A stretch of DNA of 64,000 nt, taken from Porticoccaceae bacterium (lineage in GTDB: Bacteria > Pseudomonadota > Gammaproteobacteria > Pseudomonadales > Porticoccaceae). Below are positions 1 to 64,000 of this stretch, in pieces. The notes beneath the pieces are model-generated. The model did not search any database and was not told the DNA's origin. It saw nothing but the letters and a program-made list of their open reading frames with translations. The stretch's first letter is position 1. Each line of letters starts with the position of its first letter. Position numbers and translations under genes: made by a program. The stretch lies in assembly GCA_029248755.1 (NCBI GenBank), contig JAQWIR010000026.1, positions 1 to 64,000 of the forward strand, in the 5' to 3' direction.

Positions 1-19
1 AGTGGTTTAAATAAAAAAG

Positions 20-1042
<1,023 letters not shown>

Positions 1043-1083
1043 CTAATGTTCTCTACTCTGTATCTCAACAAACGTTGTCTGGT

Positions 1084-1461
1084 TTAATGCTCTAGTGCTC
1101 GTTTGGTAACAAACAACTGGAGCGGTATCATCAGCAAAAAAGCTGCAAACAGTGCAATGTAATTCCACTGTGTTTCAAGGTTAAATACCACAGCAAATAA
1201 TGCCGCTGTTAGTACAACCTTGCCAAATTCTCCGCGGTACATGGACCTTACTGCTAAGCCCATCTGTCTGGCGCCGGCGTATTTAAATGCCTGCCACGAA
1301 AACCATGCCTGAGGAATGATTTGTATCATGCCCCCCACCAGCGCCGACAATGCCAACAGCCTATCTTCAAGGCTGAGGGTACCCGTTAACAATAGCAGAA
1401 TTGCCAACTGATACATTGTTACTTTTAGCATTTTAGGCTTTGGAATGGTCGTCTTGGTCAT
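1084..1461 (-). CDS. atpI: ATP synthase assembly protein I
   Basis: First gene of the atp operon. The 125-residue protein has a basic N-terminus (MTKTTIPKPK) and about four short hydrophobic helices, the usual look of AtpI, which assists c-ring assembly or ion supply and is not part of the final complex. Sequence conservation in this family is low, so the call rests on size, topology and position directly upstream of atpB. A good sigma-70 promoter lies upstream at 1525-1553. Confidence 0.85.
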   Translation of the reverse strand: MTKTTIPKPKMLKVTMYQLAILLLLTGTLSLEDRLLALSALVGGMIQIIPQAWFSWQAFKYAGARQMGLAVRSMYRGEFGKVVLTAALFAVVFNLETQWNYIALFAAFLLMIPLQLFVTKRALEH

Positions 1462-1524
1462 TTCGATCCACCTTTACCGACCTGAGATAGATAAAGTTTC
1501 ATCTATACTTCTTCGCGGATCGGC

Positions 1525-1553
1525 ATTATAGGTATAGTGCGGTCGATATTCAA
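1525..1553 (-). promoter_or_regulatory. Predicted sigma-70 promoter of the atp operon
   Basis: On the minus strand TTGAAT (1553-1548) and TATAAT (1530-1525) are separated by exactly 17 bases, about 65 bases upstream of the atpI start. This is the only strong promoter-like pair I see between parB and atpI. Confidence 0.6.
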
Positions 1554-1607
1554 CTCAACAGGGCGATCAATTGAAAAGTATTTTGCAGTTTGTTTGATTT
1601 TTATCGG

Positions 1608-2492
1608 TTATTTAAGGTGGCTGAGAATACCGTCAAGCTCGTCTACGCTATTGTAGCTTATGGTCAACTTGCCCGAGCCTCTAGAGCTGTGCTGAATTTT
1701 TACCGCTGCACCCAATTTTTCTGATAAGTCCGTTTGCAAATTTACTATATCTTGGTTGGCTGTGGTTTTGGTATTTTGAGTGATGTTTGGTGATTGGAGT
1801 TTTTTGACTAAAACCTCTGTTTGACGAACAGTCAAACCATCACTGGCTACCGTTCGCGCCGCCTGGGTTTGAATATCCCCTTCAAGCGCCAGCAAGCATT
1901 TGGCGTGGCCAAGCTCTATATCGCCGCGCTCTAGTTGCTGCTGAACCAAGGGCTGAAGCGCGGCAAGACGCATCAGGTTGGTAACGGCAGACCTGGATTT
2001 TCCAACCGCCTCAGCCACTTGCTGTTGTGTCAGATTAAACTCGTCTTGCAAACGAATTAGAGCTTGGCTTTCTTCGATAGCGTTTAGGTCTTCGCGCTGA
2101 ATGTTTTCAATCAGAGCCATGGCAATGGTGGCTTGATCAGATATATCTCTGACCATCGCTGGAATTTCATCTAGTCCAGCCAGCTGTGCTGCTCGCCAAC
2201 GTCTTTCGCCAGCGATTATTTCGTATTTATCTTGGCCTATCCCACGAACCACGATGGGCTGTATTAGTCCCTGACGGGCAATAGAATCCGCAAGCTCTTG
2301 GAGGCTCTCACCGTTGAACTCTCGCCTGGGCTGGTATTGGCCTCGCTGAAGAAACTCAACCGGTATTTGCTTTAAGTTACCAGCCGCAACCTCATGATCA
2401 CCCTCTGCTAGGCCTTGATCTGCATTAATTTCTTCTGCAAGTCCCAACAGTGCATCTAACCCTTTACCTAAGCTCTGTCTTTTTGTGGCCAT
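1608..2492 (-). CDS. parB: Chromosome partitioning protein ParB
   Basis: CTP-dependent DNA clamp that loads at parS and spreads around the origin. The 294-residue protein has the usual N-terminus KGLDALLG (ParA-interacting), the ParB/Srx domain with IIAGERRWRAAQLAGL and NIQREDLNAIEE, a central helix-turn-helix (LTQQQVAEAVGKSRSAVTNL) for parS binding, and a C-terminal dimerisation region. Six bases separate it from parA. Two perfect parS palindromes lie about 11-12 kb away inside recF, which fits an origin-proximal segregation system. Confidence 0.97.
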   Translation of the reverse strand: MATKRQSLGKGLDALLGLAEEINADQGLAEGDHEVAAGNLKQIPVEFLQRGQYQPRREFNGESLQELADSIARQGLIQPIVVRGIGQDKYEIIAGERRWRAAQLAGLDEIPAMVRDISDQATIAMALIENIQREDLNAIEESQALIRLQDEFNLTQQQVAEAVGKSRSAVTNLMRLAALQPLVQQQLERGDIELGHAKCLLALEGDIQTQAARTVASDGLTVRQTEVLVKKLQSPNITQNTKTTANQDIVNLQTDLSEKLGAAVKIQHSSRGSGKLTISYNSVDELDGILSHLK

Positions 2493-2498
2493 GGGTTG

Positions 2499-3284
2499 TT
2501 ATCCTTTATTCTCGGTTAAATTTTGTTGTTTGCGAAGTATTTCGCCCGCCAAGGCCAGGTAGGCCAGTGAGCCTTTTGCATTTTTATCATACGCTAATGC
2601 CGGCTTTCCATGGCTGGGGGCCTCAGCTAATCTTACGTTTCGCGGAATACTAACGCGGTAAACGACATCGCCAAAATATTTTCTCAGCTGAGCTGAAACG
2701 GCATTGGTTAATCCGTTTCGAGGATCGTACATGGTTCTTAGTATGCCCTCAATTTTAAGCTTTGGATTTATTAGTTTGGCAATTTGACGAATCGTGTTGT
2801 TGAGTGCCGATAAGCCTTCTAGAGCGTAATATTCACACTGCATTGGAATAATAACGCCCTCGCTGGCCACCAACGCATTTACTGTAAGCATGTTTAAAGA
2901 GGGTGGGCAGTCGATAATAATATAATCGTAGTTATCGGCCACTCGCTGCAGGGCAAAGCGCAGACGTGTTTCTCGGCCTATCTCTTGAATTAACTCAACT
3001 TCAGCCGCTACCAGATCGCCATTTGCAGGTATCAGATGATACTTGCCGGCTTCTGATGGGACTATGCACTCTTCAATTGGTTTTTTTTCGGTTAGAACGT
3101 CATATACGCTGTGTTCGCATTTTTGTTTATTAATACCTGACCCCATGGTGGTATTGCCTTGGGGGTCTAAGTCTAAAAGTAAAACGCGCTTTTTGTAGGC
3201 GGCAAGTGAGGCGGCAAGGTTTACGCTAGTAGTGGTCTTTCCGACCCCGCCTTTTTGATTAGCAATTGATAGTATTCGAACCAC
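2499..3284 (-). CDS. parA: Chromosome partitioning ATPase ParA (Soj)
   Basis: Partition ATPase that moves ParB-bound origins. It shows the deviant Walker A motif NQKGGVGKTTTSVNLAASLA at its N-terminus, DLDPQGNTTMG, and the Walker B-like IDCPPSLNMLTVNAL. I chose GTG at 3284 (MVRILSIANQ, 261 residues) because family members begin almost directly at this strand. An in-frame GTG at 3323 would add 13 residues and overlap rsmG. Neither start has a well-spaced Shine-Dalgarno sequence, so the start is uncertain. It lies between rsmG and parB in one minus-strand run. Confidence 0.95.
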   Translation of the reverse strand: MVRILSIANQKGGVGKTTTSVNLAASLAAYKKRVLLLDLDPQGNTTMGSGINKQKCEHSVYDVLTEKKPIEECIVPSEAGKYHLIPANGDLVAAEVELIQEIGRETRLRFALQRVADNYDYIIIDCPPSLNMLTVNALVASEGVIIPMQCEYYALEGLSALNNTIRQIAKLINPKLKIEGILRTMYDPRNGLTNAVSAQLRKYFGDVVYRVSIPRNVRLAEAPSHGKPALAYDKNAKGSLAYLALAGEILRKQQNLTENKG

Positions 3285-3309
3285 GGTTAAACCATTTTCC
3301 TTTAACGAA

Positions 3310-3957
3310 TTATTGCGAGTCACCTGTTTTTATTATTTTTATTAGATGCCTCTCGCTGTCTATTTGAGGTACTTTTACCTCTGACAGATCAACGACCTTA
3401 TAGGCTTTCGTGATTTGGCTCAACTCTGAATCGGGTTTTTTTCCTTTCATCGCTAAAAAATAGCCTGTATCGGACACCAAATGGTCGCATTGGTTAAGCA
3501 TATCAGAGATGGCGCTAAATGCGCGGCTTAAAACAATATCATAGGTTTTTTGTGGCTGAAAATTTTCTACCCTTTGGTTTACTTCTCTAGCATTTACAAG
3601 GGATAGGTCACTGATGGCTTGAAATAAAAATCTTGTTTTTTTTCCGTTGCTATCTAACAGTGTGAAATTAATATTAGGGTTTAGTATTGCCAGTGGTATT
3701 CCGGGTAACCCGGGGCCTGTTCCCACATCAATAATTTCTCTGCCTGCCTGGATATAGGGATGGATAGCCAAGCTATCTAGCAGATGCAAACGAACCATTT
3801 GAATGGGATCGCGAATGGCTGTTAGGTTATAGGCTTTATTCCAGCGCTCTAGTAATTCGAGATATTTTAGTAACTTCTCTTCTTGCTGCGATGTGCAATC
3901 TAAGCCAAGAGTATTGATGCCGGCTTGGAGTTCTTGCTGCCTATCAGAAAGCGACAT
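3310..3957 (-). CDS. rsmG: 16S rRNA (guanine-527 N7)-methyltransferase
   Basis: SAM-dependent methyltransferase (GidB) that modifies G527 of 16S rRNA. The 215-residue protein contains the family's SAM-binding loop VGTGPGLPGIPLAI, preceded by HLLDSLAI and followed by LLDSNGKKTRF. It starts two bases after the mnmG stop, the conserved mnmG-rsmG-parA-parB order. Loss of this enzyme gives low-level streptomycin resistance in other bacteria (family knowledge). Confidence 0.96.
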   Translation of the reverse strand: MSLSDRQQELQAGINTLGLDCTSQQEEKLLKYLELLERWNKAYNLTAIRDPIQMVRLHLLDSLAIHPYIQAGREIIDVGTGPGLPGIPLAILNPNINFTLLDSNGKKTRFLFQAISDLSLVNAREVNQRVENFQPQKTYDIVLSRAFSAISDMLNQCDHLVSDTGYFLAMKGKKPDSELSQITKAYKVVDLSEVKVPQIDSERHLIKIIKTGDSQ

Positions 3958-3959
3958 AA

Positions 3960-5828
3960 TTAGGCCGCATTTTTCTTAAGTGATACCAATAATAATGAAA
4001 TTGCCGCTGGTGTAATGCCGGGGATTCTCGATGCTCGGGCAAGTGTTTCTGGTTTAGCTTCATTCAGTTTTTGCTTGACCTCGTTAGATAGTCCGCTCAC
4101 TTTATCGTAGCTGAATGTGGCTGGAATTGCGGTGTTTTCATGGCGACGCAATTTATCAATATCTTGCTGTTGGCGTTCGATATAACCCGCATATTTCACA
4201 TCAATTTCAATTTGTTCAGAAACCTTGCTATCAATATTTAACTCTGGGGTTAATGCGGATATAGCGCTGTGAGAAACTTCGGGACGCTTGAGTAGATCAA
4301 GCATAGAGTATTCTCGGGCTAATTTATTTTTCAAATAGGGCTCAATTTGCTTGGCTTCATCTGAGTCTGGTTGAATCCAAGTGGATTTTATTCGTTGACG
4401 CTCTATTGCTATGGCTTCTCTTTTGTCACAAAAACTCTGCCAATGACTATCTGTTACCAATCCTAACGCTCGGCCTTTTTCGGTTAAACGAAGATCTGCA
4501 TTATCTTCTCGCAATAGCAATCTATATTCTGCGCGACTGGTAAACATTCGGTAAGGTTCGCTAGTTCCCATGCTAATAAGATCATCAACAAGAACGCCTA
4601 TATAGGCTTCATCTCGACCCGGGCACCAACTGTCTTTGTTTTGGACTTTGAGTGCAGCATTTGTGCCTGCTAATAATCCTTGAGCAGCAGCCTCTTCATA
4701 GCCGGTGGTTCCGTTTATCTGGCCGGCAAAAAATAACCCCTGTACAGCTTTGGTTTCAAGGGAATATTTTAAATCCTGCGGATTAAAATAATCATATTCG
4801 ATGGCATAGCCTGGGCGCATAATATGGGCGTTTTCAAAACCCTCTATGGAGCGCACTAGATTCAACTGAACATCAAATGGAAGGCTGGTAGATATGCCAT
4901 TAGGGTAAAGCTCATGGGTATTTAAACCCTCGGGCTCGATAAACACCTGATGTTTATCTTTATCCGCAAAGCGAACCACCTTATCTTCAATCGACGGGCA
5001 ATACCTTGGACCAACACCATCAATAACACCGGTATAAAGCGGCGATCTATCCATACCACCACGAATAACATCATGGGTTTTTTCGTTGGTATAAGTTATC
5101 CAGCAGCATGTTTGCTTTGGATGGTCAGAAAGCTTGCCAAAATAGGACATTATGGGTTCAGGCTGATCGCCCCATTGCTCTTGAAGGCCGCTAAAATCGA
5201 CACTTCGCGCATCAATTCTGGGTGGAGTGCCTGTTTTAAGCCTTTCAATTCTAAATGGAAGCTGCCTGAAGCGTTGCGCCAGTCGTTCTGCTGGAGGATC
5301 GCCTGCTCGACCCGCTGCATAGTTTTCCATGCCAATATGGACCTTACCCGCAAGAAAAGTGCCCGCGGTAACCACCACGGTTTTAGCGTAAAACTTCAAA
5401 CCCATCTGGGTTGAGGCACCAATCACTTTATCTTCTTCGATTATAAGATCATCTACGGCTTGCTGAAAAATACTCAAGTTTTCCTGGTTTTCAAGAAAGC
5501 TTCGCACTGCTGCTTTGTAGAGGGCTCTATCCGCCTGCGCTCTGGTTGCTCTAACAGCGGGACCTTTTCGCGCATTGAGTATTCGGAATTGTATGCCCGC
5601 CAAATCAGTTGCTTTAGCCATGACACCGCCTAGGGCATCAACTTCTTTTACTAGATGACTTTTTCCTAGACCACCAATTGCTGGGTTGCAGGACATTTGT
5701 CCCAGAGTCTCAATATTATGAGTGAGAAGGAGTGTTTTGCAGCCCATTCTAGCCGAAGCAAGGCATGCCTCGGTTCCAGCGTGGCCGCCACCGATAACAA
5801 TGACATCAAACTGTTCGCTATAACGCAT
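3960..5828 (-). CDS. mnmG: tRNA U34 5-carboxymethylaminomethyl modification enzyme MnmG
   Basis: FAD-dependent partner of MnmE (also in this window, 8852-10237) that installs the cmnm5 group on wobble uridine. The 622 residues match the usual length of about 629. Visible motifs are the dinucleotide fold [13 protein letters not shown] at the N-terminus, [32 protein letters not shown], the FAD-binding block [14 protein letters not shown], and a helical C-terminal MnmE-binding domain. It is the first gene of the leftward run mnmG-rsmG-parA-parB. Confidence 0.98.
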
Positions 5829-6379
5829 AGATAATATTGAGCCCGTATTAGCCCTTAAGAATATGTGGCTATTATACGTTGCTTTGTATTTTTTTATAAA
5901 TCGTTTTATTTGTAGATATATGTAGTATTAATTTATTTAATATATATATATAGGTTTATTGTTATTGTTATTAGTACCCCTTGTTTTTGTTGACTACTTT
6001 TTTTTATATAATAATATCAATGACTTAGGTTTGAAAAACACAAGGATAAGTGGTGGGTTAACAGCTTTTAATTGTTGCTTAAATGATGGGGGCCGATTGT
6101 TAGTTAATTACAGTAGGTAAAAAAAACCTGTATAAAAATAATTAAAACTGAGTATTTTTAGAGTTTAACCATAGGTTTTCTACAGCTTTTTACCATTGAA
6201 TGTAAAATACCTCTAAAAACGAAGCTTCAGTTTAACTCTTACTTGTTTATACTGTTTAAAGGCTGTTAATAAGCTCTGATTTGCAAATGATTGAAGAAGT
6301 TTATTGATATACAGCAATAATTTCTTTAGAATCGCGCGGCTCGGAAACATGTACACAACCCTATTTGGATTTTTAGGCC
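5829..6379. other. AT-rich divergent intergenic region mnmG/rpmH
   Basis: 551 bases with no convincing gene. The region is visibly AT-rich, including an alternating TA run near 5939-5952. It contains the point where transcription switches from leftward (mnmG) to rightward (rpmH). I found only weak DnaA-box look-alikes with two or more mismatches. A 9-bp inverted repeat (TTTTTAGAG 6155-6163, CTCTAAAAA 6211-6219) is present. The rpmH promoter occupies its right end. A short minus-strand open frame at 6213-6425 overlaps rpmH and is not credible. Confidence 0.6.
6304..6332 (+). promoter_or_regulatory. Predicted sigma-70 promoter of rpmH-rnpA-yidD-yidC
   Basis: TTGATA (6304-6309) and TAGAAT (6327-6332) have a 17-base spacer and lie about 48 bases upstream of rpmH. 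A GC-rich discriminator (CGCGCGGC) follows, as in growth-rate-regulated ribosomal promoters. Confidence 0.6.
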
Positions 6380-6514
6380 ATGAAAAGAACATTTCAACCC
6401 AGTAATTTAAAACGCAAGCGCACACACGGCTTTAGATCACGTATGGCGACACGCGGCGGTCGCGCGGTTATTAATCGCCGTCGCGCTAAAGGTCGTAAGC
6501 GTCTAGCTGCTTGA
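6380..6514 (+). CDS. rpmH: 50S ribosomal protein L34
   Basis: A 44-residue, very basic ribosomal protein beginning [19 protein letters not shown] and ending GRKRLAA, the standard L34 sequence. It was found by reading the sequence directly because it is short. It heads the conserved rpmH-rnpA-yidD-yidC cluster and has a strong promoter just upstream. Confidence 0.98.
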
Positions 6515-6527
6515 GGCATTGGGCCCA

Positions 6528-6899
6528 GTGCCCATCTTCTCGTTTAAAAAGACTCAGCGCCTATTAAATGCCTCTGATTATAAGCAGGTGTTTGATCATA
6601 ATAGGGTTAAGGTCGCAAATTCTTCCCTTCTTATACTCGCCAAACCTGCCGATGGAAATTCTTCAAGGCTGGGCTTGGTTATTGCAAAGAAAAACATTCC
6701 AACCGCGGTACAGCGAAACCGTATCAAACGTGTTGCACGTGAAACTTTCAGGAAAACTCAGTTTAATAGGCCTTTAGATATCGTTTTTTTAGCTAGGCAG
6801 GGTGCGGATTCCCAATCGGTGCAAACGCTAACGGGAATTCTTGAAAAGTCTTGGGCTAAGCTGGATGAGCGTTGTAAGATGTCGGATCAAAATGCGTAG
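6528..6899 (+). CDS. rnpA: Ribonuclease P protein component
   Basis: Protein subunit of RNase P, which helps the catalytic RNA mature tRNA 5' ends. The conserved signature is [14 protein letters not shown], with the upstream substrate-binding strand [20 protein letters not shown] favour GTG at 6528 (123 residues). An in-frame TTG at 6519 is also possible, but it leaves only two bases after the GAGG at 6513-6516. The gene starts 13 bases after rpmH and its end overlaps yidD by 8 bases. Confidence 0.95.
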
Positions 6900-7137
6900 A
6901 CTATTGATTGGTATCATTAAGGGATATCAATTCCTTTTAAGTCCTCTTATTGGGCAAAACTGTAGGTTTCACCCTACGTGCTCCCATTATGCGATTGAAG
7001 CAATAAATGAGCATGGTGTCTTGAAGGGGGGTTATCTTTCTGTGCGAAGAATTATAAAATGCCACCCTTTTAATGATGGTGGGCATGATCCGGTTCCCAC
7101 AAAGTGCGACAAACAACTAAACAGTAATAAAAATTGA
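6892..7137 (+). CDS. yidD: Membrane protein insertion efficiency factor YidD
   Basis: Small (81-residue) inner-membrane-associated protein that helps YidC-dependent insertion. It contains the family hallmark [15 protein letters not shown] and the downstream [13 protein letters not shown]. The ATG at 6892 ([13 protein letters not shown]) is the family start; a frame open from further upstream overlaps rnpA and lacks similarity. It overlaps rnpA by 8 bases and precedes yidC by 11 bases, the usual cluster. Confidence 0.95.
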
Positions 7138-7148
7138 GAGATAAAAGT

Positions 7149-8807
7149 ATGAACTGGCAAAAAAACTTAATATTGGCGGCAATTGGTGTTGTTGTTTGGA
7201 TGCTTGTGGTGCGCTGGAGTGGATTTCAGGCTCAATATGAGAGCCTACCGGTAGCTAATCAGCAGTCTCAGCCTGCGGTAGAGCAACTTTATACCCAAAG
7301 CACACCGGTTAATTCAACACTTCCGATATTAGTCGATGAGCAACCTCGGTTAGAGCAGCTGTTGGTAGATAGTCAAAAAGTAGTCACCATTACCACAGAT
7401 GTTCTCAAGGTGACCATTGATACTTTGGGGGGTGATGTGGTTGAAACACAGCTACTCAACAACCTTGATAAAATGAAAGACGAGGGCGGCCAACCCATCT
7501 CTATTCTCACGCGTGCTAATGGTAACGAATTTATTGCAGAAAGCGGGTTAATTGGCAAAAACGGTACTGATACTTCGGCGGGACGACCGGTATTCTCAAC
7601 CAATGCCAGTAGTTATGTGTTGTCAGATGGCCAGCAAGCATTGGATGTGGATTTGGTTTACAACCAAGGCGGGGTTGAAATCATCAAGCGCTTTGAGTTT
7701 AAGCCTTCTGACTACCGTATTGGCGTTCGATATATTATTACAAACCTTTCTTCAGAGCCCTGGTCCGCCACATTTTTCGGCCAGTTTAGGCGCGATTCTC
7801 ACCAGCCAGAAACGGATTCTTCTACAGGTATGAAGCCTTTCTTGGGTGCTGCTTTGCGCGAGCAAGATAAAAATTATTCTAAGTATGACTTTGATGATAT
7901 TGAAGATCAGGCAGTAAAAACCTCTATTCAAGGCGGCTGGCTGGCATTTGTTCAACATTATTTTGTGAGCGCCTGGGTGCCACCTGAAGATAACAAAAAT
8001 CGTTATTCTCTAAGAAAGCTGCAAGGTAATGATGTTTATCTTATGGCTGTTACTGGTGAGTCAATCAATGTGCCTTCAGACTCCTCCGGGGAATACAAAG
8101 TCGATCTTTATGTGGGTCCTAAGGATCAAGCCGTTCTTAAAGACATGGCAGAGTACTTGGACCTTACTATTGATTATGGTTTCTTGTGGATGCTAGCAAA
8201 GCCAATTTTTGCCGCACTACAAATGATCCAAGGTTTTTTGGGTAACTGGGGTTGGTCAATTATTGTTTTAACCATCTTTATTAAGATATTGCTTTATCCC
8301 CTTTCTGCCGCAAGCCTTAAATCTATGGCTAAGATGCGCACTTTACAGCCTGAAATGGCAAGAATTAAAGAGCTTTACGGCGATGATCGTCAGAAGGCGG
8401 GTCAAGAGCAAATGGCGCTGTTTAAAAAACATCGGGTTAATCCCCTCGGCGGTTGTTTCCCTATGTTGTTACAGATGCCGGTATTTATTGCTCTTTATTG
8501 GGTGTTATCTGAATCGGTTGAGATTCGTCATTCGCCCTGGATAATCTGGATTCAGGATCTCTCTGCAAAAGATCCATTATTTATCTTGCCACTAATTATG
8601 GGCGCCAGTATGTTTTTGATGCAAAAACTGCAGCCAGCACCTACAGATCCCATGCAAGCTAAAGTTTTCCAGTTAATGCCTATCATGTTTACCTTCTTCT
8701 TCTTGATGTTCCCAGCAGGTCTGGTGCTTTATTGGACGGTAAATAACCTATTGAGTATTTTGCAGCAATGGTTTGTTAATCGACAGATAGCTGCTGCTTC
8801 AAAATAA
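7149..8807 (+). CDS. yidC: Membrane protein insertase YidC
   Basis: Oxa1-family insertase that inserts and folds inner-membrane proteins, alone or with Sec. The 552-residue protein has an N-terminal membrane anchor (ILAAIGVVVWMLVV), a large periplasmic domain (about 40-340) and the conserved C-terminal insertase core with MAKMRTLQPEMARIKELYG, NPLGGCFPMLLQMPVFIALYW and LYWTVNNLLSILQQ. The chosen ATG at 7149 (MNWQKN) matches the family start. A strong intrinsic terminator follows immediately. Confidence 0.97.
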   Translation: MNWQKNLILAAIGVVVWMLVVRWSGFQAQYESLPVANQQSQPAVEQLYTQSTPVNSTLPILVDEQPRLEQLLVDSQKVVTITTDVLKVTIDTLGGDVVETQLLNNLDKMKDEGGQPISILTRANGNEFIAESGLIGKNGTDTSAGRPVFSTNASSYVLSDGQQALDVDLVYNQGGVEIIKRFEFKPSDYRIGVRYIITNLSSEPWSATFFGQFRRDSHQPETDSSTGMKPFLGAALREQDKNYSKYDFDDIEDQAVKTSIQGGWLAFVQHYFVSAWVPPEDNKNRYSLRKLQGNDVYLMAVTGESINVPSDSSGEYKVDLYVGPKDQAVLKDMAEYLDLTIDYGFLWMLAKPIFAALQMIQGFLGNWGWSIIVLTIFIKILLYPLSAASLKSMAKMRTLQPEMARIKELYGDDRQKAGQEQMALFKKHRVNPLGGCFPMLLQMPVFIALYWVLSESVEIRHSPWIIWIQDLSAKDPLFILPLIMGASMFLMQKLQPAPTDPMQAKVFQLMPIMFTFFFLMFPAGLVLYWTVNNLLSILQQWFVNRQIAAASK

Positions 8808-8810
8808 GAA

Positions 8811-8835
8811 AAAGCCTCTTAGGAGGCTTTTTTTT
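8811..8835 (+). terminator. Intrinsic terminator after yidC
   Basis: An 8-bp perfect stem (AAAGCCTC / GAGGCTTT, loop TTAG) runs into a T tract, starting four bases after the yidC stop. It ends the rpmH-yidC transcript just before mnmE. Confidence 0.9.
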
Positions 8836-8851
8836 CGGGCATAATAAGCTT

Positions 8852-10237
8852 ATGGAATCACAAAATTTACAAAATAATAGCGACACTATTGTTGCTATTG
8901 CTACAGCTCCCGGCAAGGGCGGTATAGGTGTCATTCGCATTTCTGGCACAGATTTATCCAGTTATGTCACCGGTCTTTTGGGTGAACACACCTTATTGAC
9001 GCCAAGACAGGCACATTACGCTTCTTTTTATGACGCCGACAGCGTTGTTTTGGACCAGGGGTTGGCATTATCTTTTCCTGCGCCGAATTCGTTTACTGGT
9101 GAGCATGTTCTAGAGCTTCATGGTCATGGTGGGCCAGTGGTATTGGACTCTATTGTAAACCGCTGTGTAGAGCTGGGCGCTCGCCTCGCGCGGCCGGGTG
9201 AATTCAGTGAGAGGGCTTTTTTAAATGATAAGCTCGATTTGGCCCAAGCTGAAGCAGTGGCAGACCTTATTGACGCTAGCTCATCACAGGCGGCCAAGTC
9301 GGCCGTGCGTTCTCTTCAGGGCGAGTTTTCAACTAAAATCAGAGATTTTGTTGAAAGAATGATAGCTATACGGGTCTTTGTTGAAGCGGCCATTGATTTT
9401 CCGGAAGAAGAAATTGATTTTCTCGCAGATAGCACATTACGGGATAAGCTCTATTTGCTAAGGTCTGATTTAAGCTTATTTTTAAGTACCGCTGAGCAGG
9501 GTGCTCTTTTGAGGGATGGAATAACACTAGTGTTGGCTGGAAAGCCTAATGCTGGAAAATCTAGCCTATTAAATGCACTGTCTGGACAAGATGCAGCGAT
9601 TGTCACTGCTGTAGCTGGAACCACTAGAGACGTACTTAGAGAAAAAATTAGCCTTAACGGCATACCCTTAAATATTATCGATACTGCAGGCCTTCGTAAT
9701 ACCGATGATTTAGTTGAGCGGGAAGGCGTTTCAAGGGCTTGGAAAGAAATTGAGAAGGCTGATGCGGTCCTTTATGTAGTTGATGCTGTTGAGCAACAAG
9801 ATCAAAGCCTTGAGCAGTTGTGGCCTGAATATTTTGATCGTTTTCCTGAGGGCCAACACAATATAATTAGTATTTTCAACAAACAGGATTTAATTCAACA
9901 AGCGACCCCTATTTCTGATTATGGCCAAAAAGCTATTGGTGTTTCCGCTAAAACCGGTGATGGGCTAAATGGATTAAAGCATTTAATTTTAGCGTCTGTC
10001 GGCTACCAAGAGCAGGTTGAGGGAGTGTTTTCTGCTCGTCGTCGGCATCTCAGTGCAATAGGTAGTGCAAGGGATCTTGTTTGTCATGGCATCGAGCAAT
10101 TGGAGTTATCTAATGCTGGTGAGTTGTTGGCGGAGGACTTACGTGAGGCACAGCGCTATCTATCTGAAATCACCGGAGAATTTACTTCAGATGATCTATT
10201 GGGCGTGATATTTTCCTCCTTTTGCATTGGAAAGTGA
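8852..10237 (+). CDS. mnmE: tRNA modification GTPase MnmE
   Basis: GTPase partner of MnmG for wobble-uridine modification. The 461 residues include the N-terminal tetrahydrofolate-binding domain (TAPGKGGIGVIRISG, FTGEHVLELHGHGGP), the GTPase domain inserted in the helical region (P-loop AGKPNAGKSSLLN, VAGTTRD, DTAGLR, NKQD), and the C-terminal CIGK with the catalytic cysteine. It starts 17 bases after the yidC terminator. The gap that follows holds the probable replication origin. Confidence 0.98.
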   Translation: MESQNLQNNSDTIVAIATAPGKGGIGVIRISGTDLSSYVTGLLGEHTLLTPRQAHYASFYDADSVVLDQGLALSFPAPNSFTGEHVLELHGHGGPVVLDSIVNRCVELGARLARPGEFSERAFLNDKLDLAQAEAVADLIDASSSQAAKSAVRSLQGEFSTKIRDFVERMIAIRVFVEAAIDFPEEEIDFLADSTLRDKLYLLRSDLSLFLSTAEQGALLRDGITLVLAGKPNAGKSSLLNALSGQDAAIVTAVAGTTRDVLREKISLNGIPLNIIDTAGLRNTDDLVEREGVSRAWKEIEKADAVLYVVDAVEQQDQSLEQLWPEYFDRFPEGQHNIISIFNKQDLIQQATPISDYGQKAIGVSAKTGDGLNGLKHLILASVGYQEQVEGVFSARRRHLSAIGSARDLVCHGIEQLELSNAGELLAEDLREAQRYLSEITGEFTSDDLLGVIFSSFCIGK

Positions 10238-10616
10238 CTGCTAAAAACATTTTGGTCACCATAAGCTAATCCACAATAAATATTATGTAATTGACACCCC
10301 TATTTTCTTGTTAATCACTGGTTTTTTACTGTATACACACAGGTTATCCACAAAAAATGGTTACTTTTTAACCAGATTTATTTTACCCTCTGTTGATAAT
10401 AAAATTCTTGAAATTATATAACCTGCTGATATTTATAGACATTTATTTTTATTCGGTTTTATCCTTGTTTTTTAAGGTGTGGATAGTTTTTTTTACAGGG
10501 TATAGACTCTGTAAAAAGTGAGATAAAAAAGCTCATTACTGAAAACTAACCTTTGGCTGTTGCTATTTCTATATATTTAACAGCTATTATTAACGTCTTT
10601 ATAAGGTATATAAATC
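10238..10616. other. Probable chromosomal replication origin (oriC)
   Basis: 379-base non-coding, AT-rich gap directly upstream of dnaA. It has one perfect DnaA box TTATCCACA (10344-10352) and single-mismatch boxes TAATCCACA (10267-10275), TGTGGATAG (10478-10486, reverse of CTATCCACA) and TGTTGATAA (10391-10399, reverse of TTATCAACA). Long T-rich stretches lie between them and could act as the unwinding element. This position is the usual origin in pseudomonads and relatives. The dnaA promoter must also lie here; I could not assign it with confidence. Confidence 0.7.
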
Positions 10617-12083
10617 ATGGGTTTTGATGCACCCGAAATCGTTTGGTCTCAATGTCAAACACAACTTCAAAATGAGTTGCCTGAACAGCAATACAACACG
10701 TGGATTCGTCCACTAAAACTCAAATATTTTGATGATAATAAAGATAGCTTTAACGATCCGTCTAACGATGATTTGGTTGAATTGCTTGCGCCTAACAGGT
10801 TTGTCGAAGATTGGGTCAAAAGTAAGTTTCTTAATCGAATTGAGGAGTTGTTTCATCAGTTAAGTGGAAATGGTGTGGTTTTGGGTATTTCTGCTGCACC
10901 GACCAATGCTCCGCAATATGAACAACAAGCGGTTTATAACAATCAACCTAAAGCGGATATCGGGCGCGAAGAAAAACCCTCAACACCAATAATGTCAAGT
11001 AATGTTGGCGCGGCTATTGTTGAGGCGCCAAGTATTATTCGTTCCGCTGCCGAGAGCAGCTTGAGGACCAATCTTAATAGTGATTTTACCTTTGACAGTT
11101 TTGTTGAGGGTAAATCAAACCAGTTGGCATTTGCTGCAGCGCAGCAAGTGGCTGAAAATCCCGGTGGATCATATAACCCACTGTTTATTTATGGTGGTGT
11201 TGGGCTGGGTAAAACCCACCTTATGCACGCTGTTGGAAATGCTCTTAGAGCCAAAAAGCCGGATGCTAAGATTGTTTATTTGCATTCTGAAAGGTTTGTG
11301 GCCGATATGGTGAAAGCGCTTCAGCTTAAAGCTATTGATGAATTTAAGCGTTTCTATCGCTCTGTCGACGCATTATTAATTGATGACATTCAATTTTTCT
11401 CGGGTAAAGAGCGCTCTCAAGAAGAGTTCTTTCATACTTATAACGCCCTATTAGAGGGTGGCCAACAAATGATTCTTACCAGCGATCGTTATCCTAAAGA
11501 GATTGACGGTGTTGAAGAGCGGCTTAAGTCACGTTTTGGTTGGGGCTTGACGGTTGCTGTAGAGCCTCCGGAGCTAGAAACAAGGGCGGCAATTCTTATT
11601 AATAAAGCAGAGCAGAGTGGCGTTCATTTATCGAAAGATGCAGCCTTCTTTATTGCACAGCGCATTCGCTCCAATGTGCGTGAACTAGAAGGTGCGTTAA
11701 AGCGGGTTATGGCCCATTCACAGTTCACTAGACGGCCAATTGATATTGATCTTATTAGAGAATCGCTAAAAGACTTGTTGGCACTGCAGGATAAGTTGGT
11801 GACGGTCGATAACATTCAGCGCGTAGTAGCTGATTATTATCAGCTCAAGATGTCTGATTTGCTTTCAAGGCGCAGAAGCCGTTCTGTAGCTAGACCTCGC
11901 CAGGTTGCGATGTCTATTGCTAAAGAGCTTACCAATCATAGTCTTCCAGAGATTGGCGAAGCCTTTGGTGGCCGGGATCATACGACCGTTCTGCATGCCT
12001 GCAGAAAAGTTAAAGAGCTTGAGGGCGCGGATAGAGAGGTTCAGCGCGACTTAAAGAATCTTTACAGAACACTTTCAACCTAA
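10617..12083 (+). CDS. dnaA: Chromosomal replication initiator DnaA
   Basis: AAA+ initiator that binds DnaA boxes and opens oriC. The 488-residue protein shows domain I ([21 protein letters not shown]), a variable linker (about 80-150), the AAA+ domain with Walker [14 protein letters not shown], Walker [14 protein letters not shown] and sensor residues in LKSRFGWGL, and domain IV with the box-recognition signature [13 protein letters not shown]. The presumed origin lies immediately upstream. It is followed by dnaN-recF-gyrB, the classical order. Confidence 0.99.
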
Positions 12084-12125
12084 TAGTTATAATAGAATAA
12101 ATAATATTTCCGGAGAAATAACATC

Positions 12126-13226
12126 ATGAAATTCAGCCTGTCTAGAGAAGCTCTTCTCAATCCGTTGCAATTAGTAGTGGGTGTAGTTGAGCGTAGGCAA
12201 ACACTGCCAATCCTATCCAATGTGTTGCTGTGCCTTGAGGGTAATCAGCTATCAATGACCGGAACTGATTTAGAGGTAGAGATTAAAGGATCAACGGAAG
12301 TTGTTTCATCTTCTGAAGCAGGCGAAGTTACAGTTTCTGCGAGAAAATTCCTTGATATTTGTCGTTCTTTACCTGATGGGGCGCAAGTAGATTTTTCAAG
12401 TAGCGACGGTAAAGCCCAGATTGTGAGTGGTCGCAGTCGGTTTACTTTGGCCACTTTGCCTGCCAACGAATACCCAAGTGTTGATGAAGGCGAACAAAAT
12501 GTTGAATTTAGTGTTTCTGGCAGCATGATCAGGGGGCTTATTGACGCCACATCATTTGCTATGGCGCAACAAGATGTGCGTTATTACTTAAACGGTATGC
12601 TTTGGGAGGTGACTCATAATCAATTGCGTGTTGTTGCCACAGACGGCCACCGCCTTGCTCTGTGTGATGGGCCCTGTGAGGTGGCTGTGGATGATAAGAT
12701 ATCTGCCATATTGCCTCGAAAAGGCATTATAGAGCTTTCTAGGCTATTAGCGGATGATGAGGTGAGAATTTCTATTGGCTCAAACCATATTAGGGTAACA
12801 GGTGCAGATTACTGCTTTACTTCAAAGCTAGTTGATGGCTCCTACCCAGATTATGATCGAGTTGTGCCAAAGGGAGGCGACAAGCTAGTTGTGGGCGATA
12901 GAGAGCAGCTGAAGCAAGCCTTTGGGCGCACAGCGATTCTTTCTAATGAAAAATACCGAGGCGTAACCATACAGTTGGTTAATGGCGCAATGCATTTAGC
13001 GGCCAACAATCCAGAGCAAGAAGAGGCGCAAGAAGAAGTGAGTGTGGCTTATTCCGGTGAATCTCTTGAGATTGGGTTTAATGTTAGCTATTTGTTAGAC
13101 GTGTTAAATGTATTAAAAAGCAAAGAAATTCGCTTCACCCTTGCTGATTCCAATAGCAGCGCTCTCGTAGAAGATGCGAGTGGCGCAAGTAAAGCGACCT
13201 ATGTTGTTATGCCCATGCGGCTTTAA
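12126..13226 (+). CDS. dnaN: DNA polymerase III beta subunit (sliding clamp)
   Basis: Ring-shaped processivity clamp. The 366 residues match the family length of three repeated domains. The N-terminus MKFSLSREALLNPLQLVVGVVERRQTLPIL, the central YYLNGMLWEV and VATDGHRLAL, and the C-terminal YVVMPMRL are typical. A good Shine-Dalgarno (GGAGA) lies before the ATG. It sits 42 bases after dnaA and is probably co-transcribed with it. Confidence 0.98.
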   Translation: MKFSLSREALLNPLQLVVGVVERRQTLPILSNVLLCLEGNQLSMTGTDLEVEIKGSTEVVSSSEAGEVTVSARKFLDICRSLPDGAQVDFSSSDGKAQIVSGRSRFTLATLPANEYPSVDEGEQNVEFSVSGSMIRGLIDATSFAMAQQDVRYYLNGMLWEVTHNQLRVVATDGHRLALCDGPCEVAVDDKISAILPRKGIIELSRLLADDEVRISIGSNHIRVTGADYCFTSKLVDGSYPDYDRVVPKGGDKLVVGDREQLKQAFGRTAILSNEKYRGVTIQLVNGAMHLAANNPEQEEAQEEVSVAYSGESLEIGFNVSYLLDVLNVLKSKEIRFTLADSNSSALVEDASGASKATYVVMPMRL

Positions 13227-13260
13227 GTCGCAGGGCCCTCGTGTCAACTAGGCCGCTAGC

Positions 13261-14352
13261 GTGTTTTTGAAGAGTATAGAAATTTCTAAGGTCCGCAACC
13301 TACAGCAGGTAAGTTTGGACTGCCACCCTAAAGCTAATATTATCTATGGTGCCAACGGTAGCGGTAAGACCAGCCTGTTAGAGGCAATATTCTTGTTAGG
13401 TCGCGGTAAATCCTTTAAGCATCGAGATTTACGCCTAGTCATTAATAGGGGGCAAGACAGTTTAATTGTCTCAGGCAAGGTGGTTCGTCCAAATTCCGAT
13501 GCAGAGCACCAGTTGGGCGTTATGCGCTCTATCAAAGGGGCCTTTGAGGCACGTTGTGATGGAAAAAACTTATCTTCGGCGGGCCAGCTAGCGACTGAGC
13601 TGCCAATTCAATTGGTGGATGCCCATAGCTTCTCATTATTAGAGGGCGGGCCACTTCAGCGGCGTCAATTTATTGATTGGGGTGTGTTCCACGTGGAACA
13701 TAGCTATGCCGATTTATGGCGACGCTTCCAAAAAGCATTAAAACAGCGCAATCAACTGCTTCGTCATGGTAGAATAGATGAGGAATCATTAAAGCTCTGG
13801 TCTCAGGAGTTGGCGCCACTTAATGAGATGATATCTGAACAGAGAAAAGAGTATATTTGCCAGCTGGAAGGCTTTATTAGTCCAGTGGTAGAAGCCTTTA
13901 GCGGGCTTGGTTCGGTATCTTTGGAGTATAGTCAGGGTTGGGCAGAGGGTAGGTCAATTATTGACGTGCTATTAGCCGACCGGGAGAGAGATGTTGCTAC
14001 TGGAACTACCTCCCACGGCGCTCATCGTGCTGATATTGGGGTTTTGGTTGATGGTGTGGTTGCGGCTGATAGTCTTTCGAGAGGGCAGTCAAAATTGCTG
14101 GTTTATGCGTTAAAATTAGCCCAAGCCGCTCACTACCAGACAGTAACAGGCCATAGTTGCGTATTTTTGCTGGATGATTTGCCAGCCGAGTTAGATTACG
14201 ATAACCGAAAAGATGTGCTAGCGTACTTAGACCATTTACAGTGCCAGTATTTTGTAACTGGGGTTGATAAGAAAGATTTTGATGCAATAGGTGAAGAGCT
14301 AAGCCAATTGTTCCACGTGGAACAAGGTGTTTTTCAAAAGGTTGAACAATAG
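13261..14352 (+). CDS. recF: DNA replication and repair protein RecF
   Basis: SMC-like ATPase that helps load RecA at gaps. The 363-residue protein has Walker A GANGSGKTSLLEAI, an ABC-type signature LSRGQSKLL and Walker B FLLDDLPAELD. It uses a GTG start at 13261. Two copies of the 16-bp palindrome TGTTCCACGTGGAACA lie within it, at 13685-13700 and 14309-14324, encoding FHVEH and FHVEQ. The gene therefore doubles as the ParB-loading region. It lies between dnaN and gyrB. Confidence 0.97.
   Translation: MFLKSIEISKVRNLQQVSLDCHPKANIIYGANGSGKTSLLEAIFLLGRGKSFKHRDLRLVINRGQDSLIVSGKVVRPNSDAEHQLGVMRSIKGAFEARCDGKNLSSAGQLATELPIQLVDAHSFSLLEGGPLQRRQFIDWGVFHVEHSYADLWRRFQKALKQRNQLLRHGRIDEESLKLWSQELAPLNEMISEQRKEYICQLEGFISPVVEAFSGLGSVSLEYSQGWAEGRSIIDVLLADRERDVATGTTSHGAHRADIGVLVDGVVAADSLSRGQSKLLVYALKLAQAAHYQTVTGHSCVFLLDDLPAELDYDNRKDVLAYLDHLQCQYFVTGVDKKDFDAIGEELSQLFHVEQGVFQKVEQ
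13685..13700. promoter_or_regulatory. parS site 1 (ParB binding), inside recF
   Basis: TGTTCCACGTGGAACA is a perfect 16-bp palindrome matching the conserved bacterial parS pattern TGTTNCACGTGNAACA. It lies about 11 kb from parB and 3 kb from the dnaA-proximal origin, within the origin-near zone where parS sites cluster. Confidence 0.9.
14309..14324. promoter_or_regulatory. parS site 2 (ParB binding), inside recF
   Basis: Second identical copy of TGTTCCACGTGGAACA, near the 3' end of recF and 609 bases after the first. Two identical palindromes in one gene are very unlikely by chance and indicate selection for ParB loading. Confidence 0.9.
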
Positions 14353-14362
14353 GAACTTATAG

Positions 14363-16780
<2,418 letters not shown>

Positions 16781-16838
16781 TACATAAAGTGTAGCCAGTC
16801 AGTGATTGAAATACAGCTCAATACTGGCTGTCTGCTGG

Positions 16839-17558
16839 TTACTTTAGGCTTTCTGCTATCCAGTTGCGCGCACTTTCCGTGATTTCACGAGTAGAGAGTA
16901 AGTCACTATCAATGGTTGGCCCTATCTGGAGATGAATAGTGCCTGGTGTCTTTAAAAATTGACCGCGCTTCCAATGATTGCCGCTGTTATGAGAAACAGG
17001 TAATACCGGCACTTGAGCCTGCTTAGCTAAGGCCGCACCACTGGTTTTAAACTCCCCTAGCTGATCACTAGTTACTCTTGTACCCTCAGGATATATAACT
17101 ATTTTGTTACCCGACAGAAGACGTTTTGTGCCCTGTTTGAGAACATATCTAATCGCTGAGGCAGGTCGAGAGCGCTTGATGGCAATGGGATTCATTAAAA
17201 ACAGTGCCCAGCCAAAAAAAGGTATCCACAACAGTTCGCGCTTTAAGATAAAATTTGCCGGCTGAAAAAACCACTGCATATAAAAGGCTTCCCAGGTGCT
17301 TTGGTGATTACTAAGTACCACGCAGGCACCTTTGGGAATATTATCTAGACCAGAAACGACAATCTTGATATTACAAGTCACCCTTAGCCACTGTATGACT
17401 AAATAATTACCAGTGGTGGCTATACGCTGAAGTAGGCGAAAGGGTAAAAAGAATAGTAGGCAGGTGATAAGGCTTGCGGATACTACAAATATAACAAACC
17501 CAGCATAAAACAGGGTTGCTCTCAAAGTGGCTAGCAATAGTTTGATAAGGCTAAACAC
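16839..17558 (-). CDS. PlsC-family lysophospholipid acyltransferase
   Basis: Probable 1-acyl-sn-glycerol-3-phosphate acyltransferase for phosphatidic acid synthesis at the inner membrane. The 239 residues show an N-terminal membrane segment (ATLFYAGFVIFVVSASLITCLLFF in pieces), the catalytic block NHQSTWE and the substrate-binding block YPEGTR. The catalytic block has glutamate where the canonical HX4D has aspartate, as in a known proteobacterial subfamily. It lies directly downstream of glyS, as in pseudomonads, where gmhB usually sits between; gmhB is absent here. It converges on gyrB. Confidence 0.85.
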   Translation of the reverse strand: MFSLIKLLLATLRATLFYAGFVIFVVSASLITCLLFFLPFRLLQRIATTGNYLVIQWLRVTCNIKIVVSGLDNIPKGACVVLSNHQSTWEAFYMQWFFQPANFILKRELLWIPFFGWALFLMNPIAIKRSRPASAIRYVLKQGTKRLLSGNKIVIYPEGTRVTSDQLGEFKTSGAALAKQAQVPVLPVSHNSGNHWKRGQFLKTPGTIHLQIGPTIDSDLLSTREITESARNWIAESLK

Positions 17559-17571
17559 TGTGATAGACCAA

Positions 17572-18465
17572 CTACTTTGCAGGTACTAGTTTTGAAATAT
17601 CGGCAACATTCATAAATAGCGTTTGTAGCTTATTTAATAATGCCAGTCTATTTTGACGCAGTTCGATATCATCAGACATAACCATGACATCCTCAAAGAA
17701 CTGATCTACAGGCTCTTTAAGCGCAGCTAATTTCGATAATATCCCATTGTAGTCGCGGTTAGCTAGCAGGGGGGCGATGAGCATCTCTAAATCTTCTAAA
17801 TTATTAGCAAGTTGCTTTTCAGCTGTTTCTTTTAATAAGTTGGGGGCCAGTGATACAGCAGATTGATTAGCTAGCTGTTTGGCTAAAATATTAGAAACGC
17901 GCTTATTTGCGGCGGCTAATGATGAAGCCTCGGGAAGAAGCGTAAATTGATGCACCGCACAGACTCGCGCATCAAAATCTAATGGGTTGCTAAGCCCTAA
18001 GGTGGCAACAGACAAAAATACTTCAGTTTTAACGCCCTTTTCTTTATATACAGCCTTGAAGCGCTCTAAAATGTAAGTAAGTACTTGCTTTTCAAGATCT
18101 TTGCCGGACAATTTGGCACTTTTACCTACCTTTAATTGAGCATTGCAAAAGCGCAGTATATCCACAAGATCTAAATCTAAGTTGCGCTCTAAAATGATTC
18201 GCAATACACCTAAACTAGCGCGTCTAAGGGCAAAGGGGTCGCGCGAACCAGATGGCTGTTGTCCAATACTAAAAATACCCATTAGACTATCAAGACGGTC
18301 AGCCAAGGCCACCGCGGCACCAGTCACAGTGCCGGGAACTATATCGCCAGAAAATCGAGGTAGATACTGTTCAAATATAGCTTCAGCGACTTCTTTGTCT
18401 TCACCGTCGTTTAGCGCGTAGTCGCGACCCATGTCTCCCTGCAGATCATCAAACTCGCCCACCAT
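17572..18465 (-). CDS. glyS: Glycine-tRNA ligase beta subunit, C-terminal part (after in-frame stop)
   Basis: C-terminal ~300 residues of GlyS: the continuation of the catalytic-support region (GDMGRDYALNDGE, ADRLDSLMGIFSIGQQPSGSRDPFALRRASLGVLRI) and the tRNA-binding DALR-like tail (FDARVCAVHQF, FFEDVMVMSDD). It lies in the same frame as the upstream part; the readable frame begins right after the TAA at 18490-18492 with SKSDLVTDM. The first ATG (18465) falls inside a conserved block and I see no Shine-Dalgarno before it, so independent translation is doubtful. Together with the N-terminal part it makes a normal-length GlyS of about 697 codons. Confidence 0.9.
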   Translation of the reverse strand: MVGEFDDLQGDMGRDYALNDGEDKEVAEAIFEQYLPRFSGDIVPGTVTGAAVALADRLDSLMGIFSIGQQPSGSRDPFALRRASLGVLRIILERNLDLDLVDILRFCNAQLKVGKSAKLSGKDLEKQVLTYILERFKAVYKEKGVKTEVFLSVATLGLSNPLDFDARVCAVHQFTLLPEASSLAAANKRVSNILAKQLANQSAVSLAPNLLKETAEKQLANNLEDLEMLIAPLLANRDYNGILSKLAALKEPVDQFFEDVMVMSDDIELRQNRLALLNKLQTLFMNVADISKLVPAK

Positions 18466-18489
18466 ATCGGTTACAAGATCTGATTTACT

Positions 18490-18492
18490 TTA
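18490..18492 (-). other. In-frame TAA interrupting glyS
   Basis: The codons around the stop read GCA GCA GAA TAA AGT AAA TCA GAT (A A E stop S K S D). Both flanks are conserved GlyS in the same frame, so no frameshift is involved. The family usually has leucine here, and TTA to TAA is a single-base change. Confidence 0.95.
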
Positions 18493-19665
18493 TTCTGCTG
18501 CTCTTCGAGCTAAATTAGGCTGCCCACCCATTTGACCCGCTAGATATTCGGCAATAGCAGCAACCCGTTGTGTTTTGTCATAAACAGAGCCTAAATCTGC
18601 CTGAAATACGATATTCTTTAATGAGGATCTTCGGCTTTCTAATGTGGTTTTCTTATCATTTTCGTAAAAGAAAGCGGCATCTGCCAATCGTGGGCGAATA
18701 ACGCGCTCATTTCCATCAATTACTTGAGCAGGATCAGTGCTTTCTATATTGGCAACTGTAATAAAAGCGGGCAATAGTTGGTCTTTAGCATCAAGTACAT
18801 GAAAATATTTTTGGTGCTCTTTCATTGAGGAAATAAGCGCTTGAGCAGGGATGGACAAAAAATGCTCATCAAATCTACCCATTAGCGGAACGGGCCACTC
18901 ATTAAGCGCTGCGACTTCATCAAGAAGATCGTCTTCAACGACAGCGATTCCATGTATTTCTTTGGCAAGGCTTTCAACGCCTTTGGTAATTAATTCTTTT
19001 CGCTCGTTGAAATCTGCAATTACATAGGCCTCACGCAACTGCTGTTGGTAGCTGCTAGGTGTTTTTATAAGGATCTCTTGGTTGGCATGAAATCTATGCC
19101 CGCGGCTGGTATTGCTAGCAGTAATGCCAAGGATACTATCGTGTAATATCTCATCATTAAATAAAAGCACTGCCCATTGGGCTGGGCGCACAAATTCTTC
19201 TTTCTTATAACCCCAGCGCATACGCTTTGGTATTGGCAGGTTGGCCAGTGACTGGTTAATAATGTCAGCTAACCATGTTTTTGTGTCTATACCATTCTCA
19301 GTGCGCCTAATACATAGTTTGTCTTGCTGACCATCATTGTCTATTAGCGAGGCTAACTCTTTAATTGTTACGCCATTTTTTTTGGCAAAGGCTTCAGCGG
19401 CTTTAGAGGCTGTGCCATCATCACTAAAGGCTACCTTTACCGGCGGCCCCCATATTACAAGGTCTTTGTTAGGAGTTTGTGTATCTAACTCAGAAATTGT
19501 AATGGCTAGGCGCCTTGGTGCGGCAAAAGATCGAACATCTTTGTAATTGAGCCCAAGATCGCGCAAACCACTAATTACTCCGTCCGTAAACGCATGAGAA
19601 AGTGACTTTAGAGCCTTAGGTGGAAGTTCTTCGGTACCCAGCTCAACCAGAAAATCAGCACTCAT
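18490..19665 (-). CDS. glyS: Glycine-tRNA ligase beta subunit, N-terminal part (ends at in-frame TAA)
   Basis: N-terminal 391 residues of the tetrameric-type glycyl-tRNA synthetase beta chain, beginning SADFLVELGTEELPPKAL and including SMKEHQKYFHV and RPRLADAAFFYENDKK. It ends ARRAAE-TAA, exactly where family members read on into a leucine and then SK-DL. The ATG overlaps the glyQ stop by one base (TAATG), the usual translational coupling. Because the enzyme is essential and no second copy is visible here, the stop is either a sequence error, a recent mutation or read through. Confidence 0.93.
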   Translation of the reverse strand: MSADFLVELGTEELPPKALKSLSHAFTDGVISGLRDLGLNYKDVRSFAAPRRLAITISELDTQTPNKDLVIWGPPVKVAFSDDGTASKAAEAFAKKNGVTIKELASLIDNDGQQDKLCIRRTENGIDTKTWLADIINQSLANLPIPKRMRWGYKKEEFVRPAQWAVLLFNDEILHDSILGITASNTSRGHRFHANQEILIKTPSSYQQQLREAYVIADFNERKELITKGVESLAKEIHGIAVVEDDLLDEVAALNEWPVPLMGRFDEHFLSIPAQALISSMKEHQKYFHVLDAKDQLLPAFITVANIESTDPAQVIDGNERVIRPRLADAAFFYENDKKTTLESRRSSLKNIVFQADLGSVYDKTQRVAAIAEYLAGQMGGQPNLARRAAE

Positions 19666-20603
19666 TATGATTCTCCCTGACGCTTGGCTATCAGTTCTTG
19701 GGCCAATGCTTTATCTGCAAGGGGAAAGCCAGCCTCAAGTCTGGAATCAAAATAGCTTTGTGCAACACCACGGGCCAGGGTTCTCACTCTAAGAATATAT
19801 CGTTGACGCTCGGTCACCGATATGGCCTTGCGAGCGTCTAATAAATTAAAAGTATGCGATGCTTTCATTACCATTTCATAGGCAGGTAAAGGAAGTTTTT
19901 CGGCGATAAGATGCTCCCCGTCTTTTTCGTATTGATCAAACGCTTTAAATAAAAAGTCGATATCAGCGTGCTCAAAGTTAAAAGCCGATAATTCACGCTC
20001 ATTTTGCAGGAACACATCACCGTAGGTTACTGTTCCAGCCGGTCCTTGTGACCAAATTAGGTCATAAATACTATCAACACCTTGCAGATACATGGCAATT
20101 CGCTCAAGGCCATAGGTTATTTCGCCCGTAACGGGATAGCATTCAATGCCGCCCACTTGCTGAAAGTAAGTAAACTGTGTCACTTCCATGCCGTTGAGCC
20201 ACACTTCCCAGCCAAGCCCCCAGGCGCCAAGCGTTGGGGATTCCCAATTATCTTCGACAAATCTAATGTCATGAATAGCGGTATCTACCCCTAAATGGCG
20301 TAAAGAGTCGAGGTATAAATCCTGGATATTGTCTGGTGAAGGTTTTAGCACCACTTGAAATTGATAGTAGTGTTGCAGTCGATTTGGATTTTCACCATAA
20401 CGGCCATCAGTAGGTCGGCGCGAAGGTTGAACATAGGCGCAATTCCATTCTTCAGGACCAATTGAGCGCAGGAATGTCGCCGGATGAAAGGTTCCAGCGC
20501 CTACCTCCATATCCAGCGGTTGCATAATGACACAGCCCTGCTTAGCCCAAAAGTCTTGAAGTGTTGCAATAAGCTCCTGAAAAGTCTGAGGAGCAGCCGT
20601 CAT
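19665..20603 (-). CDS. glyQ: Glycine-tRNA ligase alpha subunit
   Basis: Catalytic alpha chain of the alpha2-beta2 glycyl-tRNA synthetase. The protein (312 residues from ATG 20603) contains the characteristic [64 protein letters not shown] and [15 protein letters not shown]-type blocks, all in the expected order. An in-frame TTG at 20624 would add seven residues. Coupled to glyS by a TAATG overlap; transcribed away from galU. Confidence 0.97.
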
Positions 20604-20781
20604 ATTTCCCACAAAAATCACCAAATCGTTAACTTTTTCTAATAATGAGCAATTATAAACGTGCAGACTGATAAAGATAGAGGTAAAAAACTGTTAAAAC
20701 TGATAATTTGACCCCCTCAAGGGCGTTATATCAATATATAATGCATTGAATAGTTCAAAATTTCTCTCAATGGAGTTTTTA

Positions 20782-21678
20782 ATGTCCCATATCAAACGTG
20801 GTGAAAAAGTCCGTAAAGCAGTCTTTCCTGTTGCTGGAATGGGCTCTCGATTTTTGCCGGCTACCAAAGCTAGCCCCAAAGAAATGATGCCGGTTGTGGA
20901 TAAACCATTAATTCAATACGCCGTGGAAGAGGCAGTAGAAGCGGGTATTACGGAAATGATTTTTGTAACTGGCCGCACCAAACGCAGTATTGCCGATCAT
21001 TTTGACAAGGCTTACGAGCTGGAGCATCAGCTGGAGCAACGAGGCAAAAAGAAATTATTAGAGATTGCGCAAAATGTTGTCCCCAAAGGCGTTAGCTGTA
21101 CTTATATTCGTCAAAATGAAGCCCTTGGTTTGGGACATGCGGTTGCAGTCACTTCACATCTAGTGGGTGATGAGCCATTTGCGGTTATTTTGGCTGATGA
21201 TTTGATTCACCATAAACAAGGCGCAGTAAAACAAATGGTAGATGTGTTTGATTATTACAAGAGCTCTGTTATTGCGGTTCAGAAAGTGGAGGGCCCTGAA
21301 ATATCCTCTTATGGCGTAATTAGCGGTAAAAAGCAGTCCGACCATGTGCATCTTATTGATAATATTGTTGAGAAACCAGCCTTTGAGGACGCGCCTTCAG
21401 ATATGGGAGTAACGGGTCGCTATGTATTTACTCCACAAATTTTTGAGCATTTAGCTAATCTAAAGCCAGGTGCTGGCGGTGAATTACAACTGACCGACGC
21501 CATTCAGACGCTGTTAAAAGCTGAACAGGTGCTGGCCTATGAGTATCAGGGCATTCGGTATGACTGCGGTAGTAAAATGGGGCTGTTAAAAGCCAATATC
21601 GAATTAGGCCTCGAGCACAGTGAAATAGGCGATGAGCTTAGAAAATACCTCGCTAATGAGTTGCCTAGCAAGCTATGA
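20782..21678 (+). CDS. galU: UTP-glucose-1-phosphate uridylyltransferase
   Basis: Makes UDP-glucose from UTP and glucose-1-phosphate, a precursor for surface polysaccharides. The 298-residue protein (start ATG 20782 with GGAG seven bases upstream) has the nucleotidyltransferase loop GMGSRFLPATKASPKEMMP, DKPLIQYAVEEA, FAVILADDLI and the C-terminal GIRYDCGSKMGLLKAN. A frame open from 20746 lacks family similarity. It overlaps the next acyltransferase gene by 4 bases (ATGA). Confidence 0.97.
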   Translation: MSHIKRGEKVRKAVFPVAGMGSRFLPATKASPKEMMPVVDKPLIQYAVEEAVEAGITEMIFVTGRTKRSIADHFDKAYELEHQLEQRGKKKLLEIAQNVVPKGVSCTYIRQNEALGLGHAVAVTSHLVGDEPFAVILADDLIHHKQGAVKQMVDVFDYYKSSVIAVQKVEGPEISSYGVISGKKQSDHVHLIDNIVEKPAFEDAPSDMGVTGRYVFTPQIFEHLANLKPGAGGELQLTDAIQTLLKAEQVLAYEYQGIRYDCGSKMGLLKANIELGLEHSEIGDELRKYLANELPSKL

Positions 21679-22559
21679 AGGCAACCCTAGTGCTCTGCTT
21701 GATGAAAGTTATCTCTCGGTTGCCCTTAGGTGTAGCTAGATACTTTGGTCGACTCATGGGCGCTGGGATGGCGGTCTTAGGTGCCAAGCCCTTCAAAGTT
21801 ACTCAATGCAATCTCGCTGTTTGTTATCCCGATCAAGACCCATCAAATAACCACCGGTTGGCCAACAAAAGAATGCGCCATTTGGGTCAGGCTTTTTTTG
21901 AAACGCCAGTATTATGGCGCAGATCATCTCCTTGGCTGCAAAGTCACATTATTGCTGTAGAGGGTGAGTCCCATCTTAAAGAGGCCATAGCTAATGACCG
22001 GGGGACGGTTTTATTAATCCCCCACCTGGGGAATTGGGAGGTTATTGGCCTTTGGGTTGCCGCGCAAACCAAAATGACGTCGCTTTTTCAGCCGCCTAAG
22101 ATGCCAGCATTTGGAGAGTGGATAAAGCGTTCGCGAGAAAAAACCGGTGCTAATTTAGTACCTACCAATGTCAGTGGCGTTGCAGCTTTACTTAAGGCAC
22201 TAAAGAGAGGCGAGACAGTGGCCATTTTGCCCGATCAGCAACCTCCAAAAACGAGCGGAGATTTTGCACCCCTGTTTGGCGCACAAGCTTTAACCATGAC
22301 ATTGACGCATAATTTACTTAAGCGCTCTGATAGTCAGGCTATCTTCTGTTGTGCACTGCGGGAGAAAGGCGGCTGGCGGTTACATTTTGTTCCAGCAGAT
22401 CAGGCTATTTATAGTGATAATCAGGCAGATAGTTTGGCCTCTATGAATGCTAGCATTGAGTCCATTGTCGCCAAGGCACCTGAACAGTATCAATGGGAAT
22501 ATAAGCGTTTTCGTGCACAGCCCGATGGTAGTCCCGCGATCTATAATTCAGGGGTGTAA
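21675..22559 (+). CDS. LpxL/HtrB-like lipid A biosynthesis acyltransferase
   Basis: Likely late lipid A or related phospholipid acyltransferase of the LPLAT superfamily. The 294 residues show the N-terminal hydrophobic LPLGVARYFGRLMGAGMAVLG, the conserved fatty-acylation block LIPHLGNWEVIGL and a downstream LPDQQPP block, as in LpxL/LpxM homologues. The acyl donor and acceptor cannot be told from sequence. It is translationally coupled to galU, and ubiC begins three bases after its stop. Confidence 0.82.
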   Translation: MKATLVLCLMKVISRLPLGVARYFGRLMGAGMAVLGAKPFKVTQCNLAVCYPDQDPSNNHRLANKRMRHLGQAFFETPVLWRRSSPWLQSHIIAVEGESHLKEAIANDRGTVLLIPHLGNWEVIGLWVAAQTKMTSLFQPPKMPAFGEWIKRSREKTGANLVPTNVSGVAALLKALKRGETVAILPDQQPPKTSGDFAPLFGAQALTMTLTHNLLKRSDSQAIFCCALREKGGWRLHFVPADQAIYSDNQADSLASMNASIESIVAKAPEQYQWEYKRFRAQPDGSPAIYNSGV

Positions 22560-22562
22560 GCC

Positions 22563-23129
22563 TTGGTTTTAGAACATATTCATCCCTTGAGCATTATCGA
22601 GCCTACTTGGCGATCAATGCTATCAAAAGCAGACCCCAGAGTACCAAACGTTTGGCGCGATTGGCTCTCAGATTCCGGTTCCCTAACCGAAAGATTACTT
22701 GATTTGAGTAGAGGCGATCTTAAGGTGAGAGTGTTACGCCAAAACTTAGAGGTGCCTAGATTTTCAGAGCGGCAATTATTGGATTTAAGCGATAGGCGTA
22801 GGGCTATGGTTCGCGAGGTTATTCTTTATGGTAGTGGCAAGCCTTGGGTATTTGCGCGTAGCATTCTCCCGCTGCCAACCTTAACCGGTAGACTAAAAAA
22901 ACTCAGACAATTGAGCGACCAACCCCTTGGCGAACTTTTATTTAACGACCCAACTATGCGTCGAGAGCCGGTTCAGTATGCTTGCTTTGACTCAGGTAAT
23001 AAGACACTACCAAGCTCAGCTCTAAGCGCGGGTAAAGAAAACTGGGGAAGACGGTCCGTTTTTAAGTTAGATAATAAGCCACTGCTAGTGGCGGAAGTTT
23101 TTTTAACAGACTTCAACCCTTATAATTAA
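22563..23129 (+). CDS. ubiC: Chorismate pyruvate-lyase
   Basis: Converts chorismate to 4-hydroxybenzoate plus pyruvate, the first ubiquinone step. The 188-residue protein matches UbiC in size and layout: LTERLL near residue 40, VLRQ, REVILYGSGKPWVFARSILP, a LGELLF block and a C-terminal WGRRSVFKLDNKPLLVAEVFL. It starts with TTG (22563); the next methionine would remove conserved sequence. ubiA follows directly, the standard ubiCA pair. Confidence 0.93.
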   Translation: MVLEHIHPLSIIEPTWRSMLSKADPRVPNVWRDWLSDSGSLTERLLDLSRGDLKVRVLRQNLEVPRFSERQLLDLSDRRRAMVREVILYGSGKPWVFARSILPLPTLTGRLKKLRQLSDQPLGELLFNDPTMRREPVQYACFDSGNKTLPSSALSAGKENWGRRSVFKLDNKPLLVAEVFLTDFNPYN

Positions 23130-23155
23130 GAGACTATAGGCTTGAGTGACAACAC

Positions 23156-24022
23156 ATGAAATACATAGAGGCGTTTAGACAAAACCCTTGGGTGCGTCTA
23201 ATGCGATTTGATAAGCCTATTGGCGTATATCTTTTACTATGGCCAACCTATTGGGGCTTATGGTTCGCCTCTAATGGCCAACCGGCAGTGAAAAATTTCC
23301 TGATATTTACGGGTGGCGTATTCGTCATGCGAGCTGCTGGCTGTGTGATTAATGACTACGCTGATCGTCATGTGGATGGGAGTGTCGATAGAACTAAACA
23401 TAGACCCATACCGGCCGGTGAGATTTCACCTAGAAATGCCTTACTTGTTTTTTTACTACTGCTGACAAGCGCCCTAGTATTAGTATTGCAAACCAATCCT
23501 TTAACATTAATGCTTGCGGTGGTTGGAATGCTGCTAGCGGCTACCTATCCCTTTTTAAAGCGCCTAACTCATTTGCCACAGCTTGGGCTTGGAATGGCCT
23601 GGGCCTGGGCGGTGCCAATGGCGTTCGCAGCAGAGCAACAAGCATTGCCAGCGGGACTATGGTTAATTTCTGCGGCCATTGTTGTTTGGACCATCGCCTT
23701 TGATACCTATTACGCTATGCTAGACCGTGAAGATGATTTAAAAATAGGCATCAAATCGACAGCAATATTGTTTGGCAAGCAGGATCTATTGATCATTGCT
23801 ATTCTACAAATATTGGCTCTAGTTTTGCTGGCTATAGCGGGCAATTATTTTAATCGCGGCTGGATTTATGGCTTAAGCTTAATGGTTGCTGCAGGCTATT
23901 TTGTTACTCAGCACCTTCAGGCAAGAACACGCAAATCCGAGGGTTATTTGAGGGCATTTCTAAATAATCACCGGGTTGGAATGGTAATATTTATCGGATT
24001 AGCTCTCGATTATAATTTGTAG
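23156..24022 (+). CDS. ubiA: 4-hydroxybenzoate polyprenyltransferase
   Basis: Integral membrane prenyltransferase that attaches the polyprenyl tail to 4-hydroxybenzoate. The 288-residue protein has about eight membrane helices and the two aspartate motifs that bind prenyl diphosphate through Mg: NDYADRHVDGSVDRTKHRP (about 68-86) and YYAMLDREDDLKIGIKS (about 187-203). It follows ubiC by 26 bases and converges tail to tail with yaaA, two bases apart. Confidence 0.96.
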   Translation: MKYIEAFRQNPWVRLMRFDKPIGVYLLLWPTYWGLWFASNGQPAVKNFLIFTGGVFVMRAAGCVINDYADRHVDGSVDRTKHRPIPAGEISPRNALLVFLLLLTSALVLVLQTNPLTLMLAVVGMLLAATYPFLKRLTHLPQLGLGMAWAWAVPMAFAAEQQALPAGLWLISAAIVVWTIAFDTYYAMLDREDDLKIGIKSTAILFGKQDLLIIAILQILALVLLAIAGNYFNRGWIYGLSLMVAAGYFVTQHLQARTRKSEGYLRAFLNNHRVGMVIFIGLALDYNL

Positions 24023-24024
24023 TA

Positions 24025-24801
24025 CTAGGATTCAGCTCGGCAAAAAACCCACTTATTGCCCTCGCTCATGGCCGAATTAAAGCTATACCCAGCAACATTA
24101 AACGTTTTTAACTGTTCAGCATCAGTAATTTTATTTTTGATGATAAATGCACTCATTAGGCCGCGAGCCCGTTTGGCAAAAAAGCTAACTATTTTATATT
24201 TATCGCCTTTTTGATCCATAAATACTGGTGTGATCACGTCTGCTTGCAGGTTTTTTGGTTGGACAGATTTAAAATATTCATTCGAGGCCAAATTAATCAA
24301 TACTGATTTGGGCGAGACTGAGAGCAGTTTGTTGAGCTGATTGGTAATAATTTCACCCCAAAATTGGTACAAATTGACCCCTCGTTCATTGGCAAATTTA
24401 GTGCCCATTTCTAATCGATAAGGCTGCATTAAATCAAGCGGGCGTAGCACGCCATAAAGCCCAGACAGAATGCGCAAATTATCTTGCGCCCAGTTAAGTT
24501 CATCGGTGCTCATATGTTCAGCATCTAGACCCTGATAGACATCCCCTTTAAACGCCAAGATCGCCTGTTTGGCATTATCGGTAGAAAAGGGCGTTTGCCA
24601 CTCCTGAAATCGCTCATAATTTAAAGCGCCCAATTTATCGCTTAAGCCCATCAGTGAGCAAATATCGTCGGGCGACAATAGACGCAAGTCATTGAGAAGC
24701 TGTTCAGAATGCTCCAAAAGAAGTGGCTGAGTGAATTCCTGAGTATCAGTTAGTTGGCTGTAATCTAATTTTTTAGCTGGAGAAATAATAGTCAGCATCA
24801 T
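24025..24801 (-). CDS. yaaA: Peroxide stress protein YaaA (UPF0246)
   Basis: DUF328 family protein that in E. coli lowers free iron during hydrogen peroxide stress. The 258-residue protein contains the family's N-terminal ISPAKKLDY, AILAFKGDVYQGL, LRILSGLYGVLRPLDLMQPYRLEMGT, NLASNEYFKSV and the C-terminal FNSAMSEGNKWVFCR. The 173-base gap upstream is shared with the divergent TRAP genes. Confidence 0.93.
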   Translation of the reverse strand: MMLTIISPAKKLDYSQLTDTQEFTQPLLLEHSEQLLNDLRLLSPDDICSLMGLSDKLGALNYERFQEWQTPFSTDNAKQAILAFKGDVYQGLDAEHMSTDELNWAQDNLRILSGLYGVLRPLDLMQPYRLEMGTKFANERGVNLYQFWGEIITNQLNKLLSVSPKSVLINLASNEYFKSVQPKNLQADVITPVFMDQKGDKYKIVSFFAKRARGLMSAFIIKNKITDAEQLKTFNVAGYSFNSAMSEGNKWVFCRAES

Positions 24802-24974
24802 AATGACAATCGCCCTGTTGTTAATTACATAAAATATTTAATCTATTTTACTGCAAAAACCTATTTTTGGTCTTGTCTTAAAATATAAGCCCATTTTAAG
24901 CCAATCTCATCACAAAATTACAATCAATTTGTTCTGGGTGCAGAAGATGCTCAATAATCAGGTAGAATGGCCTG

Positions 24975-25511
24975 ATGATCTTATTATCAAAAATTGCAAA
25001 GTGGATAAATCAGCTCAATTATAGAATGGGTCAGATGATTTCTTGGCTAACCCTAATGTTGGTTGCTTTAGTCATCATCGTGGTGCTCTCTAGATATCTG
25101 TTGGGTATAGGTTCTATCGCTATTCAGGAATCGGTAACCTATGTGCATGCAGTTATATTTATGTTGGGCTTGGCCTTTACATTGCAACGAGATGGGCATG
25201 TGCGGGTGGATATCTTCTACCGTGAATTTTCAGCGCGGCGCAAGGCTAAAGTAGACTTAATAGGGGCGGTTATATTTCTTTTGCCATTTTGCGGGTTAAT
25301 TTTTTTTAGTAGCTGGGACTATGTGATCGCTAGCTGGTCAATCAGAGAGACCTCGTCGGAAGTCGGAGGCATAGCGGCCGTTTATTTGCTTAAAACACTA
25401 ATGCTATTTATGCCAATTACCTTGGCACTTCAGGGGTTAGCGCGAATTATAGAGAGTGTTTTAGTGCTGAAAGTGAAAAGTGGCAGTATGGAGAGCGGCT
25501 CTAATGGCTGA
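24975..25511 (+). CDS. TRAP transporter small permease (DctQ family)
   Basis: Four-helix small membrane subunit of a tripartite ATP-independent periplasmic transporter. The 178 residues show the typical early segment WLTLMLVALVIIVVLSRYLLG, the QESVTYVHAVIFMLGLAFTLQRDGHVRVDIF block and two further hydrophobic helices. It overlaps the large permease by 8 bases. No periplasmic binding protein (DctP) gene is adjacent, so the substrate cannot be inferred. Confidence 0.9.
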   Translation: MILLSKIAKWINQLNYRMGQMISWLTLMLVALVIIVVLSRYLLGIGSIAIQESVTYVHAVIFMLGLAFTLQRDGHVRVDIFYREFSARRKAKVDLIGAVIFLLPFCGLIFFSSWDYVIASWSIRETSSEVGGIAAVYLLKTLMLFMPITLALQGLARIIESVLVLKVKSGSMESGSNG

Positions 25512-26877
25512 ATGGATTCCCTTTATAATGTTTTTAACGGTCTGCCTGGTTTTAATGGCAGGCTATCCCGTAGCTTTTTCACTGGCAGGCACGGCGTTAT
25601 TATTCGCTTTTGTGGGTATGCTGTCAGGACATTTTGATCCGGCATACTTACAGGCATTACCCAACCGATTATTTGGCATTATGCAAAATGGCACCTTAAT
25701 TGCGGTGCCATTGTTTGTATTGATGGGAATAATGCTAGAAAAATCTCGCTTGGCAGAGGATTTGTTAGGCAGTATGGCCGCGTTGTTTGGCAGGTTTCGC
25801 AGTGGGCTAGGCGTTTCGGTTGTTTTAGTTGGTGCGCTATTAGCCGCCAGCACCGGCATCGTTGGCGCCACAGTAGTTACTATGGGTCTGATGTCGTTAC
25901 CTATCATGTTGAAAAGAGGCTATTCCTCCTCACAGGCTACAGGCATTATTGCCGCCACCGGAACGCTGGGGCAAATTATTCCGCCCTCTATCGCCCTAGT
26001 TCTTTTAGGTGATACTTTGTCCAGTGCCTATCAGCAGGCCCAGCTGAATATGGGAATATTTACCCCGAAAACAGTTTCAATTGGCGATCTATTTGTGGGC
26101 GCAATTGTTCCGGGCCTAATACTCGTCATTTTTTATATCAGTTATGTGGTCTTAGTGGCGCGACCTAAATTAGCAGTGCCTCAAGCTCAAATAGACAGCA
26201 AAGAAAAAGTACAGCTTTTAAAGCTCCTTCAAGATTTACTGCCACCGATTTGCTTAATTATTGCGGTGTTAGGATCAATTCTTGCCGGTGCAGCTACACC
26301 GACAGAGGCGGCCGGAGTAGGGGCCTTTGGTGCTATTTTGTTGGCCGCAGTTAAGGGGCGATTAAGTTTATCTAGGTTGCGCGAAGTGACGCAAGGCACA
26401 GCAGAAGTCACCTCAATGGTGTTTTTAATTTTGATCGGTGCCGCGGTGTTTTCTTTAGTATTTCGTGGCTTTGGGGGCGAAGAAATTGTAGAACAATTTT
26501 TTGCAAACCTTCCCGGCGGCGTCGTAACGGCCACAGTTTTGGTCATGTTAGTTATTTTCTTGCTGGGTTTTATCCTAGATTTTATTGAGATTACCTTTGT
26601 TGTTGTGCCGATTGTTGGCCCAGTACTTTTAGCTATGGGGCTAGATCCAATTTGGCTAGGAGTGATGATAGCGATTAATTTACAAACCTCGTTTTTAACA
26701 CCGCCATTTGGTTTTGCGCTATTTTATTTGCGCGGTGTAGCGCCGGCTTCAGTAGAAACAGCGGCCATGTATCGCGGAGTAATTCCATTTATCTTTATGC
26801 AACTAGTATTAATGATAATGTTGGCGATTTGGCCGCAGATAGCAACATGGCTTCCGGAGTTGGTTTACGGGCGCTAG
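25504..26877 (+). CDS. TRAP transporter large permease (DctM family)
   Basis: Channel subunit for sodium-coupled uptake of an organic acid or similar solute. The 457 residues (start ATG 25504, inside the end of dctQ) are almost entirely hydrophobic helices with typical DctM blocks: PLFVLMGIMLEKSRLAEDLL, ASTGIVGATVVTMGLMSLPIML, AATGTLGQIIPPSIALVLLG, AGAATPTEAAGVGAFGA and NLQTSFLTPPFGFALFYLRG. It converges on a hydrolase gene; the two stop codons sit in a small palindrome. Confidence 0.94.
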   Translation: MAEWIPFIMFLTVCLVLMAGYPVAFSLAGTALLFAFVGMLSGHFDPAYLQALPNRLFGIMQNGTLIAVPLFVLMGIMLEKSRLAEDLLGSMAALFGRFRSGLGVSVVLVGALLAASTGIVGATVVTMGLMSLPIMLKRGYSSSQATGIIAATGTLGQIIPPSIALVLLGDTLSSAYQQAQLNMGIFTPKTVSIGDLFVGAIVPGLILVIFYISYVVLVARPKLAVPQAQIDSKEKVQLLKLLQDLLPPICLIIAVLGSILAGAATPTEAAGVGAFGAILLAAVKGRLSLSRLREVTQGTAEVTSMVFLILIGAAVFSLVFRGFGGEEIVEQFFANLPGGVVTATVLVMLVIFLLGFILDFIEITFVVVPIVGPVLLAMGLDPIWLGVMIAINLQTSFLTPPFGFALFYLRGVAPASVETAAMYRGVIPFIFMQLVLMIMLAIWPQIATWLPELVYGR

Positions 26878-26880
26878 AGG

Positions 26881-27831
26881 CTAGCGACTCAGGTCGATGG
26901 CATCAAAAATTTCATCCCTAAGGCCTTGAATTTCATTAGCCATATGATGGTTTGCATCTTGAATAGTCTTGCATTTCATATTGGGTAGTTTGTGGCTGAA
27001 CATTTTAAGATTGTATTTCCAGTCCAATGTTTTATCCCCATCGCCCTGAATAATATTCACTGAAAAATCGTTGCCGCTGCAAGCTTCAAACTGCCGCGCC
27101 CATTTGTCAGCGGCCACAAACCACGGCAATGGCATTACTTTAGGCTGCAAAATATCCCTTTGCCTAATAAAAGCAGAAAATTCGGCATCCTCAGAATTAT
27201 GCCCAAAGCGCCGAATTAATGACTTACGAAAAAAACCTACAAAAGGTATCAGATGACGATTAAACCACCAGCCCTTGGGGTGAAGTAATGGGGCAAGCAG
27301 ATTGAGAGATTTAAATGGATACTCGATAGCCTGATTAGCATCTAACAAATGTTTCAATAAAATAGCACCCCCAGTACTCTGGCCTAGGCCATGGAAAGGG
27401 GCGGTAAATTGTTCTGCACACAACACCAGTACGGCCTCAAGCACTTGGGTATAGTCAGAAAAGTCCTCTATAAAAGCGCGCTCACCGTCAGAAAGGCCAT
27501 GCCCGGGAAGATCAAAGCACACCACGGTTAAATTTTGTGCCAGTAAGTTTTGTATCAGATGGCCATAAAGCCCCAGATTATCCAGATAACCATGAACAAT
27601 TATTGCAGTTCCCATAGATTTCTTTGGCGCCCAGGCAGCAGCAAAAATTGATTGCTGATTACGCGCTATTGTGCCGCAGTAAAGGCTTAATTCAGAACTA
27701 GGATTTGGCAATTTATACAATGATAAGTATGAATTTAGCCAATCAACTTGCGATGATGAGTCAGTGATTTTAGAAAAAACGGGTAGGTTTTTTTTAATCT
27801 GTGGAAGAGACTGTAGATCGAATTTGGTCAT
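26881..27831 (-). CDS. Alpha/beta hydrolase (lysophospholipase-like)
   Basis: Serine hydrolase of unknown substrate, most like monoacylglycerol lipase/lysophospholipase PldB-type proteins. The 316 residues show the strand-loop IIVHGYLDNLGLYGHL (oxyanion region), FDLPGHGLSDGE, the nucleophile elbow GLGQSTGGAILL (Ser in GQSTG) and a likely catalytic histidine near DANHHMANE at the C-terminus; the acid may be in QGDGDKTLDW. No signal peptide is visible. It stands alone between the TRAP permease and exbD. Confidence 0.85.
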   Translation of the reverse strand: MTKFDLQSLPQIKKNLPVFSKITDSSSQVDWLNSYLSLYKLPNPSSELSLYCGTIARNQQSIFAAAWAPKKSMGTAIIVHGYLDNLGLYGHLIQNLLAQNLTVVCFDLPGHGLSDGERAFIEDFSDYTQVLEAVLVLCAEQFTAPFHGLGQSTGGAILLKHLLDANQAIEYPFKSLNLLAPLLHPKGWWFNRHLIPFVGFFRKSLIRRFGHNSEDAEFSAFIRQRDILQPKVMPLPWFVAADKWARQFEACSGNDFSVNIIQGDGDKTLDWKYNLKMFSHKLPNMKCKTIQDANHHMANEIQGLRDEIFDAIDLSR

Positions 27832-27962
27832 ACATTGCCCTGATTGACTAGTATTGATTATGATCCTTTGCTTAAACGCATAATCTCATAGCCACACTTA
27901 AAAGCAAGGCTTTAGGGAATACACAAGAAGAGAATACCTATTCGCCTAGAACAGCGACAGGG

Positions 27963-28367
27963 TTACTCAGTAGATAGAGAAATATCGTAGACGCCCGCTT
28001 CTCTAGCCTGGTCAGAAATCATTACAAAGACTTCAGTTTTGGCTTTCGGGTGGGAATTAATCACCACTTTTGCTTCAGGCTTTTCAGCGTGCAAGCGCTC
28101 AACATTGGCTCGTACTGAGCGAATATCGATACGACGACCTTCGAGCATGATTTCATTGCTCTCGGAAATACGAAATACGATATTAGTGTTAGCTGAATCG
28201 GGTGGCGGTTGATCTGTGGTGGGCGGACGATCAACATTTAAGCCAGTTTCGTTGACGAACGAGGCAGTAACAATAAAGAAAATTAGCATGATAAAAACCA
28301 CATCCAACATCGGTGTTAGATCGATTTGAGAATCATCTTCTCCCTTGCGTCTTTTTCCTAAAGCCAT
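27963..28367 (-). CDS. ExbD/TolR-family biopolymer transport protein
   Basis: Single-pass protein of the proton-driven ExbB-ExbD motor. The 134-residue protein has a charged cytoplasmic start (ALGKRRKGEDDSQ), then the family membrane segment IDLTPMLDVVFIMLIFFIVT with the essential aspartate, and a periplasmic domain ending ARQAGV-type sequence (QAREAGVYDISLSTE). No exbB or tonB gene is adjacent, which is unusual. It is transcribed away from mutM. Confidence 0.92.
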   Translation of the reverse strand: MALGKRRKGEDDSQIDLTPMLDVVFIMLIFFIVTASFVNETGLNVDRPPTTDQPPPDSANTNIVFRISESNEIMLEGRRIDIRSVRANVERLHAEKPEAKVVINSHPKAKTEVFVMISDQAREAGVYDISLSTE

Positions 28368-28523
28368 TTTTGTTCAAGCCTCTGTGGGTCAGTCTTTAGC
28401 CTGACGAGGATTCTACTGTAATTTAAAAAAAATACTAGTCATTCCTGTGTGAAGGTTGCTTATTTTCTGTGCTATTCTTGCCCTTTTAGCCACCTTAGCT
28501 CACTTTCAGTGACAGTAAATAAT

Positions 28524-29330
28524 ATGCCTGAATTGCCAGAAGTAGAAACCACTCTTAGAGGAATAGCCCCCTATATAGAGGATCAAAAAATTACTAATTT
28601 AACGGTTCGCCAACCCAGTTTACGCTGGCCAGTCACCGAAAATATTCAGGATATTGTGCGCGGACAATACATTCAAAAGTTAACCCGCCGTGCGAAATAC
28701 ATAATACTGGGACTTGAAAAAGGGTCGATACTAATTCATCTAGGAATGAGTGGTAGCCTGCGTATAGCTGAGCCTTCAAGCCAGTGGCGCAAACATGATC
28801 ATATCGAAATGCAGCTCAATAACCAGCAAGCACTGCGCTACCATGACCCTCGTCGATTTGGTTGCTGGCTATGGTCGCCTGCGGAACACGAACAGCTCAG
28901 AAACCTTGGGCCAGAACCCTTATCTAGTGAATTTGATGGCGATCGTTTATATGCAGTTTCGCGCCATCGAAAAATAGCGGTTAAGCCGTTTATTATGACC
29001 AACTCAGTGGTTGTGGGAGTGGGCAATATCTATGCAACAGAGGCACTTTTTCGCAGTGGCATTCGGCCTAACCGAGCGGCCTGCAATATTTCAAAAAAGC
29101 GCTACAGTTTGCTGGCGAAAAATATTAAAAAAGTATTGGCAGCGGCCATTGACCAGGGAGGCACAACATTGCGTGATTTTGTAAACAGTGATGGACAGCC
29201 GGGTTATTTTCAGCAATCTCTAGATGTTTATGGTCGAGGAGGCGAATCTTGTAACCGGTGTAATACCACACTAAAAGAGCTTAGGTTAGGACAGCGAAGC
29301 TCAGTCTTTTGCCCTGCGTGCCAAACCTGA
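28524..29330 (+). CDS. mutM: Formamidopyrimidine-DNA glycosylase (Fpg)
   Basis: Base-excision repair enzyme for 8-oxoguanine. The mature N-terminus [12 protein letters not shown] supplies the catalytic proline and glutamate, so the ATG at 28524 must be the start although the frame is open from 28449. The 268 residues include HDHIEMQL-type recognition, [17 protein letters not shown] (H2TH domain) and the C-terminal zinc finger with four cysteines (CNRC and CPAC). It converges on coaD, 10 bases away. Confidence 0.97.
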
Positions 29331-29340
29331 TCTTATCAAT

Positions 29341-29835
<495 letters not shown>

Positions 29836-29862
29836 CTACCTGCTAAAGTAAGAAATCGCATT

Positions 29863-30462
29863 CTACTTAATTAAATCACTTTGCTCAACGTATGTAAAAA
29901 GGCAAAAACGTACATGACCAGCTGTTTTATCTTTTAATAGTTGCCAGCTCACAGGCACAGAAAGGTGTTCTGATAGAGGAAGCTCACAGTAAATAAGAGC
30001 ATTGGGTGCTAGCCAAAGACCATCAGTAAGTAGCTGGGCTATCTGAGCATGAATCTTTTGATCAAATGGAGGGTCTAAAAAAACCACATCATATTGAGTG
30101 CTCGACTTTTTAGCACTTAAAAATCCCTGTGTATTTGAGGCAATAACCTTAAGATTATCGGCTTCAAGTATTGTTTTATTGGAGGTTAATTGGCTAACAA
30201 CAACGGGGTTATTTTCCAGTGCGGTGCAGAGCTTCGCCCCCCTAGATAGCGCCTCAAAACACAGGGCTCCGGAACCAGCAAACAAGTCAAGGCACTTGGC
30301 GCCCTCTATACGAGGCGCTAGCCAATTAAATAAGGTTTCTCTAATTCGGCTTCCGGTTGGGCGCAATCCATCAGACGCTGTGAATTTTAGCGGGCGACTT
30401 CGCCATTTTCCGCCAATAATTCGAACCGACTCGGGTGCTTGGGGGGTTACTTTTCTTGCCAA
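29863..30462 (-). CDS. rsmD: 16S rRNA (guanine-966 N2)-methyltransferase
   Basis: SAM-dependent methyltransferase acting on 16S rRNA. The 199-residue protein has the RsmD start RIIGGKWRSRPLKF, the RPTGSRIRETLFNWL block, SAM-binding DLFAGSGALCFEALSRGA and the catalytic FLDPPF. The start is TTG at 30462, supported by a GAGG-type Shine-Dalgarno a few bases upstream. It is divergent from ftsY, as in E. coli. Confidence 0.95.
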   Translation of the reverse strand: MARKVTPQAPESVRIIGGKWRSRPLKFTASDGLRPTGSRIRETLFNWLAPRIEGAKCLDLFAGSGALCFEALSRGAKLCTALENNPVVVSQLTSNKTILEADNLKVIASNTQGFLSAKKSSTQYDVVFLDPPFDQKIHAQIAQLLTDGLWLAPNALIYCELPLSEHLSVPVSWQLLKDKTAGHVRFCLFTYVEQSDLIK

Positions 30463-30585
30463 TGGAAGGCCTCTCCCAGTGTAATAATTAAGCCCATTTT
30501 TATGGGACTGCCGTCAGTGATAGGATACACTACATAGTAGCTACTCTGTAAACCCACTTTTTTGTCATTGGAGTTTTTTGAAGCA

Positions 30586-31623
30586 ATGGAGCAACCACAG
30601 AAAAAGTCTTTTTTTGATCGCTTTAAGCGCAATCATTCAGACGCAGAAATTAACAGTCCCTCTGAAAGTGCAGATCATTTCAATTCTAGCGAGAAAAAAA
30701 CAACTCAGAACTTTATGGGCCGAATGCGTAAAGCGCTGTCTCGAACCAGCAGTGGCTTTGGTAGCCTATTTCTCGGTAAAAAAGTAATCGATGCAGAGAT
30801 ATTAGAGGAGCTTGAAACACTATTATTGGTAGCAGATGTAGGCATTGAAGTTACTGATTCCATTATTAAGGAGCTTACCGATCAGGCAAATCGAAATCAG
30901 CTGCAAGATGGTGCAGCGCTTCATTTGGCCCTAAAAAAATTACTGCACAATAAATTACAGCCCTGTGAAATGACGCTATCGATAGAATCAGACAAGGGGC
31001 CCTTTGTCATATTGGTTGTGGGAGTCAATGGTGTGGGTAAAACCACTACCATAGGAAAAATAGCCAATCGTTTAAAACAGCAGGGCAAATCAGTACTGTT
31101 GGCCGCAGGCGACACCTTTAGGGCTGCCGCTGTCGAGCAGCTGCAGGCCTGGGGAGAGCGCAATAATGTGCAGGTTATAGCTCAGCATTCAGGTGCAGAC
31201 AGTGCTTCTGTTATTTTTGATGCGGTTCAAGCGGCTAAAAGTCGCGGTATTGATGTAGTGCTTGCGGACACAGCCGGAAGACTGCATAACAAAAGCAATC
31301 TTATGGAGGAATTAGAAAAAGTTAAACGCGTTGCGGGCAAGCTAGATAGTGAGGCGCCTCATGAAGTGTTATTAGTTCTAGATGCAGGCACAGGGCAAAA
31401 TGCCGTTGCTCAAATGTCACAGTTTAATCAATCAGTAGGGGTTTCTGGTATAGCCCTAACTAAATTAGATGGCACAGCCAAAGGCGGTGTTATTTTTGCG
31501 CTAGCCGAACAGTTTGCAACACCTATTCGCTTTATAGGAGTGGGTGAGGGCCAAGATGATCTTCAGTCTTTTGTAGCCAGTGATTTTATTGAAGCACTCA
31601 TGGGTTCTGAGCAAGGTGAATAA
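30586..31623 (+). CDS. ftsY: Signal recognition particle receptor FtsY
   Basis: SRP receptor GTPase for co-translational membrane targeting. The 345 residues (ATG 30586; a TTG at 30562 would add eight) comprise a short charged A-region, the helical N domain and the G domain with GVNGVGKTTTIGKIA, DTAGRLHNKSNLMEEL and TKLDGTAKGGV. The acidic A-region is shorter than in E. coli. It starts the ftsY-ftsE-ftsX run, leaving three bases before ftsE. Confidence 0.97.
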   Translation: MEQPQKKSFFDRFKRNHSDAEINSPSESADHFNSSEKKTTQNFMGRMRKALSRTSSGFGSLFLGKKVIDAEILEELETLLLVADVGIEVTDSIIKELTDQANRNQLQDGAALHLALKKLLHNKLQPCEMTLSIESDKGPFVILVVGVNGVGKTTTIGKIANRLKQQGKSVLLAAGDTFRAAAVEQLQAWGERNNVQVIAQHSGADSASVIFDAVQAAKSRGIDVVLADTAGRLHNKSNLMEELEKVKRVAGKLDSEAPHEVLLVLDAGTGQNAVAQMSQFNQSVGVSGIALTKLDGTAKGGVIFALAEQFATPIRFIGVGEGQDDLQSFVASDFIEALMGSEQGE

Positions 31624-31626
31624 GCC

Positions 31627-32307
31627 ATGATTCATTTTGATAATCTTACTAAGCGCTACTCGGGAGGTTATGAGGCGCTTAAGGGCATCAATTTGAATGT
31701 AAATGCCGGAGAATTAGCTTTTTTAACCGGACACTCAGGCGCTGGCAAGAGCACCTTGCTAAAGCTTTTAATGCTTCTAGAGAGGCCCAGTTCTGGGACT
31801 TTACTCATCAATGGCAAAAATATTAATCGTCTAGCTAATAGCAAGATCCCCGCCTATCGGCGACAGCTAGGTGTTGTTTTTCAAGATCACCAGTTATTAA
31901 TGGATCGAAGCGTCTTTGATAATGTTGCCTTACCCCTTCAAGTGGCCGGTCAGTCGCGCAAAGAGATTGGGCGTCGAGTTCGTGCAGCACTTGATGGGGT
32001 TGGTCTGCTTCTAAAAGAGCGGCACAGTCCAGCGATGCTCTCTGGCGGTGAGCAACAGCGAGTAGGTATTGCTCGAGCTGTTGTCCACAAGCCAAGAATA
32101 CTTTTAGCGGATGAGCCAACAGGCAACCTAGATCCCGGATTATCCGCAGAAATCATGGCACTCTTTCGACGTTTTCAGGATGTGGGAGTCACCGTATTAA
32201 TTGCAAGCCATGATATTGATCTGATTAATCAAATGAACTGTAGGATTATTCGCCTAGAACAAGGCATGGTGGCTGACGATGGAGGTACCCATGGCTCAGT
32301 CTTCTAG
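31627..32307 (+). CDS. ftsE: Cell division ATP-binding protein FtsE
   Basis: ABC ATPase of the FtsEX complex, which activates septal peptidoglycan hydrolases. The 226-residue protein has Walker [15 protein letters not shown], the Q-loop VFQDHQLL, signature [15 protein letters not shown] and Walker [13 protein letters not shown], all intact. Its end overlaps ftsX by 17 bases, so the two are translationally coupled. Confidence 0.97.
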
Positions 32308-33277
32308 TGCAAAGGTGCGACGTGGCGCGGTGGCACCAAAGATTGGTTTATTTGGCCTTATAAGAGCGGCTTTTGAGCATCATTCCCACACTTTTCAGGA
32401 TAGTCTTAAGAGACTTGCTAAAGACCCTTTACAAACGCTGATGACGGCTTCAGTAATTGCCATTGCCTTATCGCTGCCGGCTACACTCTTTCTAGTAGTT
32501 GATAATGCCCGTCAATTTGAAAATAATTTTGAGTCTTTTTCACAGATTACTGCTTATGTTGATAATAGCGCCAACCAAAAACAGATTGCCACTATAAAAA
32601 CCCAGTTGCAGGCCATTCCTGAAGTAGCTGCAGTGATGTACATTTCTCCTGAACAGGGTTTGCAGGAATTTACCGAGAATTCAGGCTTTGGTTCTGCGTT
32701 AAAGTATTTAGAAAGCAATCCATTGCCACCAGTATTTATTATAGAGCCAATAGCTGATGTTGCATTAGAGGCAAATCAAGTCCAGCCCTTGCTCGCTAAA
32801 ATTAGCCAAATAGCAGAGGTTGAAGATACGCAAATTGATATGTTGTGGTTGCAGCGCTTGCGAAGCTTAACCCAAATTGGCCAACAAATTGTGTTCGCAT
32901 TGGGATTTGTCCTGGGTTTGGGGGTACTTGTGATTATTGGCAATAGTATTCGGCTAACAATCCACGGCCGTCGAGAAGAAATTATAGTCGTAAAGCTGGT
33001 TGGCGGAACCGATGCATATGTTAGAAGGCCATTTTTGTATTCAGGTATGCTGATGGGTCTAATCGGAGCTATGGGCGCTGCATTAATTATAGTGATTGGC
33101 TTTTGGTGGCTCAGTGGCTCAGTGGCTCAACTAAGCGAGTTATACAATAGCCAGTTCAGACTTCATAGTCTTGGGGTACAAGGTTGCCTTGCACTTATTG
33201 CTGTAGGCGCTAGCCTTGGATTGTCTGGGTCTTGGTTAGCTGTGACAAGGCATCTAAAGGACATAAAACCAAGATAA
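32291..33277 (+). CDS. ftsX: Cell division protein FtsX
   Basis: Membrane partner of FtsE. The 328-residue protein has a basic cytoplasmic N-terminus, a first helix (MTASVIAIALSLPATLFLVV), a periplasmic ECD with the typical QITAYVD and MYISPEQGLQEF, and three further helices with GNSIRLTIHGRREEIIVVKLVGGTDAYVRRPFLY-type sequence in between. The ATG at 32291 is chosen because GGAGG lies five bases upstream; ATG at 32279 is an alternative. Confidence 0.96.
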   Translation: MAQSSSAKVRRGAVAPKIGLFGLIRAAFEHHSHTFQDSLKRLAKDPLQTLMTASVIAIALSLPATLFLVVDNARQFENNFESFSQITAYVDNSANQKQIATIKTQLQAIPEVAAVMYISPEQGLQEFTENSGFGSALKYLESNPLPPVFIIEPIADVALEANQVQPLLAKISQIAEVEDTQIDMLWLQRLRSLTQIGQQIVFALGFVLGLGVLVIIGNSIRLTIHGRREEIIVVKLVGGTDAYVRRPFLYSGMLMGLIGAMGAALIIVIGFWWLSGSVAQLSELYNSQFRLHSLGVQGCLALIAVGASLGLSGSWLAVTRHLKDIKPR

Positions 33278-33312
33278 AGATTTTGTCGTAAAAAGAGGAA
33301 TGTTTATAAGGC

Positions 33313-33366
33313 CTTGAACTTGAAATACCCCCCGATTAGGCACTATTTATAAAATAATGCTATAAT
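33313..33366 (+). promoter_or_regulatory. Candidate rpoH promoter region
   Basis: TATAAT at 33361-33366 is a good -10 box about 28 bases before the rpoH start, but its -35 is weak. Just upstream, CTTGAACTTGAAA (33313-33325) contains GAACTT, the -35 core of sigma-E promoters, and tandem CTTGAA elements that resemble sigma-32 -35 boxes. I could not find a matching -10 at the right distance for either alternative sigma factor. Confidence 0.35.
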
Positions 33367-33393
33367 GGGCGGCTGAGATAAGAGATTTTTAGT

Positions 33394-34251
33394 ATGAGTA
33401 ATTCGCTACAAACAATGGATTGGATGAGTCCTGGCGCTAACCTGAATGCTTACATTCAGGGCACTGCGACCGTGCCTATCTTAACCTTGGACGAAGAGCG
33501 TGAGCTTGGCGAAGCACTGTATTATCAAGATGATATTGACGCAGCACGTCGACTTGTTATGGCTCACCTTCGTTTTGTGGTGCATATTGCCCGTTCATAC
33601 AATGGTTATGGCTTGCCCTTAGGTGATTTGATTCAAGAGGGTAATGTTGGGCTAATGAAGGCGGTCAAACGTTTTAATCCAGAAAAAGGAGCCCGTTTGG
33701 TCTCTTTTGCTGTACATTGGATAAAAGCTGAAATCCATGAGTTTGTTCTTCGTAATTGGAGAATTGTTAAGGTTGCCACCACTAAATCTCAGCGCAAGTT
33801 ATTCTTTAATTTGCGCGGCGCCAAAAAACAGCTGCAATGGCTTTCTGCTGACGAAGCGCAAGCAGTTGCAGATGATTTAGGTGTCGAAGTTAAAGATGTG
33901 ATGGAAATGGAAATGCGTCTTTCGGCACATGATGCCTGTTTTGATGCACCGGACGATGATGACGAAGACAATAAGACTGCTTATGCTCCAGCGCTATACC
34001 TCGAAGATAAAAGTGCTGATCCGGCAGAACAAGTAGCTAATCAAGATTTTGAAAATGATAGTAATGCGCGCCTTGGTCTTGCCGTCCAGTCCCTAGACCA
34101 GCGCAGTCAGGATATTCTTCAGCGTCGTTGGTTAGATGATAACAAGGCAACGTTACATCAGCTAGCCGATGAGTATGGTGTATCTGCAGAAAGAATTAGG
34201 CAGCTTGAAAAAAATGCTATGACAAAAGTTCGTGCCGCCATGGAAGCCTAA
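33394..34251 (+). CDS. rpoH: RNA polymerase heat-shock sigma factor RpoH
   Basis: Sigma-32, which directs heat-shock gene transcription. The 285-residue protein has the sigma-70 region 2 core [29 protein letters not shown] in pieces, the RpoH box QRKLFFNLR that separates it from other sigma factors, and a region 4.2 helix-turn-helix ([23 protein letters not shown]). It follows ftsX, the conserved ftsYEX-rpoH order, with 116 bases between, and has its own terminator. Confidence 0.97.
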
Positions 34252-34269
34252 TCTATAGAGAGATCGTTT

Positions 34270-34305
34270 AACCGCGCAGGCCATTTTTAACCGTGCGGTT
34301 TTTTT
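34270..34305 (+). terminator. Intrinsic terminator after rpoH
   Basis: AACCGCGCAGG pairs with CCGTGCGGTT across a short loop, followed by a seven-base T run ending at 34305, 18 bases after the rpoH stop. Confidence 0.85.
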
Positions 34306-34311
34306 ATACCT

Positions 34312-34689
34312 ATGAATAAACTATATTGGATAAAAATTACAGCAATTAGTGGCCTACTATCGGTTGTTCTCGGCGCATTTGCCGCTCACATGTTAGATGG
34401 ACTAATCACAGCTCAGCGATCTGAAACATTTGATACAGCTGTGCAGTATCAAATGTTTCATACTCTCGCATTATTGGGTCTTATCTGTATTGATGATGCC
34501 CTATTAGTGGCTCGTTGGAAAAAATATGCTGCAGTCTTTTTTCTAGTGGGTATTATTCTTTTTTGTGGCTCCCTATACTTATTGATTGCGACAAGTATTT
34601 CACAATTCGCCATGATTACGCCTATTGGTGGACTATCATTTATGCTGGGCTGGATAATGTTACTGCTAGCAGCTATAAGAGAAAAATAG
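34312..34689 (+). CDS. DUF423 family membrane protein
   Basis: Small (125-residue) inner-membrane protein of unknown function with four predicted helices. The first carries the family signature GLLSVVLGAFAAHML, followed by VQYQMFHTLALLGL and a C-terminal TPIGGLSFMLGWIMLLLAA, the standard DUF423 pattern. The ATG lies only six bases after the rpoH terminator and has no Shine-Dalgarno, so its translation signal is unclear. trmB begins at the very next base after its stop. Confidence 0.9.
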   Translation: MNKLYWIKITAISGLLSVVLGAFAAHMLDGLITAQRSETFDTAVQYQMFHTLALLGLICIDDALLVARWKKYAAVFFLVGIILFCGSLYLLIATSISQFAMITPIGGLSFMLGWIMLLLAAIREK

Positions 34690-35379
34690 ATGGAGATTAA
34701 GCCAGAATATCGCGATAAAACCATACGCAGCTTTGTGGTGAGGGCTGGCCGAATGACTAAAGCGCAGCGCAGCGCATTTGAATCTGGTTGGCAATCCTAT
34801 GGCTTGCGCTTAGTCGACGGTACTATTGATATGGAGGCTGTATTTGGTCGGAATACGACCAGAGTGGTTGAAATTGGTTTTGGCATGGGTGCTTCGTTAC
34901 TTGAGATGGCAGAGGCTCAGCCGGAAACCGATTTTATTGGCATAGAAGTACACCCGCCAGGTGTGGGAAGTTTGATAAATGCTATTCAAGAAAAACAAAT
35001 TAGCAATCTAAGGGTTTATCTTGCGGATGCAACGGATGTGCTTAATGAGTGTTTTCCAGATGCTAGTCTAGATAGGGTGCAAATATATTTTCCCGATCCA
35101 TGGCATAAAAAGAAGCACAATAAACGAAGAATCATTCAGCCTAAATTTCTACAATTAATCAAAGCCAAGTTACGGCTGGGTGGTGTTGTGCATATGGCTA
35201 CTGATTGGCAACCCTACGCTGAACAAATGCTTGAGCTAATTAGTGATACTCCAGCATTTGAAAATATGACGCAAGATTATATGCCTCGACCTGATTTTAG
35301 GCCGCTGACAAAATTTGAGAGGCGTGGAGAAAGATTGGGTCATGGGGTTTGGGACCTTATGGCTAAAAGAGTACTATAA
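34690..35379 (+). CDS. trmB: tRNA (guanine-46 N7)-methyltransferase
   Basis: Makes m7G46 in tRNA variable loops. The 229-residue protein has [14 protein letters not shown] near the start, the SAM-binding [28 protein letters not shown] and the catalytic block [17 protein letters not shown], all hallmark TrmB motifs. It directly abuts the DUF423 gene and is presumably co-transcribed with it. Confidence 0.97.
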
Positions 35380-35492
35380 TTCAATATTGATATAATTAGG
35401 CAAACAAGGCGAACTATTTTAGATTTGTTTAGTCTTAAAAATAGCCTAAACTAAATGTTGGGAAACTTAATTTAAACTATTGGGAAGAAAAG

Positions 35493-36230
35493 ATGAAAAA
35501 GATTAGCCTAATTTCAATGGTCGCACTTGGTATTACTGCCTGTGGTCATGAAAAAGCAACTGAAACAGAGGTGGCCGTAATTGATACGCAAGATCAAAAA
35601 GTCAGCTATCTAATGGGTATTGAAAATGGAAAAGGTATTGGGTCTACTGGAATTGAGCTAGATCTTGCAGCATATCAGCAGGGCTTTTCTGACGGCGTTG
35701 CTAAGCTAGAGTCAAAGCTTGATGAGGAGGAGACCGCTAAGGTTATCCAAGAGTTTCAAAAGCAAATGATGGCTAAGCGAGAAGAAATGCAGAAAGTAGA
35801 ACAGGAAGCGGCAGGACTTGAGTCGGCGGCTAACCTTAAAGAAGGAGCGGCCTTTCTTGAAACTAATGGCGCTAAAGAAGGTATTGTGACTACCGAAACA
35901 GGATTACAGTATAAGGTGATCACTGAAGGAACAGGCGCTAAACCAAGTGTTGAGAGCACGGTTGAAGTTCATTATGCAGGTAGGCTTTTAGATGGCACTG
36001 AGTTTGATAGCTCTATCAAGCGCGGTATGCCTGTTAAATTTGGCGTGACTCAAGTTATTCCTGGCTGGACCGAAGCTCTGCAATTAATGCCTGAGGGTTC
36101 AAAGTGGGAGCTGTATATACCGTCAGACTTGGGTTATGGCGCTGGCGGACAGGGACCAATCGGCCCAAATTCAGTATTAATTTTTGAGGTTGAATTGCTA
36201 ACAGCTGACGTCAAAGCGGATAAAAGCTAA
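35493..36230 (+). CDS. FKBP-type peptidyl-prolyl isomerase, lipoprotein
   Basis: Probable periplasmic, lipid-anchored folding catalyst of the FkpA/Mip class. The 245 residues begin with a signal peptide ending in the lipobox LGITAC. An N-terminal dimerisation domain follows (VSYLMGIENGKGI, YQQGFSDGVA), then a long helix rich in E, K and Q (about 75-115), and a C-terminal FKBP domain (VEVHYAGRLLDGTEFDSS, VIPGWTEALQLMPEGSKWELYIPSDLGYG). A strong terminator follows. Monocistronic. Confidence 0.93.
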   Translation: MKKISLISMVALGITACGHEKATETEVAVIDTQDQKVSYLMGIENGKGIGSTGIELDLAAYQQGFSDGVAKLESKLDEEETAKVIQEFQKQMMAKREEMQKVEQEAAGLESAANLKEGAAFLETNGAKEGIVTTETGLQYKVITEGTGAKPSVESTVEVHYAGRLLDGTEFDSSIKRGMPVKFGVTQVIPGWTEALQLMPEGSKWELYIPSDLGYGAGGQGPIGPNSVLIFEVELLTADVKADKS

Positions 36231-36247
36231 TAGAGTATAAGGGTATC

Positions 36248-36277
36248 AAAAGCCCCATTATTATGGGGCTTTTTTTG
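36248..36277. terminator. Bidirectional terminator between the FKBP gene and rsd
   Basis: AAAAGCCCCAT and ATGGGGCTTTT form a perfect stem with a four-base loop, followed by T on the plus strand and preceded by A. It sits between converging genes. Confidence 0.9.
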
Positions 36278-36300
36278 TATTAAAAAATGATTCTTAGCTT

Positions 36301-36789
36301 TTAGTTAGCGGGCTTTTTAGGTATTAATATTTGTTGGTAATGTTCGCTGTGCAGTGTATTGACCATGCTGTCTTCAATTTCGAATCTCTGAGCCAGATTT
36401 TCGCCCAGCTTAGATAGGTCAATTGTTAGTGAAGAAAGGTCATCCGTCGCCAGATACTTGTCGTTAAAGTCCAAAATAACGTCGGTTAAAGAATAAATGG
36501 CAGGTAGTAGCTTTTTACCTGATGCCAGGGCTTCAGAGTCGTTAAATAAGTGACCTTCATTTATTAGCTGTTCAAATATTTCAAAGTGACCTTCAGAAAT
36601 ATAATCGACGAGTTGTTGGCAAAAAGTTTGTAATAGACGGCCTTGATGAAGATTCTTGTCGTCAAAATCTTTGACATTGCTAAGTTCGCAAAAAGTCACA
36701 AGAAGGTTTCTGCGAGCTTCAAGCCAATGCTTTATTCGATCATGTACCCATGGCCAAAATTCATTTGGTTGTAAATTTTTGTCTTCCAT
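36301..36789 (-). CDS. rsd: Anti-sigma-70 factor Rsd/AlgQ
   Basis: Stationary-phase regulator that sequesters sigma-70 (family knowledge). The 162-residue helical protein contains the conserved HWLEARRNLLVTFCEL near residue 20 and QTFCQQLVDYISEGHFEIFEQL, followed by the acidic helix of the Rsd/AlgQ family. I chose ATG 36789; GTG/TTG codons up to 36807 are alternatives. In pseudomonads this gene lies beside a Dsb gene as it does here (dsbB upstream on the same strand). Confidence 0.9.
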   Translation of the reverse strand: MEDKNLQPNEFWPWVHDRIKHWLEARRNLLVTFCELSNVKDFDDKNLHQGRLLQTFCQQLVDYISEGHFEIFEQLINEGHLFNDSEALASGKKLLPAIYSLTDVILDFNDKYLATDDLSSLTIDLSKLGENLAQRFEIEDSMVNTLHSEHYQQILIPKKPAN

Positions 36790-36914
36790 AAAAATATCCA
36801 CAATCAATTTTTTAAAACAGCGTACTCTTTTTAGTATAAGAAATAAAAATTATTATGTACTAAAAAATAGTCATTTTTGGAGTTAAAAATTCGATATTAA
36901 AAGTGTTGTTATGC

Positions 36915-37409
36915 TTAGACTTTTCGAGTGAACTGAAAAATGCCAATACAAACATATCCAATAAAAGTCACTAAAACCCAGCCAGGCATGCTGATTCCCA
37001 ATAATTGCCACTGAACTTCAGCGCAATTACCATCGCCTTTTAGCAGGTGAGAGATTGCTTCTAGCAAAGAGAATACATCAAATAAATAATCAACTGGAAC
37101 GCCACATGCTGGGACTTTATCTTCAGGTAGGCTTTGTAGCCAAAGTTGTTTTATAGAGAAATAACCGCCAATTAAGGCCAGTAGTGTGGACAAGCCAGCG
37201 TAGATTTTTTGTCCATATTGGCGGGGGTTATGTAATACGGCAGTTGTGCATACTAGGGCAATTGCAATAATAAACACACGCTGAGTAATACATAGATAGC
37301 AGGGTTCTAATTGCAAATGATTTTGGAAATAAAATACAGCGATAGAAATTAAGAGGCCCCCGAATATGGCTTGAAGCCCATTGATGGTTCTATGGTTTGG
37401 CAGTTGCAT
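36915..37409 (-). CDS. dsbB: Disulfide bond formation protein B
   Basis: Inner-membrane quinone reductase that reoxidises DsbA. The 164-residue protein has four membrane helices and the two cysteine pairs: EPCYLC in the first periplasmic loop (about residues 35-40), and PACG plus DGNC in the second. The arrangement and length match DsbB. Followed by rsd on the same strand. Confidence 0.94.
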   Translation of the reverse strand: MQLPNHRTINGLQAIFGGLLISIAVFYFQNHLQLEPCYLCITQRVFIIAIALVCTTAVLHNPRQYGQKIYAGLSTLLALIGGYFSIKQLWLQSLPEDKVPACGVPVDYLFDVFSLLEAISHLLKGDGNCAEVQWQLLGISMPGWVLVTFIGYVCIGIFQFTRKV

Positions 37410-37458
37410 AGGTATTTCCTAGATATTTTTGTTAATTGTATATCATTTTTGATATTGG

Positions 37459-39042
37459 CTAATTAATTTGTGAGGACTTCCAATAAGCTGATAGAAATTG
37501 ATCAAATGAAACTTGATCGTTATTTTCTTGGGCAATTTGCTGTTTGTGAGACATTGCTGCAAGTTGGGTGTAATGCTTGGTAATCTTTGTATCAAGCTCA
37601 CCGCCAAGAAAAAATTCCCTATGCTTCATCGCCTTGCCCATTGCCATTCGATAGTAGGTTTCATTGTTGTCTTGCATTTCTTTCAGCATAGACTCTGAGG
37701 GAGTTTTGCTAGCATCAATTATGGCTGCCTGCATTGAACGATGGGCCTGTGAGTAATATTGATTGTCATGGGCTATGTCTAATTGTTCGGCCACGGGCTG
37801 CATTTCTAGTAATAAATCGGCACCCCATTCCCGAAGTCTTAATTCAGACGAGCCCTTTTGCAGTCTTAGTTGTGGATCTCGACCTCGATACACTGTGCTC
37901 AGCATATTTTTTGAGAGAATTTGAGATTCCGAGTTGGTGGTTTTGGGGCTTTCAGATAACAGGCAAAACAGCAGAAAAGTGTCTAGGAAGCGAATCGTTT
38001 GAGCATCAATGCCACAGGCTAGCAGAGGGTTCACATCTAGACAGCGAACTTCGATATATTCTACTCCGCTATGCTGCAGTGCCTGCAGCGGAGTTTCGTC
38101 TAATGCTGCAGTGCGCTTGGGTCGAATAGCGCTATAAAATTCATTCTCAATTTGTAAAAGATGGGTATTGAGTTGCTTATAATTGCCTTGTGGGTCTTTA
38201 AGCCCAATATCATCATAAGCTTTATAGGGCGTCGCTAAAGCACTGCGAAGAGAGGTTATATATTCCTCTAAGCTGTTATAAGAAATGTCTACCGCGCTTT
38301 GGGCCTGACTTTGATAGCCGAGATCGCCCATTCTTAATGATGTTGCATAGGGTTGATACAGACTATGACTATCTTGTCCTACGGGGCTTAATTGGTGATC
38401 TCGGTTGGCGACAAAACTTCTGCAAACTGCTGGCGCCGAACCTAAAAGATAAAGTAGTAGCCAAGCGTAGCGGCGAAAATTACGAATTAGTTTAAAGTAG
38501 CCCTCAGATTTAAAATTCTGCAATGACTGAGTATTTTGTTGCTGCTGTTGTAACTCCATCCATAGGGTGTCGGGAACAGAGAAATTGTAGTGAATTCCTG
38601 CAATAGTCTGCATAGACCGACCATATCTATGGCCTAAACCCAGTCGGTAGACGTGCTTCATAATGCCTATATTCGAAGAACCATATTCAGCGATTGGAAT
38701 TTGATCATCAGCACCTAGTTGGCATGGCATGCTACTGGCCCAAAGCAATTCTTCACCTATCTGACGATAAGTGAATCTATGAATATCATCGAGCTCGGTA
38801 AGCACTTTTTCGATAGAGCAAGAGGGTGCAGTAATAAACTCCAAAAGAGCTTCAGAATAGTCTGTGGTAATTGATGGGTGGCTAAGAGCTGCTCCTAATG
38901 TTTTTGGATGAGCTGAGTTTGCAATATGCCCGCTGGGGGAAACACGCAGACTTTCTTTTTCAATGCCGCGAACAATATCTCGCAAAAGCTTTCTTCTTTG
39001 CGGATTTTCAAATATTGCTAAGGAATCATTTAAGGATGCCAT
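37459..39042 (-). CDS. gshA: Glutamate-cysteine ligase
   Basis: First glutathione step, joining glutamate and cysteine. The 527-residue protein is the proteobacterial type 1 enzyme: RGIEKESLRV at the start, TTDYSEALLEFIT, a central YIEVRCLDVNPLLACGID and the long helical C-terminal half. Glutathione synthase gshB is separate at 55005-55952, so both steps are in this window. It ends 49 bases before dsbB. Confidence 0.97.
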   Translation of the reverse strand: MASLNDSLAIFENPQRRKLLRDIVRGIEKESLRVSPSGHIANSAHPKTLGAALSHPSITTDYSEALLEFITAPSCSIEKVLTELDDIHRFTYRQIGEELLWASSMPCQLGADDQIPIAEYGSSNIGIMKHVYRLGLGHRYGRSMQTIAGIHYNFSVPDTLWMELQQQQQNTQSLQNFKSEGYFKLIRNFRRYAWLLLYLLGSAPAVCRSFVANRDHQLSPVGQDSHSLYQPYATSLRMGDLGYQSQAQSAVDISYNSLEEYITSLRSALATPYKAYDDIGLKDPQGNYKQLNTHLLQIENEFYSAIRPKRTAALDETPLQALQHSGVEYIEVRCLDVNPLLACGIDAQTIRFLDTFLLFCLLSESPKTTNSESQILSKNMLSTVYRGRDPQLRLQKGSSELRLREWGADLLLEMQPVAEQLDIAHDNQYYSQAHRSMQAAIIDASKTPSESMLKEMQDNNETYYRMAMGKAMKHREFFLGGELDTKITKHYTQLAAMSHKQQIAQENNDQVSFDQFLSAYWKSSQIN

Positions 39043-39053
39043 ATTGCTCTCAA

Positions 39054-39287
39054 TTAGGCCGCGGTCATGGAGTTGTCGGGCGTATTAATATCGCCCTTAG
39101 TGCTCCCGTCGAAGGCTTTAACTTTGGCTCTTAGGTTAATATCCTTGGCATTAAGTTCAATAAGTTTATTGAGTGCAATATCTTGGTGTTCAGATTGATA
39201 AAGAAGATTATTTTTGCAGTCTGCAGTCCAGAGTAAGTCTTTGCCAAGGTAGAAACCGTCGGACCTTTGTAAGATATATCGAACCAT
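39054..39287 (-). CDS. Conserved small hypothetical protein upstream of gshA
   Basis: A 77-residue protein of no function known to me, 11 bases upstream of gshA on the same strand. It starts MVRYILQRSDGFYLGKDLLW, contains YQSEHQDIALNKLIELNAKDINLRAKV, and ends in a low-complexity acidic/Ser-Thr tail. The first 55 residues look like a folded domain with aromatic strands. Position and reading-frame quality suggest a real gene, probably co-transcribed with gshA. Confidence 0.65.
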   Translation of the reverse strand: MVRYILQRSDGFYLGKDLLWTADCKNNLLYQSEHQDIALNKLIELNAKDINLRAKVKAFDGSTKGDINTPDNSMTAA

Positions 39288-39399
39288 ATTATAGCCGTGA
39301 TAGAGCCTTTGAATTAGTAGTTTAGTTTAACGTATATACCTAGGCTAAAAAAAGCTAATTATCGCCTAATTCTGAGCGGCTATTTTGATTGAACATAAT

Positions 39400-40764
39400 T
39401 TAACTATGAGTATCATTTGAGTGGTTTAGATTGGCCCAGTGTTTAAATCTCTGAATAAAAACCGGCTCTAAATAAAAGATAGTTGCCATATAAGCGAGAT
39501 TTAAAATTGCCAAGAGTAAAAAGAACTGAGGAATAGACCAGCCGAGTTTGCTTAAAAAGAGCATGCCCAGCAAACTGCCTGAAACCATAAATACAGCATT
39601 AAAAATATTGTTAACAGAAAGCACTCGAGCGCGAGATATGCGATTGGTGTTGCGCTGAATCATGGTAATAATTGGCACGATAAATAAACCACCAAATAGT
39701 CCAATAAAAAGCAGATCGGCCAGGATTCTCAAGCCAGATGGCATTGTTAAGAACGTGGTGGGTAATACAGAATTACCTGCAGTATTTATAGCAGCATAGG
39801 CGGTTGAGGAAAAATAAAGATCGATTGCAAAAAGACTGAGGCCCAGTGCGCCGATTGGCACCAAACCAGGTTCTACCTGTCCGCGCGATAACCTATTACA
39901 GCAAAGAGAGCCAATGGCGACGCCAATGATAAATGCACCCAATAAAATTGAAATAAGCTTAGGGTCGCCACCTAAAATAGTCACTGAGAAGTTAGGAACC
40001 TGGGTTAAAAAGCAGGCGCCATAAAGCCAAAACCACGAACTTGAAAAAATACAGTAAATAACAGTTTTATTTTGTTTGGCCAAGTTGAAGTTATAAGCGG
40101 TTTCACGTATTGGATTAAATGTAGATGGAAATTCGTTCATTGTTTTTTCTGGCGGAGCGTTTGGTATTTGACAGCTGCTAAGCCAGCCAATAATAGCTAC
40201 CAAAATAGTTAGTACGCCTAGTTGCATTGGGCCCTGAGTACTGGTCACTAGCCATCCGCCAATGAGTGTTCCTGATAATATAGAGACGAATGTCCCCATT
40301 CCAACCTGAGCATTAGCTGCTAATAGCTCGGTATCACCGACATGCTGAGGAATAATGGCGTATTTAAGAGGGCCAAAAAAAGCGGATTGAACGCCTAATA
40401 AGAAAAGCACTACTAACATTAAATTTATGTTGGCTTGCCACAAAGAAAAACAGCCAATTAGCATTATAATAATCTCGGCAAATTTAATTCGTCTTATTAA
40501 AAAAGCTTTATCAAAGCGGTCAGCAAGGCGGCCCGCCATGGTTGAAAACAAGAAAAAGGGTAAAATAAATAAACCAGCGGCAAGGTTGGTAATAAAGTTT
40601 GTATTTGTGTCTGCGGACGCAACGGCAGTGCTAACGACTATTACTAATAAGGCATTCTTAAATAAATTATCATTTAGGGCGCCAAGAAACTGGGTAATAA
40701 AAAACGGCAAAAATCGACGCTTAGAAAAAAGATAGAATTGACCCCTATTATTATTTTTTTGCAC
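39400..40764 (-). CDS. MFS transporter, LplT/Aas-like
   Basis: Twelve-helix major facilitator protein, 454 residues, GTG start. The N-terminus RRFLPFFITQFLGALNDNLFKNALL and the loop STMAGRLADRFDKAFLIRRIKFAEI match the LplT-like branch that moves lysophospholipids, often fused to Aas acyltransferases. Here it stands alone without the acyltransferase domain. The substrate is therefore only a family-level inference. Confidence 0.82.
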   Translation of the reverse strand: MQKNNNRGQFYLFSKRRFLPFFITQFLGALNDNLFKNALLVIVVSTAVASADTNTNFITNLAAGLFILPFFLFSTMAGRLADRFDKAFLIRRIKFAEIIIMLIGCFSLWQANINLMLVVLFLLGVQSAFFGPLKYAIIPQHVGDTELLAANAQVGMGTFVSILSGTLIGGWLVTSTQGPMQLGVLTILVAIIGWLSSCQIPNAPPEKTMNEFPSTFNPIRETAYNFNLAKQNKTVIYCIFSSSWFWLYGACFLTQVPNFSVTILGGDPKLISILLGAFIIGVAIGSLCCNRLSRGQVEPGLVPIGALGLSLFAIDLYFSSTAYAAINTAGNSVLPTTFLTMPSGLRILADLLFIGLFGGLFIVPIITMIQRNTNRISRARVLSVNNIFNAVFMVSGSLLGMLFLSKLGWSIPQFFLLLAILNLAYMATIFYLEPVFIQRFKHWANLNHSNDTHS

Positions 40765-40886
40765 CTATACCCCTGAAACAAAGTTGCCTGATATTTTACA
40801 ACTTAATCTTCTCGCTCGCGCTATGCAAGTTTAAAACTAGATTTTCTGAAAGAGAGTTTAGCAGGATGGCTTTTTACAGCTATTAT

Positions 40887-42362
40887 TTAGTCTGACTGAG
40901 TAATGCCAAGTTCAGCCCATAGGTCGTCAATACGCTGTTTAACCTGGGTATCCATTGTTATGGGCTGACCCCATTCGCGGTCAGTTTCTCCAGGCATTTT
41001 ATTGGTTGCATCCAATCCCATTTTTGAGCCAAGACCAGATACAGGAGAGGCAAAATCCAAATAGTCTATGGGGGTGTTATCAATCATCACTGTGTCACGA
41101 GTAGGGTCCATTCTTGTAGTAATTGCCCAGATGACATCTTCCCAATTTCGAATATCTATATCTTCATCGGTAACAATAATAAATTTGGTATACATAAATT
41201 GGCGCAAAAAAGACCAAACGCCCATCATTACTCGTTTGGCATGTCCGGGGAATTGCTTCTTCATGCTGACCACCGCCATGCGGTATGAACAGCCTTCAGC
41301 GGGAAGATAAAAATCAGTAATTTCAGGAAACTGTTTTTGCAAAATTGGCACAAATACTTCGTTGAGCGCTACGCCTAGAATAGCAGGCTCATCCGGCGGT
41401 CTACCGGTGTAAGTACTGTGATAGATAGGGTCTTTACGATGAGTTATGCGCTCAACTGTTAATACTGGAAAACGTTCAACCTCGTTATAATAACCGGTGT
41501 GATCACCAAATGGCCCTTCGTCGGCTTCTTCTCCCGGCTGCAAATAACCTTCTAATATAATCTCTGCAGTAGCAGGTACCTGAAGGTCGCTGCCAAGACA
41601 GGATACAACGGAGGTTTTTTCACCGCGTAAAAGCCCAGCAAAAGCGTATTCAGAGAGGCTATCAGGAACGGGTGTAACAGCACCTAATGTGGTCGCTGGA
41701 TCTGCGCCTAATGCAATGGCGACTGGATAGGGTTTCCCAGGATGTTTAATCTGCCAATCTCTATAGTCTAAAGCGCCACCACGGTGAGCTAGCCAGCGCA
41801 TAATAAGCTTATTTTTAGCTAGCTTTTGCATGCGGTAGATGCCTAAATTTTGGCGTTCTTTATCTGGACCTCGAGTAATAACTAGCGGCCAAGTTATTAA
41901 GGGTGCAACATCACCAGGCCAGCAAGTTTGGATGGGTATTTGCCCCAGATCGACTTGGTCACCTTCAATAACTACGTCTTGGCAGGGTGCATTTTTTACT
42001 GACTTAACAGGCATATTGAGTACCTGTTTAAAATCGTGACGTTTGTCCCATAGATCGCGAAGGTCTTTGGGCGGTTCGGGTTGTTTTAAAAAAGCTAAAA
42101 GTTCGCCCACATCACGCAAAGCAGCGACTGAATCTTGACCCATACCCATAGCAACTCTTTTTGGCGTGCCAAAAAGATTGCATAAAACAGGCATTGAATA
42201 GCCCTTGGGGTTTTCGAAAAGTAGGGCTGGTCCTTTAGCGCGCAATGTGCGGTCGCTAATTTCTGTCATTTCAAGATGTGGATCGACTTCTTGCTTGATA
42301 CGAACCAGCTCACCCTGTTGTTCAAGGAGAGAAATAAAACTACGTAAATCTGAATGTTTCAT
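40887..42362 (-). CDS. ubiD: 4-hydroxy-3-polyprenylbenzoate decarboxylase
   Basis: Prenylated-FMN decarboxylase of ubiquinone synthesis. The 491-residue protein matches UbiD throughout: [19 protein letters not shown] at the start, GIYRMQ, the [12 protein letters not shown] block, [12 protein letters not shown] with the acidic residues of the active site, and [20 protein letters not shown]. The cofactor-making partner ubiX is not in the window. It lies 45 bases after rho on the same strand. Confidence 0.96.
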
Positions 42363-42407
42363 GTAATTGGCTCAATCGTTGTCAGTAAATGAGTGGCGCT
42401 GTGCCAA

Positions 42408-43667
42408 CTATTTACGTTTCATCGCGCCAAAAAATTCACCGTTGCTCTTGAAGCCTTTTAATTTCTCTATCATAAACTCAATAGCAGGCAGATCTTCCAT
42501 ATCATGCAGAAGTTTACGTAGGATCCAAACCCGTTGTAGTTCGGCTTCATCCATCAACAGGTCTTCACGGCGAGTACCAGATCGGCGAACATTAATAGCT
42601 GGGTAGACGCGTTTTTCTGCAATTTTTCGATCAAGAATGAGCTCTAGGTTACCCGTACCTTTAAATTCTTCGTAGATAACCTCATCCATTTTGGATCCAG
42701 TATCAACTAGAGCAGTCGCGATGATGCTAAGGCTGCCGCCATTTTCGATATTACGCGCAGCACCAAAGAATCGTTTAGGCTTTTCAAGCGCATGAGCATC
42801 AACACCACCGGTTAAAACTTTACCAGAGGATGGAATTACAGTGTTGTAAGCTCTGGCTAATCGTGTAACTGAATCTAGTAAAATAACCACGTCTTTTTTG
42901 TGTTCTACTAAACGCTTAGCTTTTTCAATAACCATTTCAGCGACTTGAACATGGCGATTGGGTGGTTCGTCAAAGGTAGAGGCAATCACTTCGCCGCGCA
43001 CAGTGCGCTGCATTTCTGTCACTTCTTCAGGCCGCTCATCAATCAATAGAACAATAATGTAGCATTCGGGATTATTGCGAATAATAGATTGAGCAATATT
43101 CTGCATCATAATGGTTTTACCCGCTTTCGGCGGTGCAACAATAAGTCCGCGCTGGCCTTTACCAATCGGTGATACTAGATCAATCACACGACCCGTAAGA
43201 TCTTCTGTTGAGCCATTGCCAGATTCAAGCAAAAGGGGCTCATCTGGGAAAAGGGGTGTAAGATTTTCGAATAGGATTTTGTTGCGCGCATTTTCTGGCG
43301 CATCGAAATTAATTTCATCAACTTTAAGCATGGCAAAATAACGCTCACCGTCTTTAGGCGGGCGAATTTTTCCAGAGATTCTGTCACCAGTACGTAGATT
43401 AAAGCGTCTAATTTGGCTTGGAGAGACGTAAATGTCATCCGGACCGGCGAGATAAGAAGCGCCTGCAGAGCGCAAAAATCCAAAGCCATCAGGCAAAATC
43501 TCAAGTACTCCATCACCATAGATATCTTCTCCTCCTTTAGCGTGACGCTTAAGAAGAGCGAATATAATGTCTTGTTTGCGAGATCGAGCTAGATTGTCGA
43601 GCCCCATTGAGGCAGTCATTTCTAGAAGTTCGTCAATTGGTTTTTGCTTTAGTTCTGATAGGTTCAT
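42408..43667 (-). CDS. rho: Transcription termination factor Rho
   Basis: Hexameric RNA helicase ending transcription at rut sites. The 419 residues have an N-terminal helical lid, the RNA-binding cold-shock fold ([16 protein letters not shown]), Walker [15 protein letters not shown], Walker [17 protein letters not shown], the Q/R-loop region [25 protein letters not shown], and a C-terminal ERRVYPA-type motif ([11 protein letters not shown]). It lies downstream of trxA, the widely conserved trxA-rho order, with 208 bases between. Confidence 0.98.
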
Positions 43668-43811
43668 AGGAAGTTCTTAGGATATATGTAATTCGGAGAA
43701 GTTGATGCCTTGACCATTGCCAAGGGTTGATTTTGTTTGAGTGTAGTCTATTGCCGCAGTCAGCACTTAATTTTTTTTTGTGCAAGGGCTTCGAAAAGGG
43801 ACAACTACAAG

Positions 43812-43838
43812 ATTATAGGGTTGTGATTGTAAACGCAA
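43812..43838 (-). promoter_or_regulatory. Candidate rho promoter
   Basis: On the minus strand TATAAT (43817-43812) is preceded by TTGCGT with a 15-base spacer, about 145 bases before the rho start. The spacer is short for sigma-70, so this is tentative. The leader that follows is long, as expected for an autoregulated rho gene. Confidence 0.35.
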
Positions 43839-43875
43839 GCTGAATTTTGCGGCCCCAGATAGGACCGCGAACGCC

Positions 43876-44202
43876 TTAAATCAGGCCATCAACAAACTCA
43901 GTTAGTTGCCCCTTAGAAAGAGCGCCTACCTTTGTAGCCTCTACAGCACCATTTTTAAACACTAAAAGAGTCGGTATGCCGCGAACATTAAACTTTGCCG
44001 CGCTCTCTGGACTAGTGTCTACATCCACTTTGCAAACTTTGATTTTGCCAGCATATTCTATGGCTAGCTCATCGAGTATAGGGGCGATCATTTTGCATGG
44101 ACCGCACCAAGGCGCCCAAAAATCTACTAGTGTTGGCAATTCTGATTGAAGCACGTCAGCTTCAAAGCTGGCATCGGTTGTATGGATAATTGTGTCGCTC
44201 AT
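43876..44202 (-). CDS. trxA: Thioredoxin 1
   Basis: Small redox protein (108 residues) with the active-site motif [11 protein letters not shown], the cis-proline region [12 protein letters not shown] and C-terminal helix. It reduces cytoplasmic disulfides. Located upstream of rho as in many gammaproteobacteria. Confidence 0.97.
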
Positions 44203-44319
44203 TAGGAAATATCTCCAAAAGACAGGTTTTAATCATTGTTATTGATAAGCTAATAATATCATCAGGGCTAGACCTACACCAATTAATACTTTTTATTTTT
44301 CACTCAAAATTGATAAAAA

Positions 44320-45264
44320 TTACTCAAATGTTGCGACGGTTTCTTTGCCAACTACTGACTTAGGGTCAATATGAATAATAATTTCTGAGTCAGGGTAGAT
44401 CTTTAAAAGCTCAAGCTCTATTTCATCAGATACATTATGAGCCTGGACAAGGGTTAAATCATCCTCAATTTCAAGATGAAACTGAATAAAGGTCATGGTT
44501 CCGGAATGCCGAGTGCGCAAATCATGTATCCCACGTGATTGGGAGTGAGCCAGAACCAGTTGTTTAATCTTTGTTCTTACTTCATCGCTCAGCTCACGAT
44601 CCATAAGCTGATCAAGTGAAATGCTGACGATACTCCAGACACTATAAAGAATATAGCAAGCAATCAGACCGCCAATTATAGGGTCAAATATATTGAGACC
44701 CATAGTTGAAAGCCACAAAGCGAGAATAACCGCGCAATTCACTAAAATATCAGACTTATAGTGTAAGGCATCAGCGCGGATGGCGACGGACCGAGTTTTT
44801 TTAATCACATACTGTTGAAAGCTCACTAAGCCAAGGGTCGCGATAATTGAAATAGCCATCACAGCTATCCCAGAAAACGCGTGTTTGATTTCGGCGGGGT
44901 TTAAAAATGTCTGAGCGGCTTCAAGCAATAAGAATAGCGAGGATCCAGCAATAAACAGAGATTGACTTAAGCCGGCTAGCGCTTCAGCTTTGCCGTGGCC
45001 AAATCGATGCTCTTTATCGGCCGGTGTTAGGGCATGCCTGACGGCAATTAAATTAATAATTGAAGCGAAAGCATCCAATACAGAATCTACCAAAGTCGCC
45101 AAAAGGCTGACCGAGTCTGAGCGCCCCCAAGCAATTAATTTCACAATGATTAAGAAGACTGCAACGCTAACAGAGGCATAGGTGGCCCAGCGTATTAATC
45201 TCGCTGATTCTGTAGGCACTGAATTTTTAGCGCTACTGAGACTGTTAGTACTATTAGTTTTCAA
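44320..45264 (-). CDS. Cation diffusion facilitator (FieF-like)
   Basis: Six-helix divalent metal exporter (iron, zinc or cadmium in relatives). The 314 residues contain the metal-site motifs DSVLDAFASIINL in helix 2 and HYKSDILVNCAVI in helix 5, the loop HRFGHGKAEALAGL, and a C-terminal cytoplasmic domain with the metal-binding HSGTMTFIQFHLEI. The longest frame starts with TTG (45264); GTG at 45219 is an alternative. Probably fieF, but the metal cannot be told from sequence. Confidence 0.9.
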   Translation of the reverse strand: MKTNSTNSLSSAKNSVPTESARLIRWATYASVSVAVFLIIVKLIAWGRSDSVSLLATLVDSVLDAFASIINLIAVRHALTPADKEHRFGHGKAEALAGLSQSLFIAGSSLFLLLEAAQTFLNPAEIKHAFSGIAVMAISIIATLGLVSFQQYVIKKTRSVAIRADALHYKSDILVNCAVILALWLSTMGLNIFDPIIGGLIACYILYSVWSIVSISLDQLMDRELSDEVRTKIKQLVLAHSQSRGIHDLRTRHSGTMTFIQFHLEIEDDLTLVQAHNVSDEIELELLKIYPDSEIIIHIDPKSVVGKETVATFE

Positions 45265-45331
45265 GGTAAATTCAAGTTCTTGTTAGTAAGCCGTTATTGT
45301 AGCAAAAAAAACATTACCAAAAACTAGGAGC

Positions 45332-46471
45332 TTAAGAAAAACGCTGCAATATAGTGTCGAGGTAGCGCGCACCTAAATCGGTGGTGCAATAATTAGAACG
45401 CAGCGGTTTCAAAAATCCCTCATCTTGTAGCAGTTTTATTTGAGGATAAATGTCTTCAGGTAAAAGGCCTGTGCGAGCGGCGAATAAGTCATCACTGGTG
45501 CCAGAGGCGAGACGTAAAGCATTCATCATAAACTCCAGAGGTAACTGATCGCGAGAAATAGGCTGGCTAGACGTCAATGCCGTAGTTTTGTGACTCAGGT
45601 AATGATTGGGCTGGCGTGTTTTTGCCGTGCGAATAATTTTATTTTGACCAGGCAGTGTTATTTTACCATGAGCGCCGGCGCCAATACCCAGGTAATCGCC
45701 AAATTGCCAATAATTGATATTATGGTTACAGCGCTCAGCATCTTGTGCAAAAGCAGAAATTTCGTACTGTACAAAGCCTGCATCGGCCAGTGTTTGCTGA
45801 CCCAGATCTTGGATATCCGCAAGCTGGTCTTCAATAGGCAGAATAGGTGGCTTAGAGTAAAAAGCGGTATTGGGCTCGATGGTAAGCTGGTACCAAGATA
45901 AATGAGTTGCGCCTGTTTCGATGGCAATGTCTAGGTCATTTATTGCTTGAGTGCGCGTTTGATTGGGCAATCCATGCATCAAATCGATATTTAAGCGCTC
46001 AAAGCCTGAATTTTGTGCCATTGCAATGGCTCTGAGCGCGTTATCCCCATCATGGATCCGACCCAAAGCTTTTAGATGATCATTGTTAAAGCTTTGCACC
46101 CCTAGGGAAAGTCGATTGACACCCGCTGAGTTAAAGTCAGAAAATTTTTGTTGTTCTGCGGTGCCCGGATTAGCCTCTAATGTTATTTCTATATTATCTT
46201 CAAAACCTATCAGTGTTTCTGCCCACTGAATAATTTTTTCTATAGCGCGCGCAGAAAAAAGGCTGGGCGTGCCGCCGCCAAAAAAAATAGAGTGAATTTT
46301 TCTATTTTGCACCCAAGGCAGATCATTTTCAAGATCTCGAAAAAGAGCACTTATATAAGCATTTTCGGGGATTTTATCGACACTTTCGTGGGAGTTAAAG
46401 TCACAATAGGGGCATTTTTTAATACACCAAGGAATATGCACATACAGCGATAAAGGTGGTAGATCCAACAT
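45332..46471 (-). CDS. hemW: Radical SAM heme chaperone HemW
   Basis: The 379-residue protein has the radical SAM cluster motif YVHIPWCIKKCPYCDFNSH (CX3CX2C) near the N-terminus and the GGGTPSLF glycine motif, then LSLGVQSFN and LPNQT. It lacks the fourth cysteine typical of coproporphyrinogen oxidase HemN, so HemW, a heme-binding chaperone, is favoured. Its ATG overlaps the rdgB stop by one base. Confidence 0.94.
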   Translation of the reverse strand: MLDLPPLSLYVHIPWCIKKCPYCDFNSHESVDKIPENAYISALFRDLENDLPWVQNRKIHSIFFGGGTPSLFSARAIEKIIQWAETLIGFEDNIEITLEANPGTAEQQKFSDFNSAGVNRLSLGVQSFNNDHLKALGRIHDGDNALRAIAMAQNSGFERLNIDLMHGLPNQTRTQAINDLDIAIETGATHLSWYQLTIEPNTAFYSKPPILPIEDQLADIQDLGQQTLADAGFVQYEISAFAQDAERCNHNINYWQFGDYLGIGAGAHGKITLPGQNKIIRTAKTRQPNHYLSHKTTALTSSQPISRDQLPLEFMMNALRLASGTSDDLFAARTGLLPEDIYPQIKLLQDEGFLKPLRSNYCTTDLGARYLDTILQRFS

Positions 46472-47079
46472 TAGATGGATTGTTGCTTTAGCTTTTCGAG
46501 CAGATCAGCAATGGCTTTCCCGCGGTGACTGATAGCATTTTTAACTGATTTCTCTAGTTCTGCTGCATGGCAGTTTGCGTCAGCGGGCTTAAATACTGGA
46601 TCATAGCCAAAGCCCTCACTGCCTTTTTCTTCAAAGGCAATTTCACCCTCCCAGGTGCCTTGACATAAAATAGGCGTGGGATCAGAGCCATGGGCCATAA
46701 CCGCAATCACTGTTTGGTATCTGGCGCTTCGCTTGTGAGCGGGAGCATCTTGCATTTCAGACATTAGTTTGTCGAGATTGCTTTTGTCGGTAGCGCCCTT
46801 GCCAGAAAAACGAGCAGAATAAATACCAGGGGCTCCCTGTAGGTAATCAACCTCAAGCCCAGAATCATCGGCAATTGCAGGCAGGCCAGATATTTGCGCT
46901 GCATGACGCGCCTTTAGTATGGCATTTTCAACAAAGGTAAGACCCGTTTCCTCGGCATCTTCAATACCTAGCTGTTGTTGAGGGATAATATTAATCCCAA
47001 GGCCACTCAACATATCCTGCAGCTCTTTGATTTTGCCTTTATTGGCACTGGCGAGCACCAAATCTTTTATCTCTATCAC
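46471..47079 (-). CDS. rdgB: XTP/dITP pyrophosphatase RdgB
   Basis: House-cleaning nucleotidase for non-canonical purine triphosphates. The 202-residue protein shows SANKGKIKELQDML at the start, AIADDSGLEVDYLQGAPGIYSARFSG, and the C-terminal SHRGKAIADL. The start is GTG (47079). It is coupled to hemW by a TAATG overlap and follows the DUF4426 gene by 24 bases, the conserved metX-metW-DUF4426-rdgB-hemW order. Confidence 0.96.
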   Translation of the reverse strand: MIEIKDLVLASANKGKIKELQDMLSGLGINIIPQQQLGIEDAEETGLTFVENAILKARHAAQISGLPAIADDSGLEVDYLQGAPGIYSARFSGKGATDKSNLDKLMSEMQDAPAHKRSARYQTVIAVMAHGSDPTPILCQGTWEGEIAFEEKGSEGFGYDPVFKPADANCHAAELEKSVKNAISHRGKAIADLLEKLKQQSI

Positions 47080-47103
47080 GCTGTATTTCTCTTAGGGTTA
47101 AGA

Positions 47104-47535
47104 TTAGTTGTGATACATTTTCTTTTGGAATTTAAAATTGTATGGTCCTTGGTTGTTGGCGTCATCCACCGAGATTTTAAACGTTAAAAGATCTTCGTTT
47201 TCAAACTCAAAAGGGGCTAAGTAATAAATGCTGTTTTGTTCTTTTATAGGAATAAACTCAAGCTTTTGGGATTGTTGAAAAATATTGAATACCCGTCCAG
47301 AAATTGTTGCCGGCTCACCCTTACCTAGGGTTTTGACTACGGCGATATTGACTAGTCCTTTGTCCTTTCCGCGAACGAAATTGTAGGCCACAGCCACTTC
47401 TGGCGCTATAAATGAGCTATCAAAAGCGCTATAAAAGATTTTCGCATCACCATGCTGTTTAAAATGACTTTGTTTGATAGCCTCTGCGGTTAGGGAAGAG
47501 GTGACAAGCATGGATAGTAGCATCAGGTACTTCAT
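47104..47535 (-). CDS. Periplasmic DUF4426 family protein
   Basis: Secreted protein of unknown function, 143 residues from the ATG at 47535, chosen because it opens a clean signal peptide (KYLMLLSMLVTSSLTAEA). The mature part has FYSAFDSSFIAPEVAVAYNFVRGKDKGLVNIAV, typical of DUF4426, predicted to be beta-rich. A frame open from 47616 overlaps metW and is not needed. Its place between metW and rdgB is conserved in relatives. Confidence 0.85.
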   Translation of the reverse strand: MKYLMLLSMLVTSSLTAEAIKQSHFKQHGDAKIFYSAFDSSFIAPEVAVAYNFVRGKDKGLVNIAVVKTLGKGEPATISGRVFNIFQQSQKLEFIPIKEQNSIYYLAPFEFENEDLLTFKISVDDANNQGPYNFKFQKKMYHN

Positions 47536-47567
47536 TAAAATTTTCTCTCTGTATTGCAGGCAATCAA

Positions 47568-48158
47568 TTAACGGCTTAGATGATAAACCGCAGTTTCGGT
47601 AAATAGATTTGGCCACACTGATTTAAGCATGGCGTCGGGAAAGCCATTGGCTAAAAACTGACGGTGCAAGATTTTAATATTTCGTTCTTTACACAATGCT
47701 TCAAAATCATCATAGGTGAAAAAGTGAATATTGGGGGTGTCATACCATTGATAGGCCAACTGCTTAGTTACCGGCATTCTTCCACGCAAGCTTAAATAGG
47801 CCCGGGTGCGCCAATTGCCAAAGTTGGGAAAGGTGACAATGCCCTTGGCGCCAATTCGCAAAATCTCGTCTAACACTAAATGAGGATAACGAAGGGCCTG
47901 CAGTGTGTGAGTCATTAGAACTGTATCAAAGCTTTGGTCGGCGAAATTTTTAAGGCCCTTATTGAGGTCCTGCTCAATAACATTAACTCCTTTTTCCACG
48001 CAGCTGGCTATGGAATTAGGGTCAATTTCTAAGCCATAGCCGCGAACTTGACGCTGGTCTCTTATGCTGGCTAGCAGAGAGCCATCACCACAGCCTACAT
48101 CTAGAACTCGCGACTCAGGTTCAATCCACTGCTTTATAAAGTCGATATTATGGTTCAT
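47568..48158 (-). CDS. metW: Methionine biosynthesis protein MetW
   Basis: Methyltransferase-like partner of MetX. The 196 residues contain the SAM-binding fold LDVGCGDGSLLASI, VIEQDLNKGL, TVLMTHTLQAL and the NFGNWRTRAYL block typical of MetW. It overlaps metX by four bases (ATGA), so the two are translationally coupled; MetW is thought to modulate the acyltransferase. Confidence 0.95.
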   Translation of the reverse strand: MNHNIDFIKQWIEPESRVLDVGCGDGSLLASIRDQRQVRGYGLEIDPNSIASCVEKGVNVIEQDLNKGLKNFADQSFDTVLMTHTLQALRYPHLVLDEILRIGAKGIVTFPNFGNWRTRAYLSLRGRMPVTKQLAYQWYDTPNIHFFTYDDFEALCKERNIKILHRQFLANGFPDAMLKSVWPNLFTETAVYHLSR

Positions 48159-49336
48159 TGGGCGCCCTCAAGTTGATCGGCTAGCCTACTCAAATAACCA
48201 CCAAGCGCGGCTTGATAGCGCTCATTGGGTAACAAAAATGCGTCATGGCCATGATCTGAGTCAATGGCAATATATGAAACATCTTTGCCAGCGGCGATAA
48301 GCGCATCAGTAATTTCTCGCGATCTTGTAGGGGAGAAGCGCCAATCACTACTAAAGGATACGACCAAAAATTTACACTGAGCATGACTAAATGCCGCGAT
48401 AGGGTCGTGGTTATATTCTCTTGCCAGGTCAAAGTAGTCGAGCATTTTGGTGATCAGAATATAAGAGTTGGCATCAAAAAAATCAGAAAATTTATCGCCC
48501 TGATAATTTAAATAACTCTCAATTTGAAACTCAACGGGCTCAGTTTTGCCTTGAAGTAGGTCCCCCGCTTTAAGATCCCGGCCAAATTTTTGACCCATTA
48601 ATTCATCGGACAAATAGGTCACATGTCCAATCATGCGAGCTAATGCAAGCCCTTGATGGGGGATTTTGTTTTCTTGCAAATAGTTACCACCGCAAAAATC
48701 AGCATCAGATTTTATTGCCTTACGAGCAATTTCATTAAAGGCTATATTTTGCGCGGTAAGTTTCATAGAGGAGGCGATAACCACAGCATGTTGCAACTTA
48801 TCTGGGTGCTCAAGGGACCAGCGCATGGCTTGCATGCCGCCAAGACTACCGCCTACTACCGCGGCCCAACAGTCAATATTAAGGTGTTCCATTAATAGCC
48901 GTTGTGACTCTACCCAGTCTCTTGCTCTTACGGGGGGGAAGTCTGCGCCATAGGGCTTGCCCGTCTCAGGATTTTCTGAAGTGGGCCCAGTACTGCCAAA
49001 ACAGCTACCTATATTATTGACGCATATAATAAAAAAACGGTTGCTATCAATGGGTTTGCCCGGGCCAATGTATTGATCCCACCATCCGGGTTTGGCATCC
49101 TGTTCATAAATACCCGCGGCATGATGATTGCCGCTTAGAGCATGACAGATAAGGATAGCATTAGTGTTGTTTTTATTGAGCGTGCCATATGTCTCATAAA
49201 CTAGCGTATGGTTGGGCAGCACAACGCCACAGGCGAGCTTGAGCGGTTGCTCTATCACTGCTGTTTGAGGTTTCACTAGCCCCACTGATCCGCTACGATC
49301 GTTTTGTATCTCTGATGTTTCTAATGACATAGGCAA
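48155..49336 (-). CDS. metX: Homoserine O-acyltransferase
   Basis: Alpha/beta-hydrolase-fold enzyme that activates homoserine in methionine synthesis. The 393-residue protein shows HALSGNHHAAG, NNIGSCFGSTGP, the nucleophile elbow VVGGSLGGMQAMRWS, and the catalytic aspartate and histidine near the end (SSDWRFSP, DSDHGHDAFLL). Whether the acyl donor is acetyl- or succinyl-CoA cannot be settled by eye. It is followed by metW. Divergent from tas. Confidence 0.95.
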   Translation of the reverse strand: MPMSLETSEIQNDRSGSVGLVKPQTAVIEQPLKLACGVVLPNHTLVYETYGTLNKNNTNAILICHALSGNHHAAGIYEQDAKPGWWDQYIGPGKPIDSNRFFIICVNNIGSCFGSTGPTSENPETGKPYGADFPPVRARDWVESQRLLMEHLNIDCWAAVVGGSLGGMQAMRWSLEHPDKLQHAVVIASSMKLTAQNIAFNEIARKAIKSDADFCGGNYLQENKIPHQGLALARMIGHVTYLSDELMGQKFGRDLKAGDLLQGKTEPVEFQIESYLNYQGDKFSDFFDANSYILITKMLDYFDLAREYNHDPIAAFSHAQCKFLVVSFSSDWRFSPTRSREITDALIAAGKDVSYIAIDSDHGHDAFLLPNERYQAALGGYLSRLADQLEGAQ

Positions 49337-49521
49337 ATCTATTCGAATTATGGGTTACAAGTCTAAGAGCGCCCAGACGTTTAAGCAATAGTATAGGCTC
49401 AAAGTTTTGTTTATATCGTAAACAGCTGCAACTACATACAGGCCCACCACTGATTTTTACTACTATACCTGATAAGGTTTGATGGTTTTAATTAAATTAC
49501 ACTGATTTGCGAGAAAGTATT

Positions 49522-50571
49522 ATGAAATATCGGTCACTAGGCAAAACAGGATTACAGGTGCCATTAATTGGTTTGGGCACTATGACATGGGGCGAGCAGA
49601 ACAATCTTCAACAGGCCTGTGAGCAGATGGATTATGCCCTTTCCCGAGGGGTCAACCTATTTGATGTGGCAGAAATGTATCCTGTGCCGCCCCGACCTGA
49701 AACAGTGGGTGCAACCGAGCACTGTGTCGGCGAGTGGTTGGCGCAAACAGGTAAGCGCGCAGAGGTTATTCTTGCGACTAAGGTAACCGGTCGCGCTGAC
49801 CAAAAGAATTCTGCGCTTGCACATATTCGCAACGGGGCACGACTGAGTAAAGACCATATACGCAGAGCTATTGAAGGCTCCCTTGAGCGCATGCAAACGG
49901 ATTATATAGATCTCTATCAGGTTCACTGGCCTGAGCGCGCCACCAATTTTTTTGGCGCTCGTGGTTATACCCACAATCCTGATGGTGATGGTATAGCCAT
50001 AGAAGAAACCCTCAAAGCACTGGCTGAATTGGTTGATGAAGGCCTGGTAAAGCATATTGGGATTTCTAATGAAACGCCTTGGGGAACGATGGAGTACCTG
50101 CGTCTAGCCGCTAATCATGGACTGCCCACAGTAGCTAGTATCCAAAATGTATACAATTTATTGAGCCGTCAATTTGAAACAGGTCTTGCCGAGATGTCTA
50201 TTAGAGAGGAGGTGGGTTTGTTAGCATACTCACCTATGGCCTTTGGTATGTTGAGCGGAAAATATCTTGGAGGCGATAAACCCAAGGGAGCGCGGTTGAC
50301 ACTATTTGATCGTTTTACCCGCTATGACAGCCCCCAATCATTGGCAGCTACTGAGGCCTATGCAAAAATCGCCAGTGAACAAGGTATAAGTCTGGCGCAA
50401 ATGTCTTTGGCTTTTGTATGTCAGCAGCCATTTGTGGCAAGTTGTCTTATTGGCGCAACCACTATTGAACAATTAAAAGAAAATATTGATGCGGTTGATA
50501 TTACCCTGTGTGATGAAGTGCTAGCAGAGATAGAGGCTGTGCATAATTGCTATCCAGACCCTGCCCCTTGA
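49522..50571 (+). CDS. tas: Aldo/keto reductase Tas
   Basis: NADP-dependent oxidoreductase close to E. coli Tas along its length. The 349-residue protein (ATG 49522 after a GAGAAAG Shine-Dalgarno) has GLGTMTWGEQN, DVAEMYPVPPRPETVG with the catalytic tyrosine, YQVHWPERATNFFG, IGISNETPWG and GLAEM...LLAYSPMAFGMLSGKYL. The physiological substrate is unknown; E. coli tas complements a prephenate dehydrogenase defect. It converges on yggT. Confidence 0.95.
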   Translation: MKYRSLGKTGLQVPLIGLGTMTWGEQNNLQQACEQMDYALSRGVNLFDVAEMYPVPPRPETVGATEHCVGEWLAQTGKRAEVILATKVTGRADQKNSALAHIRNGARLSKDHIRRAIEGSLERMQTDYIDLYQVHWPERATNFFGARGYTHNPDGDGIAIEETLKALAELVDEGLVKHIGISNETPWGTMEYLRLAANHGLPTVASIQNVYNLLSRQFETGLAEMSIREEVGLLAYSPMAFGMLSGKYLGGDKPKGARLTLFDRFTRYDSPQSLAATEAYAKIASEQGISLAQMSLAFVCQQPFVASCLIGATTIEQLKENIDAVDITLCDEVLAEIEAVHNCYPDPAP

Positions 50572-50586
50572 GTAAAGACTCAGCGA

Positions 50587-51150
50587 CTACGAAAGTAGTG
50601 GGCGAATTTGCATAGCAATGATGGGAAGAATTTGGGCGCGAATAATCATTAGTGTAAAAATTGCAACCATTGGCGATATATCAATCATCCCTAAAGGCGG
50701 AATAAATCGTCTGAAAACATTGGTATAGGGCAAGATTACCTGTCCAATTAGGCGCGCTGCTGGATGGGGTGGTGTTCCGACCCAGCTGAAAATAACCAAA
50801 ATAAATACACCATAAAAATAAAGGGTAATTAGTGTACGTAATAGTTCAAAAGCAGCGAGCGTCAAATAGGCAAAAATTCCTATACTAAGGAGTCCATTTG
50901 CTGCTGCAATTACAACAAAAAAACTCCACTTAACTAAAATAGCAGCGATTAATGCCGCCAAATTAAATCGTCCCATAGTGGGGATTAGCTTTTCTAGGGG
51001 AGCAACAATCGGCGCGCATATTTTAAGTATGCCTTGAGACACCGGGTTGTAAAAATCTGCCTGAGTGAGTTGCAGTAAAAGGCGAATCAAAAGCAGGGTG
51101 GCAATGATATCAGTGGCGTATTTTACGATAAAAATTAATGTTTCATTCAT
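50587..51150 (-). CDS. yggT: YggT family membrane protein
   Basis: The 187-residue integral membrane protein has two YGGT domains, each a pair of helices with a LLRLLLQLTQADFYNPVSQ- or PHPAARLIGQVILPYTNVFRRFIPPLG-type loop. Function is poorly known; relatives are linked to osmotic or division roles. It follows proC by five bases in the conserved yggS-proC-yggT order. Confidence 0.93.
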   Translation of the reverse strand: MNETLIFIVKYATDIIATLLLIRLLLQLTQADFYNPVSQGILKICAPIVAPLEKLIPTMGRFNLAALIAAILVKWSFFVVIAAANGLLSIGIFAYLTLAAFELLRTLITLYFYGVFILVIFSWVGTPPHPAARLIGQVILPYTNVFRRFIPPLGMIDISPMVAIFTLMIIRAQILPIIAMQIRPLLS

Positions 51151-51155
51151 AGTGT

Positions 51156-51971
51156 CTAGCCTGCAAAGTCATCTGACATTTTTTTGGCGCGCTCTAGGGC
51201 GCTAGTCATTGCTATACGAAATATACCTTCCAAATCTTGAGCCTGAAAAGATTCGATCGCTGCCTGGGTTGTCCCGCCTGGGGAAGTCACTTGCTTGCGC
51301 AACTCATCAGGAGTGCTTTCAGAGGTCAGAGCTAAACGCGCCGCCCCCATTGCTGTATGCAGGGTCAATTGAGACGCAGTTTGTTTATCTAGGCCTAATT
51401 CTTGGGCTACTTTTAGCATTGCCTCATAGATTAAAAAGAAGTAGGCGGGCCCACTGCCTGAAACTGCGGTCACTGCATCAATATCGGACTCTTGAGCTAC
51501 CCAACAAGCATAGCCCACAGCAGAAAACATATTTTCAATCATTGCCTGTTGGTCGTTGCCCAAGGATTGGCTAGCAAAAAGACCAGTAGCACCTGACTGG
51601 ACCATGGCGGGCGTATTGGGCATAGCGCGAACAATTTTTAAGTGCTGACCTAACCAGTTTTGCAAAGCGCTAACGGGAATGCCGGCAGCAATCGAAACAA
51701 TGATTGGCTTATGCTCAAGTTTTGCCGCTAAGGGAGAGGCTACTGCGCCCATAATTTGTGGCTTAACGGCAAGTACAATAATGTCGGCTTGAGATACTGC
51801 CGCTAGGTTATCGGCGGTAGTTAGAACCCCATGAGTTGATTGCATGCGTTTTCGTGAGTCCTCATTAGGCTCACTGACCATAATGTCTTGGCTAGAAAAC
51901 CCATTGGTTAGCATTCCACCAATGAGACAGGAAGCCATATTGCCGCCGCCGATAAAGACTATTTTACTCAT
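51156..51971 (-). CDS. proC: Pyrroline-5-carboxylate reductase
   Basis: Last step of proline synthesis. The 271-residue enzyme has the NADPH-binding FIGGGNMASCLIGGML, VLAVKPQ, RAMPNTPAMVQSGATG and the conserved VSGSGPAYFFLIYEAM block near the C-terminus. It overlaps yggS by four bases (ATGA). Confidence 0.97.
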   Translation of the reverse strand: MSKIVFIGGGNMASCLIGGMLTNGFSSQDIMVSEPNEDSRKRMQSTHGVLTTADNLAAVSQADIIVLAVKPQIMGAVASPLAAKLEHKPIIVSIAAGIPVSALQNWLGQHLKIVRAMPNTPAMVQSGATGLFASQSLGNDQQAMIENMFSAVGYACWVAQESDIDAVTAVSGSGPAYFFLIYEAMLKVAQELGLDKQTASQLTLHTAMGAARLALTSESTPDELRKQVTSPGGTTQAAIESFQAQDLEGIFRIAMTSALERAKKMSDDFAG

Positions 51972-52693
51972 GTTGTTTTGACTTCCTTATTATTTGCTTT
52001 TTCAGTTCTTGGCCCAAAGATATCTGTACCTATACGCAAGATAGTGGCCTGTTCGTGAATGGCTGCTTCAATATCACCAGACATCCCCATAGAAAGAGTA
52101 TCTAGTTTTTGAAAATTGTCCAGTTGTTGATTAATTTCTTGCCTTAGCAAGTATAAATCGCGAAATGGTTGGCGCTGACTATTAATATCATGGCGGGCTT
52201 GAGGTATAGCCATAAGTCCGCGCAAGCGCAGATTGGGTAATTGGCTAATCGAGAGTGCTAAATCACAAGCTTGATCTGGCAAAAGCCCCGACTTAGTCGG
52301 TTCGTTATCTATGTTAATTTGCAGGCATATATTCAATGGGCCCAGATTTTCGGGGCGTTGATCGTTGAGGCGTTTGGCAATCTTCAATCTGTCCACAGTA
52401 TGGACCCAGCTAAAATTTTCTGCCACCTGCTTGGTTTTATTAGATTGTAGCGGGCCTATAAAGTGCCATTCAAAGGACATAGATTTTAAGGCATTGATTT
52501 TGAGTAATGCTTCTTGAAGATAGTTTTCACCAAAGGCATTTAACCCTTGAGATGCGGCTTGCTGGATCTCTTCTATATCGCGTGTTTTACTGACCGCCAG
52601 AAGCTGCAATGCCTGCGGGTCACGACTCGCGTTAGCAGCAGAATTTTCAATTCGCGCCTTTACCGCAGAAATATTTTTTTCAATGGATGTCAT
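51968..52693 (-). CDS. yggS: Pyridoxal phosphate homeostasis protein (YggS/PLPBP)
   Basis: PLP-binding protein with an alanine-racemase-like barrel. The 241 residues (ATG 52693; the frame is open further upstream but without similarity) show LLAVSKTRDIEEI with the PLP lysine, FGENYLQEAL, WHFIGPLQSNK and LSMGMSGDIEAAIHEQATILRIGTDIFG, the classic PLPBP blocks. Divergent from pilT. Confidence 0.96.
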   Translation of the reverse strand: MTSIEKNISAVKARIENSAANASRDPQALQLLAVSKTRDIEEIQQAASQGLNAFGENYLQEALLKINALKSMSFEWHFIGPLQSNKTKQVAENFSWVHTVDRLKIAKRLNDQRPENLGPLNICLQINIDNEPTKSGLLPDQACDLALSISQLPNLRLRGLMAIPQARHDINSQRQPFRDLYLLRQEINQQLDNFQKLDTLSMGMSGDIEAAIHEQATILRIGTDIFGPRTEKANNKEVKTT

Positions 52694-52883
52694 AGGCACA
52701 AGTCTACAGTTGTCTGGCAAAATTACGATATTAATTTGCACTCATTTTTTTATGCTATATTGAATATATTGTTATCGTGGTCGTTACGGTAGCACAAGGA
52801 GCATTTTGACGACCTTATAGGCGATCAGCAATAACTTTGCAGTAATTGTCTTATACTAATAATTCAAAGGATTGGAAATCATT

Positions 52884-53918
52884 ATGGATATATCAAATTT
52901 ACTCGAAATAGCCCTTGAAGCAGGGGCCTCAGACCTTCACCTTTCAACAGATTTGCCGCCTATTTTGCGGATTGATGGGGAAGTACAAAAAACAACATTA
53001 CCGCCACTGGATCAATCCCATATTAAGCGACTGGTTTATGCTGTTATGAGCGACCGACAAATTGGCTTGTTTGAAAAGAATTCTGAAATAGATCTTGCGT
53101 GGGAATTATCAAAGCGCGCCCGTTTTAGGGTTAATATTTTCAAGCAACACCGAGGTATAACAGCGGTCTTTCGCGTGATTCCTCTTACTGTCCCAACCTT
53201 GGCTGAGCTCGGCTTAGGTGGAATTTACCAAAAAATGACGGGCAAGCCTCGTGGTTTAGTACTCATCACTGGGGCCTCTGGATCTGGAAAATCAACCACA
53301 CTGGCTGCAATGATCAAACATATTAATGATTCTAGCCGCAAACATATCGTTACCCTGGAGGATCCGGTTGAATTTGTCCATACAAGTAGTAAAAGCTTGG
53401 TAAATCAGCGCCAAATTGGTCGTGATGCCATTAGTTTTGATGGCGCTTTACGCTCGGTGATGCGGGAAGACCCAGATGTCATTATGGTTGGCGAAATGCG
53501 AGATATAGAAACCGTTAGAATGGCCCTAACTGCGGCGGAAACCGGACATTTGGTGCTTGCAACACTTCATACTTCTGGCGCTGCAGCTTCTATCAATCGA
53601 ATTATTGATATGTTCCCCGCTGAAGAAAAACAGTTGGTACGCTCTATGCTGGCAGAATCTTTACAGGCTGTGGCTTCTCAAACGCTGTTACGTCGAAAAA
53701 GTGGCGGCCGTGTTGTGGCGAGCGAAATTATGGTAACTACATCGGCGATTAAAAACCTAATTCGCAGTGATCGTGTAGCGGAGATTTATTCGGCACTTCA
53801 AACCGGAGCGGCCTCAGGAATGACTACAATGGATCAAAGTCTCAGTAGGCTTGTGGGAAAGGGCGTTGTAAGCCGGGACCCATCATCAGCAACAGTGACC
53901 TCGCGAAGAGCCAGTTAG
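52884..53918 (+). CDS. pilT: Type IV pilus retraction ATPase PilT
   Basis: Hexameric motor that retracts type IV pili. The 344-residue protein starts MDISNLLEIALEAGASDLHLS, has Walker A ITGASGSGKSTTLAAM (the usual motif is GPTGSGKS), the Asp box EDPVEF, Walker B EDPDVIMVGEMRD, the His box LATLHTSGAA, and the C-terminal AIKNLIR retraction motif. Located beside yggS as in Pseudomonas, but pilU does not follow. Its stop overlaps the ruvX stop by three bases. Confidence 0.93.
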   Translation: MDISNLLEIALEAGASDLHLSTDLPPILRIDGEVQKTTLPPLDQSHIKRLVYAVMSDRQIGLFEKNSEIDLAWELSKRARFRVNIFKQHRGITAVFRVIPLTVPTLAELGLGGIYQKMTGKPRGLVLITGASGSGKSTTLAAMIKHINDSSRKHIVTLEDPVEFVHTSSKSLVNQRQIGRDAISFDGALRSVMREDPDVIMVGEMRDIETVRMALTAAETGHLVLATLHTSGAAASINRIIDMFPAEEKQLVRSMLAESLQAVASQTLLRRKSGGRVVASEIMVTTSAIKNLIRSDRVAEIYSALQTGAASGMTTMDQSLSRLVGKGVVSRDPSSATVTSRRAS

Positions 53919-54370
53919 GGTCGCTGGCCAAGATTTGGCTGATCCAGCCAACTTTGTAAGATAAGAGCGGCAGCAAGATGATCGATTTTCGTCAGATCTA
54001 TTTTGTTGCCTTCTCTATTTGAGCTTGAATCCTTCAGAGACGACTTGGCCTCTTGGCTAGTTAATCGCTCGTCGACCATTAATGCATCTACATTAAAGCG
54101 ACCCTGCAGTCGTCGAGCAAATTTTCTAGCTAAGCGGCTAAGCTCGCTCTCGCTGCCGTCCATATTGAGAGGTAAGCCCACTAAAACTACATTAGGCTTC
54201 CATTCATTCAGCATTGCCTGAACATCATCCCAGTTTGGAACACCATCAGATGCTTTTAAGATGCCAATGCCTTCAGCGCTTGCCGTCAGGGTTTGGCCAT
54301 GAGCAACGCCAATTTGTCGTAGCCCATAATCAAAAGCCATAATTGTTTGGTACTCTGCAAAATTAGGCAT
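53915..54370 (-). CDS. ruvX: Putative Holliday junction resolvase / pre-16S rRNA nuclease YqgF
   Basis: The 151-residue RNase H-like protein has the catalytic start IMAFDYGLRQIGVAHGQ, VVLVGLPLNMDG, VDERLTSQEA and the C-terminal DHLAAALILQSWL. In E. coli YqgF takes part in 16S rRNA 5' maturation. It overlaps yqgE by 8 bases, the standard yqgE-yqgF pair, in an operon with gshB. Confidence 0.95.
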   Translation of the reverse strand: MPNFAEYQTIMAFDYGLRQIGVAHGQTLTASAEGIGILKASDGVPNWDDVQAMLNEWKPNVVLVGLPLNMDGSESELSRLARKFARRLQGRFNVDALMVDERLTSQEAKSSLKDSSSNREGNKIDLTKIDHLAAALILQSWLDQPNLGQRP

Positions 54371-54941
54371 GTCCGGAATCTAAGGCCAGCATATCTAGGT
54401 TCAAGCCGATTGAAAGAGCCGCGGCACTGGCCCTTTGTGCGCACTCGGTATTGAAAATAACAGATGAATCAGCGGGGATTACTAGCCAGCTGTTTTCTTT
54501 TAATTCTCTTTCTAATTGCCCAGCCTCCCAGCTTGAATAGCCAAGAGTAATAAGGGACTCTTCGGGGCCTTCTCCCAGTGCAATATCGCCAAGAATATCT
54601 TTTGACGTAGATAAACTAACGTCACTGCCTATGTAAATAGTAGACTCCCACTTTTGCTCGCAAGTGCTATGCAAAATAAACCCGCGATCCTGTTGCATAG
54701 GGCCGCCATCAAAAATAAGTTCATCGCCGCGGTTGCTGTTTTGTTCAAGATCTAGTCGATCAAAAACAGCTTTTGCAGGAATATCTAACTGTTGGTTAAT
54801 AATTAGGCCCATGGCGCCTTCTGCGTTGTGCTCGCAGATATAGACTACGCTGCCAGAAAAATTCTCATCATGCAGGTTGGGCATTGCCACAAGAAAGTGA
54901 TTTTTTAGACTATTTATAGTTTTTTTCAAAGTGGGTTCCAT
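54363..54941 (-). CDS. yqgE: UPF0301 protein YqgE/AlgH
   Basis: The 192-residue protein opens LKNHFLVAMPNLHDENFSGSVVYICEHN followed by GAMGLIIN and a GGPMQQDRGFILHS block, all diagnostic of the family. The molecular function is uncertain; it was linked to alginate control in pseudomonads. I chose ATG 54941 (MEPTLKK); the frame is open further upstream. It lies between gshB and ruvX. Confidence 0.94.
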   Translation of the reverse strand: MEPTLKKTINSLKNHFLVAMPNLHDENFSGSVVYICEHNAEGAMGLIINQQLDIPAKAVFDRLDLEQNSNRGDELIFDGGPMQQDRGFILHSTCEQKWESTIYIGSDVSLSTSKDILGDIALGEGPEESLITLGYSSWEAGQLERELKENSWLVIPADSSVIFNTECAQRASAAALSIGLNLDMLALDSGHA

Positions 54942-55004
54942 GGTTAACAATATGAGGCTTAAGGCAACTAAAAACAAGCATCAGTCGATATTTAAGCCAC
55001 TTAA

Positions 55005-55952
55005 TTAGGTTATGCGTCGAGTAATGGCGGCAATTAATTTATCACTAATCGCTGTGTTCTCTGCCCTATCAATTTCTTGTACGCAGGTCGGACTGGTCAC
55101 ATTAATTTCGGTCAGATAATCACCAATTATATCTAAGCCAACAAAGAGCAGGCCGCGCTCAACTAATACAGGTGCCACTTGATCAGCGATCCATTGATCT
55201 CGGTCTGTTAAGGGCCGCACCTCTCCTTTGCCACCCGCGGCTAGATTGCCGCGAAAGTCGCTAGGGGACGGAATGCGTGCCAAACAAAAGGGGATGACCT
55301 CGCCATCGACAATGAGTGCACGCTTATCGCCGTCAGTAATTTCTGGCAAATACTTTTGCGCCATAACAGTTTCACTACCAAATTTGGTCAGCGTTTCTAG
55401 GATAACATTTAGATTTTGATCGCCAGATTTGACGCGAAAAATCGAAGTGCCCCCCATCCCGTCTAGTGGCTTATAAACAACGTCCTGATGTTCCTGTAAG
55501 AAGTCCTTTAGGCGCTTTAAGCTCCGGCTGACCAGAAGCGGAGGAGTACAGTGGGGGAATTCAGTAGCAAACACTTTTTCATTACAGTCGCGAAGGCTTT
55601 GAGGCTTATTGACAATAAGCGTGCCGAGCTTTTCAGCCGCTTCTAAAATATATGTAGAGTAGATAAATTCGCTATCAAAAGGTGGATCTTTGCGCATCAA
55701 CACCACATCTAACTCGTTGAGGGGTACGGCGCTTCGACTGTCTAGTTCATACCAACAATCAGCATTATCAAAAACGCGCAACGGTCGAACTTCGGCAAAG
55801 GGTAGTCCATTTTCTAGAAACAAATCTTTTTGCTCTATATAAAATAATCTATAACCCTGCTTCTGAGCCGCCAGTAAAATGCTGAGGCTAGTATCCTTTA
55901 AGTAGTTAATGGATTGTATTGGATCCATAACAATGCCAAGAGATTTTTCCAT
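55005..55952 (-). CDS. gshB: Glutathione synthase
   Basis: ATP-grasp ligase adding glycine to gamma-glutamylcysteine. The 315-residue protein has the N-terminal LGIVMDPIQSINYLKDTSLSILLAA, MRKDPPFDSEFIY, the ATP-grasp region VVYKPLDGMGGTSIFR and the C-terminal EINVTSPTCVQEI. It is the first gene of gshB-yqgE-ruvX. Completes glutathione synthesis with gshA at 37459-39042. Confidence 0.97.
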   Translation of the reverse strand: MEKSLGIVMDPIQSINYLKDTSLSILLAAQKQGYRLFYIEQKDLFLENGLPFAEVRPLRVFDNADCWYELDSRSAVPLNELDVVLMRKDPPFDSEFIYSTYILEAAEKLGTLIVNKPQSLRDCNEKVFATEFPHCTPPLLVSRSLKRLKDFLQEHQDVVYKPLDGMGGTSIFRVKSGDQNLNVILETLTKFGSETVMAQKYLPEITDGDKRALIVDGEVIPFCLARIPSPSDFRGNLAAGGKGEVRPLTDRDQWIADQVAPVLVERGLLFVGLDIIGDYLTEINVTSPTCVQEIDRAENTAISDKLIAAITRRIT

Positions 55953-56114
55953 AGCTATAAATCAATGCCCATTTAGTTATATAGAGGTTTATTGTTACAT
56001 AGGTAAGGATCAAAGTTATAATTTTTGCCGGTTTATACTTAATTAGTCGGTAAACTATTTGCACCTCAAACCAATCTCTAGCATTATTACACCTCATAAA
56101 AAACTTGGTGCTGT

Positions 56115-56786
56115 ATGACAAATTTTTTAATTGCCCCATCCATATTAGCGTCCGACTTTGCTCGACTGGGTGAAGAGGTTGAAACTGTTCTAGAGGCAGG
56201 TGCCGATATAGTGCACTTCGATGTAATGGATAACCATTACGTACCTAATCTTACTATTGGTCCAATGGTCTGCAAGGCCTTAAGAGACTATGGTGTAACA
56301 GCTCCAATAGATGTTCATCTCATGGTTCAGCCGGTGGATGATTTGATCCGTATGTTTGCCGATGCTGGAGCCAGCTATATCACCTTTCATCCAGAAGCAT
56401 CCCGGCATGTTGACCGATCTTTGCAATTGGTGCGAGATTTAGGTTGCAAGGCAGGGCTAGTCCTAAATCCAGCGTCTGGCTTAGATTCCATGGAGTGGGT
56501 GCTAGACAGAATGGATATGTTGTTATTGATGTCTGTTAATCCAGGTTTTGGCGGACAGAAATTTATACCCTCAACGCTGGATAAGCTAAAGCGAGCCAGG
56601 CAAATTATTGATGACAGTGGCTTTGATATTCGGCTTGAAGTTGATGGCGGGGTTGGCGTGGGCAATATTCAAGAAATAGCGGCTGCAGGGGCAGATACTT
56701 TTGTAGCCGGCTCAGCAATATTTAGTCAGCCCGACTACAAGGAAGTGATTGATAAGATGCGAGCTGAACTGAGCTTGGTAGGTTAA
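56115..56786 (+). CDS. rpe: Ribulose-phosphate 3-epimerase
   Basis: Pentose phosphate TIM-barrel enzyme. The 223-residue protein shows [47 protein letters not shown] and DGGVGVGNI with the metal-binding histidine and aspartate residues in place. Usually followed by gph then trpE; here trpE follows after 176 bases with no gph. Confidence 0.97.
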
Positions 56787-56962
56787 TTTACGGATAGCAC
56801 AATATTGGCTACAATAAGCGCTAATCTAGAGGGTTGTATTTTGAAACAAAGTCTTTTTGCACAGCAGGTGAAAAACCGCCAGCGGTGGCGATGCTACTTA
56901 TAGTGTTGTCGGGGACAATAGGTGCCCCATAAATAATCCGTTTATAGTGCAAGGAATTCCAA

Positions 56963-58444
56963 ATGACCCCTGAAAAATTCGCCGAACTCGCAGGCCAAGA
57001 CTTCAACCGCATTCCGGTTACGCGTGAAGTGTTAGCTGACTTTGAAACCCCATTGAGCGTCTATCTCAAGCTGGCCCATGGCCCCAATTCTTACCTTTTT
57101 GAGTCTATGCAGGGCGGAGAGAAATGGGGACGCTACTCGCTAATAGGTCTACAAACATCAACAGTGCTTAGAGTCTATGGTCAGCGCTTGGAAATTATTC
57201 GAGATGGCAAGCCCATGGTCGACCGCCAGACGGATGATCCAATGGCTGAAGTGGAGCGCTTTCGGCAACTATTTAGCATGCCAGATCTACCAGATTTACC
57301 GAGATTTACGGGCGGACTTGTTGGCTACTTTGGCTATGACACGGTTCGTTATGTTGAGCCTAGATTAGCTGGATCTCAGCCCAAAGATGAGTTGGGCACA
57401 CCAGATATCTTACTAATGGCTTCTGATGAAGTTGCCATTTTTGACAATCTATCTGGTACTTTGATGCTAGTGGTTCATGTGGATGCCAAGCAACATGATG
57501 GCCTTGATCAGGCCAATGCTCGTCTCGATGAGTTGCAGCAAAAGTTGGCCATGCCAGCTCCCAAGTTGGAAGATAAAAAAGGCTTGGGGGATGATTTATC
57601 TGAAGATTCTTTCAAATCTAGCTTTGGCCAAGAGGCATTTCTCAAGTCAGTAGATAAAATTAAAGACTATATTATCGCTGGTGATGCTATGCAGGTAGTG
57701 CCTTCTCAGCGGCTATCTGCGCCATTTACAGCCTCTCCAATAAACCTCTACCGTTCGTTGCGTCGCCTTAACCCATCACCCTATATGTTTTTTTTAAACT
57801 TAGGTGATTTTCATATCGTTGGCTCATCGCCCGAGGTTCTTGCTCGATTAGAGGATGGCCAGGTGACTGTTCGTCCAATTGCTGGCACTAGGCGTCGTGG
57901 TAAAACTGTAGAAGAAGATTTAGCCCTAGAAAAAGAGATGCTCGATGATCCAAAGGAAATTGCGGAGCACTTAATGCTCATTGATTTGGGCCGCAATGAT
58001 GTGGGTCGGATCAGTCAGTCTGGCTCGGTTGAAGTAACCGAAAAAATGGTGGTTGAGCGCTACTCTCATGTGATGCACATTACCTCTAATGTAGTGGGTG
58101 ATGTCACTGATCATATGGGACCGATTGAGGTACTTAAAGCGACTCTTCCCGCAGGCACTTTAAGCGGTGCGCCAAAGATCCGCGCAATGGAAATTATTGA
58201 TGAAGTAGAACCAGTAAAGCGCGGAATCTATGGCGGCGCAGTGGGCTATATTGGTTGGAATGGCAATATGGATACGGCAATTGCTATTCGCACAGCGGTG
58301 ATTAAAGACGACATATTACATGTACAAGCTGGGGCTGGCATTGTAGCTGACTCAAAGCCTGAGTTGGAGTGGAAAGAGACAATGAACAAGGCTCGTGCTG
58401 TAATGCGTGCTGCAGCAATGGTAAGCGCCGAGGTGAAAAAATGA
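56963..58444 (+). CDS. trpE: Anthranilate synthase component I
   Basis: Chorismate-using subunit of anthranilate synthase. The 493-residue protein has the N-terminal [15 protein letters not shown] with the LLES-like feedback region ([17 protein letters not shown]), and the chorismate-binding domain [48 protein letters not shown] and IQAGAGIV-type end ([14 protein letters not shown]). Its stop overlaps trpG by four bases. First gene of trpEGDC; a clear attenuator was not found upstream. Confidence 0.98.
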
Positions 58445-59019
58445 TTTTAATGGTGGATAACTATGATTCGTTTACCTATAACGTGGTGCAGTATTTAGCA
58501 GAACTTAAGGCAGATGTTCAGGTGTATCGCAATGATAAGATAACCATTGCTGAGATTGAAAAGTTGGCACCGGAAAAAATTGTTATATCACCAGGTCCCT
58601 GTACTCCAAACGAAGCAGGCATATCAGTTGCTGTCATCAAGCATTTTTCTGGAAGAATTCCTATTCTGGGCATTTGTTTGGGGCACCAGAGTATAGGTCA
58701 GGCCTATGGTGGCGAAATAGTCAGAGCTAAGCAGGTAATGCATGGTAAAACCTCCATGATTTACCATAATAATACCGGTGTTTTCGCAAATTTAACTAAT
58801 CCCTACGAGGCCACTAGGTATCATTCGTTAGTCATAAATCAGAATTCACTCCCGGACTGCTTAGAGATTACTGCTTGGACGCAACATGATGATGGATCTC
58901 TGGACGAGATTATGGGTGTGCGCCATAAAGAGCTGGCAGTGGAGGGGGTGCAATTTCATCCGGAATCTATTCTCACTCAGCACGGCCATGACCTGCTAGA
59001 AAACTTTTTAAAGGGTTAA
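58441..59019 (+). CDS. trpG: Anthranilate synthase component II (glutamine amidotransferase)
   Basis: Supplies ammonia from glutamine to TrpE. The 192-residue protein begins [19 protein letters not shown] and has the triad cysteine in [17 protein letters not shown] and histidine/glutamate in [15 protein letters not shown]. The ATG at 58441 is coupled to the end of trpE (ATGA). trpD starts three bases after its stop. Confidence 0.98.
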
Positions 59020-59022
59020 ATT

Positions 59023-60060
59023 GTGGATATTACTCAAGCATTAGATAAAGTGGTCAATAATCAGAATCTGGAATCTGCGGATATGCGCGTTGTAATGCGC
59101 CAGATTATGACCGGACAAGCTACATCATCGCAAATTGGTGGGTTTCTAGTTGCACTAAGAATGAAAGGTGAGACCATCGATGAGATTGCGGGTGCAGTAG
59201 AAGTCATGCGTGAGCTAGCCACTGGCGTTGATGTATCCGGCGACTATTTAGTCGATATCGTAGGCACTGGTGGCGATGAATCCAACCTTTTTAATGTGTC
59301 TACGGCTTCAAGCTTTGTGGTCGCGGCATCTGGGGGGCGAGTAGCAAAACATGGCAATCGCTCGGTCAGTAGTAGTAGTGGAGCGGCAGATTTACTTGAG
59401 GCCGCTGGCGTTAATTTAAGCCTAAGTCCAGAGCAAGTGGCTCAATGCGTTAATGAGCTAGGCGTAGGTTTTATGTTTGCGCCCGCCCATCATAGCGCAA
59501 TGAAACATGCCATAGGGCCAAGACGTGAGCTGGGGCTGCGCACTATATTTAATATTCTGGGACCAATGACTAATCCTGCAGGCGTGGATCGGCAGCTAAT
59601 AGGCGTTTATGAGCGAAAATTATGTCGGCCAATGGCAGAAGTGTTAGGTCGTTTAGGCGCTAAGCATATTATGGTAGTCAACTCGGCGGATGGCCTTGAT
59701 GAAATTAGTATTGCAGATGAAACTTTTGTTGCTGAATATAAAGATAATGCAATTTCTGAATATACGATTAAACCGGAAGAATTTTTTAATCATCGCCAAA
59801 GCTTAGATGGCCTATCAGTGAGTGATGCAAAACAATCCTTTGCCATTATTTCTGATGCCCTTGGCAAACAGCAGGGGGAAAGTGCTAAAAAAGCAGCGGA
59901 CCTTATTGCAATAAACTCTGGAGCGGCGCTTTATGTTGCTGGTTGTGCGGCTGATTTAAAGCAAGGCCTAGCAATGGCCCAAGATGCTATAGAGTGCGGA
60001 TTAGCGAAAGCTAAAATTAGCGATTTTGCCGCTTTCACCAGAGCTCAGGCCGATAGCTGA
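59023..60060 (+). CDS. trpD: Anthranilate phosphoribosyltransferase
   Basis: Transfers phosphoribose to anthranilate. The 345-residue protein (GTG start) has the PRPP-binding [38 protein letters not shown] and [11 protein letters not shown], then [10 protein letters not shown] and DGLDE. It follows trpG by three bases and precedes trpC by 18. Confidence 0.98.
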
Positions 60061-60078
60061 GTTTTTAAAGAGACGACT

Positions 60079-60879
60079 ATGAGTATTGAAACACCTACAG
60101 TATTAAAGAAAATATTGGCGAGAAAAGAGCAAGAAGTCGCAGACCGAAAAGCTAAAGTCAGTATTGAGCAGTTAAAAGCGCAGTTAAAAAGTGCTTCTGC
60201 GCCACGCGGCTTCGCCGAAGCATTGCAATCAAAAATTTCGGCAGGGGATTCGGCAGTTATTGCTGAGATTAAAAAAGCTTCGCCTAGTAAAGGGGTAATT
60301 CGAGAAAACTTTGATCCCATTGAAATTGCAAAAAGCTATGAGCGTGGTGGGGCGGCCTGCTTGTCAGTCCTGACTGATGTGGACTTTTTCCAGGGTGCCG
60401 ATCAATATCTTAAAGATGCGCGAGCCGCATGTAATCTGCCAGTTATTCGCAAAGACTTTATTATTGATGAATATCAGCTGTATGAATCAAGAGTGCTTGG
60501 AGCAGATTGTGTACTATTAATCGTATCGGCTCTCAGCCCAGAGAAACTTTATAGCCTTCATGCCACCGCGTTATCTTTAGGCCTAGATGTTTTAGTTGAG
60601 GTTCATGATCAACAGGAACTAGATATTGCATTAGCCGTGGATAACCCAATGATTGGCATTAATAATAGAAATCTTCATACCTTTGAAGTTTCCCTAGACA
60701 ATACTTTTAAGTTACTTGATCAAATTCCCCGCAATCGCATCGTGATTACAGAAAGTGGCATTCATAGCGACAGCGATGTCCAAGTTATGCGAGATAACAA
60801 TGTGCATGCTTTCTTGGTTGGAGAAGCCTTTATGCGCAGTGAGGACCCTGGTCTGCAGCTTAAACGTTTCTTTGCTTAA
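60079..60879 (+). CDS. trpC: Indole-3-glycerol phosphate synthase
   Basis: TIM-barrel enzyme closing the indole ring. The 266-residue protein shows [21 protein letters not shown] (catalytic lysine), [30 protein letters not shown] and ITESGIH. It is monofunctional, without the TrpF fusion seen in E. coli. Last gene of the trp cluster; it converges on crp with 28 bases between. Confidence 0.98.
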
Positions 60880-60907
60880 GTAGGGCGCTTGTTAAAGCTA
60901 TTATGAA

Positions 60908-61549
60908 TTACGAATGTTGAGTATTTTTGAGTACCACAATAGTCTTTCCATGCAGTGAAACAAGTTGCCTAGCGGCTAAATCTTTTAATATTTTGCCAAC
61001 CATTTCCCTTGAGCACCCAGCAAGCCTGGCAATTTCTTGTCGTGTAATTCGAAGATAGGTGCCATTGGTCTTTACTTGCGCGTCAGGTTCTTGGCATAAA
61101 TCAATCAATGTGCTGGCTACCCGACCGCTTACATCAAGAAAAGCTAGATCGCAGGCTTTTTTTGATGTGTGAGCTAGACGCATTGAAATTTGTCTGGCTA
61201 TAGCAAAGATAAATTCTGGATGCTTTGTACTTAGAGAAAAAAATTTGTTGTAACTAATTTCGCCTAACTCACATTTTGTTTTAGCTCTGATAAGCGCGCT
61301 TCGGGGATTTTCTTCAAATAATCCCATCTCGCCAACAAAATCGCCTGGATTGAGGTAGGTAAGAGTTATTTCTTTACCCTCGCTGTCTTCGGCAATAACA
61401 GCGACAGAACCACTCAAAATATAAAAAAGAGAACTACTACAGTCTCCAGAGTGAATAATGACACCCTTAGGCTTATAACTTCGCCTTCGGCAATTCTTAA
61501 GAAAAACCCCTATATTTCTTATAGGGAAGGTAGTTTTATGGTTGTTCAA
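60908..61549 (-). CDS. crp: cAMP-activated global regulator Crp/Vfr
   Basis: The 213-residue regulator has a cyclic-nucleotide-binding beta barrel (SSLFYILSGSVAVI, the cAMP pocket GDFVGEMGLFEENPRSALIRA with conserved Glu, Arg and Ser), a long dimerisation helix, and a winged helix with recognition sequence ITRQEIARLAGCSREMVGKIL, nearly that of Crp/Vfr. The start is TTG (61549) with an AGAGGA Shine-Dalgarno six bases upstream; no other upstream start fits. Divergent from an OsmC-family gene, as E. coli crp is from yhfA. Confidence 0.95.
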   Translation of the reverse strand: MNNHKTTFPIRNIGVFLKNCRRRSYKPKGVIIHSGDCSSSLFYILSGSVAVIAEDSEGKEITLTYLNPGDFVGEMGLFEENPRSALIRAKTKCELGEISYNKFFSLSTKHPEFIFAIARQISMRLAHTSKKACDLAFLDVSGRVASTLIDLCQEPDAQVKTNGTYLRITRQEIARLAGCSREMVGKILKDLAARQLVSLHGKTIVVLKNTQHS

Positions 61550-61641
61550 TTAATATCCTCTAGTCTTGTGTTTTGGAAATAATAGAGTTTGATTGTCTCT
61601 GTCTAGTGATACATTTTTATACTAGTAAACAATACTGCTAC

Positions 61642-61671
61642 TTGCGTGGTTTCACTGGTAAAATGTATAAA
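61642..61671 (+). promoter_or_regulatory. Candidate promoter of the OsmC-family gene
   Basis: TTGCGT (61642-61647) and TATAAA (61666-61671) are 18 bases apart, 33 bases before the start codon, within the crp divergent region. Confidence 0.4.
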
Positions 61672-61704
61672 TTAAAGTACTTGTAGGTCTTTGAGGTTAT
61701 TGAA

Positions 61705-62118
61705 ATGAGAGCAGTAATTAAGTGGGTAGATGGCGTCATGTTTTTAGGTGAGTCCGGCAGTGGACATTCAGTGGTTATGGATGGTGCGCCAGAACAAGGC
61801 GGAAGGAATATGGGCGTTCGCCCTATGGAGATGCTTCTTCTAGGTCTAGGAGGCTGCGCTTCCTATGATGTGATTGCCATGTTGAAGAAAAGTCGTCAGC
61901 AGCTCGTTGATTGCAGAGCTGAAGTTGAGGCAGAGCGAGTTGACGCGGTTCCAGCGGTATTCAGTAAGATACATATTAAGTTTATTGTGACCGGTAAAGA
62001 CTTAAAAGAGAGCCAAGTAAAGCGTGCCGTTGATCTTTCCGCAGAAAAGTATTGTTCTGCCTCGATTATGCTAGGCGCTGCTGGCGTTGTTATGAGTCAT
62101 AGTTACGAAATTCAATAA
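61705..62118 (+). CDS. OsmC family protein (YhfA-like)
   Basis: The 137-residue protein has the OsmC fold: N-terminal strands, MEMLLLGLGGCASYDVIAML carrying the first reactive cysteine, and a C-terminal AEKYCSASIMLGA with the second. OsmC relatives reduce organic peroxides, but the YhfA branch next to crp has no proven function. Length and the position divergent from crp point to the YhfA branch. Confidence 0.88.
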   Translation: MRAVIKWVDGVMFLGESGSGHSVVMDGAPEQGGRNMGVRPMEMLLLGLGGCASYDVIAMLKKSRQQLVDCRAEVEAERVDAVPAVFSKIHIKFIVTGKDLKESQVKRAVDLSAEKYCSASIMLGAAGVVMSHSYEIQ

Positions 62119-62135
62119 ACTCTTAAATTTAAGGC

Positions 62136-62163
62136 AAAAAAAAGGGAGCCAAGGGTGGCTCCC
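62136..62163 (-). terminator. Minus-strand intrinsic terminator (module A)
   Basis: Perfect 7-bp GC-rich stem GGGAGCC/GGCTCCC with a six-base loop, followed on the minus strand by eight T (A8 at 62136-62143). No protein gene upstream on this strand would need it, so it implies an unannotated minus-strand transcript. Confidence 0.75.
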
Positions 62164-62260
62164 GATAAATTCTTTGGATAAATGCAAAGAGGGGTTTGGG
62201 GTAGTCAGTTGCTATCAAATAGCCAACTTTCTATGGCCGGCACTTTAATGCCGAGGTTGA
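62136..62260 (-). ncRNA. Predicted small RNA A (minus strand, tandem copy 1)
   Basis: Read on the minus strand: hairpin CGGCA/TGCCG (62253-62238), a 9-bp bulged hairpin (62228-62207), a single-stranded stretch with CAAACCCCTCTT (62198-62187), hairpin TCTTTG/CAAAGA (62190-62171), and a terminal hairpin GGGAGCC/GGCTCCC followed by eight T (62163-62136). This is the architecture of a bacterial sRNA with an intrinsic terminator. The 5' end is estimated from the upstream AATGCAT element. The orientation follows from the T run, which exists only on the minus strand. Expression is not known. Confidence 0.5.
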
Positions 62261-62268
62261 TATTAATC

Positions 62269-62300
62269 CAATGCATTTAATGCATAATAGTCATTACATT
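62269..62300. promoter_or_regulatory. AATGCAT-repeat element upstream of module A
   Basis: Contains AATGCATTTAATGCAT (62270-62285) followed by CATTACATTTTG. It aligns without gaps, with many identities, to the element at 62549-62586, including two TGCAT units in the same phase. It lies just before the presumed 5' end of module A on the minus strand and may be a shared promoter/operator. Confidence 0.45.
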
Positions 62301-62322
62301 TTGTTATGACTTTGATTTGGGC

Positions 62323-62372
62323 AAAAAAAAGGACCCTGGGAGGGTCCTAAAAAAAATCCTTAAGCAAGGATT
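62323..62372 (-). terminator. Double minus-strand intrinsic terminator (module B)
   Basis: Two successive stem-loops on the minus strand, AATCCTT/AAGGATT (62355-62372) and GGACCCT/AGGGTCC (62331-62347), each followed by a run of eight T. On the plus strand neither hairpin is followed by T. Confidence 0.75.
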
Positions 62373-62545
62373 AAGAGGGGTTTGTTACATGCTGCATTCT
62401 TAGGCATCGTTGTTTTTCACTTTTAGATTGCCTTTGATTCTTCGCTAAGTACTGAAGCGCTAAATCATTAAAACTTTGTTACTAATCTTTATAACTAATC
62501 ATTGTGTTCTTTATGATTGATACTATAGGGTCCTTCATGCCATAA
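62323..62545 (-). ncRNA. Predicted small RNA B (minus strand, tandem copy 2)
   Basis: Second module on the minus strand: the same 12-mer CAAACCCCTCTT (62384-62373), then hairpin AATCCTT/AAGGATT (62372-62355) running into a T run, then a 7-bp hairpin GGACCCT/AGGGTCC (62347-62331) followed by eight T (62330-62323). The T8-GCC end is shared with module A. The upstream AATGCAT element lies at 62549-62586, giving a longer predicted transcript (about 220 bases) than copy A. Start site and expression are unknown. Confidence 0.45.
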
Positions 62546-62548
62546 TTC

Positions 62549-62586
62549 TAATGCATTGTTTGCATTAACATTATGCATTTTGGTAA
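62549..62586. promoter_or_regulatory. AATGCAT-repeat element between module B and the LysR gene
   Basis: Contains AATGCATT (62550-62557), TTTGCATTAA and TTATGCATTTTG, three spaced TGCAT units in about 25 bases, immediately upstream of the divergent lysR-type start (62606). LysR-type proteins commonly bind such interrupted repeats in shared divergent promoters. Its resemblance to 62269-62300 suggests duplication with module A. Confidence 0.45.
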
Positions 62587-62605
62587 TAACCCATAGGAAA
62601 CGTCA

Positions 62606-63592
62606 ATGAATCTTCAAAGATTATCTCGACTAGATTTAAATTTATTAGTTTCGCTTCAGGCGCTTTTAGAAGAGAAAAGTGTGACTAAAGCCGCTGAGCG
62701 GTTATTTATAACCCAGCCCGCTATGAGTCGAGTCTTACAGCGATTGCGAGATCAACTAGAAGATCCATTGTTTACCAGAACTGGCAATGAGCTAGTTCCA
62801 ACCCCACGGGCTAGGGCCCTGCAGATGCGGTTGCCAGGTTTATTAGATTCAGTGTTAGAAATGGTTAGTGAGGGTGAGTTTGATCCTGCTACTTATGTGG
62901 GTGAAATTAATATTGCTGTTCCAGAGTTTGTGGCAATCTCCTTAGTGTCTGAACTAACGCGGGTACTCACTGAACATGCACCTAATGTAATCCTATCCAT
63001 ATCCAGTGAAACTGACTCAGTAGAGGGCGAATTGGCAGAGGGCGTATTGGACTTTGCCATAGATGTTGAGCGTGGAGTCAGTGAAGATATTTCCTCAAAA
63101 AGGTTGGCTATTTTTACCCCTTCAATTTGGATGAGGGAAGGACACCCTCTAGCCAACAAATCAGAAGTTACCCTTGATGAGATTTTGGAATATCCTTTTG
63201 TACAATATTATTTGCTAATTGCCAAACGAGTTAGTGCGCGAACCGATGCGCGATTTGACCGGGCACTGAGAGATTTAGGAAGAAAGCGTAAAAAAGCGTT
63301 GGTGACTAATCAGCTAATGACGGCTATGGAAACAGTGTGCGGTACTGATTGTCTGATGGTTGCGGCTAAATACGGAATGACAATGGATCGCGAGTTGTAC
63401 CGAATTGTGCGAAAGCGCTATCCGGCGGGGCTACCCCATGTTGGCACAATTCCAATGGCCCTATTACAGCACAATAGAACAGCAAGCTCACCCATTCATA
63501 GCTGGGTAGCTAATCAGGTGGTAAATTTGATTAATGGGTGGCAACAAGATCTTGATGCAGACAGAGAAAGTATCTCTAATTTAAAACAGTAA
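62606..63592 (+). CDS. LysR-type transcriptional regulator
   Basis: The 328-residue protein has the N-terminal winged helix (LDLNLLVSLQALLEEKSVTKAAERLFITQPAMSRVLQRLRDQLEDPLFTR in family-typical pieces) and a periplasmic-binding-protein-like effector domain (INIAVPEF, LDFAID). It most resembles the NodD/NahR/LeuO-like branch by its start, but I cannot assign an effector. TGCAT repeats lie just upstream, and two predicted minus-strand RNAs lie beyond them, so it may control those and itself. It converges on coq7, two bases apart. Confidence 0.92.
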   Translation: MNLQRLSRLDLNLLVSLQALLEEKSVTKAAERLFITQPAMSRVLQRLRDQLEDPLFTRTGNELVPTPRARALQMRLPGLLDSVLEMVSEGEFDPATYVGEINIAVPEFVAISLVSELTRVLTEHAPNVILSISSETDSVEGELAEGVLDFAIDVERGVSEDISSKRLAIFTPSIWMREGHPLANKSEVTLDEILEYPFVQYYLLIAKRVSARTDARFDRALRDLGRKRKKALVTNQLMTAMETVCGTDCLMVAAKYGMTMDRELYRIVRKRYPAGLPHVGTIPMALLQHNRTASSPIHSWVANQVVNLINGWQQDLDADRESISNLKQ

Positions 63593-63594
63593 GA

Positions 63595-64000
63595 CTAAAT
63601 TTTATAGCTACTCTTGGTCATGGCTGAGGAAATTAGTGTCATCAACGCCTTAATCGGCTTCGGAAACCTATGGCCACCTGCTGCTAAAGCTGATTCGGCA
63701 TGATGAGCCTCATCAACCAGCATTTGTTCAACAATTGAGCGACTCTTAGTATCTTCTGAAGGGAGTTCTTCAAGATGCTTTTCAAGATGGCTGCATACCT
63801 GATCTTCTGTAGCAGCAACAAAGCCTAGACTCAATTTATCGCTTATAAGGCCAGCCCCCGCCCCCAAAGCAAACGACATGGCGTACCACGCAGGGTTAAG
63901 AGCACTTGTTTTTCCGCCTAATTCGAAAATTCGCTGTTCACACCAGGCTAAATGATCGATTTCTTCCTCGGCAGATTCTTTCATTTGCTCACCCACCTCA
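63595..64000 (-). CDS. coq7: 5-demethoxyubiquinone hydroxylase Coq7 (5' end outside window)
   Basis: C-terminal about 135 residues of the di-iron ubiquinone hydroxylase. [19 protein letters not shown] supplies an EXXH iron ligand pair and [15 protein letters not shown] the second; [10 protein letters not shown] is also typical. The frame runs off the right edge without a stop, so the N-terminal part lies beyond 64000. It is the Coq7 type used by pseudomonads and alphaproteobacteria, not the flavin-dependent UbiF of E. coli. Confidence 0.95.

Follow-up and report, generated by a model that had tools for sequence, protein, structure and literature searches.

The window, a stretch of 64,000 nucleotides from a Porticoccaceae bacterium genome (1.65 Mb in 44 contigs, 88.7% complete), contains a 487-bp gap between an OsmC-like gene and a LysR-type regulator gene, and the question raised by this gap is what the two related modules on its minus strand do. 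A preliminary description had taken them for tandem small RNAs; what it had observed was confirmed, and its small-RNA interpretation was partly supported. The reading preferred here, with a probability of roughly 0.6, is that the modules are LysR-controlled sibling small RNAs (sRNAs) that would act against Shine-Dalgarno sequences in the way of AbcR1/2 and would be noncoding descendants of a dual-function RNA. The gap and its surroundings include the following features:

60908-61549, minus strand: CRP-family gene (CRP domain by Pfam)
61705-62118: OsmC-like gene, osmC (OsmC domain by Pfam)
62119-62605: gap between osmC and lysR holding both RNA modules, which lie on the minus strand
62606-63592, plus strand: LysR-type regulator gene, divergent from the RNA modules (Pfam HTH_1 and LysR_substrate)
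near the gap: trpD- and trpC-like genes, named by eye
near the gap, minus strand: coq7-like gene, named by eye

Both domains of the LysR protein scored above their cut-offs (HTH_1 65.5 bits with a cut-off of 26.6, LysR_substrate 60.6 bits with a cut-off of 28). The best NCBIfam matches of the protein, BsrA, CitR and YidZ, had scores far below their cut-offs and were rejected, and its relatives by sequence in the PDB were general LysR regulators. The protein was matched in all 61 family genomes, paralogues being included in this count.

The modules themselves are composed as follows:

62321-62516, minus strand: RNA module A, about 195 nt, with a predicted start near 62516 and a leader without the small ORF common in relatives
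62373-62384, minus strand: C-rich motif of module A, CAAACCCCTCTT (12-mer search and alignment of A-type modules)
62355-62372, minus strand: hairpin of module A, AATCCTTGCTTAAGGATT (folding and alignment)
62322-62348, minus strand: terminator hairpin and U8 tail of module A (folding and terminator scan)
62136-62236, minus strand: RNA module B, about 100 nt, with a predicted start (folding and covariance model match)
62187-62198, minus strand: C-rich motif of module B, CAAACCCCTCTT (12-mer search and alignment of B-type modules)
62171-62190, minus strand: hairpin of module B, TCTTTG..CAAAGA (folding and pairing statistics)
62136-62163, minus strand: terminator hairpin and U8 tail of module B (folding and terminator scan)

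The 12-mer reported earlier as identical in both modules (62198-62187 and 62384-62373) was found at these two places and nowhere else in the whole 1.65 Mb of the 88.7% complete window genome. Folding predicted the hairpin beside it in both modules. Both also end, as had been described, in a GC hairpin followed by T8 and GCC, and T-runs trail the terminators on the minus strand only. Module B folded better than shuffled sequences (z -3.6 and -4.0 at two lengths), module A only slightly better (z -1.8 and -1.4). No protein gene on that strand explains the terminators, which agrees with the preliminary description: none of the minus-strand ORFs of at least ten codons inside the gap was gene-like, the longest having 29 codons and a TTG start, and a minus-strand ORF overlapping the motif of module A is disrupted in the relative L071.

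The conserved ACCCCTCTT sits between leader and hairpin and is predicted to be single-stranded, in module B lying partly within the stem. As the UCUU of the module B 12-mer is in the hairpin stem, the CCCC part alone is free there. The earlier proposal of an anti-Shine-Dalgarno CCCCUC therefore holds as far as a conserved motif fit for pairing is concerned, but in module B not over its whole length.

The gapless alignment of the two modules put forward earlier was detectable but modest: the best ungapped alignment had a score of 16, which was equaled by two of 200 shuffles. Cross-detection by covariance models is a better test of kinship. Model R1 was built from 50 A-type modules and model R2 from 35 B-type modules, and in both directions the matched window module was absent from the model that found it. 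R2 detected module A (E 2.3e-9) and R1 module B (E 8e-6). Covariance models from both modules, a check that had been suggested, thus each detected the sibling in the window, and modules A and B are kin.

No Rfam family was found in the window at its gathering score, just as no known family had been recognized before. The family suhB/mmgR (RF00519) has a hairpin, a C/U-rich linker and a terminator in common with the modules. It reached 23.2 bits in the window (on module A) and 22.7 and 22.4 bits on the two modules of locus L105, all under its gathering score of 41 bits, and membership was rejected, as was ncS54, a sub-threshold match in the window only. A search of the order with the A-type model matched five of 194 genomes, three of them with true modules; its filters were strict and missed diverged modules in genomes G003, G011, G015 and G022. 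The matches in G137 and G073 were rejected, one lying by eye at tandem tRNA-like genes with terminators and the other in AT-rich sequence. In the open-license literature no papers on such RNAs were found, and a limited search of it yielded nothing on small RNAs of SAR92-type bacteria, which are marine heterotrophs.

Conservation was studied in the best 80 of 348 LysR relatives (99 to 48% identity), mostly from SAR92-clade and Porticoccaceae genomes. A module was called by a fixed rule, on the strand opposite to LysR, from a T-run of at least five, a stable stem before it and a C-rich stretch 20-70 nt upstream. At least one module was present beside LysR in 70 of these 80 loci and at least two in 47. 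Among the ten loci without a call, L110 ends at a contig edge 414 bases from LysR, L134 (on the same contig as L030) has a module that the rule overlooked, and eight relatives (L118-L121 and L123-L126) have LysR but no C-rich module at this place. In L118, trpD- and trpC-like genes (by eye) adjoin LysR in place of osmC. Loci L125 and L126 retain a box-like element without the C-rich motif, and L021, a relative of L126, retains a terminator without it.

Chance repeats in an AT-rich gap are an extremely unlikely explanation of these structures. Terminator-like sites form easily and the fold of module A is hardly distinguished from shuffles, but three such sites were found where 0.8 were expected, and the cross-matches of the models together with the conservation among relatives already disfavor chance.

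The six close species compared (the window and L071-L075) share 93% identity in the motif, hairpin and terminator of module A and 90% in those of module B. Identity was 87% (A) and 81% (B) in the box region upstream, 64% (A) and 73% (B) in the leaders, 48 and 53% in the spacers, and 80% in the 3' part of osmC. The modules and box A are thus conserved above the neighboring coding sequence and box B about equally with it.

The motif core and the stems are also conserved in the alignments of the modules, and the refuting outcome named for such alignments in the preliminary description was not obtained. A-type modules read ACCCCTCTTAATCCT..AGGATT and then the terminator, and in other genera different C-rich motifs occupy the same position, e.g. 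CTCCTAACCCCCTGTAT and TTACTCCCTCTATATC.

The covariation expected of the stems was found in part. Five of the six pairs of the A hairpin are invariant in all 50 rows, and a stem that hardly varies gives no evidence on covariation. Pairing is found in 90% of the cells of the B hairpin UCUUUG/CAAAGA, compared with no more than 65% for slid versions, and one pair of this hairpin is U-A in 19, C-G in 12 and U-G in four of the 35 rows. Double-change cells numbered 12 in this hairpin versus 4.6 in shuffles, and none of 500 shuffles reached 12; covarying pairs and pair types were no more numerous than in shuffles, so that only the cell counts exceed them. Other relatives have variants such as UCCCU/AGGGA. 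The terminator stems vary with pairing maintained, although intrinsic terminators keep pairing while changing anyway.

The AATGCAT elements that had been noted upstream of the modules are present within a promoter-like stretch, and they sit in LysR-type boxes, which the earlier reader had overlooked:

62541-62566, minus strand: box A, AATGCAAACAATGCATTAGAATTATG, a LysR-type TGC-N7-GCA and T-N11-A palindrome found by likeness to the seed
62522-62527, minus strand: -10-like TATAGT of module A, 13 nt after box A
62261-62286, minus strand: box B, TATGCATTAAATGCATTGGATTAATA, a diverged copy matching the seed at 17 of 26 positions, below the count cut of 18
62242-62247, minus strand: -10-like TAAAGT of module B, 13 nt after box B

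Altogether 113 boxes were picked from 68 of 81 loci (the 80 and the window) by likeness to the seed, spacing being left unused. The conserved stretch upstream of the modules has the consensus nGtcATtACaaAaanGCATAnnnntaATGCAAAcAATGCATTtGnATTATG (99 boxes). A -10-like hexamer stands 13 nt past the box in 85 of the 113 boxes. The -35 of the module promoters is weak, as expected for an activated promoter, and a generic promoter scan of the window listed neither RNA promoter. The palindrome TGC-N7-GCA is present in 94 of the 113 boxes and fits the T-N11-A rule for LysR, a rule stated in PMC8844928. The two modules are thus each preceded by a separate promoter-like region in which a palindromic LysR-type box and a -10 stand at mostly constant spacing, and the divergent LysR is accordingly the likely activator of both.

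In the generic scan, a plus-strand promoter-like site for lysR (62517-62546) overlapped box A, and LysR could therefore also repress its own gene through this box. The same overlap is what would be expected if the elements served only to regulate lysR and osmC, with terminators as insulation, the minus-strand RNAs being by-products. This explanation is very unlikely, because the motif, hairpin and terminators, and not the box alone, are the most conserved parts, and because a separate box belongs to the B-type module, which lies 180 bp from box A.

Across the window genome, the box with at most three mismatches was matched 17 times, including the LysR site itself, and the reversed control three times. 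Seven of the other matches were inspected, and most of these were judged by eye to lie within coding sequence; a possible exception is L067 (G000:C40:4596-4612). There a box-like AGTGCAAATAATGCATC is followed by GTATTTATG, and the site is possibly another member of the regulon.

In many relatives one of the modules carries a tiny hydrophobic protein, which the preliminary description had overlooked. Its ORF (MTLVYxLIGFTGLAGAAIAKDDF..., 34-40 codons) lies between the box and the C-rich motif in 39 of the best 80 of 348 loci, and 15 of the first 29 residues are invariant in these 39. When diverged forms of up to 48 codons are counted by rule, a tiny ORF is present in one module in 43 of the 80 loci. 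Pairwise differences among 32 of the ORFs, frames trimmed by rule to an inner ATG being excluded, amounted to 2259, 437 and 5306 at codon positions 1, 2 and 3, respectively, and by this pattern the tiny ORF in the relatives appears to be a genuine gene kept by purifying selection. No Pfam or NCBIfam family matched the tiny proteins at cut-off, and the weak matches were judged to be chance. Loci L007, L089-L091, L107 and L113 have a reshuffled array of two A-type modules in which the distal one bears the ORF; arrays of this sort suggest that modules undergo duplication and exchange.

A tiny protein of this kind was found in nine of the ten genus genomes searched, with two of the nine alignments overrunning the ORF stop. 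It is absent from the window genome, which is incomplete, yet has the locus intact, and the same rule found no tiny ORF in L070-L075. The ORF-free leaders of the window lineage retain the promoter and the bases directly after it. ORF and C-rich motif together are accordingly a feature of the 43 relatives, in which they presumably share a transcript, and not of the window.

The coding relatives bring in the alternative that the modules are small-protein mRNAs, or remains of them, under LysR, with the C-rich motif working in cis and having no trans targets. The motif might, for example, pair with the Shine-Dalgarno sequence of the tiny ORF or help termination. The presence of the ORF on one module in more than half of the 80 relatives agrees with this, as do the tiny ORFs that precede C-rich stretches in other families and the unconvincing pattern searches for trans targets. 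It is nevertheless unlikely, since in the window and L070-L075 no ORF is seen while the motif is still 93% identical, and since the B-type modules are separate units in which no ORF was found. Retention of the motif in lineages lacking the ORF favors a function in trans, as in the reading of the modules as sibling sRNAs.

A target check with the C-rich motif, of the kind suggested in the preliminary description, was made by searching for complements of the motif before start codons and produced no convincing target. AAGAGGGGT at most 12 nt before an ATG was found at 14 sites versus 11 for the reversed control in nine genomes, and three of the 14 were the opposite strand of the modules themselves. 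With AGAGGGGT before start codons, 23 sites versus 13 for the control were found in four genomes; 20 of the 23 precede frames of less than 60 codons, and the excess is not explicable by real starts. One AGAGGGGT site common to G021 and G029 was rejected, because on the opposite strand it falls inside an open frame 125-130 codons long. An exact-pattern search is a blunt tool for finding targets.

The same outcome would suit a role away from mRNA start sites, in which the RNAs serve as sponge or decoy and capture an RNA-binding protein or another sRNA; the short, stable form of the duplicated RNAs and their repeated motif would suit it too. Such a role is considerably less plausible than pairing with messages, because a C-rich single-stranded motif beside a hairpin and a U-tail is typical of base-pairing sRNAs such as AbcR1/2 (PMC8844928).

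In S. meliloti, which offers the closest worked-out parallel, AbcR1 and AbcR2 are homologous sRNAs, AbcR1 depending on the LysR-type LsrB, and they carry two anti-Shine-Dalgarno motifs, CUCCUCCC and UUCCCCUC, through which mainly mRNAs of transport and metabolism are silenced (PMC8844928). Several likenesses to AbcR1/AbcR2 under LsrB/VtlR in Rhizobiales can be drawn from PMC8844928, PMC7486931 and PMC5461406. Both systems have sibling RNAs, a LysR-type regulator that is an activator there and a predicted one here, T-N11-A motifs upstream of a sigma-70 promoter (a putative one here), and an anti-Shine-Dalgarno motif between stem-loops, UUCCCCUC there and ACCCCUCUU here. In Agrobacterium and Brucella the same regulator (LsrB/VtlR) also activates small-protein genes, as described in PMC7486931; these are separate genes, whereas in the relatives studied here the small protein is encoded on the RNA itself. 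Membership in the AbcR family was rejected, as there was no Rfam match at threshold and the LsrB/VtlR box GCAT-N3-TG-N3-T occurred in only 11 of the 113 boxes on either strand. If our reading is right, the modules would work like AbcR while being, on the tests made, apparently members of neither AbcR nor an Rfam family.

The ORF-bearing relatives resemble VcdRP of Vibrio cholerae, a short RNA with a tiny ORF for a protein of 29 amino acids and a base-pairing part for which four cytosines in a row are required (PMC8672173). According to the same paper, VcdRP differs in being repressed by CRP and not known as LysR-controlled, and its protein binds citrate synthase. The Neisseria sRNAs NgncR_162/163 are also described as trans-acting siblings that control metabolism (PMC9973317).

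Taken as a mechanism, the preferred reading would have the divergent LysR activate the separate promoter of each module by way of a T-N11-A palindrome that lies immediately before a weak -35. Both RNAs would terminate at their intrinsic terminators with a U8 tail that would suit Hfq, and an hfq gene, above its family cut-off, is present in the window genome. The exposed CCCCUC would then pair in trans with Shine-Dalgarno regions and lower the translation of a set of messages. The RNAs probably damp the translation of other messages when switched on by LysR. The modules would have originated from a dual-function RNA combining a tiny hydrophobic protein with a C-rich tail, and the window lineage, in which the reading frame is absent, would have retained the RNA part.

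How old such an RNA may be was approached with a LysR search of 125 genomes of the order, in which 14 matches outside the family were found at E <= 1e-60 and 11 of them were inspected (L161-L171). By eye, seven of the 11 other-family loci (L163, L165-L169 and L171) have a tiny hydrophobic ORF, 27-30 codons long and divergent from LysR, and eight have a C/T-rich stretch with a terminator. The four kinds of these ORFs that were scanned matched no Pfam or NCBIfam family. Tiny ORFs beside LysR in other families point to an ORF-bearing ancestor, and we infer that the ORF was lost in the window lineage rather than gained elsewhere. In some other Porticoccaceae genera modules are present with no ORF found by the rule, from which it follows that loss or gain of the frame happened repeatedly. 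Tentatively, and at somewhat less than even odds, an old LysR-controlled dual-function RNA, with a tiny membrane-type protein and an anti-Shine-Dalgarno tail, would extend across several families of the order, and the window lineage would have duplicated it and lost the coding part, leaving a pair of regulatory RNAs.

If true, the locus would be a comparative case of noncoding sRNAs arising from small-protein messages while the regulator and its operators are retained. As lineages with and without the frame occur in the same RNA, the transition from a small mRNA to a noncoding sRNA, or the reverse, would be directly testable. The locus would also be a gammaproteobacterial counterpart of the LsrB/AbcR circuit, either independent or distantly related, and this likeness raises the question of convergence versus common descent. 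For the SAR92-type bacteria, a circuit of LysR, sRNA and small protein at a single place in the genome would offer a ready experimental handle on a regulon.
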